From assembly GCF_008807375.1 (NCBI RefSeq), contig NZ_CP043311.1, positions 2,212,001 through 2,276,000 of the forward strand: 64,000 bases of DNA. Reading direction: 5' to 3'. Positions 1-64,000 of this stretch are shown here, in pieces. Under the pieces are notes generated by a model that was given only the letters and a program-made list of their open reading frames with translations, was not told the DNA's origin and made no database searches. Every line of letters begins with the position of its first letter. Position 1 is the first letter of the stretch. Source of the stretch: Pseudomonas lalkuanensis. GTDB lineage: Bacteria > Pseudomonadota > Gammaproteobacteria > Pseudomonadales > Pseudomonadaceae. The translations under genes and the position numbers were made by a program.

Positions 1-1
1 G

Positions 2-427
2 GTGCAGGCCGAAACCGTCGACGAAATGACCTGGAAGCACGCTCTGAAAGTTGGCTGTGCCCAATGCCTGGCGCTGGTGCCGGGTACTTCGCGCTCCGGC
101 GCCACCATCATCGGCGGCCTGCTGTTCGGCCTCTCGCGCAAGGCCGCCACCGAGTTTTCCTTCTTCCTCGCCATGCCCACCATGGTCGGTGCCGCGGTCT
201 ACTCGGGCTACAAGTACCGCGACCTGTTCCAGCCGAGCGACCTGCCGGTGTTCGCCCTGGGCTCCGTAGTGTCGTTCCTGTTCGCCATGATCGCTGTCCG
301 CAGCCTGCTGAAGTTCATCGGCAGCCACAGCTACGCGGCCTTCGCCTGGTATCGCATCGGCTTCGGCCTGCTGATCCTGGCCACCTGGCAGTTCGGCATG
401 ATCGACTGGTCCACCGCACAGGGTTGA
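2..427 (+). CDS. uppP: Undecaprenyl-diphosphatase UppP/BacA (C-terminal part, cut by window edge)
   Basis: Partial gene; only the last 141 residues are in the window. The family dephosphorylates undecaprenyl diphosphate in the inner membrane, recycling the lipid carrier for peptidoglycan. The segment carries the family signature PGTSRSG with its catalytic Arg/Ser region near residues 28-34, then hydrophobic helices ([48 protein letters not shown]). The true start lies upstream of base 1. A hairpin at 446-469 separates it from the convergent sensor kinase gene. The function is secure because the motif and helix pattern are highly specific. Confidence 0.93.
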
Positions 428-445
428 GTCGTTCGTAGAGTCGAG

Positions 446-469
446 AAGGCGCACCAGGTGGTGCGCCTT
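446..469. terminator. Bidirectional hairpin between uppP and copS
   Basis: A 10-bp perfect stem (AAGGCGCACC / GGTGCGCCTT) with loop AGGT lies between two convergent genes. There is no strong T tract, so it may act as a modest terminator in either direction. Confidence 0.6.
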
Positions 470-476
470 CTGCGTT

Positions 477-1826
477 TCAGGGGGTGGGGAATTCGAGGAT
501 GAAGCGCGTCCAGCCGTTGGCGGATTCGCAGCGGATTTCTCCGCCATGGGCGCGCACGATGGAGCGGGTGATGGCCAGGCCCAGGCCGGCATGCTCGCGA
601 CCCTCGCGGCGCGCGGGGTCGGCACGGTAGAAGCGGTCGAAGAGTCGCGGCAGCAGTTCCGCGGGTACTTCCGGACCGCTGTTGGCCACGGTGAGGCTGA
701 GGCCGTGGGCATCGCTGGCCAGGTTCAGTTCGATGCGCCCGCCTTCCGGGGTGAAGCGCAGGGCATTGTCCAGCAGATTGGAAAGCGCACGGCGCAGCAT
801 GTTCCGGTCGGCCCTGAGCCGGGCATCGCCACTGCGGCTCATGGTCACCTGGCGGTCCTCGGCCAGGGGGCTGAAGTAGTCCAGCAGGGTGTCCAGTTCG
901 GCTCCCAGCGCCAGGGGCTCGCGACGGGTCGCCAGCAGGCCGTGCTCTGCCTTGGCCAGGAACAGCATGTCGCCGACCATCTGGGCCAGTCGCTGGAGCT
1001 CTTCCAGGTTGGAGTGGAGGGCTTCGCGATATTCGTCCTTGCCGCGATCCTGGCTGAGGATCACCTGGGTCTGGGTCAGCAGGTTCGACAGCGGCGTGCG
1101 CAACTCGTGGGCGATGTCGGCGGAGAAGGCGGAAAGCCGCTGGAAGGCATCGTCCAGCCTGCCCAGCATCGCGTTGAAGGCGCGTACCAGTTCCACCAGC
1201 TCCTGAGGGACCTGATCGTCGGCCAGGCGGGTGGTCAGGGAGCTGGCGGAAACCCCGGCGGCCACCTCGGCCATGCGGTGCAGGGGGCGCAGGCCGCTAC
1301 GTGCGGCCCAGGCGCCGAGCAGGGCGGTGGCCAGGGCGGAGAGCCCCACGGTAAGCCAGATCAGCCGCTGCATGCGTTCGAGAAAGTGCTGGTGATGGGT
1401 GATGTCCAGGGCCAGTGCCAGTCGTGGCGAATCCGGGTCTTCGGGTCGCAGTGGCGCGCTCAGCACCCGGTAGTCGATGCCATCTTGCTGCCAGTCATGG
1501 AGCCCTTCGCGAGCCGGTGCGCGAAGGCCGTCAGCACTGTTGAACCAGTAACTGCCATTGCGGCCTTCCAGTCGCAGGGTGAGATCCGGGTGCAGGCGCA
1601 GTTCGGCTTGCAGGGCTTCCAGCCGAGGCGCCAGGGTGGCGGGGCTGTCGACGCCGCTGACCAGGGCGCGGAAGGCATCCAGGCGGGTTTCCAGCAGTTG
1701 CTGGTCGAGTTCGATGAAGTGCGCTTCGCTGGCGCGGCTGAACAGCACCCCGGCGATCAGCGAGACGGCGGCGGTGCAGGCGGCGAACAGCAGGCCCAGG
1801 CGGGCGGTGAGGGAGAGTCCGTGCAT
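477..1826 (-). CDS. copS: Heavy-metal (copper-type) sensor histidine kinase
   Basis: Inner-membrane sensor kinase of the CusS/IrlS/CopS family, 449 aa. Visible order: TM1 at about 9-29, periplasmic sensor region 30-152, TM2 at about 154-175, HAMP linker, HisKA box SADIAHELRTPLSN with phospho-acceptor His240, then HATPase N box (SNLLDNALRF) and G box (GLGLAITRSIV). It overlaps the upstream response regulator gene by one base at 1826, so the two are co-transcribed. The metal specificity is inferred from family similarity and from the cop-box-like site upstream of the operon; it is not proven by the sequence. Confidence 0.85.
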   Translation of the reverse strand: MHGLSLTARLGLLFAACTAAVSLIAGVLFSRASEAHFIELDQQLLETRLDAFRALVSGVDSPATLAPRLEALQAELRLHPDLTLRLEGRNGSYWFNSADGLRAPAREGLHDWQQDGIDYRVLSAPLRPEDPDSPRLALALDITHHQHFLERMQRLIWLTVGLSALATALLGAWAARSGLRPLHRMAEVAAGVSASSLTTRLADDQVPQELVELVRAFNAMLGRLDDAFQRLSAFSADIAHELRTPLSNLLTQTQVILSQDRGKDEYREALHSNLEELQRLAQMVGDMLFLAKAEHGLLATRREPLALGAELDTLLDYFSPLAEDRQVTMSRSGDARLRADRNMLRRALSNLLDNALRFTPEGGRIELNLASDAHGLSLTVANSGPEVPAELLPRLFDRFYRADPARREGREHAGLGLAITRSIVRAHGGEIRCESANGWTRFILEFPTP

Positions 1827-2506
1827 CAGCCTTCGCGCGCCTCCAGCACGTAGCCCATGCCGCGCACGGTATGGATCAGCTTGGTGGGGAAATCGTCGTC
1901 CAGCTTCGCCCGCAGCCGGCGGACGGCCACTTCGATGACATTGGTTTCGCTGTCGAAGTGCATGTCCCAGACCTCGGCGGCGATCAGTGTCTTGGGCAGC
2001 ACTTCGCCCTGGCGCCGCAGGAGGAATTCCAGCAGGGCGAACTCCTTGGTTGTGAGGTCGATGCGCCGGCCGCCGCGTTCGACCCGACGACTCAGCAGGT
2101 CGAGGTGCAGGTCGCCCAGGTCCAGGCTGGTCTCCTGTGGGGCGCTGGCGCCACGGCGGAGCAGGGTGCGTACGCGGGCGAGGAGTTCGGCGAAGGCGAA
2201 GGGCTTGATCAGGTAGTCGTCGGCGCCCAGTTCCAGGCCGTGGACGCGTTCTTCCACGGCGTCCCGCGCGGTCAGGAACAGCACCGGAACCTGCAGACCG
2301 GCCTGGCGCAGGCTGCGCAGTACCTGCCAGCCGTCGAGGCCGGGGAGCATCACGTCGAGGATGATCAGGTCGTATCCGCCGGCAAGGGCCAGGTCCCGGC
2401 CGTCGAGGCCGTTGGTGGCGAGGTCCGCGGCCAGGCCGGCTTCGGTCATGCCCTGGCGCAGGAACTGGCCGGTCTTGGGTTCGTCTTCGACTATCAGTAG
2501 CTTCAT
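1826..2506 (-). CDS. copR: Copper-type OmpR/PhoB-family response regulator
   Basis: 226-aa DNA-binding response regulator. The receiver domain holds the acidic pair E7/D8, phospho-acceptor Asp51 ([10 protein letters not shown]) and the conserved Lys in YLIKPF. A C-terminal winged helix (about 125-223) ends in the typical VRGMGYVLE. Length and sequence fit the IrlR/CopR/CusR metal-response subfamily. It is the first gene of a two-gene operon with the sensor kinase. The 15-bp site at 2567-2581, 61 bp upstream of the start, fits the Pseudomonas cop-box pattern and suggests autoregulation. Confidence 0.87.
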
Positions 2507-2566
2507 GGAGTGCTCATCGCTCGAATTGCTGCTTTATATCGCGCCGAAAGGATGGGCTGGGCAAGC

Positions 2567-2581
2567 TGACAAAGTTGTAAT
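2567..2581. promoter_or_regulatory. Candidate CopR-binding cop box
   Basis: TGACAAAGTTGTAAT fits the cop-box pattern TGACA-N4-TGTNAT described for Pseudomonas CopR. It lies in the divergent interval between copR and queF, 61 bp from copR and 90 bp from queF. Function is inferred. Confidence 0.6.
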
Positions 2582-2670
2582 GCAGCAGCACCGTTGGTGC
2601 CGTGGATTTTTCAGCAACCGCCCGGCTGTATACAATTGCCCGATTTCCGCATTTTCAGGTCCACCCCCCC

Positions 2671-3501
2671 ATGCACCATCCCGCCGAACATTCGCCGCTG
2701 GGCAAGTCCAGCGAGTACGTCAGCACCTACAGCCCGGAGCTGCTGTTCCCCATTTCCCGCGTGACCAAGTGGAACGAACTGGGGCTGACCGCTGCGACCT
2801 TGCCGTATCAGGGCGTGGACTTCTGGAACTGCTACGAGCTGTCCTGGCTGACGCCGTCCGGTAAGCCGGTGGTGGCGATTGGCGAGTTCGCCATTCCGGC
2901 CGATTCGCCGAACATCATCGAGTCCAAGTCGTTCAAGCTCTACCTCAACTCGCTGAACCAGTCCGTCTACACCAGTGCCGCCGAGCTGGAGCAGGTGCTG
3001 GCGCGGGACCTGAGTGGGGCGGCTGGCGCGCCGGTCGCGGTGCGGGTGCGCAGCCTGGCGGAGGTGGAGGCCGAAGGCGTCGCCACGTCCCCGGGCATCT
3101 GCATCGATGAGCTTGACGTGGCTATCGACCGTTATGAGCATCCGCAGCCCGAGTTGCTGCGCGCCGAAAACGGCCAGGCGGAAGAAGCGCTGCATAGCCA
3201 TCTGCTGAAGTCCAACTGCCCGGTTACCGGTCAGCCGGACTGGGGCACGGTGGCGGTGGAGTACCGCGGTGCGAAGCGCCTGGATCACGCCAGCTTCCTG
3301 GCCTACCTGATCAGCTTCCGTCAGCATGCCGACTTCCATGAGCAGTGCGTGGAGCGCATTTTCCTAGACCTCAAGCGCCTGCTGGAGCCGGAGCTGCTCA
3401 CGGTTCACGCCCGCTACGTACGCCGCGGCGGTCTGGACATCAATCCCTACCGCAGCACCCACCACGTCCAGCCGGACAATTGCCGTCTGGTACGGCAGTA
3501 A
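2671..3501 (+). CDS. queF: NADPH-dependent 7-cyano-7-deazaguanine reductase
   Basis: Reduces preQ0 to preQ1 in queuosine biosynthesis (cytosolic). The 276-aa form is the long, two-domain type II QueF. The NADPH-binding QueF motif [11 protein letters not shown] is at about 84-94. The active-site Cys183 sits in [14 protein letters not shown], with Asp190 as the likely proton-transfer partner. The start at ATG 2671 gives the usual Pseudomonas N terminus (MHHPAEHS); the frame is open further upstream, but that extension has no family support. A strong terminator follows at once. Its divergent position opposite copRS means it may share the cop-box-like site. Confidence 0.95.
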
Positions 3502-3503
3502 CG

Positions 3504-3534
3504 AAAACCCCGACTCGAAGTCGGGGTTTTTTCT
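3504..3534 (+). terminator. Rho-independent terminator after queF
   Basis: The stem CCCCGACT / AGTCGGGG with loop CGA is preceded by A's and followed by TTTTTTCTT. It can also end transcription of the convergent DUF4404 gene. Confidence 0.9.
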
Positions 3535-3545
3535 TGCACTCGGCC

Positions 3546-3809
3546 TCAGATGCCCATATTGGCAAGGCTCTGCATGATGTTCCGCAAGGTCCCGGCCAGG
3601 GTCGGGTGACGGGTTTCGAAGCGCTCGACGGCCAGGTTGACCCCATCCACCAGGGTGGCGTCCGGCGCCATGGCGGCATCCTGGGCCAGGCGCAGTTCGA
3701 TTTCCTGCATCAACTCGATCAGCGATGCGCGTTCCTCCGCATCCAGCGGCGGTTCCTGGGCCAGCTGGTCGCGCAGTTGTTGCAGTTGCTGCTGCAGGCG
3801 TTCAGGCAT
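3546..3809 (-). CDS. DUF4404 family protein
   Basis: Small 87-aa acidic, helical protein resembling DUF4404 (conserved in Pseudomonas, function unknown). It begins PERLQQQLQQLRDQL, a likely coiled-coil segment, and ends in VERFETRHPTLAGTLRNIMQSLANMGI. The start at 3809 was chosen because AGGGAGA lies 5-11 bp upstream; the longer in-frame start 17 codons earlier lacks such a site. No signal peptide or catalytic motif is visible. Confidence 0.8.
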   Translation of the reverse strand: MPERLQQQLQQLRDQLAQEPPLDAEERASLIELMQEIELRLAQDAAMAPDATLVDGVNLAVERFETRHPTLAGTLRNIMQSLANMGI

Positions 3810-3939
3810 GTCTTTCTCCCTTTGCGAATGTCTCAGGAGTGGACCCATTGAAGCATTCAAAGGTCCCTCATGCCTTAGAGATTAATCCAGCCTTGCCGGG
3901 CCTGCCTGATTCGGATCAAGCCTGAAACAAATGTACCGC

Positions 3940-4680
3940 TCAGGGTCTTTCGCCCTTTTCGCAGCGGTAGGCGAGGTCCGCCAGGCAGGGCGCCAGCTCG
4001 CCCAGATGGTCGATTACCGAATGGGCGCCCAGGCGGTAGAGCTTCAGGGTAGCGGCGGCGCGCAGGCGATCGCGTTCGCTGCCTTCCAGGGCGCGCCAGT
4101 CCGCCGGTGCCAGGCCGCACAGGGGGCCGCTGGCGGCCAGGCCAATGGTCCAGAGGCCCGCGTTCAGACCAGCCTGCAGCAGTCGCGGGTTGGCGCTGAT
4201 CAGCACGCAGCCTTCCAGGCGCGAAACACCCAGGCCGGCCAGGGCCTGCCAGCAGCTGTCCGGCGCCGGCCAGGGGCGTGCGCCGTTGATCTCGCTACCG
4301 CCAAGCCAGGCGGGCAGGGGAGTGGCGAGGCGCCAGCTGGCCGATGCGGGGAGTTCGTCGAGCCAGGCGCAGGGCACCTGGGCGCCGCCCATCAGGTTGC
4401 CCAGCTCTTCGAGGTCAGTGACGGCTTCGGCGTGTTCTCCGGCGGCGTCCAGCAGTTGCTGCTGAAAGGCCTGGAGCATTTCTTCGCCGGCGGGGCTGCC
4501 AAGGGCGTAGTCGAGGGCGGCGCGAGGGGGCAGGGCGGCGGCTTCGGCCAGTCGGGTCGCCGAGAGGTCCGGCAGCAATCGGCTCAGGGCCAGCGGCAGG
4601 GTTCGGGCACCGAAGTCCACCAGGCAGCCGGAGAGGCCGAAGAGGATGGCGGTGAAGGCGGGCGGTTGGCTGCGGGGCAT
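3940..4680 (-). CDS. Phosphonatase-like HAD-family protein without the nucleophile
   Basis: 246-aa protein with the overall layout of phosphonoacetaldehyde hydrolase-like HAD proteins. The N-terminal motif I region reads AILFGLSGCLVDFGART, where phosphonatases have ILDWAGTTVDFG. The position of the nucleophilic Asp is Gly here, while the later Asp of VDFG is kept. A helical cap follows, and GCVLISANPRLLQAGLNAGLWTIGLA looks like the motif III/IV region in diverged form. It probably keeps the fold but not classical HAD phosphotransfer chemistry. No phosphonate genes are nearby. Exact role unknown. Confidence 0.6.
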   Translation of the reverse strand: MPRSQPPAFTAILFGLSGCLVDFGARTLPLALSRLLPDLSATRLAEAAALPPRAALDYALGSPAGEEMLQAFQQQLLDAAGEHAEAVTDLEELGNLMGGAQVPCAWLDELPASASWRLATPLPAWLGGSEINGARPWPAPDSCWQALAGLGVSRLEGCVLISANPRLLQAGLNAGLWTIGLAASGPLCGLAPADWRALEGSERDRLRAAATLKLYRLGAHSVIDHLGELAPCLADLAYRCEKGERP

Positions 4681-4735
4681 CTGCGTCGTCCTGACGAGGT
4701 CTGGCGCAGGCTAACCGGCCTGGATGACAGAGAAG

Positions 4736-5155
4736 TTACTGGCGCATGCCGGCGCCCATGACCAGGCGCAGATCTTCCGGTACCGGTACGGATCTGTCGG
4801 TGGCGTGGTCGATCCAAACCAGCTTGCAGTGGCCTTCGCCATAAAGTGTCGCGGGGTCTTCCAGGGTGCTCAGACGGTGTTCCACCACAAGGCTGCTATT
4901 GCCCACCGGGCCCGCACGGAGCTCGATGACCACGGTGGCGGGGTGTACCACGGGTTTGAGGTAAGTGTGCAGGGTCTGCAGTACCACGGGGCCCTGGGGC
5001 ACATTGTTCATGGCGATGCCGAGGCTCTCGAACCAGGCGACCCGGGCTTCTTCCAGATACTGGATGTAGAGGGTGTTGTTGACGTGACCGTAGCTGTCCA
5101 TATCACCCCAGCGAACGGGGATGTGGGCAACATGAAGTAAGGTTTTTTCCGGCAT
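4736..5155 (-). CDS. Acyl-CoA thioesterase, 4HBT (YbgC/FadM-like) hotdog fold
   Basis: 139-aa single-hotdog thioesterase, cytosolic. The 4HBT signature RWGDMDSYGHVNNTLYIQYLEEAR is at about 15-38, with Asp20 in the place of the catalytic Asp of 4-hydroxybenzoyl-CoA thioesterase. The family hydrolyses acyl- or aroyl-CoA thioesters; the substrate cannot be read from sequence. The length is usual for the family. It is divergently arranged with mlaA, 103 bp apart. Confidence 0.88.
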   Translation of the reverse strand: MPEKTLLHVAHIPVRWGDMDSYGHVNNTLYIQYLEEARVAWFESLGIAMNNVPQGPVVLQTLHTYLKPVVHPATVVIELRAGPVGNSSLVVEHRLSTLEDPATLYGEGHCKLVWIDHATDRSVPVPEDLRLVMGAGMRQ

Positions 5156-5258
5156 GCTGGCAGTCCGCTATGCTACCCAGAGTGTGCGATGGCCTTATAC
5201 TGCGCGCCTTTGATGGGGCGGCGGGCCGCCACACTACTTTTCTCAAGGAGAGTCTGCA

Positions 5259-5960
5259 ATGCAATTGATCGGTGCTCGGTGGCTCGAGCGTCTGGGCCGA
5301 GTCCTGGCCTGCGTCACCCTGGCGGTTCTGCCCGTCGCAGCGAACGCCGCGGAGGAGGACCCCTGGGAGGGCTTCAACCGTGCGATGTTCCGCTTCAACG
5401 ACACCCTCGACACCTATGCGCTGAAACCCGTCGCCCAGGGCTACCAGGCGGTAACCCCGCAGTTCCTCGAAGACGGCGTCCACAATGTCTTCAGCAACAT
5501 CGGCGATGTGGGTAACCTGGCCAACGACCTGTTCCAGGCCAAGTTCCATAATGCCGGCGTGGACACCAGCCGCCTGGTGTTCAACACCACCTTCGGCCTG
5601 CTGGGCTTTTTCGACGTGGCCACCCGCATGGGGCTGCAGCGCAACGACGAAGATTTCGGCCAGACCCTGGGCTACTGGGGCATGGGCAGCGGTCCCTACC
5701 TGGTGATTCCGTTCCTCGGCCCGAGCACCGTGCGTGACGCCGGCGGCAAGATCCCGGATTCCTTCCTCGAGCCTTATCCCTACATCGACCATGTGCCGAC
5801 CCGCAACGTGACCCGCGCCGTCGACGTGGTGGACACCCGCGCCAGCCTGCTGTCGGCGGAGAAGCTGATCACTGGCGACAAGTACATCTTCATTCGCAAC
5901 GCCTACCTGCAGAACCGCGAGTTCAAGGTGAAGGATGGCGAAGTGGAAGACGACTTCTAA
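5259..5960 (+). CDS. mlaA: MlaA/VacJ-family phospholipid transport protein
   Basis: Outer-membrane component of the Mla system that removes mislocalised phospholipids from the outer leaflet; 233 aa. The family signature DPWEGFNRAMFRFNDTLD follows the signal peptide, then NVFSNIGDVGNLANDL, FGLLGFFDVATRMGL and GYWGMGSGPYLVIPFLGPSTVRD. The N terminus has a hydrophobic segment ending in a signal peptidase I-like ANA|AEE. No lipobox Cys sits at the cleavage point, unlike E. coli MlaA; Cys18 lies too early and without a preceding hydrophobic stretch. AAGGAG is well placed before ATG 5259. Other mla genes are not in the window. Confidence 0.92.
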   Translation: MQLIGARWLERLGRVLACVTLAVLPVAANAAEEDPWEGFNRAMFRFNDTLDTYALKPVAQGYQAVTPQFLEDGVHNVFSNIGDVGNLANDLFQAKFHNAGVDTSRLVFNTTFGLLGFFDVATRMGLQRNDEDFGQTLGYWGMGSGPYLVIPFLGPSTVRDAGGKIPDSFLEPYPYIDHVPTRNVTRAVDVVDTRASLLSAEKLITGDKYIFIRNAYLQNREFKVKDGEVEDDF

Positions 5961-5985
5961 GTCCGGCACTCTTTGCTGCGACATG

Positions 5986-6013
5986 AAAAAGGCGACCCCA
6001 GGGCCGCCTTTTT
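5986..6013. terminator. Terminator between mlaA and the PilZ gene
   Basis: AAAAAGGCG...CGCCTTTTT hairpin, with both arms carrying A/T tails, so it can serve both convergent genes. Confidence 0.8.
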
Positions 6014-6031
6014 CGTTTCCGGTCATTACCG

Positions 6032-6331
6032 CTAGCGCATGTCTAGGATGGCCAGCCCGAGCGTATGGCGGCCGTTTCTGCCCGCGCTGATCCGCACCAC
6101 TTCGGCATCGGCTTCCAGCCCCTTGAGAGCGCTGTGCTCGGAAGGAATGAACACGCGAATCCGGTCACCCACTGCCAGCGCGATATCCACTTCGAGCTGC
6201 ATGCCGCTGCTGGAGAGGTCCAGACAAAGGGCGGGGTACTGCTGGCCAGCGTGTTCCAGGATGGCCTTGGTCTGCACCTGCATCCTGATGAAATCGCGCT
6301 TCTCGCTGTAGTTGCGGTCGTCCAGACTCAC
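6032..6331 (-). CDS. PilZ-domain protein (c-di-GMP binding)
   Basis: 99-aa protein made of a single PilZ domain. The c-di-GMP-binding RxxxR motif (KRDFIRM) is at about 11-17, and the second motif D/N-x-S-x-x-G appears as DLSSSG at about 38-43. Both are intact, so binding is likely. The output partner is unknown. It neighbours the RssB-like regulator gene but is divergently transcribed. Confidence 0.88.
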   Translation of the reverse strand: MSLDDRNYSEKRDFIRMQVQTKAILEHAGQQYPALCLDLSSSGMQLEVDIALAVGDRIRVFIPSEHSALKGLEADAEVVRISAGRNGRHTLGLAILDMR

Positions 6332-6546
6332 GCGCTGATCCTCTTGTCGTCATGGGGGTAGTCGAACTTCTTATAACTTCCGGCGATTTAGGGTGTAAAG
6401 GCAGAGTTCGGCGCGCGGCGCAAGCTTGAATCGCCCTGCGGATGGGAGTACCGTCTGCGCCGTAAAGCGAACCCCCGTACTCGTGCTCGGGCCTTAGGTC
6501 GGGTGCTACAACAACCCATCCCTGGCGCCGTTTGCCTGGATAATCC

Positions 6547-7731
6547 ATGCACAATCCCAGTGCCAAGCTGCTGATTATTGATGACGACGAGGTAGTGCGC
6601 GCAAGCCTCGCGGCCTACCTGGAAGACAGTGGATTCAGCGTTCGGCAGGCCAGCAACGGCCTGCAAGGGCTGCAGGTTTTCGAGCAGGAGCGCCCGGATC
6701 TGGTGATCTGCGACCTGCGCATGCCTCAGGTCGATGGCCTGGAACTGATCCGTCGCATTTCCGAACTGGAAGCAGAAACCCCGGTGATCGTGGTCTCCGG
6801 CGCTGGTGTCATGAGCGACGCCGTCGAAGCCCTGCGTCTGGGTGCAGCCGACTACCTGATCAAGCCCCTGGAAGACCTCGCTGTTCTCGAACACTCGGTG
6901 CGTCGCGCGCTCGACCGCTCAGCCCTGCGCCTTGAGAACCGCCGCTACCGGGAAAAGCTCGAAGCCGCCAACCGCGAACTGCAAGCCAGCCTGCACCTGC
7001 TGCAGGAGGACCAGAACGCCGGGCGCCAGGTACAGATGAACATGCTGCCGGTGACCCCGTGGGAAGTGGCCGGCCTGCGTTTCGCCCACCAGATCATCCC
7101 GTCCCTGTACCTGTCCGGCGACTTCGTCGACTACTTCCGTGTGGATGAGCGCCGGGTGGCGTTCTACCTGGCGGATGTTTCCGGCCATGGTGCGTCGTCG
7201 GCCTTCGTGACCGTGCTGCTCAAGTTCATGACCACGCGCCTGCTCTACGAGTCCCGGCGCAACGGCATGCTGCCCGAGTTCAAGCCTTCCGAGGTGTTGG
7301 GGCATATCAACCGTGGCCTGATCAACACCAAGCTGGGCAAGCACGTGACCATGCTCGGCGGCGTGATTGACGAGGAAAGCGGCAAGCTGACGTACAGCAT
7401 CGGCGGGCATCTGCCCCTGCCGGTGCTCTATAGCGAGGGCAAGGCCTCCTACCTGACCGGTAAAGGGCTGCCGGTGGGGCTGTTCGAGGAGGCGAGCTAT
7501 GATGACCAGATCATCGATCTGCCGTCGTCCTTCAGCCTGACCTTGCTCTCTGATGGGATCCTGGACCTTTTGCCCGGCGAGACCCTCAAAGATAAGGAGG
7601 CCGCACTGCCAGAGATGGTTTGTGAGGCAGGTGGCAGTCTGGATGGCCTGCGACAAGTATTTGGACTGGCCAGCCTGGGCGAGATGCCGGATGATATCGC
7701 CTTGCTGGTGTTGAGCAGGAACCTTGCATGA
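6547..7731 (+). CDS. rssB: RssB-like response regulator with PP2C phosphatase domain
   Basis: 394 aa. An N-terminal receiver domain (1-125) carries D12/D13/D14, phospho-acceptor Asp56 (VICDLRMPQ) and the Lys of YLIKPL. A coiled-coil linker (about 130-165) is followed by a PPM/SpoIIE-like serine phosphatase domain with metal-binding motifs SGDFVDYF, ADVSGHGASSAFV and LLSDGILDL. In Pseudomonas this architecture is the RssB form that, unlike the enterobacterial one, keeps phosphatase motifs. The next gene, overlapping by four bases, encodes a STAS protein that is the expected phosphoprotein substrate. This suggests a partner-switching module controlling a sigma-factor pathway. Confidence 0.87.
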   Translation: MHNPSAKLLIIDDDEVVRASLAAYLEDSGFSVRQASNGLQGLQVFEQERPDLVICDLRMPQVDGLELIRRISELEAETPVIVVSGAGVMSDAVEALRLGAADYLIKPLEDLAVLEHSVRRALDRSALRLENRRYREKLEAANRELQASLHLLQEDQNAGRQVQMNMLPVTPWEVAGLRFAHQIIPSLYLSGDFVDYFRVDERRVAFYLADVSGHGASSAFVTVLLKFMTTRLLYESRRNGMLPEFKPSEVLGHINRGLINTKLGKHVTMLGGVIDEESGKLTYSIGGHLPLPVLYSEGKASYLTGKGLPVGLFEEASYDDQIIDLPSSFSLTLLSDGILDLLPGETLKDKEAALPEMVCEAGGSLDGLRQVFGLASLGEMPDDIALLVLSRNLA

Positions 7732-8210
7732 GTACCGGTAAAATCCAGTTTGCCGAGCAGGATGGGACCTTTGTCCTGAAGTTCGTCGGAGAAATCCGCC
7801 TGACCCTGTGTTCGGCCCTGGATGCGACCATTGAAAAGATCTTCTCGGCGCTGAATTTTTCGGCAATCGTTATCGACCTCACCGAAACCCAGAGTATCGA
7901 CAGCACCACCCTTGGCCTGCTGGCCAAGCTGTCGATCCTTTCGCGGCAGAAGGTAGGCCTGTTGCCCACGGTAGTGACCACCCACCCCGATATCACCCGG
8001 CTGCTGCAGTCGATGGGGTTCGATCAGGTGTTCAATATCGTCGGGAGGCCGGTTCCGTGCCCTGAAAGCCTGGAGGACCTGCCGCCGCAGGACCAGACAG
8101 AGGATGTCGTCCGCACCAAGGTGCTGGAGGCCCACCGCATCCTCATGGGGCTCAACGAGTCCAACCGCGAAGCCTTCCACGACCTGGTCAGCGCCCTCGA
8201 GCGCAGCTGA
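7728..8210 (+). CDS. STAS-domain anti-sigma-factor antagonist
   Basis: 160-aa cytosolic protein. The STAS domain (about 5-105) contains IDLTETQSIDSTTLGLLAKL, with Ser59 at the usual phosphorylation site of SpoIIAA-like antagonists. A C-terminal extension of about 55 residues (LPPQDQTEDVVRTKVLEAHR onward) is helical. Its ATG overlaps the stop of the phosphatase gene (ATGA), so the two are translationally coupled and probably form an enzyme-substrate pair. A terminator follows. Confidence 0.87.
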   Translation: MSTGKIQFAEQDGTFVLKFVGEIRLTLCSALDATIEKIFSALNFSAIVIDLTETQSIDSTTLGLLAKLSILSRQKVGLLPTVVTTHPDITRLLQSMGFDQVFNIVGRPVPCPESLEDLPPQDQTEDVVRTKVLEAHRILMGLNESNREAFHDLVSALERS

Positions 8211-8234
8211 TTCGTCGATTTTCCCCGATGCATG

Positions 8235-8273
8235 AAAACGAGCGCAGCCCGCAAGGGCTGCGCGCGTTCGTGT
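8235..8273. terminator. Terminator between the STAS gene and tal
   Basis: The perfect stem GCGCAGCCC / GGGCTGCGC with loop GCAA (8242-8263) has AAAA before it and a T-rich tail after it, between convergent genes. Confidence 0.85.
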
Positions 8274-8274
8274 T

Positions 8275-9201
8275 TCAGCGGCGCGAGGCGAGCAGGGCTT
8301 CCAGTTTTTCCTGGTCGCGAGCGAAGAGACGGATGCCTTCGGCCAGCTTCTCTGTGCCCATGGCGTCTTCGTTCAGCTGCCAGCGGAACGCGGCTTCGTC
8401 CAGCACGACGCGGGCTTCGGCATCGCTGCCAGGGGCCAGGTTGCGTTCCAGCGCGCCCTGGTCGTCCGCCAGCTTCTGCAGCAGTTCGGGGCTGATGGTC
8501 AGCCGGTCGCAGCCGGCAAGCGCTTCGATCTGGCCCAGGTTGCGGAAGCTCGCACCCATCACCACCGTCCGATAGCCATTGGCCTTGTAGTAGCGGTAGA
8601 TGCGCGCGACGGACTGTACACCCGGGTCTTCTGTGCCGACGAAATCGCGGCCTTCGGCTTTCTTGTACCAGTCGTAGATGCGGCCGACGAAGGGGGAGAT
8701 CAGGAACACCCCGGCATCGGCGCAGGCAGCGGCCTGGGCGAAGTTGAACAGCAGGGTCAGGTTGGTCTGGACGCCCATCCGCTCCAACTGTTCGGCCGCA
8801 CGGATGCCTTCCCAGGTGGAGGCGATCTTGATCAGCACGCGCTCGCGGCCGATGCCGGCTTCCTCGTAGAGACCGATCAGGCGCTCGGCGCGGCGCAGGG
8901 TAGCGTCGGTGTCGAAGGACAGGCGGGCATCCACCTCGGTGGAGATGCGCCCCGGAATCACCTTGAGAATCTCCTGGCCCACGGCCACGCCGAAACGGTC
9001 GCAAGCCAGGCCAAGGTCGCTGCTGGCGCCTGCTACCGCGCTGTCGAGCAACTCGGAATAGCGGGGCATGGCAGCGGCTTTCAGCAGCAGGGAGGGGTTG
9101 GTGGTGGCGTCGACCGGCTTCAGGCGGGCGATAGCGTCCAGGTCGCCGGTGTCGGCAACGACGGTGGTGTATTGCTTGAGTTGGTCCAGCTTGGAGGTCA
9201 T
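8275..9201 (-). CDS. tal: Transaldolase (TalB type)
   Basis: 308-aa enzyme of the non-oxidative pentose phosphate pathway. It transfers dihydroxyacetone between sedoheptulose-7-P and glyceraldehyde-3-P in the cytosol. The N-terminal signature [11 protein letters not shown] and the active-site peptide [12 protein letters not shown], with Schiff-base Lys125, are intact; Asp17 matches the conserved proton-relay Asp. The length is slightly shorter than E. coli TalB. It converges on the STAS gene. Confidence 0.96.
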
Positions 9202-9485
9202 GGCAAAACCTTGTCGTGGCGGATGATCTGACCTTACCCGAGCCGCATGGGCTGCTCAACGGGGGCGTAAGGGCTTTTTTACAGGCCATCGGCCTGCCCA
9301 TCTCAACAGACCCGGAAAAGGGGCATCCGGGTTCCGCACGGAAATAGATTTCGCATTTTCATTGCGGTTTTTTCGCGCTCGTCCGTCTACTTCCATGAGA
9401 GCCCGTATTTTTCGGGAAACAGGCTGGCAGGAGCGCCGGCCCGAGGCATTGCGTCAGCAAGCCATTGATCAAAAAGGAGATATTG

Positions 9486-9872
9486 ATGCGAGTACATGCA
9501 TTGCCCCGGGTAAGGCGGGTCGTCATGGAGTCCCTCGATCTGAAGGTCGAACGGAGCCTCCCGCACCTGGACCAGCGCTTACTGCGGCAGATGCTGCAGC
9601 AATCGGGGCTGAAGACCAGCATGCCGCGCCTCAAGGTGCTGGAGATCCTCTGCCTGGCCTCGCTGGAAGGTGGCAACATTCCCAGCCGCGTACTCCACGA
9701 GCGTCTGGTGGAAGCGGGCGAGCCACTGTCGCTGGTCAGCGTGCGCCAGGTGCTAGGCCGGATGGTGGGCAGCGGACTGGTGGGCGCCCTGGGCGGTAGC
9801 CGTTACGGCCTGGCGCCGGCCTGGGAAGCGACGATCTCCGCTCAGCGGCCGCGCAGCAGCTCGGCAGCCTGA
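9486..9872 (+). CDS. Fur-like winged-helix protein (DNA-binding domain only)
   Basis: 128 aa. Residues about 25-100 match the N-terminal Fur-family winged helix: LRQMLQQSGLKTSMPRLKVLEIL, then SLVSVRQVLGRMVGSGLV in the recognition-helix region. The C-terminal metal-binding and dimerisation domain of true Fur is absent; the rest is short and low-complexity. ATG 9486 is preceded by AAGGAGA at 6 bp, better than the in-frame ATG seven codons earlier. It overlaps the 3' end of the convergent dusA by 31 bp. Probably a DNA-binding regulator; metal response unlikely. Confidence 0.7.
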   Translation: MRVHALPRVRRVVMESLDLKVERSLPHLDQRLLRQMLQQSGLKTSMPRLKVLEILCLASLEGGNIPSRVLHERLVEAGEPLSLVSVRQVLGRMVGSGLVGALGGSRYGLAPAWEATISAQRPRSSSAA

Positions 9873-10852
9873 TCCAGGAGCGCCAGCGGGTCTTCAGTCT
9901 TGTGCACGTCGACCGACAGCAACTGACGGAAGCGCCGGGCGCCGGGGAACCCCTGTGCCAGGCCGAGGACGTGGCGGGTGATGTGATGCATCACGCCGCC
10001 TTCCTGGATGTGGCGCTCGATATAGGGCCGCATGGCCTCCAGGGCCTCGGCACGGCTGATCTGCGGACCATTGCCGCCAAACAGCCCTGCATCCACTTCG
10101 GCCAGCAGGTAGGGGTTGTGGTACGCCTCGCGGCCCAGCATTACACCGTCGAAGGTCTCGAGGTGCTCGCGGCACTCGTCAAGGGTCTTGATACCGCCGT
10201 TGAGGATGATCTCCAGATCCGGGAAGTCCTGCTTCAGCTGGGCCGCCACCTCATAGCGCAGCGGCGGGATCTCGCGGTTTTCCTTGGGCGAAAGACCTTC
10301 GAGAATGGCGATGCGCGCATGGACGGTGAAGCTGCGGCACCCGGCCTCGCGCACCTGACCGACGAAGTCGCAGAGTTCCTCGTAGCTGTCGCGCCCATTG
10401 ATGCCGATCCGGTGCTTGACCGTGACTGGAATCTCCACCGCATCCAGCATCGCTTTGACGCAATCGGCCACCAGCGCGGGATGACCCATCAGGCAGGCGC
10501 CGATCATGTTGTTCTGCACCCGGTCGCTGGGGCAGCCGACGTTCAGGTTCACCTCGTCATAACCCGCCTCCTGCGCCATCTTCGCGCAGGTCGCCAGGTC
10601 CGCCGGCACGCTGCCGCCCAGTTGCAATGCAAGCGGGTGTTCCGCCTCGTCGTGACGCAGGAAACGCTCATGGTCGCCATGCAGCAACGCCCCGGTGGTC
10701 ACCATCTCTGTGTAGAGCAGGGCGTGCTTCGACAGCTGGCGCAGGAAAAAACGACAATGCCTATCAGTCCAATCCATCATCGGCGCCACGGAGAAGCGGC
10801 GGGACAGGGCAGGGCGCGTGGATGCTGATGTGGAGATTTGTACGGCGGTCAT
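9842..10852 (-). CDS. dusA: tRNA-dihydrouridine synthase A
   Basis: FMN enzyme that reduces U20/U20a in the tRNA D-loop. The start at 10852 gives 336 aa, the usual DusA length. The N-terminal motif SVAPMMDWTDRHCRFFLR, the catalytic Cys107 in LNVGCPSDRVQNN, the VKHRIGI motif and the FMN phosphate-binding region IILNGGIKTL ... GVMLGREAYHNPYL are all present. The frame stays open for 68 further codons upstream, but that part does not resemble DusA. The 5' end of dusA is a known integration target for mobile elements; see the possible integrase relic at 10940. Confidence 0.95.
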   Translation of the reverse strand: MTAVQISTSASTRPALSRRFSVAPMMDWTDRHCRFFLRQLSKHALLYTEMVTTGALLHGDHERFLRHDEAEHPLALQLGGSVPADLATCAKMAQEAGYDEVNLNVGCPSDRVQNNMIGACLMGHPALVADCVKAMLDAVEIPVTVKHRIGINGRDSYEELCDFVGQVREAGCRSFTVHARIAILEGLSPKENREIPPLRYEVAAQLKQDFPDLEIILNGGIKTLDECREHLETFDGVMLGREAYHNPYLLAEVDAGLFGGNGPQISRAEALEAMRPYIERHIQEGGVMHHITRHVLGLAQGFPGARRFRQLLSVDVHKTEDPLALLDQAAELLRGR

Positions 10853-10939
10853 TCGGGGGCTTCTGGATTGCTGCGTTTTCCTGGTACTTCCGGTGGCTTT
10901 CGAGCTGTTGTAGCAATTCGAACGGGCGACAATCGGAAG

Positions 10940-11059
10940 GTGAGAACGCAAGGACGGGACGTTTGGCAGATTCGGATCATGCGTGATGGCCGGGAAGTTT
11001 ATCAGGAAAGCCGGGCCTTCGACCGTTTGCCGGTCCCTCGCGCCCTGACCAGCCAAACA
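10940..11059 (+). pseudogene. Possible N-terminal remnant of a tyrosine integrase next to dusA
   Basis: The 303 bp between dusA and the TPR gene hold no intact gene. A GTG-started frame reads VRTQGRDVWQIRIMRDGR, then EVYQESRAFDR, which looks like the N-terminal arm-binding region of phage integrases. It then degenerates into proline/glycine-rich sequence without core catalytic motifs. Its place beside the 5' end of dusA, a recognised integration hotspot, fits a decayed element. Homology is judged by eye only. Confidence 0.4.
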
Positions 11060-11155
11060 CCGGGGCCAGCGGGAACTTCAGGCATTGGCGAGAGTCGGAG
11101 ATCGCCGAGATTTTCCCATTCCGCCATGCTTTGAAGTCAGCTGAGAACACCGCCG

Positions 11156-11644
11156 ATGCGCCACAGGAATTTCTTCCCGACTCTGTTTCTCGCCTTCTGC
11201 GCGGCCGCCGCGTTACCCGCTTACGCTTCAGGTTCGCCGAACAATGGTGCGTCAGGCGCTTTTCTGGAAGCAGCGGCGCTGCAGCTGGAGTACGGCGAGG
11301 TGGAGCTGGCGGGAGACACCCTGGAACGCGCCCTGCGCATCGAGCCGAACAATCCCGCCATCCTGCATCAGCTGGGTCAGGTGCGATTCCAGCAAGGGCA
11401 GTATGCGCAGGCCGTGGCACTGGCGATGCGGTCCAATGCGCGAACACGCAACGACGCCGATCTGCGCAGTCGCAATCTTCAGCTGATCCAGTCGGCCCGG
11501 CAGGCCATGGGGCCAGGGGTGGCGGGCGGCTCGGAGGCGGAAGTGGAGGTGGATGAGCAGGCCGAGGTCCGAGTCGGTCTGGACCAGTACGTGCCGGCTC
11601 GTCATGCGGCGGGCGTCTCCGCTGGTGGGGTTGAGTCCTATTGA
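11156..11644 (+). CDS. Exported tetratricopeptide-repeat protein
   Basis: 162 aa. A signal peptide (MRHRNFFPTLFLAFCAAAALPAYA|SG) is followed by about two TPR units: AAALQLEYGEVELAGDTLER ... ALRIEPNNPAILHQLGQVRF and QQGQYAQAVALAMRSNARTR. An acidic, low-complexity tail follows. Likely a periplasmic or envelope protein mediating protein contacts; partner unknown. The gene stands alone between dusA and the flavin reductase gene. Confidence 0.75.
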   Translation: MRHRNFFPTLFLAFCAAAALPAYASGSPNNGASGAFLEAAALQLEYGEVELAGDTLERALRIEPNNPAILHQLGQVRFQQGQYAQAVALAMRSNARTRNDADLRSRNLQLIQSARQAMGPGVAGGSEAEVEVDEQAEVRVGLDQYVPARHAAGVSAGGVESY

Positions 11645-11735
11645 CCCTTCCGTGGGGCGCGCGGACTTGAGGTGTCTATGTCGTGCCGTCGGTGGCAAGG
11701 CATAATCGCCGTTTTCTCCCCGCTGGAGCTTTTCC

Positions 11736-12344
11736 ATGCAGCTCGACTTCTCCCGGCTGGCGCCGCTGGATGCCTATCGCTGGCTGGCTTCCACCATCAC
11801 TCCGCGTCCGATTGCCTGGGTTTCCACCTTGTCGACGGATGGGGTCAGCAACCTGGCGCCGTTCAGTTTCTTCCAGATCATCAGCGACAATCCGGCGACG
11901 CTGCTGGTGAACATCAATACCCGTGGCGACGGGCAGCTCAAGGACACCCTGCGCAACGTGCAGGACACCGGCGAGCTGGTGATCCATCTGGTTTCCTTCG
12001 AGCAGGCGGAGGACATGAATGCCAGCGCGGCCCTGCTGCCCCATGGCGAGAGCGAGTTCGAGGCCTGCGGCATCGCCACGGAACCTTCGCTGCGCGTGCG
12101 GCCACCGCGCGTGCAGGGCGCGTCGGTGGCCTTCGAGTGCAAGCTGGCGGAAATCCAGCCCTATCCGCGCGCCAATCCCAATTGCCACCTGGTGTTCGCC
12201 GAGGTGCTGCTGGCGCACATCGATGATGCAGTGCTGACCGAGGCGGGCAGGGTGGACCCGCAGCGCCTGGACCTGGTAGGGCGTCTGGGCGGCAGCGCTT
12301 ACACCCGCACCCGTGACACCTTCAACATGGTGCGGCCGACCTGA
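11736..12344 (+). CDS. Flavin reductase family (FMN-binding split-barrel) protein
   Basis: 202-aa protein of the DIM6/NTAB flavin-reductase-like family. The typical N terminus includes SRLAPLDAYRWLASTITPRP ... IAWVSTLSTDGVSNLAPFSFF and later DTGELVIHLV and RDTFNMVRP. Family members bind FMN and either reduce flavin or use it as cofactor. Substrate not predictable. GGAGC lies before ATG 11736. Confidence 0.85.
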   Translation: MQLDFSRLAPLDAYRWLASTITPRPIAWVSTLSTDGVSNLAPFSFFQIISDNPATLLVNINTRGDGQLKDTLRNVQDTGELVIHLVSFEQAEDMNASAALLPHGESEFEACGIATEPSLRVRPPRVQGASVAFECKLAEIQPYPRANPNCHLVFAEVLLAHIDDAVLTEAGRVDPQRLDLVGRLGGSAYTRTRDTFNMVRPT

Positions 12345-12423
12345 GCCGCACCACCTGACTTATCTGTAGATCGTCACCAAGGGGCGCGGCCGTCGTTCGC
12401 ATCGTCACGTTGGTCGATCGGCA

Positions 12424-15111
<2,688 letters not shown>

Positions 15112-15372
15112 GACGTCCTCCTTGGCGAGTCCTGAGTCAAGCCTAGTTCTCAAGCCGAGTTCCTTTATTGGCCTGGGTCAGTTCTCGGTTTTCCGTAGGA
15201 AGCATAGAAACTGATCCAGAAACGACCTCCATTTAGCCAAAAACAGCAGGTCAATCCAGCTGGCGGGATTGTGGCTTGTCGCCAGCATCCGGCTGCTCCT
15301 ATGTTCGTCCTTTCGGGGAAGCGGATGGCAGATCGCGTCCATGCAGTTGTCGCCTTGTGGGGAGGTAGGAGC

Positions 15373-17337
15373 ATGTGGACTGTCTTGCAACACCGGCTGG
15401 CCAGCCTGAGTACTGCCAGCAAGCTGATGCTGGGATTCGGCATCGTGCTGGTGCTGACCCTGGTGGTGGCCGCCACCGGCTTCACTGCCCTGCGTGCCGT
15501 GGACGACAGGGCCCGTCTGTTGGAAGAGATGCGTGCCATCAGCGGCGATGTGCTGGTGATCCGCCGCACGGAAAAGGACTACGCCCTCACCTCCGACGCC
15601 AAGCACGCCGACGCGCTGCGCCAGCAGGCCGAGGCAATCGTCGCCCACAGCGAGGCGCTGGCCGCGCAACTGAGCCGACCGGGGCGCGACGCCCTGGGCG
15701 AAGTCACCCAGGCCATGGCCGAATACCGTGGCGCCTTCGAACGCTACGTGGAGCTCACCGATAGCCAGCGTCTGGCCCTGGAAGCGGCCAACTGGTTGGT
15801 GGTCAGCGCCTCCAACAGCCTCGATGTGCTGCAGAGCGGCCTTAACGAGGATGGTGTCGACCTGCTGAAAAGCTCGCAGGGTGCCGAAGGTGCCGACCTG
15901 GTGACCCAGGGTGGGCAGATCGGTCGCGTCTATCAGTTGCTCCTGCAGGCGCTCAACCAGGCCCGTCTGCGGCTGGAGCAGAGCCGCGGCAGCGAGGACG
16001 CCGGTACACCGCAGATCCAGGAAGCCCTGGACGCCCAGAAGCTCGCCGCCGAACTGCGCGACGCCATGCAGGACCCCGGCTACGCCGCCGTGCTCACCGA
16101 AGTGATCGGCAACGTCGACTCCTTCAACGAGCGCCTCAAGGATTACACCGCCACCCTGGCCCAGCAGCGCCAGGAGTATGCGAACCTGGCCGCCGGGGCT
16201 GATCGCGTGGTGCAGGCGGTGGACCGTGCCTATGAACTGCAGAAGGCCGAAATGCGCGCCCAACAGGACTCCAGCTCGCTGCTGATTCTCTTGGCGGCGG
16301 CGCTGGCGCTGGTGATCGGGCTGGCCGCCACGGTGCTGATCAGCCTGCTGATCGTCCGGCCGCTGCGGCGAGTCATCGGCCTGGCACGGCAGATCGCCGA
16401 GGGCGATCTCAGTGCCAGCATCGAGGTGCAGCGCCGCGACGAGATCGGCCAATTGATGGAAGCCATGCGGGGTATGTCCGCCAACCTGCGGGACATGGTC
16501 GGCCGCCTGCAGGGCGGGGTGGCGCAGATTTCCGCCTCGGCCCAGGCGCTGTCCAGCGTCACCGAGCAGACCCGCGTCGGCGTTAACGGCCAGAAGGAAG
16601 AAACCGACCAGGTGGCCACCGCCATGAGCGAGATGGCCGCCACCGTGCAGGAGGTGGCGCGCAACGCAGAGGCCGCCGCCAGTTCCACCGAGGCGGCTGA
16701 CAACCGCGTCAGCACGGGCAGCCAGGTGGTGCGCCAGACCCTGGAACGGGTCAACCAGCTGGCCCATGCGATGGAGGAAGCCACTTCCAGCATCCAGCGC
16801 CTGAGCCAGGACACCCAGAGCATCGGCACCGTGCTGGACGTGATCAAGAGCGTCGCCGAGCAGACCAACCTGCTGGCGCTCAACGCCGCCATCGAGGCAG
16901 CCCGCGCCGGCGAGCAGGGCCGTGGTTTTGCCGTGGTGGCGGACGAGGTGCGGGCGCTGGCGCGGCGTACCCAGCAGTCCACCGCCGAGATCGAACGGCT
17001 GATCGCCACCCTGCGGGAAGGCGTACGCAACTCGGTGGAGCACATGCAGCAGAGCGAAAGTCTGGTGGGCCTGACCGTGCGCGACGCCAACCTGACCGAG
17101 GAAGCCCTGGCCGGCATCGCCGAAGCCGTGACCCTGATCCATCAGATGAACCAGCAGATCGCCGCAGCGGCGGAGCAGCAGAGCGCGGTGGCCGAGGAGA
17201 TCAATCGCAGCGTCACCAGCATCCGCGACATTGCCGACCAGTCCGCCGAAGCCATGGATGAAACCGCGACATCCAGCGTGCAGCTGGCCCGCCTGGGCCA
17301 GGAGTTGCAAGGCATGGCGGGGAATTTCAGACTCTAG
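15373..17337 (+). CDS. Methyl-accepting chemotaxis protein with large helical ligand-binding domain
   Basis: 654-aa chemoreceptor. TM1 is at about 18-40. A periplasmic helical domain of about 250 residues follows, containing VIRRTEKDYALT, suggestive of the HBM (helical bimodular) type. TM2 is at about 300-325 (ILLAAALALVIGLAATVLIS). Then come HAMP, a methylation helix and the invariant hairpin tip with EQTNLLALNAAIEAARAGEQ and GRGFAVVADEVRALARRTQQ. The start at 15373 has GGAGG/AGGAG upstream. HBM receptors often sense small organic acids; the ligand here is unknown. No che genes are nearby. Confidence 0.9.
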   Translation: MWTVLQHRLASLSTASKLMLGFGIVLVLTLVVAATGFTALRAVDDRARLLEEMRAISGDVLVIRRTEKDYALTSDAKHADALRQQAEAIVAHSEALAAQLSRPGRDALGEVTQAMAEYRGAFERYVELTDSQRLALEAANWLVVSASNSLDVLQSGLNEDGVDLLKSSQGAEGADLVTQGGQIGRVYQLLLQALNQARLRLEQSRGSEDAGTPQIQEALDAQKLAAELRDAMQDPGYAAVLTEVIGNVDSFNERLKDYTATLAQQRQEYANLAAGADRVVQAVDRAYELQKAEMRAQQDSSSLLILLAAALALVIGLAATVLISLLIVRPLRRVIGLARQIAEGDLSASIEVQRRDEIGQLMEAMRGMSANLRDMVGRLQGGVAQISASAQALSSVTEQTRVGVNGQKEETDQVATAMSEMAATVQEVARNAEAAASSTEAADNRVSTGSQVVRQTLERVNQLAHAMEEATSSIQRLSQDTQSIGTVLDVIKSVAEQTNLLALNAAIEAARAGEQGRGFAVVADEVRALARRTQQSTAEIERLIATLREGVRNSVEHMQQSESLVGLTVRDANLTEEALAGIAEAVTLIHQMNQQIAAAAEQQSAVAEEINRSVTSIRDIADQSAEAMDETATSSVQLARLGQELQGMAGNFRL

Positions 17338-17586
17338 GTCTTGCACGAAAAGTGCCTGCGCTCGGTGATGCATCGTTAAAAACCGGTTCGGAATGCTCAC
17401 TAACAGCTCGTTAACTGCACTTCCTCACCGATTGTTGCCTGACCTTCGCTCGACGATTTTTCGAACAGACCCGGCCGCTGTCCCGGAAGTCCGCTGCGAA
17501 CGAAAAGATCTGGAGGATTCGGCATTCCGTCGCCTGGCACGTCGCCCTAGAATGGTGCCCCTGTCCAATCGGCCTGGAGTGTCGCA

Positions 17587-18207
17587 ATGCTGAAGATCTG
17601 GGGGCGAATCAATTCCACCAACGTGCGCAAGGCGCTCTGGGCGGCGGAGGAAGTGGGTGTCGCCTACGAACAGCGGGATGCCGGTGGCGCTTTCGGGTTG
17701 GTCAACGAGCCGGCCTACCGTGCGCGCAATCCCAACGGCCTGGTGCCGATGATCGAGGATGGCGACCTGGTGCTCTGGGAGTCCAACGCCATCGTCCGCT
17801 ACCTGGCCGCGCGCTATGCCGCAGGCACCTTGTACCCGGAATCCCCGGTGGCGCGAGCCGAGGGTGACAAGTGGATGGACTGGGCCACTTCCAGCTTCGC
17901 CACACCTTTCCGTGACCTGTTCTGGGGCACTCTGCGCACGCCGCCGGCAGAGCGCAACCAGGCGCTGATCGACGCCGCGCTGACCCGTTGCGGCGAGCTT
18001 CTGAGCATTCCCGACCAGGTGCTGGCCCAGCGTCCGTACCTGTCCGGCGACGCCTTCGCCATGGGCGACATCCCCCTGGGCTGCTTTGCCTATGCCTGGT
18101 TCGAGATGCCCATCCTGCGTCCGGAGCTGCCCCACCTCCAGGCCTGGTACGAGCGCCTGACGGCGCGGCCTGCGTATCGCAAGGCGGTGATGACGGCGCT
18201 CACCTGA
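17587..18207 (+). CDS. Glutathione S-transferase family protein
   Basis: 206 aa with the GST layout. A thioredoxin-like N domain starts MLKIWGRINSTNVRKALWAA, with Ser/Asn near residues 9-11 in the catalytic region. Pro-containing NPNGLVPMIED and ESNAIVRYLA bind glutathione. The helical C domain begins near residue 85. The reaction is glutathione conjugation or related redox chemistry; the substrate is unknown. Confidence 0.88.
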   Translation: MLKIWGRINSTNVRKALWAAEEVGVAYEQRDAGGAFGLVNEPAYRARNPNGLVPMIEDGDLVLWESNAIVRYLAARYAAGTLYPESPVARAEGDKWMDWATSSFATPFRDLFWGTLRTPPAERNQALIDAALTRCGELLSIPDQVLAQRPYLSGDAFAMGDIPLGCFAYAWFEMPILRPELPHLQAWYERLTARPAYRKAVMTALT

Positions 18208-18324
18208 GTCGCCGGCTCGCCGACCCGGCCATTGGAACCTAGGCTGATGTGCAGCGATGCGCGGTTGAATTTGCTGGCATTTAGCCTTATCTAGCCATTT
18301 CCCCTTGAAGCAGACGAATCCATC

Positions 18325-19257
18325 ATGAGTTCCGCCCTGTCCATCCGGCAGTTGACCAAGACCTACAGCAATGGCTTCCAGGCCCTCAAGGGCATCGATC
18401 TGGAAGTGGCCGAAGGTGATTTCTTCGCCTTGCTCGGCCCCAACGGCGCGGGCAAGTCCACCACCATCGGCATCCTGTCTACCCTGGTGAACAAGACCAG
18501 CGGCAGCGTCAGTGTCTTCGGCAACGACCTGGATACATCGCCCTACGCGCTCAAGCGCTGCCTGGGCGTGGTGCCCCAGGAGTTCAACTTCAACCAGTTC
18601 GAGAAGGTCTTCGACATTGTCGTGACCCAGGCGGGCTACTACGGCATTCCGGCGAAGGTCGCCAAGGAGCGCGCCGAGCAGTACCTGAACCAGCTCGGCC
18701 TGTGGGAGAAGCGCAATTCGGCTTCCCGCGAGCTGTCCGGTGGCATGAAGCGCCGCCTGATGATCGCCCGTGCACTGATCCACCAGCCGCGCCTGCTGAT
18801 CCTCGACGAACCCACTGCTGGCGTGGACATCGAGCTGCGCCGTTCCATGTGGAGCTTCCTCACCGAGCTCAACGAGCAGGGCATCACCATCATCCTGACC
18901 ACCCACTACCTGGAAGAGGCCGAGCAGCTCTGCCGCAACATCGGCATCATCGACCACGGCCGGATCGTCGAGAACACCAGCATGAAGGAGCTGCTGAAGA
19001 AGCTGCACAAGGAAACCTTCCTGCTCGACCTCAAGGAGCCCCTGGAAGTGGTGCCGCAGCTCAACGGCTACCCGGCCGAGCTGGTGGATGGCCACACGCT
19101 GGAAGTGCAAGTGGAGAAGAGCCAGGGCCTGACCGAGCTGTTCCGCCAGCTCGCCGCCCTGAACATCGACGTGCTGAGCATGCGCAACAAGTCCAATCGC
19201 CTCGAGGAGCTGTTCGTGTCCCTGGTGGAGAAAAACCTGGCGAAGGTGGCCGTATGA
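18325..19257 (+). CDS. ABC-2 type exporter, ATP-binding subunit
   Basis: 310-aa ATPase. Walker A GPNGAGKSTT at 38-47, a Q-loop around VVPQEFNFNQFE, signature LSGGMKRRLMIARAL, Walker B LLILDEPTAGVD and switch His in TTHYLEEAE. It has the C-terminal extension typical of DrrA/NodI-like exporters. Its stop overlaps the start of the membrane subunit gene (ATGA), so they are translationally coupled. The substrate is unknown. Confidence 0.92.
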   Translation: MSSALSIRQLTKTYSNGFQALKGIDLEVAEGDFFALLGPNGAGKSTTIGILSTLVNKTSGSVSVFGNDLDTSPYALKRCLGVVPQEFNFNQFEKVFDIVVTQAGYYGIPAKVAKERAEQYLNQLGLWEKRNSASRELSGGMKRRLMIARALIHQPRLLILDEPTAGVDIELRRSMWSFLTELNEQGITIILTTHYLEEAEQLCRNIGIIDHGRIVENTSMKELLKKLHKETFLLDLKEPLEVVPQLNGYPAELVDGHTLEVQVEKSQGLTELFRQLAALNIDVLSMRNKSNRLEELFVSLVEKNLAKVAV

Positions 19258-20033
19258 GTTCGGAAGTCTCCGCCAACCTGGTCGCCCTCAATACCATCGT
19301 TTATCGCGAAGTCCGCCGTTTCATGCGGATCTGGCCGCAGACCCTGCTGCCCCCGGCCATCACCATGGCCCTGTACTTCGTCATCTTCGGCAACCTGATC
19401 GGCCGGCAGATCGGCGACATGGGCGGCTTCAGCTACATGGACTACATCGTCCCCGGCCTGATCATGATGTCGGTGATCACCAACTCGTACAGCAACGTGG
19501 TGTCGAGTTTCTTCGGCAGCAAGTTCCAGCGCTCGGTGGAGGAACTCCTGGTGTCGCCGGTGTCGGCGCACACCATCCTCCTCGGCTACACCATCGGCGG
19601 GGTGCTGCGCGGGTTGGCGGTGGGGGTGATCGTGACCTTCCTGTCGCTGTTCTTCACCAAGCTCCAGGTGCACCACATCGGGGTGACCGCGCTGGTGGTG
19701 CTGCTGACCGCCACCATCTTCTCCCTGGGTGGCTTCATCAACGCCGTCTATGCGCGCAATTTCGACGATATCTCGATCATCCCGACCTTCGTGCTGACCC
19801 CGCTGACCTACCTGGGCGGCGTGTTCTACTCGATCAACCTGCTGCCGCCGTTCTGGCAGACGGTGTCCCTGGGCAACCCGATCCTGCACATGGTCAACGC
19901 CTTCCGTTACGGCATCCTCGGCGTTTCCGACATCAACATCGGTGTCGCCATCGCCCTGATGCTGCTGACCATGGTCATCCTCTACACCGCTTGCATCCGT
20001 CTATTGGTGAGCGGACGGGGCATGCGTCAGTAA
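19254..20033 (+). CDS. ABC-2 type exporter, membrane subunit
   Basis: 259-aa permease with about six hydrophobic segments: LLPPAITMALYFVIFGNLIG, MDYIVPGLIMMSVI, TILLGYTIGGVLRGLAVGVI, VTALVVLLTATIFSLGGF, SIIPTFVLTPLTYLGGVFYS and VAIALMLLTMVILYTACIRL. This is the ABC2_membrane pattern. The frame is open upstream inside the ATPase gene, but ATG 19254, overlapping the ATPase stop, gives the family N terminus. It pairs with the preceding gene as one exporter. Confidence 0.9.
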   Translation: MSSEVSANLVALNTIVYREVRRFMRIWPQTLLPPAITMALYFVIFGNLIGRQIGDMGGFSYMDYIVPGLIMMSVITNSYSNVVSSFFGSKFQRSVEELLVSPVSAHTILLGYTIGGVLRGLAVGVIVTFLSLFFTKLQVHHIGVTALVVLLTATIFSLGGFINAVYARNFDDISIIPTFVLTPLTYLGGVFYSINLLPPFWQTVSLGNPILHMVNAFRYGILGVSDINIGVAIALMLLTMVILYTACIRLLVSGRGMRQ

Positions 20034-20140
20034 GGCGAAACAAGGCGACACAGAGTGGCATTATTTCTGTAATGCCACCGGCGAGCCTGCCGATACACTC
20101 GGCAGGCTCCTTTCCTTCCGAATCGTCCCAGAGGCTCCAG

Positions 20141-21157
20141 ATGAAGGTCCGTCGCAGTGTTTGGCTGTTGATCGGGGCGCTTGCCTCGTTGTCCGCCATG
20201 GCCCAGGAGGCGCCGCTGGTGGAAGTGGCCGAACCGCAACGGGCGCTGGTGCGGGACGAACTGGTGACCTTCGGCTCCCTGCGTTCGGACGAGTCGGTGA
20301 TGATCCGCCCGGAAGTGGAGGGCAGGGTGGCCAACCTGCATTTCCAGGAAGGCCAGGCGGTCAAGGGCGGCGACCTGCTCATCAGCCTGGATGACGCCAT
20401 CGCCCGCGCCGAGCTGGCCCAGGCCCAGGCCAACCTGGACCTGGCGGAAAAGAGCTACCAGCGGGCGAAGATGCTGTTCTCCCGCGGTGCCAGCAATGCC
20501 CAGGCCCAGGATGAATCCCTGTCCCAGGAACAGGCCGCCCGCGCCAGCCTGGCGCTGGCCCAGGCGCGCCTCGACAAGACCCAGATCCGCGCCCCCTACG
20601 ACGGCACCCTCGGCCTGCGTCTGGTAAGCGTGGGCGACTACCTCAGTGCCGGCCAGGACATGGTCAACCTCGAAGTGCTGGACCCGCTGAAGGTGGATTT
20701 CCGCGTGCCGCAAAAAGCCGTCAGCCAGGTGAGCATCGGCCAGACGGTGGAGCTGAGCCTGGACGCCTATCCGGGCGAACGCTTCCGGGGTGCGATCATC
20801 GCCCTCAACCCGCGCCTGGACGAAGTCGGCCGCAGCCAGGCGATCCGCGCTCAGATTCCCAACCAGGACCACCGCCTCAAGCCCGGCCAGTTCGTGAAGG
20901 TGTCGGTGATCCTCGCCGAGCGCCCGGAGGCCCTGCTGATCCCCGAGGAAGCGGTGATGCCCCTGGGGCAACAGCTGTTCGTCAACCTGGTGGTGGACGG
21001 CAAGGTGGAGCGGCGTCCCATCAAGATCGGCCAGCGCCTGCGCGGCAAGGCCGAGGTCCGGGAGGGCCTGCAGGGCAACGAGCAGGTCATTACCGCGGGC
21101 TGGCAGAAAGTCAGCCCAGGGCTGGAGGTCCGCACCGTAGCGCGGGGTGGTGTATGA
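20141..21157 (+). CDS. RND efflux pump periplasmic adaptor (MFP) subunit
   Basis: 338 aa. A signal peptide ends near ASLSAMA|QEA. A lipoyl/barrel-sandwich half is followed by a helical hairpin rich in Ala/Gln (AELAQAQANLDLAEKSYQRA), the second lipoyl half with RAPYDGTLGLRLVSVGDYLS, and beta-barrel and membrane-proximal domains. It bridges the inner-membrane pump encoded next, overlapping by four bases, to an outer-membrane channel. No channel gene is adjacent, so the pair probably borrows one. Confidence 0.9.
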   Translation: MKVRRSVWLLIGALASLSAMAQEAPLVEVAEPQRALVRDELVTFGSLRSDESVMIRPEVEGRVANLHFQEGQAVKGGDLLISLDDAIARAELAQAQANLDLAEKSYQRAKMLFSRGASNAQAQDESLSQEQAARASLALAQARLDKTQIRAPYDGTLGLRLVSVGDYLSAGQDMVNLEVLDPLKVDFRVPQKAVSQVSIGQTVELSLDAYPGERFRGAIIALNPRLDEVGRSQAIRAQIPNQDHRLKPGQFVKVSVILAERPEALLIPEEAVMPLGQQLFVNLVVDGKVERRPIKIGQRLRGKAEVREGLQGNEQVITAGWQKVSPGLEVRTVARGGV

Positions 21158-24100
21158 CCCTCTCGGACGTGTGTATCCGCAGGCCGGTATTCGCCACCGT
21201 CCTGTCGCTGATCCTGGTCCTGCTCGGGCTGCTGGCCTACCAGCGGCTGGCAGTACGGGAATACCCCAACATCGACGTGCCCATCGTCACCGTCAACGTG
21301 ATCTACCCCGGCGCCAGCCCGGAGATCATGGAGTCCCAGGTGGCCCAGCCCATCGAGGACGTGCTGTCCGGCATCGAGGGCCTGGACTTCGTCGCCTCCA
21401 TCAGCCGTTCGGAAAACACCCAGATCACCGCCCAGTTCCGCCTCGGCACCAACGCCGACGAAGCGGCCAACGATGTGCGCGACCGCCTGGGCCGCGTGCG
21501 TGGCCTGTTGCCGGACGAGATCAACGAACCCATCGTGCAGAAGGTCGAGGCCGACGCCCAGCCGGTGATCTGGATCGCCTTCTACAGCGAGCAGCACTCG
21601 GCGATGGAGATTACCGATGTGCTGGAGCGGGTGATACGGGACCGCCTGCAGACCATTCCGGGTGTCTCGGAGGTGCAGATCCGGGGTGCCCGGCGTTTCG
21701 CCATGCGCATCTGGCTGGACCCGGAAAAGCTCGCCGCCCACGACCTCACCGTGCAGGACGTGGAAGATGCCCTGCGCCGGCAGAACGTGGAGATTCCCGC
21801 CGGCCGCATCGAGTCGGTGCAGCGCGAGTTCAGCGTGCTCTCGGAAACCGACCTGCGTACCCCGGAGGAATTCAACGACCTGATCCTCAACGACCAGCGC
21901 GGCTACCTGCTGCGCCTGGCCGATGTCGGCCACGCCGAGGTGGGCGCGGCGGACGAGCGCAGCATCGTGCGCTTCAACGGGCGCGCGGCGGTGTCCCTGG
22001 GGCTGGTCAAGCAGGCCACGGCCAACCCGCTGGAGATTTCCGACGGGCTCGATGCCGCGCTGCCGGAAGTCCGCGCCCTGCTGCCCGACGGCATGAAGAT
22101 GACCATCGCCAACGACAGCTCGCTGTTCATCCGCGAGTCCATCGACAACGTCTACACCACCATCTGGGAAGCGGTGGTGCTGGTCATCCTGATCATCTTC
22201 CTGTTCCTGCGCTCCCTGCGCGCCACCCTGATTCCCCTGGTCACCATCCCGGTCTCGCTGATCGGTGCCTTCAGCCTCATGGTGCTGCTGGGCTTCTCCA
22301 TCAACACCCTGACGCTGCTGGCCATGGTGCTCGCCATCGGCCTGGTGGTGGACGACGCCATCGTGGTGCTGGAGAACATCCACCGGCACATCGAAGAGGG
22401 CATGTCGCCGATCCAGGCGGCCTACAAGGGCAGCCGCGAGATCGCCTTCGCGGTGATCGCCATGACCCTCACCCTGGCGGCGGTCTATGCCCCCATCGGC
22501 TTCATGCAGGGGACCTCGGGCAAGCTCTTCACGGAGTTCTCCTGGACGCTCGCCGGCGCGGTGCTGGTGTCCGGCTTCGTCGCCCTGACCCTGTCGCCGA
22601 TGATGTGTGGCCGCCTGCTCAAGCCCCACGCGGCGCAGCAGCACGGGCGCTTCTACAACCTGGTGGAAGCCTTCCTCCACGCGCTGACCTACAGCTACCG
22701 CCACCTGCTGGAGCGGGTGCTGCGGGCCTGGATGCTGATCGTCCTGCTGCTGGCAGGCATCCTCGTTCTCTGCCTGGTGCTGTTCAGCGGCCTGCGCAGC
22801 GAGCTGGCGCCCACCGAAGACACCGGCACCATCGTCGGCTCCATCAACGGCCCCGACGGCGCCACCATCGAATACACCAGCCGTTACGCGAAGATGCTGG
22901 AGGAGGCCTACCAGTCGATCCCCGAAGCCAACCGCTACATGGTGGTGGTGGGGTTCCCGACAGTGGCCCAGGGGTTGTCATTCCTCAAGCTGGAGGACTG
23001 GGACGCCCGCGGGCGCAGTCAGTTCGAGATTCGCGACGAGCTGTTGCCCAAACTGCGTGATATCCCCGGCGTGCGTGCCTTCCCCATCAACCGGCCGCCC
23101 CTGGGGCAGAGCGCCCGCAACCAGCCGGTGAACTTCGTGATCCGCTCCTCGCTGGAGTACAGCGAGCTGCAGACCTACGTCGACCAACTGATGGAGCGGG
23201 TGCGCGACTATCCGGGGCTGGAGAGCCTGGACAGCGACCTCAAGCTCAACTCGCCGCAACTCAAGGTCACGGTCAACCGCGAGCAGGCCGTGGCCGTGGG
23301 CACCGACGTGGCCGCCATCGGACGCAGCCTGGAAAGCCTGTTCGGCAGCCGCCAGGTCACCCGCTTCAAGCAGAACGGTGAGCAGTACGACGTGTTGGTG
23401 CAACTGGCCAACGTCGACCGTAGCAACCCCGACGACCTCAACCGCGTCTATGTGCGTGGCCGCAACGACAGCATGGTGCAGCTGGCCAACCTGATCGACG
23501 TGCGGGAAACCGTCGCGCCTCGCGAGCTCAACCACTTCAACCAGTTGCGTGCGGTGACCGTCACCGCCAACGTCGGCTCCAGCTACACCCTGGGTGAGGC
23601 CCTGGATCACCTGGAGGACGCGGCGCGCGCGGTGTTCCCGCCAGAGACCCAGTTCGACTACACCGGCACCTCACGGGACTTCAAGGACTCCAGCAGCGGC
23701 GTGGCGCTGATCTTCGCCCTGGCCCTGGTGTTCATCTACCTGGTGTTGGCCGCGCAGTTCGAGAGCTTCATCGACCCGCTGATCATCCTCTTCAGCGTGC
23801 CGCTCTCCATGGCCGGTGCGCTGCTCGCGCTGACCATTTTCGGCGGCACCCTGAACATCTACTCCCAGGTGGGGATGGTCACCCTCATCGGCCTGATCAC
23901 CAAGCACGGCATCCTCATCGTCGAGTTCGCCAACCAGCTCCTGCGCCAGGGCATGGATCTGCACGAAGCGGTGATGGAAGCCTCGGTGAAGCGACTGCGG
24001 CCTATCCTGATGACCACTGGCGCGATGGTGCTGGGTTCCGTGCCCCTGGCCATCGCCACTGGCGCCGGCGCGGAAAGCCGGCAGCAGATCGGCATGGTGA

Positions 24101-24213
24101 TCGTCGGCGGCCTGCTGGTGGGTACCTTCTTCACCCTCTTCGTGGTGCCGACCCTCTACCAGCAGCTGCGCCGCTGGAAGCCGATCCACAGGCTGGAAAC
24201 CGCGCCTGCTTGA
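21154..24213 (+). CDS. RND efflux transporter, inner-membrane pump (HAE1-like)
   Basis: 1019-aa proton-driven pump with the AcrB/MexB layout: TM1 (FATVLSLILVLLGLLAY), porter domain 1, TM2-6 including LVVDDAIVVLENIHRHIEEG with the proton-relay Asp pair, TM7, porter domain 2, and the last TM block ending VGGLLVGTFFTLFVVPTLYQ. Drug, solvent or metabolite export is likely; the substrate is not predictable. The gene overlaps the adaptor gene (ATGA). A REP-type palindrome lies just downstream. Confidence 0.92.
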   Translation: MTLSDVCIRRPVFATVLSLILVLLGLLAYQRLAVREYPNIDVPIVTVNVIYPGASPEIMESQVAQPIEDVLSGIEGLDFVASISRSENTQITAQFRLGTNADEAANDVRDRLGRVRGLLPDEINEPIVQKVEADAQPVIWIAFYSEQHSAMEITDVLERVIRDRLQTIPGVSEVQIRGARRFAMRIWLDPEKLAAHDLTVQDVEDALRRQNVEIPAGRIESVQREFSVLSETDLRTPEEFNDLILNDQRGYLLRLADVGHAEVGAADERSIVRFNGRAAVSLGLVKQATANPLEISDGLDAALPEVRALLPDGMKMTIANDSSLFIRESIDNVYTTIWEAVVLVILIIFLFLRSLRATLIPLVTIPVSLIGAFSLMVLLGFSINTLTLLAMVLAIGLVVDDAIVVLENIHRHIEEGMSPIQAAYKGSREIAFAVIAMTLTLAAVYAPIGFMQGTSGKLFTEFSWTLAGAVLVSGFVALTLSPMMCGRLLKPHAAQQHGRFYNLVEAFLHALTYSYRHLLERVLRAWMLIVLLLAGILVLCLVLFSGLRSELAPTEDTGTIVGSINGPDGATIEYTSRYAKMLEEAYQSIPEANRYMVVVGFPTVAQGLSFLKLEDWDARGRSQFEIRDELLPKLRDIPGVRAFPINRPPLGQSARNQPVNFVIRSSLEYSELQTYVDQLMERVRDYPGLESLDSDLKLNSPQLKVTVNREQAVAVGTDVAAIGRSLESLFGSRQVTRFKQNGEQYDVLVQLANVDRSNPDDLNRVYVRGRNDSMVQLANLIDVRETVAPRELNHFNQLRAVTVTANVGSSYTLGEALDHLEDAARAVFPPETQFDYTGTSRDFKDSSSGVALIFALALVFIYLVLAAQFESFIDPLIILFSVPLSMAGALLALTIFGGTLNIYSQVGMVTLIGLITKHGILIVEFANQLLRQGMDLHEAVMEASVKRLRPILMTTGAMVLGSVPLAIATGAGAESRQQIGMVIVGGLLVGTFFTLFVVPTLYQQLRRWKPIHRLETAPA

Positions 24214-24218
24214 GGCCT

Positions 24219-24291
24219 GCGGGAGCGAATTCATTCGCGATTCGGTGGGTGGGGCTGCCGAGCAGCCATTCGCGAATGAATTCGCTCCTAC
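24219..24291. repeat. REP-type inverted pair (BIME-like)
   Basis: Two inverted units of about 22 bp (GGGAGCGAATTCATTCGCGA and its complement) flank a 30-bp spacer. The same unit recurs at 29062-29158. This is typical of Pseudomonas REP elements in intergenic space. Confidence 0.8.
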
Positions 24292-24316
24292 ACAAACCTA
24301 GCCCTCTGCAGATCAA

Positions 24317-24874
24317 CTACAACCGCTGAAAGAACATCGGATAGCGATTCACCAGCCCGTCCTCATCCAGCGTCAGCACCGCCTCGAAGCCGCTGCCGTC
24401 GAGGTTCTGGTAGAGGTAACGGGACTGGTCGAGGCGGGTATAGGCCTGGCGCATGCGCCGCACGGTCAGTTGCGGGGCTGCGACGAAGACCGTCTCGATC
24501 TCCCGCCGCTCGCCGGGGTTGAGGAACAGCCGCCAGATGCTCGGGCTGTTGGTGAAGGGCGTAGGCCAGAGGTCCAGGTCGAGGCTGCCGGACAGTTCCG
24601 GCAGCTTCTGGCCGTTGCCATCGAGCCAGTGCAGGCCGTCGCGGCGCAGGGTCAGGCTGCGGCTGCCACGTCCGTCGCGCACCGTGGCATTGAACGCCCG
24701 GGGCTCCCAGCCTTTCTCGTACTCCAGGGTGTAATTCAGGCGATAGGACTTGCCGTCGTCGTCGAAGGCCAGTATCCCGCCGTCTGCCCGGCGCCCCTCA
24801 AGGCGGAAGTCTTCCAGGCCCTGGGCGGGCGCCCGGTTGTTCCAGAGATGGGTCCAGAGGGCGGTGGTTCTCAT
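24317..24874 (-). CDS. Putative glycolipid-binding family protein (DUF1089-like)
   Basis: 185 aa, beta-rich. Features include LWNNRAPAQGLEDFRLEGRR, YRLNYTLEYEKGWEPRAFNA, HWLDGNGQKLPELSGSLDLD and WPTPFTNSPSIWRLFLNPGE, which match the family annotated as putative glycolipid-binding. No signal peptide or transmembrane segment is seen. The true ligand and role are not established. Confidence 0.75.
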   Translation of the reverse strand: MRTTALWTHLWNNRAPAQGLEDFRLEGRRADGGILAFDDDGKSYRLNYTLEYEKGWEPRAFNATVRDGRGSRSLTLRRDGLHWLDGNGQKLPELSGSLDLDLWPTPFTNSPSIWRLFLNPGERREIETVFVAAPQLTVRRMRQAYTRLDQSRYLYQNLDGSGFEAVLTLDEDGLVNRYPMFFQRL

Positions 24875-24954
24875 CGATTCAGGTCTCTTGGCGTTTGGTT
24901 GGCGCAGGTCGATGGATAAAAGGTAGCAACTGGTCGGGCGGCGGTTCCCCCGGG

Positions 24955-25302
24955 TCAGTCCAGCAGCAGGCCAACCTGCCGGATCTTCGGCAAGCGCGCC
25001 ACCACCAGCTGGTGCGAACGGGTGATCAGCTCGCGCAGCTCATCGTCGCCCATGGGGTAGGGCTGCTGCATGGCGATCCAGTGGGCGCGGGCCAGGTAGG
25101 GGGCGGGACTGATGCCGGGGCGGTCGACGTAACCGAGGAAGAGGTCCTTGTCGACCTTGAAGGCCAGGCCATCACCCAGGAAGTCGAGGATGGCGAACAT
25201 CTTGTTGCCGGTGATGGAAAACACCCGGTTGCTGCCCCATTTGAGGTCCTCCCGGGCGCCGGGCAGTTGCAGGCAGAAGGCGGCGACTTGGTCGGGGGTC
25301 AT
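24955..25302 (-). CDS. MmcQ/YjbR family DNA-binding-like protein
   Basis: 115 aa with the CyaY-like YjbR fold. Features: FCLQLPGAREDLKWGSNRVF, KMFAILDFLGDGLAFKVD, and RAHWIAMQQPYPMGDDELRE with ITRSHQLVVARLPK. Members are annotated as possible DNA-binding proteins; the function is unproven. AGGAACC precedes the start. It is 16 bp downstream of the MFS gene and probably co-transcribed with it. Confidence 0.83.
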   Translation of the reverse strand: MTPDQVAAFCLQLPGAREDLKWGSNRVFSITGNKMFAILDFLGDGLAFKVDKDLFLGYVDRPGISPAPYLARAHWIAMQQPYPMGDDELRELITRSHQLVVARLPKIRQVGLLLD

Positions 25303-25318
25303 GGCGGTTCCTGTTCCG

Positions 25319-26500
25319 TCAGGTTCGGGTTTCGCCGCGCAGCAGCCACAGGCTGAGCAGCATGCCGGTCAGCGCCATCAGGGCGGCGACCAGGAAGATG
25401 GCGGCAAAGCCTGTTTCACCGGCGATGGCGCCCATCAATGGCCCGGCGATGCCCAGGGCCAGGTCGAAGAATACCGCGTAGGCGCCCAGCGCCGAACTGC
25501 GGCTGGCGGCCGGAATACGCGTGACCGCTTCGACGCCCAGGGCAGGGTAGACCAGCGACAGGCCGAAACCGGTCAGGGCCGCGCCGGCCAGGGCCAGCCA
25601 GGGTGAGGTAGCGGCCCACAGCAGGAACAGGCCGAGGCTCTCCACGGCCAGACAGACGATGGCCACCCGATAGCCGCCCAGGTGCTTGATGGTGCCCACG
25701 AACAGCAGCCGCGCACCGATGAAGGCGCAGCCGAACGCGGTGAGGCAGTAGGCGGCGCCTTCCCAACCGACGCTGGCGTAATAGAGTGTGATGAAGGTGG
25801 CCAGGGCGCCGAAGCCGATGGAGCCCAGGGCCAGCGCGGTGCCATTGGGGGCGATGCGCAGGAATACGTTGCTGAAGGGCAATCGCTCGCCCTGGACGAT
25901 GGGCGAGGGGCGCTTCGGCCAGGCCAGCAGGAGGGCGATGGCGCAGAGCAGGGCGATCAGCCCGCCGATGCTCCACAGGCCCAGCGAGTCCACCATCACC
26001 ACGCCCAGGGGGGCGCCGATGGCCACGGCGCCGTAGGAGGCGATGCCATTGAACGAGATGACCCGCGCCATGTTCTCCGCGCCCACCAGGCCCACGCCCC
26101 AGCTGATGGAGCCGGTGCCCACCAGCCCCTGGCCGATGCCCAGCAGCACGCGCCCGCCCAGTAGCAGCAACAGGCTGGTCATTGGGAATTGCGCGAGGGA
26201 GGTGGAAAGGAAGGTCAACACCCCGGAGAGGCCGCAGCAGGCCATGCCGTACATTACCGCGCGCTTGGCGCCCAAGCGGTCGGCCAGGCTTCCGGACATG
26301 GGGCGGGAGAGGAGGGTGGCAAGGTATTGGGCACTGATGACGATCCCCGCCATCACCGAGCCATAGCCCATGTCGTCGTGCACGTAGCCGGGGAGCACCG
26401 CGATGGGCAGGCCAACGCAGAAGAAGCTGATGAAGGTGAAAAAGACGACGGTGATGATCTGCAGGGTATTGGAGGACGCGGACAGCCGTGGCGTGCTCAT
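25319..26500 (-). CDS. MFS transporter (YhhS-like)
   Basis: 393-aa, 12-TM major facilitator. The loop 2-3 motif [16 protein letters not shown], the helix-5 motif with [20 protein letters not shown], and the N-terminal [20 protein letters not shown] support the YhhS/arabinose-efflux-like group. Direction is probably export. The divergent or adjacent LysR regulator is separated by 100 bp and also on the minus strand, so a regulatory link is uncertain. Confidence 0.87.
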
Positions 26501-26600
26501 GGCAGAACCTGGAAGCGGGAAGGTGGGCGGGGGTGCCGCCCATCATCCCTGACTCCCTGCGGCAAAGGAAGCTGGCTAATGGTTGTCTTGCTCGCCAACG

Positions 26601-27509
26601 TCAGATGATCGGCATCCCGGGATGGGACAAGGCTTGCGTCAGGTGCTCGATCCAGGCACGTACCGCCGGCAGCATGCCGCGCCTGTGGGTATAGACCGCC
26701 TGCAGGTGGCCGCCGGGCAGGCTCCATTGCGGCAACAGGCGTACGAGGGTGCCGTCGCGCAGCTCGGATTCGCAATTCATCTGCGGCAGCATGCTGAAGC
26801 CCAGGCCCGCCAGCGCCGCCTGCTTGCGCACGTCGAAATCCTCGATGCCCAGGCGGGCCTCCAGCACCACCTCGCGGCGATTGCCCTGGCCGTCCCGCAG
26901 GTAATGGTGGATGCGCCGGTCCGCTTCCAGCCCGCCCAGTGCCGGCAGCTGCTGGAGGTCGTCCGGGGTTTCGATGCGCTTGCCTTCGAGCAGGCTGGGG
27001 GCGGCCACCAGGAAGGCCTGGGCCGGACTCAATACGCGGGCGATCAGGGTCGGGTCTTCGTCGCCTTGCTCGCGCACCCGCAGGGCCACGTCCACGCCTT
27101 CTTCGCGCAGGTCGACGCGACGGTTGGTGAGCACCATGTCCAGTTGTACCAGCGGGTATTGCTGGAGGAAGTCGATGATCACCTGTTTCAGCACCTGATG
27201 CGCCAATTCGACCGGGCAGGACACCCGCAACCGGCCCCTGGGCTCGACGGTGAGGCTGGCCACCACTTCTTCGGCCTGTTCGGCCTCCAGCAGCATGGCC
27301 TGGCAATGGCGCAGGAAGCGCTCTCCGACGTCGGTCAGCGCCAGTTTGCGGGTGGTTCGTTGCAGCAGGCGTGCCCCGAGGCGGCCTTCCAGTTCGGCGA
27401 TGCGTCGCGACAGGCGCGACTTCGGCACGCCGAGCAGGCGGGCCGCCGCCGAGAAGCCGCCGTGCTCCACCACCTTGGCGAAGTAGAAGAGATCGTTGAG
27501 GTCTTGCAT
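26601..27509 (-). CDS. LysR-family transcriptional regulator
   Basis: 302 aa. The N-terminal winged helix (about 1-60) contains FAKVVEHGGFSAAARLLGVP and KSRLSRRIAELEGRLGARLL, and a periplasmic-binding-like effector domain follows. AGGACA lies before the start. It is divergent from the DUF1993 gene 151 bp away, the usual layout of a LysR regulator and its target, so that gene is the best candidate target. Effector unknown. Confidence 0.9.
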   Translation of the reverse strand: MQDLNDLFYFAKVVEHGGFSAAARLLGVPKSRLSRRIAELEGRLGARLLQRTTRKLALTDVGERFLRHCQAMLLEAEQAEEVVASLTVEPRGRLRVSCPVELAHQVLKQVIIDFLQQYPLVQLDMVLTNRRVDLREEGVDVALRVREQGDEDPTLIARVLSPAQAFLVAAPSLLEGKRIETPDDLQQLPALGGLEADRRIHHYLRDGQGNRREVVLEARLGIEDFDVRKQAALAGLGFSMLPQMNCESELRDGTLVRLLPQWSLPGGHLQAVYTHRRGMLPAVRAWIEHLTQALSHPGMPII

Positions 27510-27660
27510 GGATTTGTCCTGCAGTTGGGACGAACTATTGCTTCGAGGGACTTTACCGCGTCATTGCCTTGTCTGGCGGGACTTTTCAAGCACATTGCCG
27601 GGCGGTCGGCCAAGCGCTATATCTCTTGCTCTTCCACTCACCTGAAACGGAGCGATCACC

Positions 27661-28167
27661 ATGTCCTTGTCCATGTACGAGGTGTCCATCCCGGTCCTGG
27701 CGCGCATGCTCGGCAATCTTTCCAACCTGCTGAAAAAGGGCGAAGCCAACGCCCAGGCGCGCAGCATCGACCCCAAGGTGTACATCGATTCGCGCCTGGC
27801 GCCTGACATGTATCCCCTTGCCCGCCAGGTCCAGATCGCCAGCGACATGGCCAAAGGTTGCGCGGCCCGTCTGGCCGGCGTCGAGGTGCCGAGCTGGGAG
27901 GACACCGAGAGCACGTTCGACGAACTGCAGGCGCGTATCGCCAAGACCCTGGATTTCATCAAGGGCATCGATGCCGCCAAGCTGGAAGGCAGTGAAACCC
28001 GCACCGTCGTGCTGAAGATGCGCAGCGGAGAACTCAGCTTCAGCGGTCGCGACTACCTGCTCGGTTTCGCCATGCCGAACTTCTATTTCCATGTCACCGC
28101 GGCCTACGCCATCCTCCGCTACAACGGTGTCGACGTGGGCAAGATGGATTACCTGGGCGGGGTCTGA
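27661..28167 (+). CDS. DUF1993 family protein
   Basis: 168 aa. It begins MSLSMYEVSIPVLARMLGNL and contains PLARQVQIASDMAKGCAARL and GRDYLLGFAMPNFYFHVTAA ending YLGGV, which is the DUF1993 pattern. The family is distantly related to helical DinB-like proteins; function unknown. GGAGCGATCACC precedes the start. It is divergent from a LysR gene, which likely controls it. Confidence 0.82.
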   Translation: MSLSMYEVSIPVLARMLGNLSNLLKKGEANAQARSIDPKVYIDSRLAPDMYPLARQVQIASDMAKGCAARLAGVEVPSWEDTESTFDELQARIAKTLDFIKGIDAAKLEGSETRTVVLKMRSGELSFSGRDYLLGFAMPNFYFHVTAAYAILRYNGVDVGKMDYLGGV

Positions 28168-28188
28168 CGCTTAGGGGGCGCGGTTATT

Positions 28189-28257
28189 GATCCACCATTG
28201 GGGCTTCATCACAGCCTCCAATGGTGGATCGGTGGAACGTGATCCACCTTTGTTATT
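28189..28257 (+). promoter_or_regulatory. Two overlapping hairpins downstream of the DUF1993 gene
   Basis: GATCCACCATTGG at 28189 pairs with CCAATGGTGGATC at 28218. The motif GATCCACC recurs at 28241 and can pair instead with GGTGGA upstream of it; that second hairpin is followed by a T-rich run. The two are mutually exclusive. It may be a terminator with an alternative structure, or a DNA operator. Confidence 0.5.
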
Positions 28258-28380
28258 TTTTGTCCCATGGATGAGACGCTGAATCACGAAATCACCGTCT
28301 AATCAGCCTTTATCGACATGGATAGGATTACCCCCAATCCGATCGGCCGTCGCCGGTCGCCCAACTGAGGGTAACCAACC

Positions 28381-28989
28381 ATGAAACTCCTGCACCTCGA
28401 CTCCAGCATCCTCGGCGACGCCTCCGCCTCCCGCGAACTGAGCCGCGACGTGGTCGCCGCCTGGAAAGCTGCCGAGCCGGCCGCCCAGGTCACCTACCGC
28501 GACCTGGCAAGCGATGCCATCAGCCACCTGTCCGCCCTGAGCCTGGTTGCTGGCGGTACTCCCGCCGACCTGCGCGACGCCGCCCAGAAGCACGAAGCCG
28601 AACTGGGTGAAAGCACCCTGAATGAGTTCCTCGCCGCCGATGCGGTGGTCATCGGTGCGCCGATGTACAACTTCAGCGTCCCGAGCCAGTTGAAGGCCTG
28701 GATCGACCGCATCGCCGTCGCCGGCAAGACCTTCCGCTACACCGAGAACGGCCCGGAAGGCCTGGCCGGTGGCAAGAAGGTGGTGATCGTCAACACCGCA
28801 GGCGGTATCCACTCCGGCCAGGTGACCGGCCAGGCCCATGAGGACTACCTGAAGCTGGTGCTGAACTTCCTCGGCGTGACCGACATCGAAGTCGTCCGCG
28901 CCGAAGGCCTGGCCTATGGCGAAGAGCCTCGCGCCAACGCCATCAGCGCCGCCAAGCAGCAGATTGGCGAACTGTTCGCCACTGCCTGA
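28381..28989 (+). CDS. azoR: FMN-dependent NADH-azoreductase
   Basis: 202-aa flavodoxin-fold enzyme of the AzoR family that reduces quinones and azo compounds with NADH. Phosphate-binding N terminus [21 protein letters not shown]-contacting [19 protein letters not shown], and [10 protein letters not shown] are all present. A strong terminator follows. The 213-bp upstream interval holds the paired hairpins at 28189-28257. Confidence 0.92.
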
Positions 28990-29004
28990 TTCGGTTCGCC
29001 GGAA

Positions 29005-29040
29005 AACACAAAGCCCCGCAATTGCGGGGCTTTGTGTTTT
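29005..29040 (+). terminator. Rho-independent terminator after azoR
   Basis: AACACAAAGCCCCGCA pairs with TGCGGGGCTTTGTGTT around an ATT-like loop and ends in T's; a long, strong stem. Confidence 0.92.
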
Positions 29041-29061
29041 GGGTGCGCTGCTGATTTTCCT

Positions 29062-29158
29062 GTGGGAGCGAATTTATTCGCGAAAGGGCCGCGTGGCAGC
29101 CCCAACGAATCCAAAGGGCAGACCTGCGGTCTGCATCGCGAATGAATCCGCTCCCACA
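29062..29158. repeat. REP-type inverted pair, second copy
   Basis: TGTGGGAGCGAATTTATTCG and its complement at 29134-29156 form an inverted pair around a 50-bp spacer. Same unit as at 24219-24291. Confidence 0.8.
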
Positions 29159-29176
29159 ATCAGGCGCAGATCGTCC

Positions 29177-30766
29177 TTAGACAACCACACCCTGGCTACG
29201 CAGGTAATCGTCATAGGTGCCGCTGAAGTCGGTCACGCCGTTCTCGTTCAGCTCGATGATGCGGGTGGCCAGGGAGCCGACGAACTCGCGGTCGTGGCTG
29301 ACGAAGATCAGGGTGCCCGGGTAGTTCTCCAGCGCGAGGTTCAGCGCCTCGATGGATTCCATGTCCAGGTGGTTGGTGGGTTCGTCCATCACCAGCACGT
29401 TGGGCTTCTTCAGGATCAGCTTGCCGAACAGCATGCGGCCCTGTTCGCCACCGGAAATCACCTTCACCGACTTCTTGATCTCGTCGTTGGAGAACAGCAT
29501 CCGGCCGAGGGTGCCGCGTACCACTTGTTCGCCACCCTGGGTCCACTGGGCCATCCAGTCGAACAGGGTCACGTCGTCTTCGAAGTCTTCGGCGTGATCC
29601 TGCGCGAAGTAGCCGACATCGGCGCTCTCGGTCCACTTCACGTCACCGCCCATGGGCGCCATCTCGCCGACCAGGGTGCGCAGCAGGGTGGTCTTGCCGA
29701 TACCGTTCGGGCCGATGATGGCGACACGCTCGCCGGCTTCGATCTGCATCGACAGGTTCTTGAACAGCGCGGTGCCGTCGAAGCCCTGGCTGACCTTCTC
29801 CAGGGTCACCGCCTGGCGGTGCAGCTTCTTGTACTGCTCGAAGCGGATGAACGGGCTCACGCGGCTGGACGGCTTGACCTCTTCCAACTGGATCTTGTCG
29901 ATCTGGCGCGCGCGGCTGGTGGCCTGCTTGGCCTTGGAGGCGTTGGCCGAGAAGCGGCTGACGAACTGTTGCAGCTCGGCGATCTGCGCCTTCTTCTTGG
30001 CGTTGTCCGAAAGCAGGCGCTCGCGGGCCTGTTCGGCCGCAGTCATGTACTCGTCGTAGTTGCCCGGGAACAGGCGCAGCTCGCCGTAGTCCAGGTCCGC
30101 CATGTGGGTGCAGACGCTGTTCAGGAAGTGGCGGTCGTGGGAAATGATGATCATGGTGGAGTTACGCGCCGTGAGCACGCCTTCCAGCCAGCGGATGGTG
30201 TTGATGTCCAGGTGGTTGGTCGGTTCGTCCAGCAGCAGTACGTCCGGATCGGAGAACAGCGCCTGGGCCAGCAGAACGCGGAGCTTCCAGCCAGGTGCCA
30301 CGGCGCTCATCGGGCCGAAGTGCTGGTCCAGCGGAATGCCCACGCCCAGCAGCAGCTCGCCAGCGCGGGATTCGGCGGTGTAGCCGTCCATTTCGGCGAA
30401 ATGAACTTCCAGTTCGGCCACGGCCATGCCGTCGTCTTCGCTCATTTCCGGCAGCGAGTAGATGCGGTCACGCTCGGCCTTCACCTTCCACAGCTCTTCG
30501 TGGCCCATGATCACGGTGTCGATCACGCTGAAGTCTTCGTAGGCGAACTGGTCCTGGCGCAGCTTGCCGAGACGCACGTTCGGCTCGAGCATCACCTGGC
30601 CGCCGGACGGCTCGAGTTCACCGCCAAGGATCTTCATGAAGGTCGACTTGCCGCAGCCATTGGCACCGATCAGACCGTAGCGGTTGCCGTTGCCGAACTT
30701 GACGGAAACGTTCTCGAACAGCGGCTTGGGGCCGAACTGCATGGTGATGTTGGCGGTAGAGATCAA
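29177..30766 (-). CDS. ybiT: ABC-F family ATPase (YbiT type)
   Basis: 529-aa soluble twin-ATPase of the ABC-F group, which acts on ribosomes in translation rather than transport. Domain 1 has Walker [10 protein letters not shown], degenerate signature [15 protein letters not shown] (a YbiT hallmark) and [11 protein letters not shown]. The linker with [20 protein letters not shown] follows. Domain 2 has [22 protein letters not shown] and [10 protein letters not shown]. The start is TTG at 30766 with AGGTAAACCCC before it. The prophage integrase gene ends only 20 bp upstream, so the native promoter region has been replaced by phage DNA. Confidence 0.92.
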
Positions 30767-30786
30767 GGGGTTTACCTATCAATAAC

Positions 30787-31980
30787 TTACGAAGTGGCGC
30801 CTTCGGCTGATACCGATTTGATACCGATATTCAACTTTTCAAGCTCGCTCCAGTCGGAGCAGGAGTTGATCCAGCGGGCATACGTCGACAGCAACATTTG
30901 GACGCTATGACCAAGCTGCTGGGAGATGAAGGCGGGGTTCATGCCGGACATTAAGCAGATTGTCGCATAGGTGTGACGGCAATTGTATGGCGGCCGGTAT
31001 CTGATCCCGAGATCGCGAAGGGTAGGGCGCCACTGGTGATGGACGTTGGACGTCTCTCGGACGTGCTCCCGGTTCTTCGAAGGCGGGAATACGAAAGGCG
31101 TTTCCTTGACCTTCCCGACTCCGTTTTTCCGACGCTCGGCGTATTCCTTGGCGAACTGCAGAGCGTGCAGGGCGCGTTCATTGAGCAGGACGAAGCGGTC
31201 ATTGCCCGTCTTGGTCCGCTCCACCACCTTGCCCAGGGCGACGGTTCGGCAGACGTGCACCTGGCGCTTGTCGATGTCCACCGACTCCCAGCGCAGGGCC
31301 AGCGCCTCGGAAATCCGCAGTCCGGTGAAGAACAGGAATTCGAACAGCGCCGCGTAGATGCGGCTTGGCCAATGCGCTGTCTCGTACAGCTTCTCAATGA
31401 TCCGGTTCGCCTCCTCCAAGGTGAACGGATCAATCTCCTTCCGCGCCCGCCGCGGTAGCTCCAGCGGCTCTGCTGGGTTCTTCTCAATCAAACCATCCGC
31501 GACAGCGGCTTTCAGGATCGTCGAGATCCGAACGATGGCGTTGCGTTTCACGCCCGGCGAGGTCCATTCCGTACCCGAGAGGATGCGGCGCAGCGCTGTC
31601 GTGGTGATCAGGTCGATCCGTGTCAGCGCCAGGTGCGGCATCCAGTACAGGTTCAGGCAGCTCTTGTAGTTCTGGTAGGTGCCCGGGGTGATCTCGCGGC
31701 TGTCCAGCCAGAGCTGGGCATAGTCGTTGAAGCGATGGCCACCGCCCACGGCACCGCCGGACCAGGGGAACAGCTCGGCGTACTTGGCGTCATCCAGCAG
31801 GCCGAGCTTGATCAGGCCGACTACCTGATCCCTAAGCTGGGATGCAGCCTTGATCCCCTTTTGCGTGGTGGGATACGGGAGCGTTTCGCAGCAGCGTCGT
31901 CCGTGCCAGGTGAAGCGAATGCGGAGGGAGTTGCGGAAGAGTTCCACCCCGGTGGGCATACCCACTGACTTTCCAGCCAT
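30787..31980 (-). CDS. int: Prophage tyrosine integrase
   Basis: 397-aa site-specific recombinase that inserts and, with an excisionase, removes the prophage. The N-terminal arm-binding region (GVELFRNSLRIRFTWHGRRC) is DUF3596-like. The core-binding domain is at about 90-170. Catalytic residues: Arg in GLRISEALAL, Lys region in ERTKTGNDRF, YNCRHTYA in place of HxLRHT (a common variant), LGHS, and the nucleophile Tyr in STYARW. The gene lies at the left prophage edge, its 3' end facing the host ABC-F gene. Confidence 0.93.
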   Translation of the reverse strand: MAGKSVGMPTGVELFRNSLRIRFTWHGRRCCETLPYPTTQKGIKAASQLRDQVVGLIKLGLLDDAKYAELFPWSGGAVGGGHRFNDYAQLWLDSREITPGTYQNYKSCLNLYWMPHLALTRIDLITTTALRRILSGTEWTSPGVKRNAIVRISTILKAAVADGLIEKNPAEPLELPRRARKEIDPFTLEEANRIIEKLYETAHWPSRIYAALFEFLFFTGLRISEALALRWESVDIDKRQVHVCRTVALGKVVERTKTGNDRFVLLNERALHALQFAKEYAERRKNGVGKVKETPFVFPPSKNREHVRETSNVHHQWRPTLRDLGIRYRPPYNCRHTYATICLMSGMNPAFISQQLGHSVQMLLSTYARWINSCSDWSELEKLNIGIKSVSAEGATS

Positions 31981-32156
31981 TCGTCATATCTCCGTTTGCT
32001 GTAGATGATCTGGCGGCCGTTCTTGATCCAGACGCCTTCCGGGATTTGCTTGCGGGCGCGGCGCGCCTGGAGGGAGCGGACTGTGGTGCCGAGCAGCTCA
32101 GCCATCTGCTTCTCGGAGACCTTGTCCAGGCCCTCGGTATTTTCTGCTGCGGACAT
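31821..32156 (-). CDS. Excisionase-like MerR/AlpA-type DNA-binding protein
   Basis: 111 aa. The first 65 residues form a small winged helix: SEKQMAELLGTTVRSLQARR, then ARKQIPEGVWIKNGRQIIYS and KRRYDEWLES, typical of phage Xis proteins. The rest is read out of frame over the first 160 bp of int and is Pro/Ser/Arg-rich. GAGGT lies upstream of the ATG. The position directly before int supports an excision or directionality role. Confidence 0.75.
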   Translation of the reverse strand: MSAAENTEGLDKVSEKQMAELLGTTVRSLQARRARKQIPEGVWIKNGRQIIYSKRRYDEWLESQWVCPPGWNSSATPSAFASPGTDDAAAKRSRIPPRKRGSRLHPSLGIR

Positions 32157-32191
32157 GGGGAGTTACCTCGCTGGTCAGCGCTGGGGCTGGG

Positions 32192-32377
32192 CTACCAATT
32201 GGGATGATTACGGGTCTTTCTGGCTGCCCACACGATGACCATGGGCGCGGTGATAGGCCAAGCCAGCGCCGCAAGCGCTGCGCCGGCCGGATTGAACTTG
32301 CGTCCTTGGGTGACGCAGAAGGCCGCGTCGACGCTCATGTCGATCAGTGCGATCGACAGGTAGAAGGCAATGAGCAT
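32192..32377 (-). CDS. Small phage membrane protein
   Basis: 61 aa with two hydrophobic segments (MLIAFYLSIALIDMSV and GAALAALAWPITAPMVIVWA) and a basic tail. A very good ribosome site, GGAGAGG, lies 7 bp before the ATG, which supports a real gene. No family recognised. Part of the leftward operon. Confidence 0.6.
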   Translation of the reverse strand: MLIAFYLSIALIDMSVDAAFCVTQGRKFNPAGAALAALAWPITAPMVIVWAARKTRNHPNW

Positions 32378-32431
32378 GGCAATACCTCTCCGCCGACTCT
32401 CGCCGGCAGCTGGTGGGGTAGGTGGGGAAGG

Positions 32432-32662
32432 TCAGGCCAGCAGGTCGGGGGCGGGTCTCTTGGCTCGCCGCAGTGGCAGGTTGTGCTGGCGGAAGAAGTC
32501 GCGGCGCGCCTCGAGCCAGGCCTTGTAGGCCCAGCCGGATCGGCTGCTGAACGGGTAAGAGTCGTCGATGACTTTGGCGATGGCTTCCGGCTCAAGGCCG
32601 GAGGCGTTGGCATCCCTGTGCTGGGCGAGCATGTGCCGCCAGCTGGTGGCGTACCAGCTCAT
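32432..32662 (-). CDS. Phage protein of unknown function
   Basis: 76 aa, basic and aromatic (MSWYATSWRHMLAQHRDANA ... WAYKAWLEARRDFFRQHNLP). GGAGG upstream and the ATGA overlap with the preceding gene's stop set the start at 32662. No recognisable domain; part of the leftward operon. Confidence 0.6.
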   Translation of the reverse strand: MSWYATSWRHMLAQHRDANASGLEPEAIAKVIDDSYPFSSRSGWAYKAWLEARRDFFRQHNLPLRRAKRPAPDLLA

Positions 32663-32958
32663 GAACCCGCCTCCTTCCCTTGCTGGGCAAGGATGGCGCG
32701 GAGTTCTCTGACTGCGGCGTTTCGTTCGATGTTGCGTCGAACGGTCTCTTCCAGTGGAAGAAACATGCAGTCTTGTAGCGCTCGCTCCAGCACCTCCCTT
32801 GGCACCATCACGCAACCCTCAGGGATGGCGTCACGCTGGGCGGTGACCCGTGCGAGTTCCTGCTCCACCTTCTCGTGATCCTCTTCCAGTACAACGGTCT
32901 CCCGCTTGCTGTACTGCATGAAATCGACCATGGCGCTGTGGCGTTGGGCTCTATCCAT
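32659..32958 (-). CDS. Phage protein of unknown function, helical
   Basis: 99 aa. The middle (TVVLEEDHEKVEQELARVTA) is a probable coiled coil and the C terminus (RNIERNAAVRELRAILAQQG) is helical. AAGGAG precedes ATG 32958; the longer frame lacks this site. Translationally coupled to the next gene. Confidence 0.6.
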   Translation of the reverse strand: MDRAQRHSAMVDFMQYSKRETVVLEEDHEKVEQELARVTAQRDAIPEGCVMVPREVLERALQDCMFLPLEETVRRNIERNAAVRELRAILAQQGKEAGS

Positions 32959-33514
32959 GGGAGGACTCCTTGCTTTCGGCGCGGTCACGGCGCTCGATCT
33001 CGGCCAGGATCAGCGCCCCAGCCTTGACCAGCATCCGCCGGGAGCCACCTTTGGTGCTCGGCCCCGTGCGACCTTCGCCACACCCCTTGCCTGGCCAGGG
33101 GAATCGCTCTATCCCGAAGACAACATGCGGCGCTTCTCCGCACGCGCAGAGGGCATAGCAGGCCGCCGCAATGCCTAGGTCGCTCGGGTACTTGTGCTCG
33201 TCGTCGTGCTCCGGCGTCCAGCCTTCGGCCTCGATCTGCCGGAGTCGCTCGGCCAGAACATCGCGGGCGGCTGACTGCGGAACCGCGGGAAGCACAAGAG
33301 CCGGGGCTGGGCCTTGGTGGCTTTCCGAGGTGTGGCAGTGCTGCCTGCCGCAGTCGTGGGCGTAGGGGTCGCCACAGAACCCGGCTGCATCGTAGGAGCG
33401 AACCGCAGCAATTAACTCCTCTGCATGCTTCCGGGTCACCAGGTCGCTGATCAGATGGTTGTCCAGTGCCCACTGAAGTCCAGCTAGGTGTCGCGTCTCA
33501 AGTTGTTGGTTCAC
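32951..33514 (-). CDS. Conserved phage protein of unknown function
   Basis: 187 aa. The C-terminal half (ERLRQIEAEGWTPEHDDEHK, then AAACYALCACGEAP, WPGKGCGEG, and RRMLVKAGALILAEIERRDR) is a pattern seen often in phage early regions without known function. Starts in an ATGA overlap with the upstream gene. No catalytic motif identified. Confidence 0.65.
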   Translation of the reverse strand: MNQQLETRHLAGLQWALDNHLISDLVTRKHAEELIAAVRSYDAAGFCGDPYAHDCGRQHCHTSESHQGPAPALVLPAVPQSAARDVLAERLRQIEAEGWTPEHDDEHKYPSDLGIAAACYALCACGEAPHVVFGIERFPWPGKGCGEGRTGPSTKGGSRRMLVKAGALILAEIERRDRAESKESSHG

Positions 33515-33708
33515 GACTGCTGCTCCTTCCGCTCATAGGCGGCGGTGAACTCGGAAATTTCGGTGCTCAGGTCCTGGGCCAGGACGCTGGAGTGGTTGAG
33601 ATGGTTCTTGGCGCGCTTGAGCAGGGCGATGGCCTGGGCCAGGGGATGGTCTGTCAGCAGGGCGTCGGTCTTCTGCTGGAAGGCGGAGGGCTGCATGCTG
33701 GTGGTCAT
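33511..33708 (-). CDS. Small helical phage protein
   Basis: 65 aa, mostly helical (MTTSMQPSAFQQKTDALLTD ... AIALLKRAKNHLNHSSVLAQ). The start at 33708 overlaps the preceding gene's stop. Function unknown. Confidence 0.5.
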   Translation of the reverse strand: MTTSMQPSAFQQKTDALLTDHPLAQAIALLKRAKNHLNHSSVLAQDLSTEISEFTAAYERKEQQS

Positions 33709-34010
33709 GGCATCGATCTCCCAATCTCTGCAGCAGCCTCGACGATGGCGCGCCTGAAGCACGGCTGCTCGACGCTGACCTTGCCGAGTCGTGTCATGTC
33801 CAAGTCGCCAGCACCCCACACGGATCCATTCTCGAAGTCGACGGAGAATTGCAGGGCGGCGGCCAAGCGGAACGCGTCGCCGGCATCGTCGAGAGGTTCC
33901 CATTGCTCATAATCAATTCCGCCATCAAGCGATATGCAGCCCGTTCCGCTGTCATAGATTCCGTTGATGGCCTTCGCCGCCAGCTCCAGTAGTTCGCGGT
34001 CGGTGCTCAT
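33705..34010 (-). CDS. Phage protein of unknown function
   Basis: 101 aa, acidic (MSTDRELLELAAKAINGIYD; EQWEPLDDAGDAFRLAAALQ; CFRRAIVEAAAEIG). The pattern is common in Pseudomonas phages but uncharacterised. It overlaps both neighbours by four bases, so it is translationally coupled. Confidence 0.6.
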   Translation of the reverse strand: MSTDRELLELAAKAINGIYDSGTGCISLDGGIDYEQWEPLDDAGDAFRLAAALQFSVDFENGSVWGAGDLDMTRLGKVSVEQPCFRRAIVEAAAEIGRSMP

Positions 34011-34342
34011 GCTGGCAGCCCTCCTGCGGTAGCCAGTGCCCGGCGCCCGATGTCGGCGGCCATCACCCGGACAATGCCCAGGTGACAGGCAATGTGGTGC
34101 TCGAGCATGGCGCCCTTGGATTCGTGCCAGCCCGGCAGCAGCGCGACGGTGTCGCAGGTGATCAGTTGGGCGATGGCCAGGCGGAGGTAACCAGACCAGG
34201 TCGTGTCGGCCGGCGCTTCGTTCTCCGCAGGGTTCTCGACATGGAAGCCAAGCTCACGGAGGCGGGCGGCTTCGGCATGGAATGCCGGGTAGTTGAACTC
34301 CGGCAGGCCGGTCATGGGGCCGGCAAGGTAGATGCGCTTCAT
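34007..34342 (-). CDS. DUF4406 nucleoside-deoxyribosyltransferase-like protein
   Basis: 111 aa. The N terminus KRIYLAGPMTGLPEFNYPAF and WHESKGAMLEHHIACHLGI match DUF4406, a phage family with the fold of nucleoside 2-deoxyribosyltransferases. The Glu in KGAMLEHHIA sits near the catalytic Glu position. A role in nucleotide metabolism is plausible but unproven. GGAGGTGCAGGC precedes the start. Confidence 0.75.
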   Translation of the reverse strand: MKRIYLAGPMTGLPEFNYPAFHAEAARLRELGFHVENPAENEAPADTTWSGYLRLAIAQLITCDTVALLPGWHESKGAMLEHHIACHLGIVRVMAADIGRRALATAGGLPA

Positions 34343-34809
34343 GCCTGCACCTCCGGCGCTGCCGGCAGCGGCATCCAGTGGGTGACCTCATCTCCCGAGC
34401 CAGCCTCAATCAGAGGTGAGTACCAGCCGTCGTAATCCGAGTGCTCCTTCACGTCATGCCAGCCTGTGGTTATCAGGCATCCATCTTCATCGGCGTCCGG
34501 GTGGAAATCGCTGTGGAGTGGGAATTTGTTTAGGTAGCGGGCGGAGAAGACGTAGGACTGGCCGTTGCTTGCCCGCCGCACGCACACGATGAGCTCGTGC
34601 TCATCACCTTCTGGTACCTCCGGCAGGCGATCGCTCACCGGTACCCACTGCGGTTCCTGCTGTCCGCGGGCGCGGCCCATGGCGTAGGCCTTGTCCTGGA
34701 ACTCCATCAAGCGGTCGTTACCGGTGCCGAAGATGATGTCGATGTAGCTGGTGTGCAGGGCTTCGACCGCGGCCAGGTCGGCCGGGTGGTTCTGGTTTTC
34801 TGCGGACAT
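34339..34809 (-). CDS. DUF551-domain phage protein
   Basis: 156 aa. The C-terminal two thirds begin WVPVSDRLPEVPEGDEHELI and end THWMPLPAAPEV, the DUF551 hallmark. An N-terminal region of about 50 residues is helical. Common in phage left arms; function unknown. GGAGGG precedes the start. Confidence 0.75.
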   Translation of the reverse strand: MSAENQNHPADLAAVEALHTSYIDIIFGTGNDRLMEFQDKAYAMGRARGQQEPQWVPVSDRLPEVPEGDEHELIVCVRRASNGQSYVFSARYLNKFPLHSDFHPDADEDGCLITTGWHDVKEHSDYDGWYSPLIEAGSGDEVTHWMPLPAAPEVQA

Positions 34810-34861
34810 GAGTTGGCCCTCCCTGGCGTTGATTCGCCAAGCTGAGTAGGTAGGGGATGGA

Positions 34862-34948
34862 TCAGGACTTGGGTGAAACGGGGGAGCAGTTCAGGCAGCC
34901 ACAGGGCATGGGCTTGCCGGTGTGGCGACAGAAGATAGGTCGGGTCAT
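34862..34948 (-). CDS. Possible 28-aa Cys-rich micro-protein
   Basis: MTRPIFCRHTGKPMPCGCLN-C is followed by seven residues and a stop. Four Cys and one His in 15 residues could bind a metal. No clear ribosome site, so existence is uncertain. Confidence 0.3.
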   Translation of the reverse strand: MTRPIFCRHTGKPMPCGCLNCSPVSPKS

Positions 34949-35006
34949 GGGTGGCTACGGTTTTCGGGGCTAAGCTGTTCCGAGGCTCACGGCAAAGGAC
35001 TGCGTG

Positions 35007-35270
35007 ATGAACAAGGCTCAGCAGGTGTTTGTTGAAAGCTCGCTAGGGATGGCCCTGCTGCTGGTCAGCATTGGGTGGGCCGTCTTGTTGGCGTGGCAGA
35101 TAGGGGCGCCCTTCCTGCCTGATGGCCACTCCTTCGTTAGATTCGTCGAAGGCATTCTTACCTTGGATCGCGCTGCGCTTTTGGTGACAGCGAAGGGGTT
35201 CTTTGTGCTCCTCTGGATTTGGCTATGCGTGTATGTCCGGCTGGGGATGAAGAGGGAGTCAATGCACTAG
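35007..35270 (+). CDS. Small membrane protein, moron-like
   Basis: 87 aa with two transmembrane segments (MALLLVSIGWAVLLAWQIGA; ALLVTAKGFFVLLWIWLCVY). It is transcribed against the leftward operon. The start may be GTG 35004 or ATG 35007; ATG is preferred. No family recognised. Confidence 0.6.
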   Translation: MNKAQQVFVESSLGMALLLVSIGWAVLLAWQIGAPFLPDGHSFVRFVEGILTLDRAALLVTAKGFFVLLWIWLCVYVRLGMKRESMH

Positions 35271-35373
35271 TCGCCCTTGGGAAAGTAGTTGGGCGTCAGC
35301 AATTCCCTCGCCAGATAGGCGGAAAAGAGTTTCCGAAAACGGGTAATAGGTTTCCGGGGAAGGGATGACAGGT

Positions 35374-35742
35374 TCAGGCGGCTGTCTTCTGACGCCGCGC
35401 GCCGCGGTGCTCCGGCTCGGGCTGGTACTGGGGCGGCCTGATCGTTGCTGCGATCAACTGCTTCCAGGTGGAGGCGTAGTTGGGCAGGCAGATGCCGAAC
35501 TCCTTGGTGTCGTACTCCACCTCGCAGGCCAGCTTTTCGATCAGACTGAGCAGCGCAGCGATGTTCGAGCAGCCGCTGTTGTAGTAGCCAAGATGTTCAA
35601 GCACCCGGGCTTCGTCGTAGCGACCGGCGCTCTCCAGCTTCCAGCAGTAGCCTTTGTCGTCTGAGCGCCAGAGTGTGATTGCCTTGTGGCGTCGGTACGT
35701 GTGATTCAGGCTGATCACGATGAAGAGATTTTCTGCGGGCAT
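35374..35742 (-). CDS. Phage protein of unknown function
   Basis: 122 aa (MPAENLFIVISLNHTYRRHK; then ITLWRSDDKGYCWKLESAGR; ending in a basic tail). Such proteins are frequent in Pseudomonas prophages without known role. Start choice between 35742 and 35778 is uncertain because neither has a good ribosome site. The neighbouring gene at 35795 is divergent. Confidence 0.6.
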   Translation of the reverse strand: MPAENLFIVISLNHTYRRHKAITLWRSDDKGYCWKLESAGRYDEARVLEHLGYYNSGCSNIAALLSLIEKLACEVEYDTKEFGICLPNYASTWKQLIAATIRPPQYQPEPEHRGARRQKTAA

Positions 35743-35794
35743 AGGGGGGGCTCTGTGGAAATAGTTTTGTGTCGGCATATATGGGGGATAGATC

Positions 35795-36556
35795 GTGGAA
35801 TATGAAAAGCGACTGGTTTGTTTTATAGATTTGCTTGGGTTTAAGTCGACAATTGAAAAAAGTGCCGATGATTCGAATTTTCGAGCGCGCCTGTACGAGG
35901 TTGTTGACGCTCTGGGTAAGGGGGAGATAGAGGAGTATATTTATGGATCAATTCCAATACTGGATAAGGATGGGCTAAAGCCGGCTCGGGAAAAATACAG
36001 TGCCGCAGAAATCAGAGAAAGATTCCATCCAATGGTCAGAATGGAGGTTACCCAGTTCTCTGACTCATTTGTCTTTTCTGTGCCAGCTGAAAATGATGCC
36101 GCTTGTGAGATGCTGGTAAAGGCTGCTTTTGCAGTTCATATGGTTTTCTTCCTTGAACTCGACCTCCTCATGAGAGGAGGGCTAACTGTAGGGAGCCTGG
36201 TTCACGTTAAAAATGGCCCTCTATTTGGGCCTGCCATGAATGAGGCCCATGCAATTGAAAGTTCTGAAGCTATTTATCCAAGGGTGGTTGTTTCTGAAGA
36301 GGCAAAGTCTCACTTGGATAAGGTTCTTTCTGGACTGGATCTAGAGGGAGCTATTAAAAAAGGGTTCGATGGTCGCTATTTTTTCGACTTGATTGATATT
36401 CTCACGTGGCCTGCTAATGCAATCAGAAGTAGAAGAGACTTGAGTGATCGTCTTTTCAGAATTGAAAAGGATATTCTGTCGACGGAGAAGCGAGCCCATT
36501 CAAAAATTGCCTACCTCCTCCACAGATGGTCGCAGGTAGAGCCGGAGTTTTCGTAG
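35795..36556 (+). CDS. AT-rich cargo gene; protein with class III nucleotide-cyclase-like motifs
   Basis: 253 aa, strikingly AT-rich compared with both flanks (about one third GC in the 60 bases at 35821-35880), so probably acquired separately. Motifs in order: FIDLLGFK with Asp12, VTQFSDSFVFS with Asp90, RGGLTVGSLV at 127-136 and GPLFGPAMNEAHAIES at 141-156. In order and spacing these resemble class III adenylate/guanylate cyclase domains: two metal-binding Asp, a substrate-loop Gly motif and the AaR-like helix. No HAMP, TM or effector domain is seen. Active cyclase, degenerate relative or a different member of the fold cannot be separated by eye. Confidence 0.6.
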   Translation: MEYEKRLVCFIDLLGFKSTIEKSADDSNFRARLYEVVDALGKGEIEEYIYGSIPILDKDGLKPAREKYSAAEIRERFHPMVRMEVTQFSDSFVFSVPAENDAACEMLVKAAFAVHMVFFLELDLLMRGGLTVGSLVHVKNGPLFGPAMNEAHAIESSEAIYPRVVVSEEAKSHLDKVLSGLDLEGAIKKGFDGRYFFDLIDILTWPANAIRSRRDLSDRLFRIEKDILSTEKRAHSKIAYLLHRWSQVEPEFS

Positions 36557-36657
36557 CTTTGCCTCAGGTTCTATGGCGCTAATCCTTCGCCGTAGTGGCA
36601 CTATCGCAGGGAGTGGGGTAGGTTCGATGTATCGGCGTGGTGCCGAAGGTGGACGTT

Positions 36658-36882
36658 ATGAGCCCTTGCACCGATTGCAGGACCCTTATTGATGGGAATG
36701 GTCGATCAAGCCCACATGCAGGCCTTGTCCAGATAGGCCAGAGAAAAACTCAAGCCTTTGCCAGACCTAAGTGCATCTTCACAACCTATCGGTGTAGCGC
36801 TTGTGGGGCTTGTCTGGAGCACATGGACGATAGGGATGAGAAGGACTACCGCTGGTATTTAAAGGGCCCGAGCAACGCATGA
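36658..36882 (+). CDS. Small zinc-ribbon protein
   Basis: 74 aa with CTDC near residues 4-7 and CSACGAC near 46-52, spaced like a four-Cys zinc ribbon. The C terminus is acidic then basic. AGGTGG before ATG 36658 decides the start. It lies downstream of the cyclase-like gene on the same strand and could be its partner or a separate moron. Confidence 0.6.
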   Translation: MSPCTDCRTLIDGNGRSSPHAGLVQIGQRKTQAFARPKCIFTTYRCSACGACLEHMDDRDEKDYRWYLKGPSNA

Positions 36883-36893
36883 GGCCTGTGTAG

Positions 36894-36992
36894 TTACACC
36901 ACCCTGCAATGCCACGACTGCGCATAGGCCACCCCGTCGATGATCTCCGTTCCGGTGATCACCAGGGCGAGAGTGGCGCGCGGTCTCCTCGT
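36894..36992 (-). pseudogene. Possible 3' remnant of a phage gene
   Basis: The minus strand reads RATLALVITGTEIIDGVAYA followed by QSWHCRVV and a stop, with an in-frame stop eight codons before. It looks protein-like but lacks a start, suggesting a truncated gene left by insertion of the neighbouring plus-strand genes. Confidence 0.3.
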
Positions 36993-37037
36993 CGACTAGG
37001 TTCGATTGGCGGTAGTGAGCCAATCAAGGAGAGCGAC

Positions 37038-37286
37038 ATGGTCGAGGCAGTTGATCGTGAGTGGGATCGAGAGTTTGAGCACAAAGGAATCAAGTACGAG
37101 ATTGGCTTCAGCTGGAAGGACGGCAACGTACCTTCGGCGGCTTTAGTTAAAATTCCCGTGCAGCAAGGTGTGTCCGGCGCACATGCTCAGCACCTTTCTG
37201 CCAGTTGGAGTAGCGAGGCTGAAGCTTTGGATCAGGCCAAGGCATATGCAGCCAAGTACATCGACACTAAATTCCGCGCCGATTGA
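37038..37286 (+). CDS. Small phage/moron protein of unknown function
   Basis: 82 aa (MVEAVDREWDREFEHKGIKY; later ASWSSEAEALDQAKAYAAKY). AAGGAG lies 6 bp before ATG 37038. No signal peptide, no known domain. Transcribed against the surrounding leftward operon. Confidence 0.6.
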   Translation: MVEAVDREWDREFEHKGIKYEIGFSWKDGNVPSAALVKIPVQQGVSGAHAQHLSASWSSEAEALDQAKAYAAKYIDTKFRAD

Positions 37287-37303
37287 TCCAGTCGCCGTGG
37301 TGT

Positions 37304-38227
37304 CTAGGCAGCCGCCAGTAATGCCTCGATCACCTTCTGCCCCGCCGCTGGCGGTACCGCATTGCCGGCCATGTGCACGGTGAGCCGGTGGCTGTCCGGA
37401 CGTCGGGTGTCCTTCGGGAAGGACATGGCCGCAAGGCATTCGTCGGCGGTGAGCATTCGCATCCGGTCACCGTCCACCAGGGCCCAGCGGTCGCGGGTGG
37501 TGATGGTGCCGATCGGTCGGTCCAGGCTGCGGCCGGTAAGTCCGGATCCGGAGCCGTAGTAGGGCATCAGGAACCTGTCACCGTACTGGAGCCGTCCGTT
37601 GCGCACCCGCTCTAGGGTTGCAATGGCGCGCCCGGGCCGCTCGATCGGCGTCCAGGTCCCGGTGCTGAAGTCGATGAAGCTGGATGCCGGCACGTGCTGG
37701 TGCTGCTGCAGGCCGAGTATCAGCGGTGCCTGGCTTCGAGTCAGGACGATGAACAGGCGGACGCGGTGCTGCGGCACGCCGAGGTCCGCGCAGTCGACGA
37801 TGTGCGGGCTGACCTGGTAGCCCAGCGCCCGGATGGCCATCTCCCAGGCTGGGTACAGTTCCCAGTTCACGAACTCCGGCGTGTTCTCGATCACCCCCGC
37901 CTCTGGTCGGTGGTACTCCAAGCATGAAACTGGCGCCCAGGCGGTGGATCGGGAGGCGTCGTGCTGCGGGTTGCCTGACTTCTTGCCGCGGGCCTTGCTG
38001 TGGCCCTGACAGCAGGGCGAGGCCAGCATCAGGTCGTGGGCCGGAACCTGCGACCAGTCAACCTGGTGCAGGTCCTGGCAGGCGTGCTCGGCGTCCGGGT
38101 GGTTCTGGCTGTGCCAGTGCACAGCATCCGGCCAGTGGTTGGCCGCCCAGATGACCTCCGCGCCAGCTTGGCGTGCAGCCCAAGAGAAGCCGCCGAACCC
38201 GGCGAACTGGTCGATCGCTTTGATCAT
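37304..38227 (-). CDS. DNA (cytosine-5-) methyltransferase
   Basis: 307 aa, C5-methyltransferase fold. Motif I DQFAGFGGFSWAARQAGAEV binds SAM. Motif IV SPCCQGHSKA carries the catalytic Cys, with Ser where most enzymes have Pro. Motif VI is ENTPEF, motif VIII QHRVRLFIV, then RPIGTITTRDRWALV (IX) and GNAVPPAAGQKVIEAL (X). The short target-recognition region is between VIII and IX. No restriction endonuclease is beside it, so it is an orphan phage enzyme, probably protecting or marking phage DNA. AAGGA precedes the chosen start. Confidence 0.9.
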   Translation of the reverse strand: MIKAIDQFAGFGGFSWAARQAGAEVIWAANHWPDAVHWHSQNHPDAEHACQDLHQVDWSQVPAHDLMLASPCCQGHSKARGKKSGNPQHDASRSTAWAPVSCLEYHRPEAGVIENTPEFVNWELYPAWEMAIRALGYQVSPHIVDCADLGVPQHRVRLFIVLTRSQAPLILGLQQHQHVPASSFIDFSTGTWTPIERPGRAIATLERVRNGRLQYGDRFLMPYYGSGSGLTGRSLDRPIGTITTRDRWALVDGDRMRMLTADECLAAMSFPKDTRRPDSHRLTVHMAGNAVPPAAGQKVIEALLAAA

Positions 38228-38339
38228 GCTGCTGATTCCTTGTCGTGCGAGATGCGCCAATTCCAAGTCGTGGTGGCGCAATGACATAAAGTTGGATACG
38301 GTCTGACGTCGTAGCTTTTGGCGTGACTAAGGAGGGGGT

Positions 38340-38687
38340 ATGAAGCTAGTCAGGATGCTGACTTCGTTGGCGTTGATCTCGGCATGTGGCGGAGCCTATG
38401 CGTTTGGTGAAATCAACCGACTTCCCGGCTCCCAAATACTCGCGGCGGGAGATATCGAGCAGGTCACCTGTCCGGTGGGCGGCAAGTACGACTGCTTGAC
38501 GTGGCCAAACAACCTGTACGAACTCTCGATGCAGAACATCTGTTTCACCGCCGATGTCTCATGCGGCTATAGCTGCAAAGGTTTCATTGCGAAGAAAAAC
38601 GGTGTCAACACGCTCTATGTGCTTGGAGGTTTATCAGGACTCGCAAGCTCAGACCTCCAAATGTTCAATTGCCCTAGCAAGTTCTAG
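38340..38687 (+). CDS. Exported Cys-rich protein, moron-like
   Basis: 115 aa. Signal peptide MKLVRMLTSLALISACGGAYA|FG, then a mature part with six Cys (TCPVGGKYDC, NICFTADVSCGYSC, FNCPS), consistent with disulfides in the periplasm. AAGGAGGGGG lies upstream. It is transcribed against the operon, so it is likely expressed from its own promoter in the lysogen. No known family. Confidence 0.65.
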   Translation: MKLVRMLTSLALISACGGAYAFGEINRLPGSQILAAGDIEQVTCPVGGKYDCLTWPNNLYELSMQNICFTADVSCGYSCKGFIAKKNGVNTLYVLGGLSGLASSDLQMFNCPSKF

Positions 38688-38733
38688 GGTGTCGGTCGAA
38701 AGCCCTTGGAGTCGTTGAAGATGTCGAGCTGGG

Positions 38734-39612
38734 CTAGTCGCCGCAGAAGCAATCGATGTCCTCGGTGATGAGGCCTGCGCGCTCGAAGTCGAAGGATTCT
38801 TGAGTGGCCATGCGCTCGGCATACCAGCCCATGTGGGCGTATTTGGGGCGATCCTGGCGGAAGACCTGGCCGAAGCGCTCTTCCGTGCCGGACCACCAGA
38901 GCACCCGAGATGGGTCTTCGATGATGGCGCGGTAGAGCTTGTCCTCGCTCTTCTTCCAGCAGAGGTCGCAGTTGCCCAAATCGGAGTCGATACCGAGATC
39001 GAAGGGCTGCCTACTCCAAAACTCGGCAACATCAGCCTTCGTTATCCCTGCATCGTAGGGTGGGCACACGCTCTCCCAGCGAGCGTTACCTTTGGCGTTC
39101 GCCGCCATCATCCGGGCGTACCGTTTTGGCTCGTCACGCCGAATGCCCATCACGCTGTCCCACTCCTCGTACCCGAGCGAACGCATGTACTTCTCAGCCA
39201 CCCGTATCTTCAGGTGGCCGGTGCAGAGGTTGTTCGAGAAGTTCGGCAGGATCGGCGGCTCTCCCTTTTCATTGCGCCGGTATTGAGCGAAGTACTCGAG
39301 CATCATTTCGAAGGGCTCGCCCTGGCGGGATGCAGTTTCGAAGTCGACCACCTTGAACCAGGGGGCGTCCTTGGGCTGTCCGTACACCCGGCAGTATTCG
39401 AGGTAGACGACTCCGATGCCCCAGCGCTTGTCCATCTCGTCGATGAAGATGAGCGTTTCCTCACGCTCCTTGCCGGTGTTTTCAAAGGTGACGATGACGT
39501 CCGGCGGAAGCTTGCCGTCATGCGCATCGAGGATATTGCGCATCATTTGCCCGGATGTGCGGCCGCCGCTGAGTCCGATCTGAGCCGGACCAGTGATGCG
39601 ATAGGGGTTCAT
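38734..39612 (-). CDS. PP-loop ATPase, PAPS-reductase-like phage protein
   Basis: 292 aa. The PP-loop motif IGLSGGRTSGQMM at about 12-24 belongs to the adenine-nucleotide alpha-hydrolase superfamily (PAPS reductase, DndC, ThiI). Later Cys pairs (SVCPPYDAG, GNCDLCWKKS, CFCGD) may hold a metal or cluster. Phages carry such proteins with roles in nucleotide or DNA modification that are mostly unproven. GGAG before the ATG at 39612 decides the start. It may act with the nearby DNA methyltransferase. Confidence 0.78.
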   Translation of the reverse strand: MNPYRITGPAQIGLSGGRTSGQMMRNILDAHDGKLPPDVIVTFENTGKEREETLIFIDEMDKRWGIGVVYLEYCRVYGQPKDAPWFKVVDFETASRQGEPFEMMLEYFAQYRRNEKGEPPILPNFSNNLCTGHLKIRVAEKYMRSLGYEEWDSVMGIRRDEPKRYARMMAANAKGNARWESVCPPYDAGITKADVAEFWSRQPFDLGIDSDLGNCDLCWKKSEDKLYRAIIEDPSRVLWWSGTEERFGQVFRQDRPKYAHMGWYAERMATQESFDFERAGLITEDIDCFCGD

Positions 39613-39688
39613 GCTTTCTCCAGGTCGAGCGATGCCGTGCCGCTGGGATACACTCCGCGGACGGTTGATCTGCATAGGGATGGTGGTG

Positions 39689-39898
39689 ATGCGAATGGAT
39701 GCGCAGCGGAGACAGAAAGGGCTCCGCATGGCGGCATGGTGTTTCGTGGCAGCGAGCGTCTTCCAGGTGCTGGCGCTGCTCACCGGGCAAAGCGATTTCG
39801 TGAGTCTGGTTTTCTTGGAACTTGGTGCTGCAGCGTTGCTCTTCTACCGATTACGGCGGACCCCATCCGACTCGTCTAATGCTCGAGGAGGGTCGTGA
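39689..39898 (+). CDS. Small two-helix membrane protein
   Basis: 69 aa with hydrophobic segments AAWCFVAASVFQVLALLTG and FVSLVFLELGAAALLFYRL. The start at 39680, 39689 or 39695 is ambiguous. Its TGA overlaps the next gene's ATG, so the two are coupled. Moron-like orientation. Confidence 0.5.
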   Translation: MRMDAQRRQKGLRMAAWCFVAASVFQVLALLTGQSDFVSLVFLELGAAALLFYRLRRTPSDSSNARGGS

Positions 39899-40395
39899 TG
39901 TGGTTCGTGAAGGTGTTTCTGCTGCTGTTTCTACTGGCCCCGCAAGCGAAAGCCGACTGGTTTTCCACCTTGGTGGGGTACAGCTGCGATACCGCCAACG
40001 ACCAGCTCATCGTCTACTACAAGGGGGCGTACAACGAAGCTGGCGAGGCGATGCTCAAGCAGAAGGGCGAAAACGAATGGGATCCTTGGTTGCTCATAGA
40101 GACGGACAAGGATGGTGAAGTAATCCGTTCGACAAAGACCATTGAGCGCACATGTGCACTCACGCATGGCAACTACGAAATTCGTCTAGGACCATCGCCC
40201 GGTAACAGCAAGGTTACCGGTCTGTGCGGTGCCCACATGGGGGCCTGGGTAGAGGTAGTGAGAGGCACTCATCTTGTAGTTCCAAGGCGGGGGATGAGCA
40301 CAGACTGCAACCAGTCAGAGCCAGTGACAACGAAGATCACAATCTCCCCCGAGCTGGCAATCACTACCATCCCAGCAAGCAGGTTCTACCAATAG
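39898..40395 (+). CDS. Exported protein of unknown function, moron-like
   Basis: 165 aa. Signal peptide MWFVKVFLLLFLLAPQAKA|DW, then a mature domain with four Cys and a beta-rich C terminus. It overlaps the preceding membrane-protein gene (ATGA). A GTG one codon earlier is an alternative start. No family recognised; probably an envelope-active lysogenic conversion product. Confidence 0.62.
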   Translation: MWFVKVFLLLFLLAPQAKADWFSTLVGYSCDTANDQLIVYYKGAYNEAGEAMLKQKGENEWDPWLLIETDKDGEVIRSTKTIERTCALTHGNYEIRLGPSPGNSKVTGLCGAHMGAWVEVVRGTHLVVPRRGMSTDCNQSEPVTTKITISPELAITTIPASRFYQ

Positions 40396-40509
40396 CGCCT
40401 CGGCCGATGGTGCGGCTGGCGGGTGGGATGGGAGTCATTCACTTGAATGAAGGCGAAAGGCGATGGAGTCGCTAGAATTCGGGCGATGATCCGGGGAGGG
40501 ATCCGACTC

Positions 40510-41199
40510 ATGGACCGAATTCAGAAGGCCCTGGTGGGCTGTGCTTTGGGGCTGATTGGCATGGCTGTTCAAGCCGAGCCAATGTGTGATTGCAGCAAGA
40601 TCGTTGGCAGATGCGCTGCTTCTATCAAGATGAAATCGCTGACGGGGGCTGCTCCGTCGTACTCGGCCAACTTCTCGATTACTTCGACCACTGCGACGTG
40701 CTCGAAAGTCTCCTACTACATCGACGGCACGCCGTACTTCAACGTCCTGGCAAACACCAATACGGTGGAAGACAGCGCCTTCGGTACGTCGCCGATCTCG
40801 ATGAAGAATTTCTCGGACGTGAAATGCGAGGTGTGCGCGGTAGCCGGCCAGCCAAGTGCTGCGCCCGTTAAGCAACCGCCAGCAGCGCCCGCCATTGATC
40901 CGAGCGTTGCTAGGTTCGTCGGGAGTTGGAGTGGAACGCTTAGGTGGACCCTTGCGACCGATCCCGTGACCATAACCGTGTTGTCGAGTGGCGGTCGATT
41001 AACTGGGTCATATGCTGGGAAGAGCGGCAGTACCCCGTTCACAAGTGCCCGGATCAGCGGCAATACACTCACTTTCAGCTTCATCGGTGTGGATGGTGGC
41101 ACCTACACCTATGATATGGACCTGCAAGGTGAGCGATCGGCGAAGGTCTCAGGTCGCGGACTTATCAGCTTTACCGGTGTAGTAAGCAAGGCTCAGTGA
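40510..41199 (+). CDS. Exported two-part protein with C-terminal beta-barrel-like domain
   Basis: 229 aa. Signal peptide MDRIQKALVGCALGLIGMAVQA|EP. A Cys-containing N domain (CDCSKIVGRC; DVKCEVCAV) is followed by a Pro/Ala linker (about 120-133) and a C domain with GSWSGTLRWTL, GGRLTGSYAG and ISGNTLTFSF repeats of beta character. GGAGGG before ATG 40510 decides the start. Third exported moron in the cluster. Function unknown. Confidence 0.62.
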   Translation: MDRIQKALVGCALGLIGMAVQAEPMCDCSKIVGRCAASIKMKSLTGAAPSYSANFSITSTTATCSKVSYYIDGTPYFNVLANTNTVEDSAFGTSPISMKNFSDVKCEVCAVAGQPSAAPVKQPPAAPAIDPSVARFVGSWSGTLRWTLATDPVTITVLSSGGRLTGSYAGKSGSTPFTSARISGNTLTFSFIGVDGGTYTYDMDLQGERSAKVSGRGLISFTGVVSKAQ

Positions 41200-41222
41200 G
41201 TCGCCCTCGGCAGTGGGGTGGA

Positions 41223-41438
41223 TCAGGCAGCCGGGCGGATGCTTCTGCTGGCGCCGGCGGTGCGAGTGATCAGGCCCTTGCGATCGAGGGCGTTGATGCG
41301 GTCCTGAACAGCGTTCTCGTTGACGCGGGCGAGCTTGGCCAACTCAGCCACGGTGGGTGAGTAGCCTTTCTCTGCGATGAAGTCTCGGATGTGCTGCAGG
41401 GATTCTTCCTGCTTGGGGGAGGGTTTCAGCCGGGCCAT
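41223..41438 (-). CDS. LexA-type winged-helix DNA-binding protein without peptidase domain
   Basis: 71 aa. PKQEESLQHIRDFIAEKGYS and PTVAELAKLARVNENAVQDR match the LexA N-terminal helix-turn-helix; IRPAA ends the protein where LexA would continue into its self-cleaving domain. It may recognise SOS-like operators without being cleaved. GGAGGACGA lies before the start. Confidence 0.7.
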   Translation of the reverse strand: MARLKPSPKQEESLQHIRDFIAEKGYSPTVAELAKLARVNENAVQDRINALDRKGLITRTAGASRSIRPAA

Positions 41439-41758
41439 TCGTCCTCCGCTTCCTTCTCATCTTCGCGTCGCGCCTGGCGAATGCCGAGGGCGTGAAGTTG
41501 CCGCGCCACGTTTTTGCTCGGCGTGTATTCGTGGCGCGGAATGGCGAGTGCTGGCGCTGAACCCTCCGGGCCCAGGGCGTGGGCATTCATGATCAGGAGT
41601 TGGATGGCCTCGGCCTGCTCCTCGATGCCGTGCCATTCCATCAGGTCGGCCAGCTTCTGGTGGATGCCTGGCCGCACCCGGTGGCGGAGCTCCTTCTCGT
41701 CGAACTCCTTGCGCTTCGCCGCTGACTTGGCGGAGCGATCTTGCTGTGAGGCTGCCAT
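41426..41758 (-). CDS. Phage protein, possible ribbon-helix-helix regulator
   Basis: 110 aa, strongly charged. FDEKELRHRVRPGIHQKLAD and LMEWHGIEEQAEAIQLLIMN resemble a ribbon-helix-helix pattern. The 3' end overlaps the next gene by 13 bp. GGAGAGCTGACC precedes the start. Confidence 0.55.
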   Translation of the reverse strand: MAASQQDRSAKSAAKRKEFDEKELRHRVRPGIHQKLADLMEWHGIEEQAEAIQLLIMNAHALGPEGSAPALAIPRHEYTPSKNVARQLHALGIRQARREDEKEAEDEWPG

Positions 41759-41760
41759 GG

Positions 41761-42312
41761 TCAGCTCTCCACGGCGGTGGGGAACTGCAGGCCATAGGCC
41801 TTACACACCCGGTTGAAGATCTTGTACCCCATGCCGGAGCGCATGCAGGCCTGGCGCTTGGTGAGGCCGATGGCGATGAAAGCCAGGAGCCGATCAGCGA
41901 GGACTCGGTCCCGCTCCATGGCGGCGAGCTGTGCGCCTGTGGGAGCGGGCTTGAAGGTGATCTGGAAGTCGCGACCGATGGTGTCGAGCATGCGGCGGCT
42001 GACGCCGAGGCGCGCGGCGATCTGGGAGATGTTCAGCGTCTTGGCCAACTCACGCACCTGCGGCGCCAGTTCCTTCCGCTTCGCTTCACGGCGGCCTTCC
42101 CGGTCCATGTACTCCTTCGGCGGGATGTTCCTCGCCTTCTTGGAGGCCTTCGGCGCCGGTTCAATCTCGCGGCGCAGGGGCATGGGTGCAGTTTCCGTTT
42201 CGCCCAGGTCATGGATGCGCCCGCCGGCGGCGAGGAACTGCTCGACCTGGAAGGCCAGCATGGCGCTGGTACGGCTGTTCGCCTCAACCGCGCTGAGTTC
42301 GTGGCTGATCAT
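41761..42312 (-). CDS. Phage protein with helix-turn-helix motif
   Basis: 183 aa. The central segment LAKTLNISQIAARLGVSRRM is a likely HTH, and a second one, TKRQACMRSGMGYKIFNRVC, lies near the C terminus. The start at 42312 follows AGGACC. Probably a DNA-binding early protein. Three bases separate it from the next gene downstream. Confidence 0.6.
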   Translation of the reverse strand: MISHELSAVEANSRTSAMLAFQVEQFLAAGGRIHDLGETETAPMPLRREIEPAPKASKKARNIPPKEYMDREGRREAKRKELAPQVRELAKTLNISQIAARLGVSRRMLDTIGRDFQITFKPAPTGAQLAAMERDRVLADRLLAFIAIGLTKRQACMRSGMGYKIFNRVCKAYGLQFPTAVES

Positions 42313-42369
42313 GGTGGTGGTCCTGAAGAAAAGGGGCCCCGAAGGGCCCAAGCGCTTTTGCGTGCTCGG

Positions 42370-42522
42370 TTACCGCGCGGCGGTGTAGGCGCCGACGGGT
42401 TGTTCTGCTGTCCACTCGCCGGCGAGGCCACTCGCGCCCATCCAGGCGGTGAAGGTGGCCAGTGCCAGCAGGTAGCCGGCGAAGATGGATTTGCGGAGTC
42501 GCTGCTGCCTACGGCTGGCCAT
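42370..42522 (-). CDS. Small phage membrane protein (50 aa)
   Basis: MASRRQQRLRKSIFAGYLLA, then LATFTAWMGASGLAGEW: one basic start and one transmembrane helix. GAGGTG lies 5-10 bp before the ATG. It overlaps the upstream small gene by 14 bp. Confidence 0.5.
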   Translation of the reverse strand: MASRRQQRLRKSIFAGYLLALATFTAWMGASGLAGEWTAEQPVGAYTAAR

Positions 42523-42625
42523 GCTTCACCTCACGCAGCCGCTTACCTGCGGCCACCAGGTCGCCCTGGGTCTTGAAGCCAAGCTGCTGCAACTCTTCGA
42601 TGGTGTAGCGACGTTCCTTGCTCAT
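42509..42625 (-). CDS. Small phage protein (38 aa)
   Basis: MSKERRYTIEELQQLGFKTQ, then GDLVAAGKRLREVKHGQP; a short helical protein. GAGGA is well spaced before ATG 42625. Function unknown. Confidence 0.5.
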   Translation of the reverse strand: MSKERRYTIEELQQLGFKTQGDLVAAGKRLREVKHGQP

Positions 42626-42760
42626 GGCGGGTCCTCGCGGGTGCGTGGATTGGGAAGGCCTGCATTCGGCTGGCAGCGATGCGCGGCCATGCGAATGGAG
42701 GCGGGGAGAAGGGCCTTTTTCGTCCATGCCCAGGGACCGATGTCGTCAGGCTGCTGAGTC

Positions 42761-43012
42761 CTAAACCGGGCGCCAACCGGACCGAATCCGCTCATCATCT
42801 GAGGCCCTGGCGTAGCGGGACGTGGATATCCGCGCAGGGCTGAGAGGTTTTCTGGCGGGGAAGCCGGCGCCCGAACGCGCAGCGACCCCAGTGGTACATC
42901 GCCAGCGCCAGGGCATCAGCCGAGGCGTATCGACGCCAGCGCCTGCAGTCAGATGAGCCGGTTCGGGCGACTCATAGCTCAGCACTGCGCCGATCAGGAT
43001 GATCAGGAGCAT
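42761..43012 (-). CDS. Possible small phage protein
   Basis: 83 aa starting MLLIILIGAVLSYESPEPAH, then Arg/Ser-rich sequence. GGAG precedes the ATG, but composition of the second half is atypical, so the real protein may be absent or shorter. Confidence 0.4.
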   Translation of the reverse strand: MLLIILIGAVLSYESPEPAHLTAGAGVDTPRLMPWRWRCTTGVAARSGAGFPARKPLSPARISTSRYARASDDERIRSGWRPV

Positions 43013-43033
43013 GTGTTCTCCATGGGGAATAGG

Positions 43034-43074
43034 TGCCGGGCAACCCGGCAAAAAGGCCCCGCGTGCATAGGGGC
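43034..43074 (-). terminator. Leader terminator/attenuator on the leftward transcript
   Basis: Read leftward: stem GCCCC / GGGGC around a 9-nt loop followed by CTTTTT (43050-43074), then a second hairpin TGCCGGG / CCCGGCA (43034-43050). It lies between the early leader and the small-gene cluster. Confidence 0.55.
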
Positions 43075-43107
43075 ATGAAAGTGGTGGAGCGGGGTTCCGG
43101 CTTACGT

Positions 43108-43167
43108 CTACCGGGCTGGCTTCACAGCCGTCTGCTTGGAACCGGCAACCATGGCAAAAATTGCCAT
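43108..43167 (-). other. Leader region with tiny frame and palindrome
   Basis: The 407 bp from 43013 to 43419 hold no convincing gene. A 19-codon frame (MAIFAMVAGSKQTAVKPAR) without a ribosome site starts inside the palindrome ATGGCAA-AAA-TTGCCAT (43151-43167). Together with the downstream hairpins it may be an RNA leader or operator. Confidence 0.35.
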
Positions 43168-43419
43168 AGTTCGAAGGGTGGGGATGGCCGGTGCTGAATC
43201 CGGCTCAAGGTGGCGCACCGTTTTTCATGGCAGCCGGTAACTCAATGCCGGCCTAGGAGGTCTGCCCACCTGGTTGTTTCCATTCGCCGCGCATCAGCCT
43301 GCGCATTCATCCCCATAAATCGTTGCCCCTGATCGCCCAGGCGGGGCGTTTCCTGCGTTGCATCCGGTTCGCTCCTGCTTGCCGGTGGCGCCCCGTGTCG
43401 TTACCGCGGGGTTACTTCG

Positions 43420-43689
43420 TCAGCGCTCGGCCGCCCATTTGTGCCGATACTCTCTGGTGGCGTGGCACCAGTAAGGCCAGAGCTGCATAGCCGCGACGAT
43501 GTTCTCTTTCGAACCCTCCCAAGCATCCAGAAGAGTCTCGGCCTGCTCGCGGAAGGGTTTCGCCACCTCGCGGCGGACGATCTGGAACCGCTCAGCCTCG
43601 CCGCGGCTGACGTTGAACATGGGGCGAGCCATTTCGAGAACCATGTCCTCGGCGATCTCTTGCGGGCTGCGTCCGTAGGTTGCGGTCAT
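43420..43689 (-). CDS. First gene of the leftward early operon, unknown function
   Basis: 89 aa (MTATYGRSPQEIAEDMVLEM; FREQAETLLDAWEGSKENIV), helical and acidic. AGGAGG lies 5 bp before ATG 43689. It is the first gene after PL/OL and the boxA, the place of N in lambda, but it shows no Arg-rich N-like motif at the N terminus. Confidence 0.65.
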   Translation of the reverse strand: MTATYGRSPQEIAEDMVLEMARPMFNVSRGEAERFQIVRREVAKPFREQAETLLDAWEGSKENIVAAMQLWPYWCHATREYRHKWAAER

Positions 43690-43925
43690 GTCGCCTCCTG
43701 GGTGGTTTCCTCGGTTGGTGTGCATCCCAATGCGCCCTGTCGCCAAGGCGCATCAGTGATGCATTGCTCGTGATCCGCGACTGGCTGATCACGCTTCTCC
43801 GCTGCTGCTCCGGGTCATTCGCACGGTTCGGTATGGCCTCGTCTCTCCGTCAGCCCCTCAGTTGGCCTCTGGATCGAACGCCGGTCGCCGGTGCTGGGCA
43901 GCGGTGTGTTCGGTATTCGCTGGTT

Positions 43926-43937
43926 TGTTAAAGAGCG
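43926..43937 (-). promoter_or_regulatory. boxA antitermination element in the leftward leader
   Basis: Leftward strand reads CGCTCTTTAACA, one base from the bacterial rrn boxA TGCTCTTTAACA. It sits about 45 bp downstream of the PL -10 region, where nutL boxA is expected. A Nus-factor-dependent antitermination complex is inferred. Confidence 0.65.
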
Positions 43938-43978
43938 TTTGGGTTGCCCCAGGCCTCTCGGCCCTGTTCGTTGAAGAA

Positions 43979-44007
43979 AATTTAAGCAAGCTGAATTTAT
44001 AGGTCAA
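43979..44007 (-). promoter_or_regulatory. Leftward early promoter PL
   Basis: Leftward strand: TTGACC, 17-bp spacer, TAAATT. Both boxes are overlapped by repressor operators at 43982 and 44004, as expected for CI repression. Confidence 0.65.
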
Positions 44008-44040
44008 GCATGCTGAAGAAATATTCTTTAGCTTGCTGAA
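43982..44040. promoter_or_regulatory. OL: three CI/Cro operator sites
   Basis: Three 14-bp near-palindromes: TTAAGCAAGCTGAA (43982-43995), TCAAGCATGCTGAA (44004-44017) and TTTAGCTTGCTGAA (44027-44040), spaced 22 and 23 bp. The consensus TTAAGCATGCTGAA also occurs exactly at OR. Confidence 0.75.
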
Positions 44041-44055
44041 TTGATGGGCCATGAA

Positions 44056-44079
44056 AAAGCCCGCTCGAAGGCGGGCTTT
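44056..44079 (-). terminator. Terminator of the DUF1654 gene
   Basis: AAAGCCCGC / GCGGGCTTT stem with TTTTT on the leftward strand, 12 bp after the stop; it insulates OL from incoming transcription. Confidence 0.85.
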
Positions 44080-44091
44080 AGGGGGAGATGG

Positions 44092-44340
44092 TTAGAGCTC
44101 GTTCTCGACGTACCAGGCGAGGTGAGCGCTTCCGTCTGGGCGCGGTGTGATGGTCACCACTTCAGCGTCCCGGATCTCCTCAATGAGGCGATCCCAGTCG
44201 CTCTGGGATTCGTGGGGCTCACGCCTGATGATCACCTGATGCTCAGCCTGGGCGAGCCTGGAGTGGACGGCTGCGTGGATGCGGCGGGTGAGGGCGGCGT
44301 AGGTTTTGGCGGATTGACGGTCAAGGGAATGCGCTTCCAT
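44092..44340 (-). CDS. DUF1654 family protein, LexA-box controlled
   Basis: 82 aa. KTYAALTRRIHAAVHSRLAQ ... HQVIIRREPHESQSDWDRLI ... ITPRPDGSAHLAW follows the DUF1654 pattern found in Pseudomonas and its prophages. AAGGAGG lies 8 bp before the ATG. A near-perfect LexA box begins 17 bp upstream of the start, so it should be induced by DNA damage. Function unknown; the size is similar to DinI, but sequence similarity to it is not evident. Confidence 0.78.
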   Translation of the reverse strand: MEAHSLDRQSAKTYAALTRRIHAAVHSRLAQAEHQVIIRREPHESQSDWDRLIEEIRDAEVVTITPRPDGSAHLAWYVENEL

Positions 44341-44356
44341 GGGGTTCCTCCTTGTG

Positions 44357-44372
44357 CTGTATATCCATACAG
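44357..44372. promoter_or_regulatory. LexA (SOS) box
   Basis: CTGTATATCCATACAG has the CTG-N10-CAG core with an AT-rich, nearly symmetric centre. It lies between divergent genes at 44340 (minus) and 44461 (plus) and could control both. Confidence 0.8.
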
Positions 44373-44460
44373 TATTTGTGGAGGTTTCCCAATTCAAGGT
44401 TTCCCGGGCCTGGGGCGAAATCACCTGTAAACTTCACGCGCATATTCGATGGAGAATCCC

Positions 44461-44703
44461 ATGTCCCTGAACCTTGCCAACATGCCCAAGGATGACCGCC
44501 AGGTCATCGAAGACGAGAAGGCCCGCCTGTTTGAGTTCTGGCAGCTGAACCTGGAGCGCGCGAAAGGGGAGGCCGGGAGGATCTGGCTGGAGAAGGACAG
44601 ACGCAAAGGGAAGTGGCAGGACTGGGCCGCCGAGCAGATCGACGCCCTGAATCCACCGGAGTATCAGAGCATGGTGAAGCGCGAGCTGGCGCGGATGGGC
44701 TGA
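44461..44703 (+). CDS. Small helical phage protein
   Basis: 80 aa, highly charged (MSLNLANMPKDDRQVIEDEK; RKGKWQDWAAEQIDALNPPE). GGAGAATCCC precedes ATG 44461. It is divergent from the DUF1654 gene and shares its LexA-box interval. A hairpin at 44714-44741 follows. No family recognised. Confidence 0.6.
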   Translation: MSLNLANMPKDDRQVIEDEKARLFEFWQLNLERAKGEAGRIWLEKDRRKGKWQDWAAEQIDALNPPEYQSMVKRELARMG

Positions 44704-44713
44704 ACCAGAAACG

Positions 44714-44741
44714 AAAAGCCCCGCACTTGGCTGGGCTTTTT
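44714..44741 (+). terminator. Hairpin terminator after the 44461 gene
   Basis: AAAAGCCC...GGGCTTTTT stem with an internal mismatched loop and a T tail; it also faces the toxin-like gene on the other strand. Confidence 0.7.
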
Positions 44742-44755
44742 GGGGGCATGGGTGC

Positions 44756-45148
44756 TTAGCGCTGCCTAAAGAGCATCTTGCGCTCAGGGATCTTGAATGG
44801 GTTGTGAGATCCGTAATCGACCAGCGCGATGTAGGTATCCGAGAATTTCTGGAAATGGACCAGGAAATCGGAGGTCTGATAGGTTCCGTAGGGATTCCTA
44901 CTAGCAATCCAGCATGGGTAGCCGACGTGGGCGTGCCACAGCAATTGTTTGTTCGCCCACCAGATTTTGTGGATTCGATCCGGGTCTATTGCTGGGACGT
45001 TGTCCGTTCTCGCAACCTTGCCGATGAAATTCTTGAGCCCGAAATCCCGGAAATGGAAGACGAAGTCTTCTATGAGCGATTGTTCTAGCTCAGTCAGGCA
45101 ATCGAATTTGTCGGTGAAATGCTCGCTGAATTCTATTTTGAACGGCAT
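44756..45148 (-). CDS. Putative RelE/ParE-like toxin of a two-gene module
   Basis: 130 aa. KIEFSEHFTDKFDCLTELEQ ... IGKVARTDNVPAIDPDRIHK ... LLWHAHVGYPCW ... YIALVDYGSHNPF has the size and strand pattern of a RelE-superfamily toxin (an mRNA-interferase-like fold). It overlaps by 16 bp the 59-aa gene upstream, the classic antitoxin-toxin arrangement. It lies between OL and cI, a region expressed in lysogens. Assignment is inferential; catalytic residues were not identified. Confidence 0.55.
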   Translation of the reverse strand: MPFKIEFSEHFTDKFDCLTELEQSLIEDFVFHFRDFGLKNFIGKVARTDNVPAIDPDRIHKIWWANKQLLWHAHVGYPCWIASRNPYGTYQTSDFLVHFQKFSDTYIALVDYGSHNPFKIPERKMLFRQR

Positions 45149-45312
45149 TTACGGGCGTTCTCGCGCATCCATTCACGGAACTCTTCGCGAGAAAGGCCCT
45201 CAGGCATGACAAAGCGCTCACCAGAGATGGCTTTCTCCATACGGCGCTGGTCGAAGTTCACTTCGTCATGCGAGACGTTGTGCTTCGGTGCTGAGAAATC
45301 AAGACCTTTCAT
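45133..45312 (-). CDS. Putative antitoxin (59 aa)
   Basis: MKGLDFSAPKHNVSHDEVNF, then DQRRMEKAISGERFVMPEGL and SREEFREWMRENARKCRSK. Small, charged and helical, directly upstream of and overlapping the toxin-like gene by 16 bp. No obvious DNA-binding motif; the antitoxin role is inferred from layout. Confidence 0.5.
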   Translation of the reverse strand: MKGLDFSAPKHNVSHDEVNFDQRRMEKAISGERFVMPEGLSREEFREWMRENARKCRSK

Positions 45313-45378
45313 AACGTTGGCCCTCGGTGGGCTCCGTAACTCATTAAAATCGCCGATCTATCGGCCTTACAACGTAGG

Positions 45379-45427
45379 ACACCAAGCAGATCATGGCGTT
45401 CGACTTAACGAACATTCTGCTTGGTGT
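45379..45427. promoter_or_regulatory. Long nested inverted repeat upstream of the toxin-antitoxin-like pair
   Basis: ACACCAAGCAG (45379-45389) pairs perfectly with CTGCTTGGTGT (45417-45427), and GTTCG/CGAAC forms a nested inner stem. It lies 67 bp upstream of the antitoxin start. It may be an operator, a terminator or a structured RNA. Confidence 0.55.
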
Positions 45428-45518
45428 TGTGAGTGTATAGCTGGAGCGCACAGCCTGCGCAACGTGATGGCAGATATCCAGTACCGTCCGTCACCGCCGC
45501 AAACCGACTGACGCCACC

Positions 45519-46016
45519 TCACTGTCCCACAATCTCCCGATACCGCCGCTGGTACTCCTCGTAGCTCAGGCCGGTTTCGCGATTTAGCTGGTCGATCTGC
45601 TGCTGTTTCCACGTCTCCCGGGATAGGGAGCCAGGCGCGGCTGCTGGAGCCGAGTTGGGGGCTGGCGCATAGGTGCTGATTGCCGAGCCGCTATCACCAC
45701 TACCAATGCACTGGAACTGGATCGTCACTTGTCCCGCGACACAGTTCCCCCAGCCGTCTATCTGGTGGCACTGCTGGCGCTTACCGCCGAACATTTCGGC
45801 ATCCTGGTAGCCCCACACCCGGCATTTCGACTTCGCAATGGTCTTGGCTTGTTCGACGTTAACCACCGGCTTTTCGAACTGACGGAAGTCATAAGCCATG
45901 TCGACGGTGCCGTCTGCGCGGCTGCCTCCCATGGCGTAGAAGTCTTTTTTCGTGGCGCAGCCAGTGACTGCAACGGCCGCGGATAGCGCGAGTACTGCGA
46001 GAGGTATGGTGCGCAA
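45519..46016 (-). CDS. YecR-like lipoprotein, lysogenic-conversion candidate
   Basis: 165 aa. Lipoprotein signal with lipobox VTGC (Cys20). The mature part GGSRADGTVDMAYDFRQFEK ... AKTIAKSKCRVWGYQDAEMF ... GWGNCVAGQVTIQFQCIG resembles YecR-like lipoproteins. The C terminus is Pro/Ala-rich then helical. The start is TTG 46016, preceded by an ideal AAGGAGG. It lies 27 bp downstream of cI on the same strand, so it is probably co-expressed with the repressor in lysogens. Confidence 0.75.
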   Translation of the reverse strand: MRTIPLAVLALSAAVAVTGCATKKDFYAMGGSRADGTVDMAYDFRQFEKPVVNVEQAKTIAKSKCRVWGYQDAEMFGGKRQQCHQIDGWGNCVAGQVTIQFQCIGSGDSGSAISTYAPAPNSAPAAAPGSLSRETWKQQQIDQLNRETGLSYEEYQRRYREIVGQ

Positions 46017-46043
46017 GGCGACCTCCTTGTCGTTGTGGGTTCG

Positions 46044-46697
46044 TTATAGCTTCATCTTTGCTTCTTTCACCACCCCAATGATCCTGCAGTTCCCGTTGAT
46101 AGGGATGATCGGGTAGGCGGGATTCAGGGGCTTCAGGTACATCTGGCCGGCATCGCTGACCAGCTTCTTGAAGGTGGCTTTCTCGTCGCCCTCCAACTTG
46201 GCCACCACCAGGTGCCCGGGCTGGGCCTCTATGCCGGTGTCGACCAGGATCAGATGGCCCTCCGGGATGCTTGGTGGAGTGGGGGAGGTCATCGAATCGC
46301 CTTCGACCTCCAGCCAGAAGGCCGGGCCCTTGGCCTTGTAGTCGGTCAGTTCGGCGCGATCTTCGGCGCCCGGCTCGTAGGGCTGGACGGCTTCGCCCCA
46401 TCCGCCAGCAACAACGCTGCTGATCACGGCGTACCGGTAGTAGCGGGAAGGCTGAGCCGCCGGGCTGACGTTGGAGGCATCCTCGTCGCGCTCTGGGCCC
46501 TTTCCAATGGCAAGCCACTCGGCCCGATAACCAGTCGCCTCCGCGAGGGCGTAAAGATTCTCTGGCTTCATGCTTTTGCTTTCGCCAGAGATCCACTGAG
46601 TTACGGCCGAGGCCGCAACGCCACATTCGGCTGCGATCTCGCCTTTCTTCTTGCCGCTGGCCGCGATGGCTTTGGCGATTCGTTCGTGTCGTTCCAT
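46044..46697 (-). CDS. cI: CI-type phage repressor (LexA/S24 self-cleaving)
   Basis: 217 aa. An N-terminal HTH (GEIAAECGVAASAVTQWISG) at about 19-38 binds operators. The C-terminal S24 peptidase domain has cleavage site Ala97-Gly98 (SVVAGGWGEA), catalytic Ser135 (VEGDSMTSP) and Lys177 (ATFKKL). RecA-stimulated self-cleavage would induce the prophage. No strong ribosome site precedes ATG 46697, so the maintenance transcript may be leaderless or weakly translated, as in lambda. Divergent from the Cro-like gene across OR. Confidence 0.92.
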   Translation of the reverse strand: MERHERIAKAIAASGKKKGEIAAECGVAASAVTQWISGESKSMKPENLYALAEATGYRAEWLAIGKGPERDEDASNVSPAAQPSRYYRYAVISSVVAGGWGEAVQPYEPGAEDRAELTDYKAKGPAFWLEVEGDSMTSPTPPSIPEGHLILVDTGIEAQPGHLVVAKLEGDEKATFKKLVSDAGQMYLKPLNPAYPIIPINGNCRIIGVVKEAKMKL

Positions 46698-46706
46698 GAG
46701 CTCAGA

Positions 46707-46777
46707 TTAAGTTAACTGAAATTAAGCATGCAGTAGTCGTGTTGGCTGTCTTGCTCTCAATGATTCAGCATGCTTAA
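46707..46777. promoter_or_regulatory. OR: three CI/Cro operator sites
   Basis: TTAAGTTAACTGAA (46707-46720), TTAAGCATGCAGTA (46722-46735) and TTCAGCATGCTTAA (46764-46777, exact reverse complement of the consensus TTAAGCATGCTGAA). The last overlaps the PR -10 region; the first two lie next to the cI start. Confidence 0.75.
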
Positions 46778-46779
46778 AT
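46751..46779 (+). promoter_or_regulatory. Rightward early promoter PR
   Basis: TTGCTC, 17-bp spacer, TTAAAT, 27 bp upstream of the Cro-like start. The operator at 46764-46777 covers the spacer and -10. Confidence 0.6.
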
Positions 46780-46805
46780 TCATGCATGCCCAAGAGGAGC
46801 ACTCC

Positions 46806-47003
46806 ATGCGCACTCAAGACGCCGCCGACTACTTCGGCAGCAAGAAGAAACTGGCCGAGGCGCTGCACATCCAGCCGAGCGCCGTGACTCAGTGGGGCGA
46901 AGAAGTCCCGTGGGTCCGCCAGTACCAGATCGAAGTCCTCAGCAATGGCGCTCTGAAGGCGGGTCCTCCCCCAAAGAGGACAGCCATGGAGGGCGCCCTG
47001 TGA
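46806..47003 (+). CDS. cro: Cro-like repressor
   Basis: 65 aa with a YdaS/Cro-type HTH: TQDAADYFGSKKKLAEALHI, then QPSAVTQWGEEVPWVRQYQI. Its HTH resembles that of the divergent CI (both contain SAVTQW), fitting shared operators. ATG 46806 is preceded by GAGGAG; earlier in-frame ATGs overlap the operator and are unlikely. First gene of the rightward operon. Confidence 0.85.
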   Translation: MRTQDAADYFGSKKKLAEALHIQPSAVTQWGEEVPWVRQYQIEVLSNGALKAGPPPKRTAMEGAL

Positions 47004-47164
47004 CTGTCGCTTGCCCCATCTGCGATCCCTCCACTCTCACCCGCGACCAGCAGATCGACCTGATCGAAGCGCAGCTGCTGGTGCTGCTCAGTGCGGTTCG
47101 CAAGCTGAGAGACGAGCCGATCGATGCCGAGAAGCCCGATCACGACGACAACCCCTCGAGCTGA
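47000..47164 (+). CDS. Small CxxC protein after cro
   Basis: 54 aa from a GTG overlapping the cro stop (GTGA), with GGAGG upstream. VTVACPICDPSTLTRDQQID carries one CPIC pair; the rest is helical. In the cII position but without CII similarity. Function unknown. Confidence 0.55.
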   Translation: MTVACPICDPSTLTRDQQIDLIEAQLLVLLSAVRKLRDEPIDAEKPDHDDNPSS

Positions 47165-47358
47165 ACCTCGAAGGCTCGCATCACGGGGCCATCCCAGTCG
47201 GTGCTGATGATTTCCACGCGGGCCAGATCGGCCTGCTGCTGTAGATGAACCGCCACTGCCTTCCGCATTGCTGGAGTCAACGAGAAGAGCAGGGCGTTGA
47301 GTTGGGCCTGCAGGGCCAGGACTTGGCCTTGTAGCTGATGGATAGATGGCTGGCGCAT
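47140..47358 (-). CDS. Antisense gene in the rightward operon
   Basis: 72 aa (MRQPSIHQLQGQVLALQAQL; AMRKAVAVHLQQQADLARVE), helical. GGAGGAG lies before the ATG. It runs against the rightward operon and overlaps the end of the 47000 gene by 25 bp. A regulator or antisense transcript is possible. Confidence 0.55.
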   Translation of the reverse strand: MRQPSIHQLQGQVLALQAQLNALLFSLTPAMRKAVAVHLQQQADLARVEIISTDWDGPVMRAFEVQLEGLSS

Positions 47359-47432
47359 GGGGTGACTCCTCCCGCTGGCCCCGACAGTAGGACCTCCTTC
47401 GATGGGGGCCAGAGTAGGACCAGGAGCGCAAC

Positions 47433-48044
47433 GTGAACACGTCCAATCCAAGACGCACCAACACCCGTGATCAGGTCCTGCGCGCCTATGCCCAGGAACA
47501 GATCGCCCGCACGAGCCTGAGCCAGGACGACTTCGCCCAGGCCCTGAGCCGAACCCTTCACCAGAAGTGCCACGCCACGGCAGACGCCGAGCGTGTGCCG
47601 GACTTCGAGTCCGATCTGCTGCGCAATGACACCGGCGAGTTCATCAAGGCCGCTGGTCGCTGGCTGAAGCGTGTGCAGCGCCTGCTGAGCGGTGAACAGG
47701 AGATGCCGTGCTGGATGGAGGAGGCCTGGGTGGCTGCGCTTGAGCCGGAGTGGCGAGACCGCTGCGTCAATGAGCTCGCGTCCCGCTACGGCCTGACCGG
47801 TGCGCGCTCTCAGGATGGGGACTTCTGCCCGGCCACTTCATTCGGTCGCCTTGTGAAGCACATCGGCGGGGCGGTGGAGGCCTGCAGCGCCATTCTGGCC
47901 GACGGCCAAGTAGATGTGAATGACGCTGCTGAGTTGCCCGGGGCGATTCACGAACTGCGGTCGATGATCGCGCGTGCTCATGAGTTGGAGAGCCGCATGG
48001 TCCGTGAAGCCGAGAGTGCCGGCACAGTTCTGACCACGCATTAA
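47433..48044 (+). CDS. Phage early protein of unknown function (YdaT-like position)
   Basis: 203 aa, helical. RTNTRDQVLRAYAQEQIART ... AGRWLKRVQRLLSGEQEMPC ... WMEEAWVAALEPEWRDRCVN. GTG 47433 has AGGAG 7 bp upstream. It lies between cro and the antirepressor where enterobacterial prophages carry YdaT-like regulators, and the general layout is similar; sequence similarity is weak. A GC-rich hairpin follows at 48049-48086. Confidence 0.6.
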   Translation: MNTSNPRRTNTRDQVLRAYAQEQIARTSLSQDDFAQALSRTLHQKCHATADAERVPDFESDLLRNDTGEFIKAAGRWLKRVQRLLSGEQEMPCWMEEAWVAALEPEWRDRCVNELASRYGLTGARSQDGDFCPATSFGRLVKHIGGAVEACSAILADGQVDVNDAAELPGAIHELRSMIARAHELESRMVREAESAGTVLTTH

Positions 48045-48048
48045 CAAC

Positions 48049-48086
48049 AAAGCCCCGGCGGAGTGGGGACTCAGGACCGGGGCTTT
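48049..48086 (+). terminator. Hairpin upstream of the antirepressor gene
   Basis: AAAGCCCCGG pairs with CCGGGGCTTT across an 18-nt loop; only three T's follow, so termination would be partial. Confidence 0.5.
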
Positions 48087-48102
48087 GGACACAGGAGGCA
48101 GT

Positions 48103-48843
48103 ATGCACATGCAGAGCACCACCATCAATCCCGCGCCACGTTTTCCGGTATCGCAAAACGTGGCGCGCACTCGTATGACTTCCCGTGAGATCGCCGAATT
48201 GGTCGAGAAGCGCCACGACAACGTGAAGCGCACCATCGAGGCACTGGTGGAGCGGGGTGTTATCGAATCTCCTCAAATTGAGGAAATTCCCACCTCGACG
48301 AAGCCGGCAGCGGTGTATGTCTTCGCTGGTGAGCGCGGCAAGCGCGACTCCATTGTCGTGGTCGCTCAGCTCTGCCCGGAATTCACTGCTCGTCTGGTGG
48401 ATCGCTGGCAGGAACTGGAGGGGCTGATCTCCGCTCCTGCCATTCCGAAAACCCTGCCCGAGGCTCTGCGCCTGGCTGCCGATCTGGCAGAGCAGAACAA
48501 CCAGCTTCGCGTCGCGGTGCAGGAGCAGGCCCCGAAGGTGGAAGCCCTGGACCGCATCGCCACCGCGCGCGGCACCCTGTGCTTGACGGACGCCGCCAAG
48601 CATCTGGGTGTGCAGCGCATCAAGCTGATCGAGTGGCTGCGCGCCAACCGCTGGATCTACCGGCGGGAGGGTTCCGCCCACTGGCTGGCCTATCAGCCGC
48701 GGATGGCCTCCGGCCTGCTGGAACACAAGGTGACCGTGATCGGCACCGACGAGATTGGTGATCAACGCTTGGCGTCCCAGGTGCGCGTCACTCCGAAGGG
48801 CTTGGCCAAGCTGGCCGAGAAGCTTGCGGAGGGTGCGCTGTGA
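48103..48843 (+). CDS. Phage antirepressor (Rha N domain, KilA-C C domain)
   Basis: 246 aa. The Rha-like N domain (TSREIAELVEKRHDNVKRTI) is at about 25-110. The C-terminal KilAC/ANT domain (about 140-240) includes APKVEALDRIATARGTLCLT, DAAKHLGVQRIKLIEWLRAN and RWIYRREG. Such proteins bind and neutralise repressors or regulate phage development. AGGAGG lies before ATG 48103. Its stop overlaps the next start. Confidence 0.87.
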   Translation: MHMQSTTINPAPRFPVSQNVARTRMTSREIAELVEKRHDNVKRTIEALVERGVIESPQIEEIPTSTKPAAVYVFAGERGKRDSIVVVAQLCPEFTARLVDRWQELEGLISAPAIPKTLPEALRLAADLAEQNNQLRVAVQEQAPKVEALDRIATARGTLCLTDAAKHLGVQRIKLIEWLRANRWIYRREGSAHWLAYQPRMASGLLEHKVTVIGTDEIGDQRLASQVRVTPKGLAKLAEKLAEGAL

Positions 48844-49670
48844 AACGTCCATCCTTCCAGTTTTACCCGGCCGACTGGCGCAACAACGCCAAGCTCCGCC
48901 GCTGCTCCTGGGAAGCCCGGGGCGTATGGATTGAGGTCATGGGCCTCATGCACGACAGTGACAAGTACGGCGTCTTGCGTTGGTCCCTGAAGGAGATTGC
49001 CCAGGCCCTCGGCGCGCCGATGAAGGCTCTGAAAGAGTTGGTTGAAAAGGGCGTGCTGTATGGCGTCGAGAAGGGGGGCTGCGAGCCTCTGATCTACATC
49101 CCCATGAGTGGCCGTAAGCCAGGTCCTGCCGTGGAGTTGCTGTCGGCTGAGCAGGGGCCTATCTGGTTTTCCCCTCGCATGGTTCGCGATGAGTATGTCC
49201 GCACCCATCGCGGCACTTCTTCCCGCTTCGGTGCTGGTAGCGGTGATAACCCGGACCCATCACCAAAGGGGGGCTTAGGTGAAAGCAATGGTGAAGCACC
49301 AAAGCAGTCACCAATCGCCCGGCAAGGTGACGGCTCTACTTCTTCTCCTTCATCTTCATCTTCACCTTCGGTAGCTAACGCTACCTCGGTAGACGCCCGG
49401 CAGCGGTTCGAGATGTTCGAGGGCTGGCAGCCGGACGAGATGTCCCTGACCACTCAGCTCCGCGCCAGCGGCGTGCCATCTTCGGCAATCACCGAAGAAC
49501 TGGTGGCTGAGTTCGCCGCGTACTGGCTGAACCGTTCGGTAGCGGACAACCAGGGGGGCTGGTGCCACCGTCTTGTCCAGCACGCCAAGCGGCAGGCTGT
49601 CCGCGCCGCTGCTGCGCCACGCGCCGCCAGCCCGACTGCCGACTGGGCGGCCGAGGAGGTGATCCTGTGA
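48840..49670 (+). CDS. Phage replication protein, O/DnaT-like
   Basis: 276 aa. The N domain (RPSFQFYPADWRNNAKLRRC; MHDSDKYGVLRWSLKEIAQA) is a YdaU/DUF1376-like winged helix. A low-complexity Ser/Pro linker (about 145-185) follows. The C domain (MSLTTQLRASGVPSSAITEE; WLNRSVADNQGGWCHRLVQH) matches the DnaT DNA-binding domain. Likely binds the origin and helps load helicase. GTG/ATG overlaps couple it to both neighbours. Confidence 0.83.
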   Translation: MKRPSFQFYPADWRNNAKLRRCSWEARGVWIEVMGLMHDSDKYGVLRWSLKEIAQALGAPMKALKELVEKGVLYGVEKGGCEPLIYIPMSGRKPGPAVELLSAEQGPIWFSPRMVRDEYVRTHRGTSSRFGAGSGDNPDPSPKGGLGESNGEAPKQSPIARQGDGSTSSPSSSSSPSVANATSVDARQRFEMFEGWQPDEMSLTTQLRASGVPSSAITEELVAEFAAYWLNRSVADNQGGWCHRLVQHAKRQAVRAAAAPRAASPTADWAAEEVIL

Positions 49671-50344
49671 GTACTCCACTGCACGCCGGCGCCCTTGCCA
49701 CCAACCTGGAGCACGTCCGCGACCATGCCCCGGTTGCCCAACACATTGCCCCGAAGGCGGTGAAGATCGATCCGAGTACCCGCGACGTGATCGACCAGCT
49801 GTTCGGTCGTCTCTGCGGCATCTTCCCGGCCTGGCGTCAGGCATGGCCAACCGAGGATGAGAAGAACAACGCCAAGCGCGAATGGATCGCCGAGTTCATG
49901 CGTTCCGGTATCCGCTCGATGGACCAGATCCAGATGGGCATTCGGATGTCCGCCAAGCATCGCAAGGAGTTTGTACCCCCGGTGGGCCAGTTCATCGCCT
50001 GGTGCTTCTCGCCCGAGGCATTCGGCCTCCCACCTCTGGAACGCGCCTATGCCCAGGCGGTGCGCAACACCCATCCGGCGCAGACGAACTTCGCCCGCTG
50101 GTCCCACCCTGCGATCTACCACGCGGCGGTAGCCGCCGGGTTCTACACGCTGCAGCGCCTTGAGCGATCCCTTGGCATGAAGCGTTTCGGGGAGAAGTAC
50201 GAGGAACAGTGTCGTCGCCTGGGCCGCGGCGAAGAGTTGGCGCCGGTACCGGTTGCCGCCCTGCCTGAGCGCGCCGGCCCAAGCACTCCCGAAGTGGGCA
50301 ATGCCGCCCTCGCCGCAATCCGCAACCGACTTGGAGTTCGCTGA
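49667..50344 (+). CDS. Phage replication protein P-like (helicase loader)
   Basis: 225 aa from GTG 49667, which overlaps the preceding stop and follows an ideal AGGAGGTGAT. KIDPSTRDVIDQLFGRLCGI, FPAWRQAWPTEDEKNNAKRE and PPVGQFIAWCFSP match lambda P-type proteins that bring DnaB helicase to the origin. Downstream of the O/DnaT-like gene as in lambda. Confidence 0.82.
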   Translation: MSTPLHAGALATNLEHVRDHAPVAQHIAPKAVKIDPSTRDVIDQLFGRLCGIFPAWRQAWPTEDEKNNAKREWIAEFMRSGIRSMDQIQMGIRMSAKHRKEFVPPVGQFIAWCFSPEAFGLPPLERAYAQAVRNTHPAQTNFARWSHPAIYHAAVAAGFYTLQRLERSLGMKRFGEKYEEQCRRLGRGEELAPVPVAALPERAGPSTPEVGNAALAAIRNRLGVR

Positions 50345-50841
50345 TGACGCCCGCCAAACACGAATGCCTGATGCAGGGGCAGTCCGGTATCGCGAAGAAG
50401 GTTTACGAGTGCGTGCCGATTGCCGAGTCCTGGAGCTCGTTCCAGGTGATGACTGCCATGCGAAACCTGACCGGCAGCACGCCGGACTCCCGAATCGTCT
50501 CGGGCTGCCTGTCCACGCTGGTCGACTCGGGCCTAGTCAAGAAGATCGGGCGCGACCAGTACCAGCGCATTCCCGTAGAGCAAAAACAAAAGTCTGAGGA
50601 GCCCAAGATGTCCGCACCTGCGAAGAAGCAACCCGAAGTGTCCGCAGCTCCTGCCCGCAAGGCCACGCCGCTGGAGATGCTCGGCGAACTGGCCGGCGAA
50701 ATCGTGGGTATGGCTGAGCACATGAAACGCCTGGCCACTCGTGTCGAGGACGTAGCCCTGGCGGTTGAGCAGGAGCGCGAATCCAACTCCGAGAACCTGG
50801 AGAAGCTTCGCCAGCTCCAGGCCATCCTGAAGAGCCTGTGA
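50344..50841 (+). CDS. Phage protein with winged helix and coiled coil
   Basis: 165 aa. An N domain (about 12-75) looks like a winged helix (MTAMRNLTGSTPDSRIVSGC; LSTLVDSGLVKKIGRDQYQR). A Lys/Pro/Ala linker leads to a C-terminal coiled coil (VEDVALAVEQERESNSENLE). ATG overlaps the previous stop. Function unknown; perhaps DNA-binding in replication. Confidence 0.6.
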   Translation: MTPAKHECLMQGQSGIAKKVYECVPIAESWSSFQVMTAMRNLTGSTPDSRIVSGCLSTLVDSGLVKKIGRDQYQRIPVEQKQKSEEPKMSAPAKKQPEVSAAPARKATPLEMLGELAGEIVGMAEHMKRLATRVEDVALAVEQERESNSENLEKLRQLQAILKSL

Positions 50842-50849
50842 GGTCAGTC

Positions 50850-51077
50850 ATGGCGCAAGTTCGCGAGATCACCATCAAGCTTGATCCGGCGGGCCAGGCC
50901 ATCCCTGGCTGCTGGGTAACCGATAACGGCTACACCATCTCCCAGGTGAATCGGCCTGGCCACCAGTATGCCGTCACTCGCCCCACTCAGAGCCTGCCAT
51001 TCGGCTACAGCCCGGTCCTGGAAGAGATCCTCCAGCTGATCGAGGCCGATATCGAGGCCAGCGAGGTGTCGGCATGA
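50850..51077 (+). CDS. Small phage protein of unknown function
   Basis: 75 aa (MAQVREITIKLDPAGQAIPG; YSPVLEEILQLIEADIEASE). GAGGT precedes ATG 50850. It overlaps the Ref-like gene. Confidence 0.55.
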   Translation: MAQVREITIKLDPAGQAIPGCWVTDNGYTISQVNRPGHQYAVTRPTQSLPFGYSPVLEEILQLIEADIEASEVSA

Positions 51078-51433
51078 TGCAGGGTCGCAGTGTCACCCAG
51101 GCTCAGAAGGACTGGCATCACATGCTGGTCAACGGCGTTGGCTGCATCGCCTGCCGCGTCGACACCGGCGAGTTCAACGACTTCTGCAGCATCCACCACA
51201 TCGACGGCCGCACCAAGCCGCACGCGCACTGGAGCGTGTTGCCGCTGTGTGCCGCGCACCACCAGACCGGTGGCGAGGGTGTGGCCCTGCACCACAACAA
51301 GGCCCGCTTCGAGCAGCGCTTCGGCACCCAGCGCGAACTGCTCGAGCGCTGCATGCGGATCCTGACCGAGGACGGCCACGACATCCCGGCGGCCTTCCTG
51401 GCCTGGCACGACGGGGAGGGCATCGAGGCATGA
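51074..51433 (+). CDS. Ref-like HNH nuclease
   Basis: 119 aa. GCIACRVDTGEFNDFCSIHH, DGRTKPHAHWSVLPLCAAHH and GEGVALHH contain the Cys pair and His-rich metal sites of the P1 Ref family, RecA-dependent nucleases that enhance recombination. Common in the nin-like region of phages. Overlaps neighbours on both sides. Confidence 0.8.
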   Translation: MMQGRSVTQAQKDWHHMLVNGVGCIACRVDTGEFNDFCSIHHIDGRTKPHAHWSVLPLCAAHHQTGGEGVALHHNKARFEQRFGTQRELLERCMRILTEDGHDIPAAFLAWHDGEGIEA

Positions 51434-52410
51434 GCCGCGATGCCTTCAAGACCGTCGGCCAGGTGATCACCTGGTGGATCGGGCGCATCGAGCAGAACCG
51501 TACCGTGTCGACCAGCTATCGCCGCACCATGGCCAGTCTGGCCAAGCGGCACCTGATCCCCCGTCTGGGCGGTGTGAAGCTGAAGCAACTGAGCCGCGCC
51601 GTGGTGGACGACAAGCTGGTCTGGCCGATGCAGCAGACCCACTCGCCGCACACCGCGCACAAGGCCCTGCAGGGCTTGCAGCAGTCGCTGGCGCTGGCCG
51701 AGAAGCAAGGGCGGATCGAGGTCAATCCACTGTCGGCCGTGAGCTGGAAGGACTTCTGGACCGGCAACCTGCCGCCGCGCCCGGCCGGCCTGCTGCCGGT
51801 GGCCATCCCGACCCTGCTGCCGCACCTCTGCCAGACCCTGGAGCAGGACCCGGTGGCCGGCATGCTGGCGCTGATGATGCTGGCCCACGGTACCCGCATC
51901 GGGGAAACCTGCCTGGCGCAGTGGCAGCACATCAGCCTGCCGGAGCGGGTGTGGATCATCCCGGCGCAGAACACCAAGACCGGCCAGGAACTGGTGGTGC
52001 CGCTGACCGACCAGGTGTGCGCGTTGCTGACCCGCTACCGCGAGTTGCAGCACCCGGCCCGTCGCAACAGCGCATGGGTGTTCGCCATGGCCGGCGGCGC
52101 ACCGCTGTCTGCTGCGATGGCCTCCCACATGTTCCGCGCCATGAGCAACCGCCAATGGCGCAGCCATGACCTGCGCAAGCTGGCCCGCACTGTGTGGGCA
52201 GAGCTCGGCATCGACTTCCTGGTGGGTGAGCTGATGCTCAACCACTCCATGGGCAAGCTGGCCAGCACCTACATCAAGACCGGCATCGACCAGGCGCGTC
52301 GCAAGGGGCTGGAGGCCTGGCATGCGTACCTCGATGAGCGTGGTTTCACCGAGGCGCACGGGCTGAAAAGTGCCGAAATAAGCTTTTCCTCGACTGCCGT
52401 TCCGGCCTAG
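51430..52410 (+). CDS. Second tyrosine recombinase, internal to the replication module
   Basis: 326 aa. The core-binding N domain (about 5-100) is followed by a catalytic domain with Arg in HGTRIGETCLA, Lys in NTKTGQELVV, SHDLRKLART (HxLR box), LNHS and Tyr in STYIKT. All catalytic residues seem present. It has no arm-binding domain and is not at a prophage end. ATGA overlap with the Ref-like gene makes it a fixed part of the recombination cassette. Its DNA target is unknown. Confidence 0.82.
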   Translation: MSRDAFKTVGQVITWWIGRIEQNRTVSTSYRRTMASLAKRHLIPRLGGVKLKQLSRAVVDDKLVWPMQQTHSPHTAHKALQGLQQSLALAEKQGRIEVNPLSAVSWKDFWTGNLPPRPAGLLPVAIPTLLPHLCQTLEQDPVAGMLALMMLAHGTRIGETCLAQWQHISLPERVWIIPAQNTKTGQELVVPLTDQVCALLTRYRELQHPARRNSAWVFAMAGGAPLSAAMASHMFRAMSNRQWRSHDLRKLARTVWAELGIDFLVGELMLNHSMGKLASTYIKTGIDQARRKGLEAWHAYLDERGFTEAHGLKSAEISFSSTAVPA

Positions 52411-52460
52411 TGCTGCGCGGCCTGTAGCCGAAATTTAACTTTCTAAATGAGGTAGATGAA

Positions 52461-52841
52461 ATGGACGGGGAAAAGGGGCAAAGCGTGCTGCTGCCGTGGC
52501 CGCCCAGGGCGCTCAGTCCGAATGCCAGGGGCCACTGGTCGAAGCGCAGCCGGGCCGCGAAGAGCTACCGGATGCAGTGCTTCCTGCTGGCGAGGAAGGC
52601 GGGGCTCTCGGCGCCGGCTGGTCGCATCCTGCTGTCGCTGGAGTTCCTGCCGCCGAATCGCCAGCGCCGTGACGACGACAACCTGCTGGCCGCGTTCAAG
52701 GCTGGCCGTGATGGCCTGGCCGACGCTCTGCGTATCGATGACAGCGTGTTCGTCAGCCAGGTGCAGTTGAGCTCTGCGGTTTATCCCCAGGGAGCGGTGC
52801 GGGTCACGCTCTCGAGCTTCGCCCAGGCGGGAGCAATCTGA
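52461..52841 (+). CDS. RusA-like Holliday-junction resolvase
   Basis: 126 aa. LPWPPRALSPNARGHWSKRS and RRDDDNLLAAFKAGRDGLAD ... ALRIDDS carry the conserved Asp residues of RusA endodeoxyribonucleases. The family resolves Holliday junctions and prepares phage DNA for packaging. The stop overlaps the next ATG. Confidence 0.83.
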   Translation: MDGEKGQSVLLPWPPRALSPNARGHWSKRSRAAKSYRMQCFLLARKAGLSAPAGRILLSLEFLPPNRQRRDDDNLLAAFKAGRDGLADALRIDDSVFVSQVQLSSAVYPQGAVRVTLSSFAQAGAI

Positions 52842-53152
52842 TGTTTGCCATGCAGAAGCTAGAGCGTTGCGAGATCTGCATGGGGAAGGGTTCATTCCGG
52901 GGGATTTTCCATCGGATGGAGTGCGCCGGCTGCAACGGTGGCGGGTTCGTCACTCCTGATGGCCTGCCGCTGGAGTACCCGGCGCTGGTTCAGCAGCTCC
53001 GCCTCCGCCTGGCTATGTCGGGCAACGAGCGCCGGATGATGCAGGCGGCATTAGAGAAGGCTGGGCTCTGGCCGCTAACTGGTCCAGGCGATGACTACGT
53101 AGGACGCAACAACCGTCGTGGGGTAGGCGGCGGCAACATGACTGGGGATTGA
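52841..53152 (+). CDS. Small zinc-finger phage protein
   Basis: 103 aa. CEICMGKGSFRGIFHRMECA with GCNGGG forms a DnaJ-type CxxCxG pair. The C terminus is basic with a Gly-rich tail. Role unknown, possibly DNA or RNA binding in late control. Confidence 0.6.
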   Translation: MFAMQKLERCEICMGKGSFRGIFHRMECAGCNGGGFVTPDGLPLEYPALVQQLRLRLAMSGNERRMMQAALEKAGLWPLTGPGDDYVGRNNRRGVGGGNMTGD

Positions 53153-53166
53153 GGGGGGAGAATGAC

Positions 53167-53745
53167 ATGATCTACAGCGGAGTACTCTCGGCAATCGTTT
53201 CTGCCCTGGCGGCGGAGACCATCGACAACACCTCGAAGCAGGCCTGGCAGAAGCTTTACCGGCCAGGCCATCAGGACGGCCTGGACCTGGCCACGCTGAT
53301 GCGCTCTGGCGGGCAAGACGGCATCACCCGCACCGATGCGGACTGCTGGGTCTTCGCCCGCTTGCACAGCCAGTTGATACCTCGCCACTGGGCGGCGCTG
53401 GTGGCGAAGTACAGCACCCACAAGGGCCGAAAAGTTGAGGCCATCGCCTACCTGGCGCCGCTGGTGGCATCGCCGGCGACCCGACTCTTCGTGGCCAAGG
53501 CCGTGACTGCCTGGGCGATCCCGCCCCTGCGCGGCACTGAAGGCAAGCGCTCCACCGACATGATCGTGCTGCCGAAGGCGTTCTACGACATGAACGGCTG
53601 GGATCTGGATGGGCGACCGGAGCCAACCCGGCGCCGCTGGAGGCAGAAGATTAACGAGGTACTGGACGAGATGGTGGGAGAGGCCGTGGTAGCGGCCGGT
53701 GAGATCCTGCAGCGCGAAGGCGTGCTGATCGATATGGCCGCTTGA
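53167..53745 (+). CDS. Q-like late antiterminator
   Basis: 192 aa. WQKLYRPGHQDGLDLATLMR ... PRHWAALVAKYSTHKGRKVE ... PKAFYDMNGWDLDG ... RRRWRQKINEVLDEMVGEAV. The layout and place, last gene before a strong promoter-terminator pair and the late genes, fit a Q-type antiterminator. GGGGAG precedes ATG 53167. Sequence recognition is moderate. Confidence 0.65.
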   Translation: MIYSGVLSAIVSALAAETIDNTSKQAWQKLYRPGHQDGLDLATLMRSGGQDGITRTDADCWVFARLHSQLIPRHWAALVAKYSTHKGRKVEAIAYLAPLVASPATRLFVAKAVTAWAIPPLRGTEGKRSTDMIVLPKAFYDMNGWDLDGRPEPTRRRWRQKINEVLDEMVGEAVVAAGEILQREGVLIDMAA

Positions 53746-53770
53746 CATCGAATGATCAGGTGATCAGTAT
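53742..53770 (+). promoter_or_regulatory. Late promoter PR' with spacer repeats
   Basis: TTGACA, 17-bp spacer, CAGTAT. The tandem TGATCAGG/TGATCAGT (53753-53768) lies in the spacer and -10, where Q-binding elements of lambdoid phages occur. Confidence 0.65.
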
Positions 53771-53813
53771 TTATCCCATCCTGTCATTCCTGCGCCCGTG
53801 CGGGATTGACGCC

Positions 53814-53841
53814 CAAAGCCCGGCCATAGAGCCGGGCTTTT
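53814..53841 (+). terminator. tR'-like terminator downstream of PR'
   Basis: AGCCCGGC / GCCGGGCT stem followed by TTTT, about 45 bp from the PR' start. Q would allow read-through into the late genes. Confidence 0.8.
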
Positions 53842-53866
53842 GCTGACAACCGATTGAGCGATTCCA

Positions 53867-54067
53867 ATGGATCCCATTACAAGGAACTGGGTAAGCAATT
53901 TTGCACTCTGTATCGGTACCAGCCTCATGGTCACTGGCCTGTTTGGACTGATGACCATGTCCGCAACGCCAGTCAACAAGGAACCGCTTATTTGGACTAT
54001 ATTGTTTCTGGTCTTAAGTATTGTGGTGGTAGCGATTTCATATGCTGTCGCTGTCGGAGATGACTGA
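53867..54067 (+). CDS. Small two-TM membrane protein, cargo or holin-like
   Basis: 66 aa with TM segments NFALCIGTSLMVTGLFGLM and IWTILFLVLSIVVVAISYAV, acidic end. A frame shifted by one at 53854-54063 was rejected as it lacks structure. Lower GC than its neighbours. The ATG of the next gene overlaps the stop. Confidence 0.6.
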   Translation: MDPITRNWVSNFALCIGTSLMVTGLFGLMTMSATPVNKEPLIWTILFLVLSIVVVAISYAVAVGDD

Positions 54068-54549
54068 TGGCTAGTGTCATTATCTTCTGCGTGTGGCTAG
54101 TCTCCCTAGTGGGGATTGGTCTGTTTGCGGTCCATCGTGGTAAACACCGTCAAGCATCCGCGAACCGGAAGAAGAATGAGGGAGAGGTTGATGGTAGCTA
54201 TGTCGATCCTATCCCGCGGCCTGAGGTGATCGCTGCCTGGACCAGGGCGGTATCCGCGAAATCGGATCATCGCAATAAGGATCAGGCTCTAGATCGAGCG
54301 TTGATGGCCGCTCAGATTATTGCCGCCGCAACTGAGGCCAGGGCCGTTAAACATGCGGACTCCCTGTCACCCTTTCTGCGAAACCTGTATGTGAAAAGGC
54401 TTGATCAATCTCTCAGCATCAAAGACGCTCTGACAGGCGATAAAGGGAACGCTGAGTCTGCAAGGCGTTTTCGAGTAAGGGTTGTGTCGGATAAACCCAA
54501 TGCGCCCCCGCCGAAGGGGTTTGGCGTTATACGCTCAACTGCCAGTTAG
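54067..54549 (+). CDS. Membrane-anchored protein of unknown function, cargo-like
   Basis: 160 aa. One N-terminal TM (VIIFCVWLVSLVGIGLFAV), a basic stretch, then a helical soluble domain (ALDRALMAAQIIAAATEARA). Coupled to the preceding gene, and together bounded by terminators at 53814 and 54556. No family recognised. Confidence 0.6.
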   Translation: MASVIIFCVWLVSLVGIGLFAVHRGKHRQASANRKKNEGEVDGSYVDPIPRPEVIAAWTRAVSAKSDHRNKDQALDRALMAAQIIAAATEARAVKHADSLSPFLRNLYVKRLDQSLSIKDALTGDKGNAESARRFRVRVVSDKPNAPPPKGFGVIRSTAS

Positions 54550-54555
54550 TCCAAA

Positions 54556-54578
54556 GAGCCCGGCCAAGCGCCGGGCTC
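54556..54578 (+). terminator. Terminator after the two-gene cassette
   Basis: GAGCCCGGC / GCCGGGCTC hairpin followed by CTTATTT. Confidence 0.75.
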
Positions 54579-54640
54579 CTTATTTCTGCATTTGCCAGGG
54601 CTGGTGTCAGCTCCGGAGGTGCTCCTTGAGGATTCAATCC

Positions 54641-55012
54641 ATGACCGAGCCGGCTACCACTGCCGCTGGCGGCTTTGCCCTGTCCAAGCTGCTGGGCCTG
54701 GTGCTGGGCGTGCCGCTCGCTGTTGCTGTTGTGATGATCATGACCCGCCCGCGCAGCTCGCGTGAGTGGGCTGTTGCGCTGATCTCCACCGTTGTCGTGT
54801 CCATCGGCGGCGGCGCGGCGGTGATCCAGTACTACAGCTTGCACGAGTGGGCCGTGACCTTCTATGGCTCGCTCGCCCTAGCCAGCCTGCACTTCACCTG
54901 TGGCTTACCAGCCTGGGTGCTGGTTCGCGCTTGGTTCATCTACGCCGAGAAACGGCGCGACTCCACGCTGCCTGACTTGGTGAAAGAGATTCGCGAGGCT
55001 TCGGGGAAATGA
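54641..55012 (+). CDS. Phage holin
   Basis: 123 aa. Three hydrophobic segments (LLGLVLGVPLAVAVVMIM; VALISTVVVSIGGGAAVIQ; ALASLHFTCGLPAWVLVRAW) with a charged C terminus, the pattern of Pseudomonas phage holins. It forms lesions in the inner membrane to release endolysin. GAGGATT before ATG 54641 decides the start. The endolysin gene must be elsewhere. Confidence 0.75.
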   Translation: MTEPATTAAGGFALSKLLGLVLGVPLAVAVVMIMTRPRSSREWAVALISTVVVSIGGGAAVIQYYSLHEWAVTFYGSLALASLHFTCGLPAWVLVRAWFIYAEKRRDSTLPDLVKEIREASGK

Positions 55013-55019
55013 TGTGCTA

Positions 55020-55200
55020 CAAGGCGCACCAGAACGGTGCGGGCGGCAGAGCGGGGGACCCTGGCACCCCGCCCCCTACCGCGGGGAAGGCGTCGAGCCG
55101 CGCGGTGACAGACAATTTTTCGATTTTCTAATGCTCCACCACACCCCCTCTCGCCGCATGGCTCAAAGCCGCGCCGTTACTGGGCTGCGTAGGAGTCAGC
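55020..55200. other. Candidate cos/packaging region
   Basis: Non-coding stretch directly before the terminase small-subunit gene. It has a GC-rich near-dyad (55055-55100) and an AT-rich IHF-like tract (GACAATTTTTCGATTTTC at 55111-55128). Location as in lambda cos. Confidence 0.35.
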
Positions 55201-55722
55201 ATGGTTGCGACCCTTGTACATTCCGGGGCGCGATTGTGGTCCATCAATGCACTGGCTGAAGAGTTCGGCATCGATCGCCGGACGGTGAAGAAACGACTGG
55301 AGGGAATCCCGCCGGCAGGCGAAACCAACGGCCATCCCGCCTGGCGTCTTCGGGACGTGGCCATTGCCGTGATGGGGCCTCAGTCTGCCGCTCAGACCTT
55401 CGGTGTTGATCCGGATGAGCTGCCGCCGAAGGACCGCCTCGACCATTACCGAGCCGAGCGCGAAAAGATCAGGTGGGAGTCCGAGCAGCGCATCAGCATT
55501 CCCGCCCCCGAGGTCGAGCAGGTGGTTGCCACCGCCTTCAAGGCGCTCTCCCAGGGACTGGACTCCATCCCCGACGTCCTGGAAAACGACTGCGCTCTCG
55601 GCGCCGCCGAGGTGGAACGCACCATCGAAGTGATCGACAACATCCGCGAGGGCCTCTATCAGCAGTTGCTGGAGGTCTGCGGCAAAATGGAACAGAACGA
55701 CGATGCATGCGAATCCGGCTGA
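55201..55722 (+). CDS. Terminase small subunit (Nu1/DUF1441-like)
   Basis: 173 aa. The N-terminal winged helix (SINALAEEFGIDRRTVKKRL, then EGIPPAGETNGHPAWRL) recognises cos. The C-terminal helical part (LDHYRAEREKIRWESEQRIS) binds the large subunit. It overlaps the large-subunit gene by 20 bp. Confidence 0.85.
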   Translation: MVATLVHSGARLWSINALAEEFGIDRRTVKKRLEGIPPAGETNGHPAWRLRDVAIAVMGPQSAAQTFGVDPDELPPKDRLDHYRAEREKIRWESEQRISIPAPEVEQVVATAFKALSQGLDSIPDVLENDCALGAAEVERTIEVIDNIREGLYQQLLEVCGKMEQNDDACESG

Positions 55723-57811
55723 CATCGTTCGCAACATCGCCGAGCTGATCCGGCCGCCGCGTCGGATCTCGGTGAGCCAAGCCGCCGAGGACTATCTGGT
55801 CCTGAATGAACCGGGCGGCTACCAGGGCAAGTTCACCCTCGACGTGGCGCCGTACATGCGCGAGCCGATGGATCTGAAGGCCAGTCGGCGGTTTGAGGGC
55901 GTAGTCTTCGTCGGCCCCGCGCGATCACTGAAGACCCAGGCTCTGATTGATGGCGGCATGGCTTACACGGTGATGTGCGATCCGGGAGACGCCCTGATCG
56001 TGCAGATGAGCCAGGAGGCCGCTCGGGACTTCTCCCGGACCCGCGTTGACCGAGGCATTCGGTACAGCCCGGAGATCAAGGCGAAACTGTCCACCGGCCG
56101 CGCCGACGACAACGTCTACGACAAGTTCTTCAAGACCGGCCAGATCCTCAAGATCGGCTGGCCGGCGGTTTCCCAGGTGTCGTCGAAGTCGATCCGCTGG
56201 GTCGATATCACCGACTATGACCGCATCCCGGACGACATCGAAGGGGAGGGCAGTCTCTGGGCCCTGGCGCTGAAGCGGACCCAGACCTTCAAGTCGCGCG
56301 GCATGTGCTGCGCAGAGTCGTCGCCTGGCCGCGAGATCACCGACCCGACCTGGCGCAAGCAGACGCCCCACGAGGCGCCGCCTTGCACGGGCATCATTGG
56401 CCTGTACAACACCGGCGACCGGCGTCGCTGGTATTGGCAGTGCCCTAGCTGTCGTGAGTACAGCGAGCCGACACCCGGTGTTTCCTGCTTCGCCTTGCCT
56501 CCGTTCGAAGAACTGAAGGAGACGATCCGCAGTGCCGATCTGATGGCGCTTGCCGCGAAGAGCGCCTTCTTCTGCTGCACCCACTGCGGGGACATGATCA
56601 GCGAGAAGTACAAGCGTCTCATGAATCGCTCGGGCCTCTGGCTTATCGAAGGCCAGCAGGTGGACCGGCATGGCGAGGTGAGCGGTACCGCTCGCCAGAG
56701 CAAGATCGCCAGCTTCTGGTTAGGCGGCATGCCCGCCGCGTTCCAGAGCTGGGAGTCGATTTGCCTCCGCTACCTGGAGGGCGTGCACGCCTACGTCACC
56801 ACCGGTGATGAGACCAAGCTGAAAGGCACGACCAACCTGGACCAGGGCGCGCCGTACATGCCGCAGCGCTCCGAGGCGGTCCGTTCGGCCGATGTGCTGA
56901 TCGAGCGCCGCGAAGAGGTGATCAAGCACCAGGTGCCCGAGGGTGTTCGGTTCCTGGTCACCTCGGTGGACGTCCAGGCCGGTGGCAAGCCGCGCTTCGT
57001 TGTGCAGGTCCACGGCTATGGCGTCGGCGGCGAAGAATGGCTGGTCGATCGCTACAACATCCGGAACAGCCGACGCGTTGGCCCGGATGGAGACGAGTTG
57101 CCGATCGATCCAGCTGCCTACCTCGAGGACTGGGAGGCCCTGGTCACCGACGTAATGCAGAAGGCCTATCCGCTCTCAGATGGGAGCGGGCGAGCGATGT
57201 TGCCGGCCCTGGTTGTCTGCGACTCGGGCGGTAAGGCTGGCGTGACGGAGAAGGCTTATGACTTCTACCGGAAGCTGAAGCGTCGAGGACTCCACCGCCA
57301 GTTCATGCTGATCAAGGGTGGGAGCCAGCCCAACGCACCGCGGCTGCGAGAGAGCTACCCCGACAGCGAGCGGAAGGACCGCAAGGCAAAGGCCCGGGGC
57401 GAAATCCCTGTCTGGATGCTGAACACCAACCTGCTGAAGGACGCCGTGAACAACGACCTGCAGCGGGACAAGCCTGGTCCCGGCTTCGTCCACCTGCCCG
57501 AGTGGCTCGGGGAATGGTGGTTCGAGGAACTTACCTTCGAAGTGCGCACCCAGCGTGGCTGGGAGAAGCCCAGCAAGGGCGCCAACGAGGCCTTCGACCT
57601 GTTCTGCTACGCCCGCGCTGGGGCTATCAAGCTCGGCATCGAGCAGATGGATTGGGAGAGGCCCAAGCCTTTCGCGCGGGGCTGGGATGAGAACCCGCAC
57701 GTGCACCAGGTGGCTGAAGTCTCCGTCGTCATGCCCAAGCCGGTCGAGGCCGCCAATCAACGAATCAAGAAAACCGCCACCCGCCGGGTGCGAATGCAGG
57801 TATCCCGCTGA
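55703..57811 (+). CDS. Terminase large subunit (GpA family)
   Basis: 702 aa. Packaging ATPase and cos nuclease. Walker-A-like VGPARSLKTQ at 70-79 (deviant, as in GpA), a zinc-like CPSC/CTHC region near 245-295, and a C-terminal RNase-H-type nuclease domain (VTSVDVQAGGKPRFVVQVHG; VCDSGGKAGVTEKAYDFYRK). Length is usual for the family. The next gene starts at its stop. Confidence 0.93.
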   Translation: MHANPADIVRNIAELIRPPRRISVSQAAEDYLVLNEPGGYQGKFTLDVAPYMREPMDLKASRRFEGVVFVGPARSLKTQALIDGGMAYTVMCDPGDALIVQMSQEAARDFSRTRVDRGIRYSPEIKAKLSTGRADDNVYDKFFKTGQILKIGWPAVSQVSSKSIRWVDITDYDRIPDDIEGEGSLWALALKRTQTFKSRGMCCAESSPGREITDPTWRKQTPHEAPPCTGIIGLYNTGDRRRWYWQCPSCREYSEPTPGVSCFALPPFEELKETIRSADLMALAAKSAFFCCTHCGDMISEKYKRLMNRSGLWLIEGQQVDRHGEVSGTARQSKIASFWLGGMPAAFQSWESICLRYLEGVHAYVTTGDETKLKGTTNLDQGAPYMPQRSEAVRSADVLIERREEVIKHQVPEGVRFLVTSVDVQAGGKPRFVVQVHGYGVGGEEWLVDRYNIRNSRRVGPDGDELPIDPAAYLEDWEALVTDVMQKAYPLSDGSGRAMLPALVVCDSGGKAGVTEKAYDFYRKLKRRGLHRQFMLIKGGSQPNAPRLRESYPDSERKDRKAKARGEIPVWMLNTNLLKDAVNNDLQRDKPGPGFVHLPEWLGEWWFEELTFEVRTQRGWEKPSKGANEAFDLFCYARAGAIKLGIEQMDWERPKPFARGWDENPHVHQVAEVSVVMPKPVEAANQRIKKTATRRVRMQVSR

Positions 57812-58041
57812 TGGCATACACCCAAGCTCAACTCGACCAGGTCGAGCAGGCCATTGTCGACCTTGCTCGAGGTGAGCGCGTGGTCGAGGTTCGTTTCGGG
57901 CCGAACGACACCACCCGCTATGCAACCGCCGAGCTGCCCCAACTCATTGCTCTGCGCGACACCATGCGCGCCGAGATCATTGCTGCAGGGCAAGGCAAAC
58001 GAATCCGCGGCTACCGTCTCCGTCACTCCAGGGGGTTCTGA
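57811..58041 (+). CDS. gpW-family head-tail joining protein
   Basis: 76 aa (MAYTQAQLDQVEQAIVDLAR; GERVVEVRFGPNDTTRYATA; ELPQLIALRDTM). Family signature of lambda W, needed to complete heads before tail joining. Position between A and B homologues agrees. Confidence 0.88.
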   Translation: MAYTQAQLDQVEQAIVDLARGERVVEVRFGPNDTTRYATAELPQLIALRDTMRAEIIAAGQGKRIRGYRLRHSRGF

Positions 58042-59492
58042 TGGAATTCGAAACCCTCAAGAGTCGAGGCTTCCAGATCGATGGGATCCCGCTGACGCCC
58101 CAGGCGAATTACGACGCCGCCAGTACCGGCCCACGCTTGAAAAGTTGGGCACCGGGCTCCGCCGGTCCCACACGCGCGGTGGTCAGCCAACTCACTGCCG
58201 TGAGGGCGCGCTCGCGGGATGCGGCCAGGAATAACGGCTGGATCAGCAACGGCATCGGCAACTGGGTCGGCAACGAGGTCGGTACCGGCATCAAGCCGCG
58301 CTCCAAGGCGAAGGACAAAGCCTTTGCCGCCGCAGCCAACAAGCTGTGGGAAGAAGAGTTCTGCCCGACCGCCGACTTCGATGGTGTGCTGGACGCCTAT
58401 GGCCTCATGGCCCTTGGCGTTCGATCTCGGAAGGAGGCCGGTGAGGTCTTCCTGAAGATCCACCACCTGGGTCTCGACAGCGGCATGCCGCTGCCGATTC
58501 AGTTCCAGCTCATTGAAGGTGACCAGGTTCCACATACCCTCAACGAACAGCGCCTGGACTACGAAATTGTCGCTGGCGTGGAGTTCCGTGGCGGGCGCCG
58601 GGTGGCCTACTGGATGTTGCCGCGCCACCCCAGCGACACCTCCCAGGGCAGCATCCAGCCGGTGCGCATCCCGGCCAGCGAAGTGATCCACCATTTCGCA
58701 CCGCTGCGCCCCGGCCAGGTGCGCGGCATGGCGGAGACAGTCCAGGCGCTGGTGAAGGCCCGCGACTTCGACGAATACGACGACGCCGAGCTCACCCGGA
58801 AGAAGACCCGCGCCGACTACACCGGTGTGATCAAGCGCCAGCAGTACGACGAGGACGAGTACAAGTTCGACCCGTTCACCGGCGAACCGCTGGAGAACGA
58901 AGGCGGCGTCGGGGTCGTGAACATGCAGCCGGGTAGCTTCCCGGCGCTACTGCCAGGGGAAGAGATTCAGCTCTTCGATGGCGACCAAGGCGGTGGCTAT
59001 GGCGACTTCATGCGTCAGCAGCTGATGGGCGTTGCTGCCTCGTTGGGCATTCCCTACGAACTGCTCTCCGGCGACATGCGTAACGTCAATGACCGCATCC
59101 TTCGCGCGCTACTGAACGAGTACCGCCGCCGCATTGAGCAGTACCAGTGGCTGTACACCATCCCGCAGCTTTGCCAGCGGATGTGGACGGCTTTCATCGA
59201 TGCCGCCGTGCTCGCCGGTCGTCTGCAGGCACCGGACTACGCCATCCGCCGTGGTGACTACATCGCCTGTGATTGGCGCCCCCAGGCATGGCGCTACCTG
59301 CACCCGGTGCAGGACGCCCAAGGCGAACTGATGCTGATCAAGGGCGGCCTTGGTTCCCGGGCCTCGGCAGCGGCCGAACGCGGCTACGACGTCGAGGAGA
59401 TCGATGAACAGAACGCCGCTGATGCCCAGCGCGCCCGTGAGATGGGGTTGGAGTACAGCCACGACCCCGTCAAAACCAAGGACGACGAGTAA
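58041..59492 (+). CDS. Portal protein (lambda B family)
   Basis: 483 aa. Motifs RARSRDAARNNGWISNGIGN, FRQHADF is not present but EVIHHFAPLRPGQVRGM and YELLSGDMRNVNDRILRALL are typical of lambda-type portals. The dodecameric portal forms the DNA entry vertex. A hairpin at 59498-59518 follows. Length slightly below lambda B. Confidence 0.9.
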   Translation: MEFETLKSRGFQIDGIPLTPQANYDAASTGPRLKSWAPGSAGPTRAVVSQLTAVRARSRDAARNNGWISNGIGNWVGNEVGTGIKPRSKAKDKAFAAAANKLWEEEFCPTADFDGVLDAYGLMALGVRSRKEAGEVFLKIHHLGLDSGMPLPIQFQLIEGDQVPHTLNEQRLDYEIVAGVEFRGGRRVAYWMLPRHPSDTSQGSIQPVRIPASEVIHHFAPLRPGQVRGMAETVQALVKARDFDEYDDAELTRKKTRADYTGVIKRQQYDEDEYKFDPFTGEPLENEGGVGVVNMQPGSFPALLPGEEIQLFDGDQGGGYGDFMRQQLMGVAASLGIPYELLSGDMRNVNDRILRALLNEYRRRIEQYQWLYTIPQLCQRMWTAFIDAAVLAGRLQAPDYAIRRGDYIACDWRPQAWRYLHPVQDAQGELMLIKGGLGSRASAAAERGYDVEEIDEQNAADAQRAREMGLEYSHDPVKTKDDE

Positions 59493-59497
59493 CCCCG

Positions 59498-59518
59498 AGG
59501 CCCGCTAAGTGCGGGCCT
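59498..59518 (+). terminator. Weak hairpin between portal and protease genes
   Basis: AGGCCCGC / GCGGGCCT stem followed by TCTTC; weak T run, so mostly attenuating. Confidence 0.5.
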
Positions 59519-59538
59519 TCTTCATTCTGGAGCACCCA

Positions 59539-60939
59539 ATGAAACCGACCAACTTGCTGGCGCGGCTGTTCAGTCGCGGCCAAGGCGGCCCGCTGGTGTC
59601 GCAGATCTACTCCCGCGCCATCAACCGGCCCTTGCTGGTCGAGCCGGGCATGGCCGAAACCCTGATCGATGGCTGGCTCCATGGCCGTCTGGACGCAGGT
59701 GAGGGCGGCGAGCCCCGTCAGGTCATGGAGAAGGTTGGCCATATCGCCGTGCTGGAGGTGTCCGGCCCGTTGATCTCGCGCATGGTCGAAGCCCCACCGT
59801 GCGGTACCGCACCGGTCAGCTTCGAGGCGCTGAACCTGGCCTTCGACGACATCGAGGCCGACGCCAACATCACCCACGTGGTGCTTCGCCTGGAGACTCC
59901 CGGCGGCGAGGCGGCCCAGCTCTTCGATCTCACCGACCGAATGGCCGGCCTGCGGCAGACCAAGACGCTGATCGCCATGGTCGACGACTACGCCTACTCC
60001 GGTGGTTACGGCCTGGCAGCGGCCTGCTCCGAAATCTGGCTGACTCGCACCGGTGGTGTCGGCAGCGTCGGTGTGGTCATCGGCCACAAGGACGTCTCCG
60101 AGAAGAACGCGAAGGAGGGGGTGAAGTGGACCTATGTCCACTCCGGCGCCCTGAAGGTGTCTGGCAACCCCAACGAGCCGCTCTCCGATGACGCCCGCGC
60201 CTTCATGCAGGTCGAGTCGGATCGCATTTATGACCTCTTCACCACCAGCGTGGCCACCTATCGCGGCATGGACGTCGAAGCGGTGCGTGCCACCGAAGCC
60301 GGGCTCTTCTTTGGCCAGTCCGCCATCGACGTAGGTCTGGCTGATCACGTCGGCACGTTCCGCGAGCTCATGACCGAATTGCAGGGCGGTACGTACACCC
60401 GCAAACGCCAGGTCACTGCGGCAGGCGGCGCCAGCGTTGAGTCCGAAGAGGTTGTAGTCGACGACCTTCCGGCAGAGCAGGCGGAAGAGGGCGATGGCGC
60501 CGGAGCCGTCGAGGTCGATCCGGACAGCGAGGTGGCGGGTACCGTCGAAGAGACCCAGGAGTCCACAGCCGAAGGCGATGCTGCAGCAGCGGCTGACCAG
60601 CCTCTGGCTGCCGACGCCATCGCCGAGCAGTGCCAGGCCAACGGTCTTTCTTCGATGACCGCCACTGCCATCCGCGAGAAGTGGACTGCCAACCAGATGG
60701 CTGCCGCCGTCGCGCGAGCCAACGAGGTGCGCAACCTCTGCACCGCCGCCGGCATGCCACAGCTGGCCGCCGGCTACATCAACGCCGCCACCGGGGTGGA
60801 AGTGGTTCGCCAGGAACTGGCAAGCCGCCTCGCCAAGGGAGCGCAACTGAGCAACCGCCAATCGGCGGGTAACGACCGTGAGGCTAAAGGCCGCACCACC
60901 ACCTATGCAGCCGTGTATGCGCGGCGCAACGCGAGGTAA
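59539..60939 (+). CDS. S49 capsid protease with C-terminal scaffold-like region (lambda C/Nu3-like)
   Basis: 466 aa. The SppA/S49 protease domain is at about 60-270: VLEVSGPLIS, RLETPGGEA, catalytic Ser154 in DDYAYSGGYGLAAACSEIWL and TGGVGSVGVVIGH. An acidic Glu/Ala-rich linker (about 300-355) and a helical C domain follow, as in fusions of protease with scaffold. GGAG precedes ATG 59539. An internal in-frame start producing free scaffold, as in lambda, is possible. Confidence 0.88.
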   Translation: MKPTNLLARLFSRGQGGPLVSQIYSRAINRPLLVEPGMAETLIDGWLHGRLDAGEGGEPRQVMEKVGHIAVLEVSGPLISRMVEAPPCGTAPVSFEALNLAFDDIEADANITHVVLRLETPGGEAAQLFDLTDRMAGLRQTKTLIAMVDDYAYSGGYGLAAACSEIWLTRTGGVGSVGVVIGHKDVSEKNAKEGVKWTYVHSGALKVSGNPNEPLSDDARAFMQVESDRIYDLFTTSVATYRGMDVEAVRATEAGLFFGQSAIDVGLADHVGTFRELMTELQGGTYTRKRQVTAAGGASVESEEVVVDDLPAEQAEEGDGAGAVEVDPDSEVAGTVEETQESTAEGDAAAAADQPLAADAIAEQCQANGLSSMTATAIREKWTANQMAAAVARANEVRNLCTAAGMPQLAAGYINAATGVEVVRQELASRLAKGAQLSNRQSAGNDREAKGRTTTYAAVYARRNAR

Positions 60940-60944
60940 GCAAT

Positions 60945-61307
60945 ATGAGCGTCAAGACCGAGACCCGCCGCGCCGGCGACTTCGTGCTGTCCGAAGCCAA
61001 CGGCACCCTGTCCCGCGAGAACATCGTTATCGATACCGGCGTACACGTGCCTGGCACCGTGCTGGGCAAAGTCACCGCCACTGGCAAGTACGTGGCGTTG
61101 GCGCCCGCCGCCACTGACGGCAGCGAGGATGCCGCAGCAGTTCTCTACGGCCATGCCGATGCCACTGCCGGCGATGCCAAGGCCGTAGGCATGGTGCGAC
61201 TGACCGAGTTGATCGTCGACCTCCTGGTCTGGCCGGCCGGCATCACCACCGAACAGAAAACCGCTGCGCTTCTGGCCCTGGCCGGCAGCCACATCGTGGC
61301 GCGCTAA
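60945..61307 (+). CDS. Head decoration protein (lambda D family)
   Basis: 120 aa (MSVKTETRRAGDFVLSEANG; LYGHADATAGDAKAVGMVRL). Trimeric cement protein that stabilises expanded capsids. Between protease and major capsid genes as in lambda. Confidence 0.88.
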   Translation: MSVKTETRRAGDFVLSEANGTLSRENIVIDTGVHVPGTVLGKVTATGKYVALAPAATDGSEDAAAVLYGHADATAGDAKAVGMVRLTELIVDLLVWPAGITTEQKTAALLALAGSHIVAR

Positions 61308-61345
61308 GCGCTCGTACTGCATCTGGCCTGACACAGGAGAAAGCC

Positions 61346-62338
61346 ATGCATCTCGACATTTTCAACGACGACGCTTTCAGCGTTTCCAGCCTGACCGCAG
61401 CCATCAACGAACAGCCTCACCAGCCTGGCCGTATCGGCGCCCTGGGCCTGTTCAGCGAGGAAGGCGTCACCACCACCTCCGTGACCATCGAGTACAACAA
61501 GGGTGGTCTGTCCCTCGTGCCGGTGGGCGAGCGCGGTAAGCCGGTGAGCCCGCAGGATCGCGACAGCCGTAACCTTCGCTCCTTCGTGGTTCCGCACCTG
61601 AAGAAGGATGACACCCTGCTGGCGGACGCCATCCAGAACCTGCGCGCCTTCGGTAGCGAAACCGACGTAGAGAGCGCGCAGAATCTGGTCAACCAGCGCC
61701 TGGCTCGCATGAACCGCGACCTGGATGCCACCATCGAGTTTCACCGCGTCGGTGCGATCAAGGGCCTGATCCTCGACGCCGACGGCTCTTCGGTGATCTA
61801 CGACCTCTACAACGAGTTCGGCATCACCCAGGAAACCGTCAGCCTGGCGCTCGGCACCGGCACCACCAACGTCCGCAACAAGATCCTCGAGGCAGTCCGC
61901 AAGTCCGAGGATGCCCTGGGTGCCGCCGTCGTCAGCGGTTACCGCATCTTCTTCGGCCGCACCCTGTTCGACCAGTTCACCGGCCACGGCAAAGTGGAAG
62001 CGGCCTGGGAGCGCTGGAACGAGGGCGAGATGCTGCGCAACGATCCGCGCGGCGGCTTCCTTTTCGGCGGTGCCTTCTGCGAGGAATATCGCGGCAAGGT
62101 TGGCAGTCAGGCCTTCATCGCCGACAACGAGGCGTACCTGGTGCCGGAAGGCGTGGCCGATCTGTTCATCACTCGCTTCGCCCCGGCGGACTACATGGAA
62201 ACTGCCAACACCCTGGGTCTGCCGAAGTATGCGAAGCAGGAACCGCTGCGCATGAATCGCGGCATCGAGTTCGAGGCGCAGTCAAATCCGCTGAACCTCT
62301 GCACTCGCCCCGGTGCGATCATCAAGCTGACCGCCTGA
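61346..62338 (+). CDS. Major capsid protein (lambda E family)
   Basis: 330 aa. MHLDIFNDDAFSVSSLTAAI and FEAQSNPLNLCTRPGAIIKL are characteristic of lambda E-type capsid proteins; ARMNRDLDATIEFHRVGAIK lies in the middle. HK97 fold expected. CAGGAGAAAGCC precedes the ATG. Confidence 0.92.
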   Translation: MHLDIFNDDAFSVSSLTAAINEQPHQPGRIGALGLFSEEGVTTTSVTIEYNKGGLSLVPVGERGKPVSPQDRDSRNLRSFVVPHLKKDDTLLADAIQNLRAFGSETDVESAQNLVNQRLARMNRDLDATIEFHRVGAIKGLILDADGSSVIYDLYNEFGITQETVSLALGTGTTNVRNKILEAVRKSEDALGAAVVSGYRIFFGRTLFDQFTGHGKVEAAWERWNEGEMLRNDPRGGFLFGGAFCEEYRGKVGSQAFIADNEAYLVPEGVADLFITRFAPADYMETANTLGLPKYAKQEPLRMNRGIEFEAQSNPLNLCTRPGAIIKLTA

Positions 62339-62670
62339 TGAGCCGCCAGCAGCTGAAAGAGCGGGCAGCCCGCGCCATTTTCCAGCGCATGCGTGAAGAG
62401 AATGGCCAGGGCGATCCCGATTTGGGCTCTTACAACGAACCAGGTGTTCCGCCGATCCACGATCTGGAGCTCGTCATCCTGCGGGATGTCGAGCGGGTCG
62501 GGCCGGACGGCATGCTGGTGGTCGATCACGCACAGATCAGCGTGCTGGCGTGCCAGCTTCCGAAGGTTCGTCGAGAGGGTCTCTTCGTGGCTGGCTGCCA
62601 GCGCTGGCGTGTAACCGCCCCAATTCGCAATGACGGCGTGATAGTCACCGCCGCGGTAATGCCGGCATGA
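62338..62670 (+). CDS. Head completion/head-tail connector protein (FI/FII position)
   Basis: 110 aa, in the place of lambda FI/FII. IHDLELVILRDVERVGPDGM and LFVAGCQRWRVTAPIRNDGV are beta-rich. ATGA overlap with the capsid gene stop. Assigned mainly by position. Confidence 0.65.
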   Translation: MSRQQLKERAARAIFQRMREENGQGDPDLGSYNEPGVPPIHDLELVILRDVERVGPDGMLVVDHAQISVLACQLPKVRREGLFVAGCQRWRVTAPIRNDGVIVTAAVMPA

Positions 62671-63284
62671 GCGGTCTGCGCGTCGAGTTCAAGGGAGGCA
62701 AGGAGGCGCTGGCGCGCCTCGATGCCATCCCTGCCAAGGCCAAGATGGCCGTGGTCATGGCGCTGAACGACACCGGCGAGTCGCTGCGGGCCGACGTGCT
62801 GCGCGAGATTGGCGCCGAGGTGAACATCAAGCGCGTATTGCTTCGAGAGCGAATCCGCCTCACCCGGGCGACCAAGGGCCGGATGGCCGTTCGCATCTGG
62901 GCGATGAAGAAGGGCCTGGTGCTCAGTCACTTTCCGCACAAGCAGCTGTGGAAGAAGGGGAAGAACGGCAAGCGTAGGCCGGCTGGTGTTCAGGTGAATG
63001 TTTCGGGCCGGACCTCGGTCATGGATGGCGCATTCATCGTCAAGTCGGCGGGCTCTGGCAGCACCGACGGCCTGATCTTCGTCCGCTATGGCCCGAAGCG
63101 AGAGATGAGCGAGCGCCGCGGCGCTGGCCCGAATGGGTATGACTTGCTGCGTCAACGCATCCGCGCCCTGTACGGCCCATCGCCGTCGCAGATCCTGAAT
63201 ACCCGAAAGCCTGACTTCGAAGCGCAGGGGGAGAACATCCTCGAGCGCGAAGTCAGGCGCCAACTCGAAAGGGCCAAGCTTTGA
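62667..63284 (+). CDS. Minor tail protein Z-like
   Basis: 205 aa. VEFKGGKEALARLDAIPAKA ... VMALNDTGESLRADVLREIG ... LRERIRLTRATKGRMAVRIW matches prophage minor tail protein Z. Basic. It connects tail to head. Overlaps both neighbours by four bases. Confidence 0.8.
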   Translation: MSGLRVEFKGGKEALARLDAIPAKAKMAVVMALNDTGESLRADVLREIGAEVNIKRVLLRERIRLTRATKGRMAVRIWAMKKGLVLSHFPHKQLWKKGKNGKRRPAGVQVNVSGRTSVMDGAFIVKSAGSGSTDGLIFVRYGPKREMSERRGAGPNGYDLLRQRIRALYGPSPSQILNTRKPDFEAQGENILEREVRRQLERAKL

Positions 63285-63748
63285 GCCAGAACCCACTGAA
63301 CCTGGTGGATCAGGTGCTGATCGACCGGCTTTCGACGATCACGCCAGCCAACGGCTACTTCACCGATATCGGCACCCGCATCCACACCAAGTGGATTGGC
63401 GCGCTGTTGGATGTCGAGGACCTGGCCTATCCCTGCATCACCATTCAGCCGGACGAGTGTCCGCCAGCACTCGCTGGCGCAGGAGTTTGGCAGTTTCACC
63501 TGGGCCGCAAGGTTATCGGCCTGGCCAAGCCCGACCACCCTGATGACTGCCTCGCACAGCTCAACGATATCGCTGCCGACCTGGCGCGCTGCCTCCATGT
63601 TCAGGAAGGCATGCCCAACCCCTGGGGCCAGAGCGGCCCGCGCAAGGTGGTCCTGAAATCCATCAGCCAGTTCCAGCCGGACCATGAAGTGCCGGTTGGA
63701 ACGGTTTCCATCCCCGTGCAGCTGCACGTCGTCCTCCCCGGAGAGTAA
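63281..63748 (+). CDS. Tail terminator protein (U-like)
   Basis: 155 aa from TTG 63281, overlapping the previous stop (TTGA). LAYPCITIQPDECPPALAGA and IPVQLHVVLPGE suit the U/tail-terminator fold. Its position after Z agrees with lambda order. Confidence 0.7.
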   Translation: MSQNPLNLVDQVLIDRLSTITPANGYFTDIGTRIHTKWIGALLDVEDLAYPCITIQPDECPPALAGAGVWQFHLGRKVIGLAKPDHPDDCLAQLNDIAADLARCLHVQEGMPNPWGQSGPRKVVLKSISQFQPDHEVPVGTVSIPVQLHVVLPGE

Positions 63749-63752
63749 CCCC

Positions 63753-63947
63753 ATGTCGAGAAGCAACGACCCCGCTGCCCAGCAGCCGGGGCTGGTCGAG
63801 GTGCGCCTGGCGAAACCTCACACCCACAAGGGCCAGCAGAAGAAGGCTGGCGAAACCATCACTGTCACCGCCGATCGCAAGGCCTGGCTGGAATCCCAGG
63901 GCGTAGTCGAAGACGGCACTCAGCAGGAGGAATCCAGCAATGGCTGA
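63753..63947 (+). CDS. Small tail-region protein, DUF7210-like
   Basis: 64 aa. VEVRLAKPHTHKGQQKKAGE and TITVTADRKAWLESQGVV are typical of a small phage family found before the tail tube gene. Function unknown. GGAG precedes ATG 63753. Confidence 0.65.
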   Translation: MSRSNDPAAQQPGLVEVRLAKPHTHKGQQKKAGETITVTADRKAWLESQGVVEDGTQQEESSNG

Positions 63948-64000
63948 TCTTCGCGGCGCTTTCCTGGGGGTAGGCAAGATCTACCTCGAAGACCTGGATC
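63940..64000 (+). CDS. Tail tube protein (5' end only; window edge)
   Basis: First 20 codons (MADLRGAFLGVGKIYLEDLD), cut by the window end. AGGAGG precedes the ATG. Position after U and the start of sequence suit a major tail tube (lambda V place). Confidence 0.55.
   Translation, partial: MADLRGAFLGVGKIYLEDLD

Follow-up and report, generated by a model that had tools for sequence, protein, structure and literature searches.

A probable lambda-type double-operator immunity switch with P22/phage 21-type operators in a Pseudomonas prophage

The window, by which we mean the whole 64,000-nucleotide stretch of the Pseudomonas lalkuanensis chromosome analysed here, very probably carries a temperate Pseudomonas phage's immunity switch, built as a double-operator circuit of the lambda type with P22/phage 21-type operators. 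What can be read directly are the operator sites and how well they are conserved, the promoter-like elements that they overlap, the types of gene around them, and the match of both operator and Cro to P22 and phage 21. The lambda-like double-operator logic proposed in a first-pass annotation of this DNA is upheld: cI (46044-46697, minus strand; 217 aa, with an HTH and an S24 peptidase domain) and cro (46806-47003, plus strand; 65 aa, P22_Cro family, PF14549 at 1.7e-21) diverge with operators between them, a second operator cluster lies beyond cI, and the arrangement is conserved in many Pseudomonas phages. A gene for a CII-like activator (phrog_4834, 5.7e-36) lies to the right at 47433-48044 on the plus strand.

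The operator is composed of two half-sites, TTAAG or TTCAG (roughly TNMAG), four bases apart. Three copies lie at OL on the plus strand: OL1 (TTAAGCAAGCTGAA, 43982-43995) and OL2 (TCAAGCATGCTGAA, 44004-44017), each with one mismatch to the 14-mer consensus, and OL3 (TTTAGCTTGCTGAA, 44027-44040), with two. At OR, the cro-proximal site ("OR1", 46764-46777, minus strand) is the exact 14-mer consensus. The cI-proximal site ("OR3", TTAAGTTAACTGAA, 46707-46720, plus strand) has four mismatches to it, despite which both of its half-sites fit TTMAG-N4-CTKAA, and the middle site (TTAAGCATGCAGTA, 46722-46735, plus strand) has two. The annotation had counted three plus three copies of a 14-bp motif and treated them as a six-site operator set. 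All six places are present, and the OR copy described as an exact inverse of the consensus is just that, but it is the one exact copy; five sites are strong (43982, 44004 and 44027 at OL; 46707 and 46764 as the outer pair at OR), and the sixth, at 46722, is weak in this phage. The reported difference in spacing between the clusters (22 and 23 bp at OL, 15 and 42 bp at OR) is real and is conserved in relatives.

When the 64 kb were scanned with a matrix derived from relatives (window OL sites left out of training, window OR sites included with a weight of 1 of 22), the top five matches were five of the six sites, with scores of 22.0 (OL1), 18.5, 18.5, 8.7 and 8.7 bits; the next-best score was 6.0 bits. 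At 2.8 bits the middle OR site is at background, with at least nine unrelated places above it. With up to three mismatches allowed and strands counted separately, the 14-mer occurs 12 times in the window; 100 shuffles gave 2.67 on average and never more than 11. Across the 6.06-Mb chromosome it occurs with at most one mismatch at four places, three of them here (reversed-pattern control, 0). Relaxed to three mismatches, the motif loses its specificity: the chromosome then has 146 forward matches and 161 reverse ones, compared with 73 and 71 for the control pattern.

Comparison with relatives shows that the lambda-type layout of OL, cI, OR and cro is conserved. Among 91 distinct OR regions with Cro, the window's own counted in, the outer OR sites lie 56-58 bp apart in 90. 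An OL triple with 21-23 bp spacing is present at 64 of the 91 loci and at none of the 91 in each of two controls; it is found in 51 of the 60 loci with at least 4.5 kb of sequence left of cI, and of the 27 loci where it was not found, 18 fall short of 4.5 kb on that side and nine do not. Four loci (L139, L145, L146 and L151) carry a 34-bp OL pair in place of the triple. Three others, from two genomes (L134-L136), have three full OR sites, and no OL array was found in the stretches searched to their left. Searching with the OL DNA pattern alone recovered 17 stretches in the viral_contigs set and two in genome_contigs (reversed control, 0 in viral_contigs); a CI HTH together with Cro is present within the available stretch at 14 of these 19 loci, and at one more (L137) on what seems to be its contig. 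These data refute the notion that the two clusters are palindromes arisen by chance in AT-rich DNA between genes, to which we give next to no probability. In its favour, the half-site pattern TTMAGN4CTKAA is about as frequent genome-wide as its reversed control (12 places, three of them here, against 10). Against it, the sites are clustered here and conserved at 64 (OL) and 90 (OR) of 91 loci, and the known operators of P22 and phage 21 are recovered.

The middle OR site is less straightforward. Across relatives it is found in two registers. At 15 bp from the cI-proximal site the left half-site is well conserved (4.59 of 5 positions) and the right is not (2.38 of 5). Of the 91 loci, 26 (5.9 of 22 clusters) have a perfect TNMAGN4CTKNA at +22 and three (2.0 of 22) have one at +15. 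One alternative, to which we assign a little under an even chance, is that the middle element is the extended -10 of PRM alone (TGCTTAAT) and no operator, half-sites doubling as -10 elements. The weak right half would fit, as would the 2.8 bits of the window's middle site and the reverse complement at +15: 12.4 of 22 weighted clusters read TGCTTAAAT or TACTTAAAT there. However, three loci (L029, L030 and L033) have a perfect operator at exactly the +15 register, and the window's own +15 site has one mismatch to TNMAGN4CTKNA, whereas background offsets come within one mismatch in about 0.4% of cases. It is also conceivable, but we consider it unlikely, that the true middle operator is 46729-46742, 22 bp from the cI-proximal site as at OL, and that the first register is 7 bp off. 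Although the perfect +22 site is the commoner one across loci, the window's +22 sequence (TGCAGTAGTCGTGT) has two mismatches and is worse than its +15 site, +22 scores -14.7 bits in the window's own copy of the region (L028), and L029, L030 and L033, which are relatives from the same genus, use +15.

Promoter-like elements coincide with the operators. A candidate leftward promoter, PL (TTGACC, 17 nt, TAAATT; 43979-44007, minus strand), sits exactly on OL, as first annotated: OL1 overlaps its -10, and the TCAAG half of OL2 is the reverse of its -35 TTGAC. Because the PL pattern is no more frequent here than in shuffles (one match against a mean of 1.2, chance level when taken alone), the case for PL lies in its position and conservation; GTCAAG at OL2 is invariant across the 64 loci with an OL triple. 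A candidate rightward promoter, PR (TTGCTC, 17 nt, TTAAAT; 46751-46779, plus strand), surrounds the cro-proximal site: of 90 loci, 86 have TTG 13 bp ahead of this site and 85 have TGAAAT or TTAAAT at the -10 place. A putative PRM extended -10 (TGCTTAATT) occupies 46720-46728 on the minus strand. That differences in the N4 of the outer OR sites serve CI/Cro discrimination is a minor possibility; extended -10 elements (TG in N4) explain them better.

Binding by CI and Cro, repression, control of PRM and cleavage of CI we infer. In the lysogen, CI dimers bound to OL and to the cro-proximal OR site would mask the -10 and spacer of both PL and PR and keep the two promoters off, and Cro would recognise the same sites as CI. 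The cI-proximal site, together with the weak middle site that lies over the candidate PRM -10, may set the level of cI expression. Upon DNA damage, self-cleavage of CI would release the switch.

Left of cI the locus also holds an apparent leftward intrinsic terminator (44049-44086, minus strand) between OL and a gene of the DUF1654 family; by eye, a GC hairpin and T run occupy this place in 21 of 29 loci listed, with three others incomplete. An accessory pocket (44449-46016) separates the DUF1654 gene from cI and contains small ORFs (44449-44703, plus; 44756-45148 and 45145-45312, both minus) and a YecR-like lipoprotein gene (45519-46016, minus). We dropped a toxin-antitoxin name for the 44756-45148 and 45145-45312 pair, which has no match in Pfam or NCBIfam; the sole match of 44756-45148 is an unnamed PHROG.

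The DUF1654 gene itself (44092-44340, minus strand; 82 aa, PF07867, 1.6e-16) adjoins the operator in many relatives, and upstream of it is a LexA (SOS) box (CTGTATATCCATACAG, 44357-44372, plus strand). The pattern CTGTN8ACAG occurs once elsewhere in the window (38109). Since a LexA box is present at 68 of 70 distinct DUF1654 genes adjoining such switches (control, 5 of 70), the DUF1654 gene and its box suggest a second DNA-damage input. LexA-controlled antirepressors (186 Tum, Gifsy) likewise have the box upstream. The fuller proposal, that one locus combines two DNA-damage inputs, a cleavable CI on P22-type operators and a DUF1654 under host LexA control that is an antirepressor or acts on PL, we regard as rather doubtful. 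It is weakened by the lack of a holin match for the orphan-locus gene beyond the operator, for which Pfam gave only sub-cutoff Wzy_C and Acyl_transf_3, so that a holin label was abandoned, and by the lack of a clear fold relative for the DUF1654 model (82 residues, mean pLDDT 81.8), for which no PDB match reached an E of 0.001 (best 0.069, a ribosomal protein). Homology of DUF1654 to AlpA was rejected because no AlpA match appeared in the PDB at E up to 10 and because AlpA is longer and Q-like, with an HTH near residues 128-142 (PMC9371919). PMC13028781 calls the function of DUF1654 unknown, and domain, fold and literature searches found no assigned role for it. If the two-input proposal were true, DUF1654 would be a family of SOS regulators of Pseudomonas prophages not assigned before, which is also present in some chromosomes as an orphan cI-DUF1654 locus with the same operator.

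The operator family offers a sequence-level rule to predict Pseudomonas prophages that may share immunity. Its natural OR variants (a 15-bp, a 22-bp or a degenerate middle site, with OL found or not) constitute a test set for the need for cooperativity and looping, and DUF1654 stands out as a gene next to prophage switches that is under SOS control. The exact 14-mers were not found in the printed literature, and titles and abstracts on Pseudomonas CI/Cro operators, with subscription journals thinly covered, gave nothing on the present family.

Of the known systems, P22 and phage 21 share the operator. With both phages absent from training, the four best matches of the matrix were annotated operators in each: in the 5 kb of P22 they fall inside the annotated OL and OR stretches, and in phage 21 they are OL1, OL2 and two OR sites. 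The middle OR sites rank low (7th in P22, 10th in phage 21). The best PDB match of the window's Cro is P22 Cro (1.8e-8). Because the matrix recovers these operators and Cro is P22-type, we describe the switch as having a lambda-type layout with P22/21-type operators. The annotation's "different operator sequence" applies relative to lambda, but the operator is not new. P22-type Cro is not sufficient to imply this operator, since of five other phages with related Cro that were scanned, only Vibrio K242 has operators of this kind at OR; there D14O gives a single weak matrix match, and nothing notable appears in YA3, CGphi29 or BUCT708. P22 also shares the TTAAG-N4 half-site and the order OL, repressor, OR, cro, whereas TTCAG half-sites are common in the window's family. 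The outer OR sites are 57 bp apart in the window and 48 in P22, and the middle site lies 15 and 25 bp, respectively, from the repressor-proximal one; the P22/21 OR spacing of about 25 + 23 bp is not found in the window (15 + 42 bp). In P22, 35 bp separate the first and second OL matches (22 in the window). P22 does have TCAAG 22 bp from OL1, without a good second half, but a 22-bp OL1-OL2 distance was discarded since both the matrix and the annotation of phage 21 favour 35 bp. Between repressor and OL the window has DUF1654 and its LexA box, where P22 has no annotated gene. The CI N-terminus has diverged far from P22 c2 in sequence: a profile search with the CI HTH sequence did not recover c2 in the PDB at E below 1, while the HTH model matches it (3jxb; E 1.1e-3, TM 0.83/0.90, 26% identity) in a fold that is common, with DdrO the best fold match and c2 ranked lower among the best. 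Phage 21 differs in annotated spacing (35 + 29 bp at OL, 25 + 23 bp at OR), to which the four relatives with a 34-bp OL pair come nearer.

Lambda shares the two separated operator clusters flanking cI, the CII-like gene to the right, and the C-terminal domain of CI (4e-31), in which the self-cleavage residues (A-G, Ser and Lys) align by sequence; operator sequence and OR spacing differ. The Pseudomonas aeruginosa phages BUCT566, LC3I3, PAShipCat1 and Flu_PA14_4 have the same OL triple (22, 23 bp) and outer OR pair, with 66% identity to the window in the CI HTH and 63% in Cro; their OL lies about 0.85 kb from the cI start, and no DUF1654 match was found in their available stretches. Pseudomonas phage D3 likewise has a cI-cro pair and three annotated putative operators, which by eye differ in sequence from those of the window and are evenly spaced at 24 bp; the matrix was run on D3 only left of these operators. 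Taken together, these comparisons indicate that the operator type is already known from P22 and phage 21, and that the Pseudomonas family is unusual in how its sites are spaced, a pattern conserved among relatives, and in having a middle OR site found in two registers.

All six operator places named in the first-pass annotation are present, three in OL (43982, 44004 and 44027) over the candidate leftward promoter PL and three in OR (46707, 46722 and 46764) between cI (46044-46697, minus strand) and cro (46806-47003, plus strand), but the 14-mer that they were said to share, TTAAGCATGCTGAA, has a single exact copy (46764-46777, minus strand), and the other five sites carry 1, 1, 2, 2 and 4 mismatches. 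Although the site at 46707, TTAAGTTAACTGAA, is the one with four mismatches, both of its half-sites are perfect, and for this reason TTMAG-N4-CTKAA is the better description of the operator. A pattern search of the 6.06 Mb chromosome gave only four places that differ from the 14-mer at no more than one position, three of them in the operator region of the window. The half-site pattern occurs at 12 chromosomal places, of which three are at the switch and the remaining nine all read TTCAG...CTGAA.

The lambda-like double-operator logic proposed for these sites is conserved well beyond the window. Its OL triple, spaced at 22 and 23 bp, and its outer OR pair are shared with the P. aeruginosa phages BUCT566, LC3I3, PAShipCat1 and Flu_PA14_4. 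Scanning for the OL pattern by DNA alone, with no protein criterion, returned 17 viral_contigs stretches and 2 from genome_contigs, against none in viral_contigs for the reversed control pattern. Both a CI HTH and a P22-type Cro are present within the covered stretch at 14 of the 19 loci. The covered stretch stops near OL on the cI side in three OL-pattern loci (L011, L014, L015), locus L020 has no cI within the 2.6 kb covered beyond OL, and L026, whose contig has the length of that of L137 (350,517 bases), is apparently the same contig as L137, a relative with both CI HTH and Cro. Searched across 398 genomes of the bacterial family, a CI HTH profile found matches in 24, including the genome of the window; it also matched 130 viral_contigs stretches, and the top 80 entered the analysis. 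The HTH was found in 125 and a divergent Cro in 116 of the 134 collected sequences, which include several redundant ones and the window. From 100 distinct OR regions, two too short and seven without a detected Cro were dropped (leaving 98, then 91), and at 80% identity the 91 loci analysed, the window's included, group into 22 clusters. Of the 91, 90 carry the outer OR pair, with its sites 56, 57 or 58 bp apart in 61, 27 and 2 loci, respectively. An OL triple spaced at 21-23 bp was found in 64 of 91, or 51 of the 60 loci whose sequence extends 4.5 kb or more to the left of cI, compared with 0/91 for both the reversed pattern and the right side. The distance from OL, where detected, to the start of cI ranges from 851 to 4927 bp. 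Between OL and cI lies a variable accessory pocket of small genes (44449-46016 in the window; 1796-3981 in L020), in a position resembling that of lambda rex, and two integrase-family genes flank the immunity region (30787-31980, minus strand; 51406-52410, plus strand).

A half-site matrix was trained on the 91 loci, which include neither P22 nor phage 21, and run on both coliphages. In 5 kb of P22 its four top-scoring places all fall within the stretches annotated as OL and OR, and the top four in 8 kb of phage 21 are OL1, OL2 and a pair of OR sites, all annotated; the middle OR sites rank 7th and 10th, respectively. Among five other phages with a related Cro, OR sites of this type appeared in Vibrio K242 only. 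The window's Cro belongs to PF14549, with P22 Cro as its best solved relative. The C-terminal domain of CI is lambda-type, and the self-cleavage residues of lambda CI (A-G, Ser and Lys) have aligned counterparts in it. The predicted model of its HTH (mean pLDDT 90.7) closely matches P22 c2, ranked second after DdrO in a common fold, and sequence profiles of the HTH did not reach P22 c2. The protein looks mosaic, its N-terminus resembling BUCT566 and its C-terminus Aurca01/MR13 and lambda-type repressors.

The middle OR site of the window scores 2.8 bits, not above background. Perfect TNMAGN4CTKNA lies at +15 from the cI-proximal site in 3 of 91 loci (L029, L030 and L033, from the host's genus) and at +22 in 26, so that two registers exist across the family; the first-pass +15 register is the better fit to the window, with one mismatch versus two. 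No OL array was found in the leftward stretches searched of L029, L030 and L033, and this association of a full +15 site with a missing OL, in three loci only, is a lead. Relatives L134, L135 and L136, of the host's genus, have three full OR sites at 0, +15 and +57/58, and their searched leftward stretches yielded no OL array.

Wherever the OL triple was found (64 loci), OL2 contains GTCAAG, the reverse of CTTGAC, so bases of the candidate PL -35 also belong to an OL2 half-site. The candidate promoters of the window are PL (TTGACC-17-TAAATT, leftward over OL) and PR (TTGCTC-17-TTAAAT, around the cro-proximal site); matches by consensus alone are at chance level in this region. Across the family, TTG stands 13 bp upstream of the cro-proximal site in 86 of 90 loci, and a TGAAAT or TTAAAT -10 overlaps its right half in 85 of 90. 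A similar element, TGCTTAATT, faces cI just past the cI-proximal OR site of the window and is a candidate PRM -10.

Between cI and OL lies a leftward DUF1654 gene (44092-44340; 44092-44372 with its LexA box), a family present in 80 of 145 sequences examined. We scanned 70 distinct DUF1654 loci, including the window, one place (L049/L152) being counted twice. CTG-N10-CAG occurs just upstream in 68 and the stricter CTGT-N8-ACAG in 62, compared with 5 and 0 of 70 control segments of equal size. In 67/70 a strong operator follows within 400 bp on the downstream side, the first operator falling 100-120 bp past the end of the DUF1654 match in 56/70 regardless of cI distance, and a terminator hairpin, judged by eye, intervenes in 21 of 29 listed loci. 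A family search of 59 genomes found 28 DUF1654 genes, 26 of them scannable, with the box in 21 (control segments, 4/26) and an operator near only 3, the window's own among them. These counts indicate that the box is a trait of the gene family and its position next to OL a trait of this phage family; judged by their upstream boxes, DUF1654 genes at large are often SOS genes. LexA-controlled antirepressors are known in phages 186, N15 and Gifsy, and by analogy we hypothesize that DUF1654 might play this role here; its predicted model gave no clear fold relative. Left of OL, a 71-aa protein (41223-41438, minus strand) consists of a LexA DNA-binding domain only (PF01726, 6.8e-14) and could compete for SOS boxes.

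In each of four genomes an orphan locus (L141, L147, L148, L149) combines a cI of the same HTH, a LexA-box DUF1654 and P22-type operators, with no cro match; in L141 and L149 a protein of 109-110 aa, without a holin match, follows the operator. In layout alone, these loci recall the P. aeruginosa Alp system. Four other loci (L139, L145, L146, L151) have a second OL type of two sites 34 bp apart in place of the triple, near the 35-bp spacing seen in P22 and phage 21. The annotated putative operators of Pseudomonas phage D3, compared by eye, differ in sequence from those of the window. Judged from sequence, the switch of the window appears to be a well-conserved lambda-type double-operator layout that uses operators of the P22/21 type and is unusual in its OR spacing; such switches are already known, and it is the OR layout and the adjoining LexA-box gene that make this one a variant worth testing.
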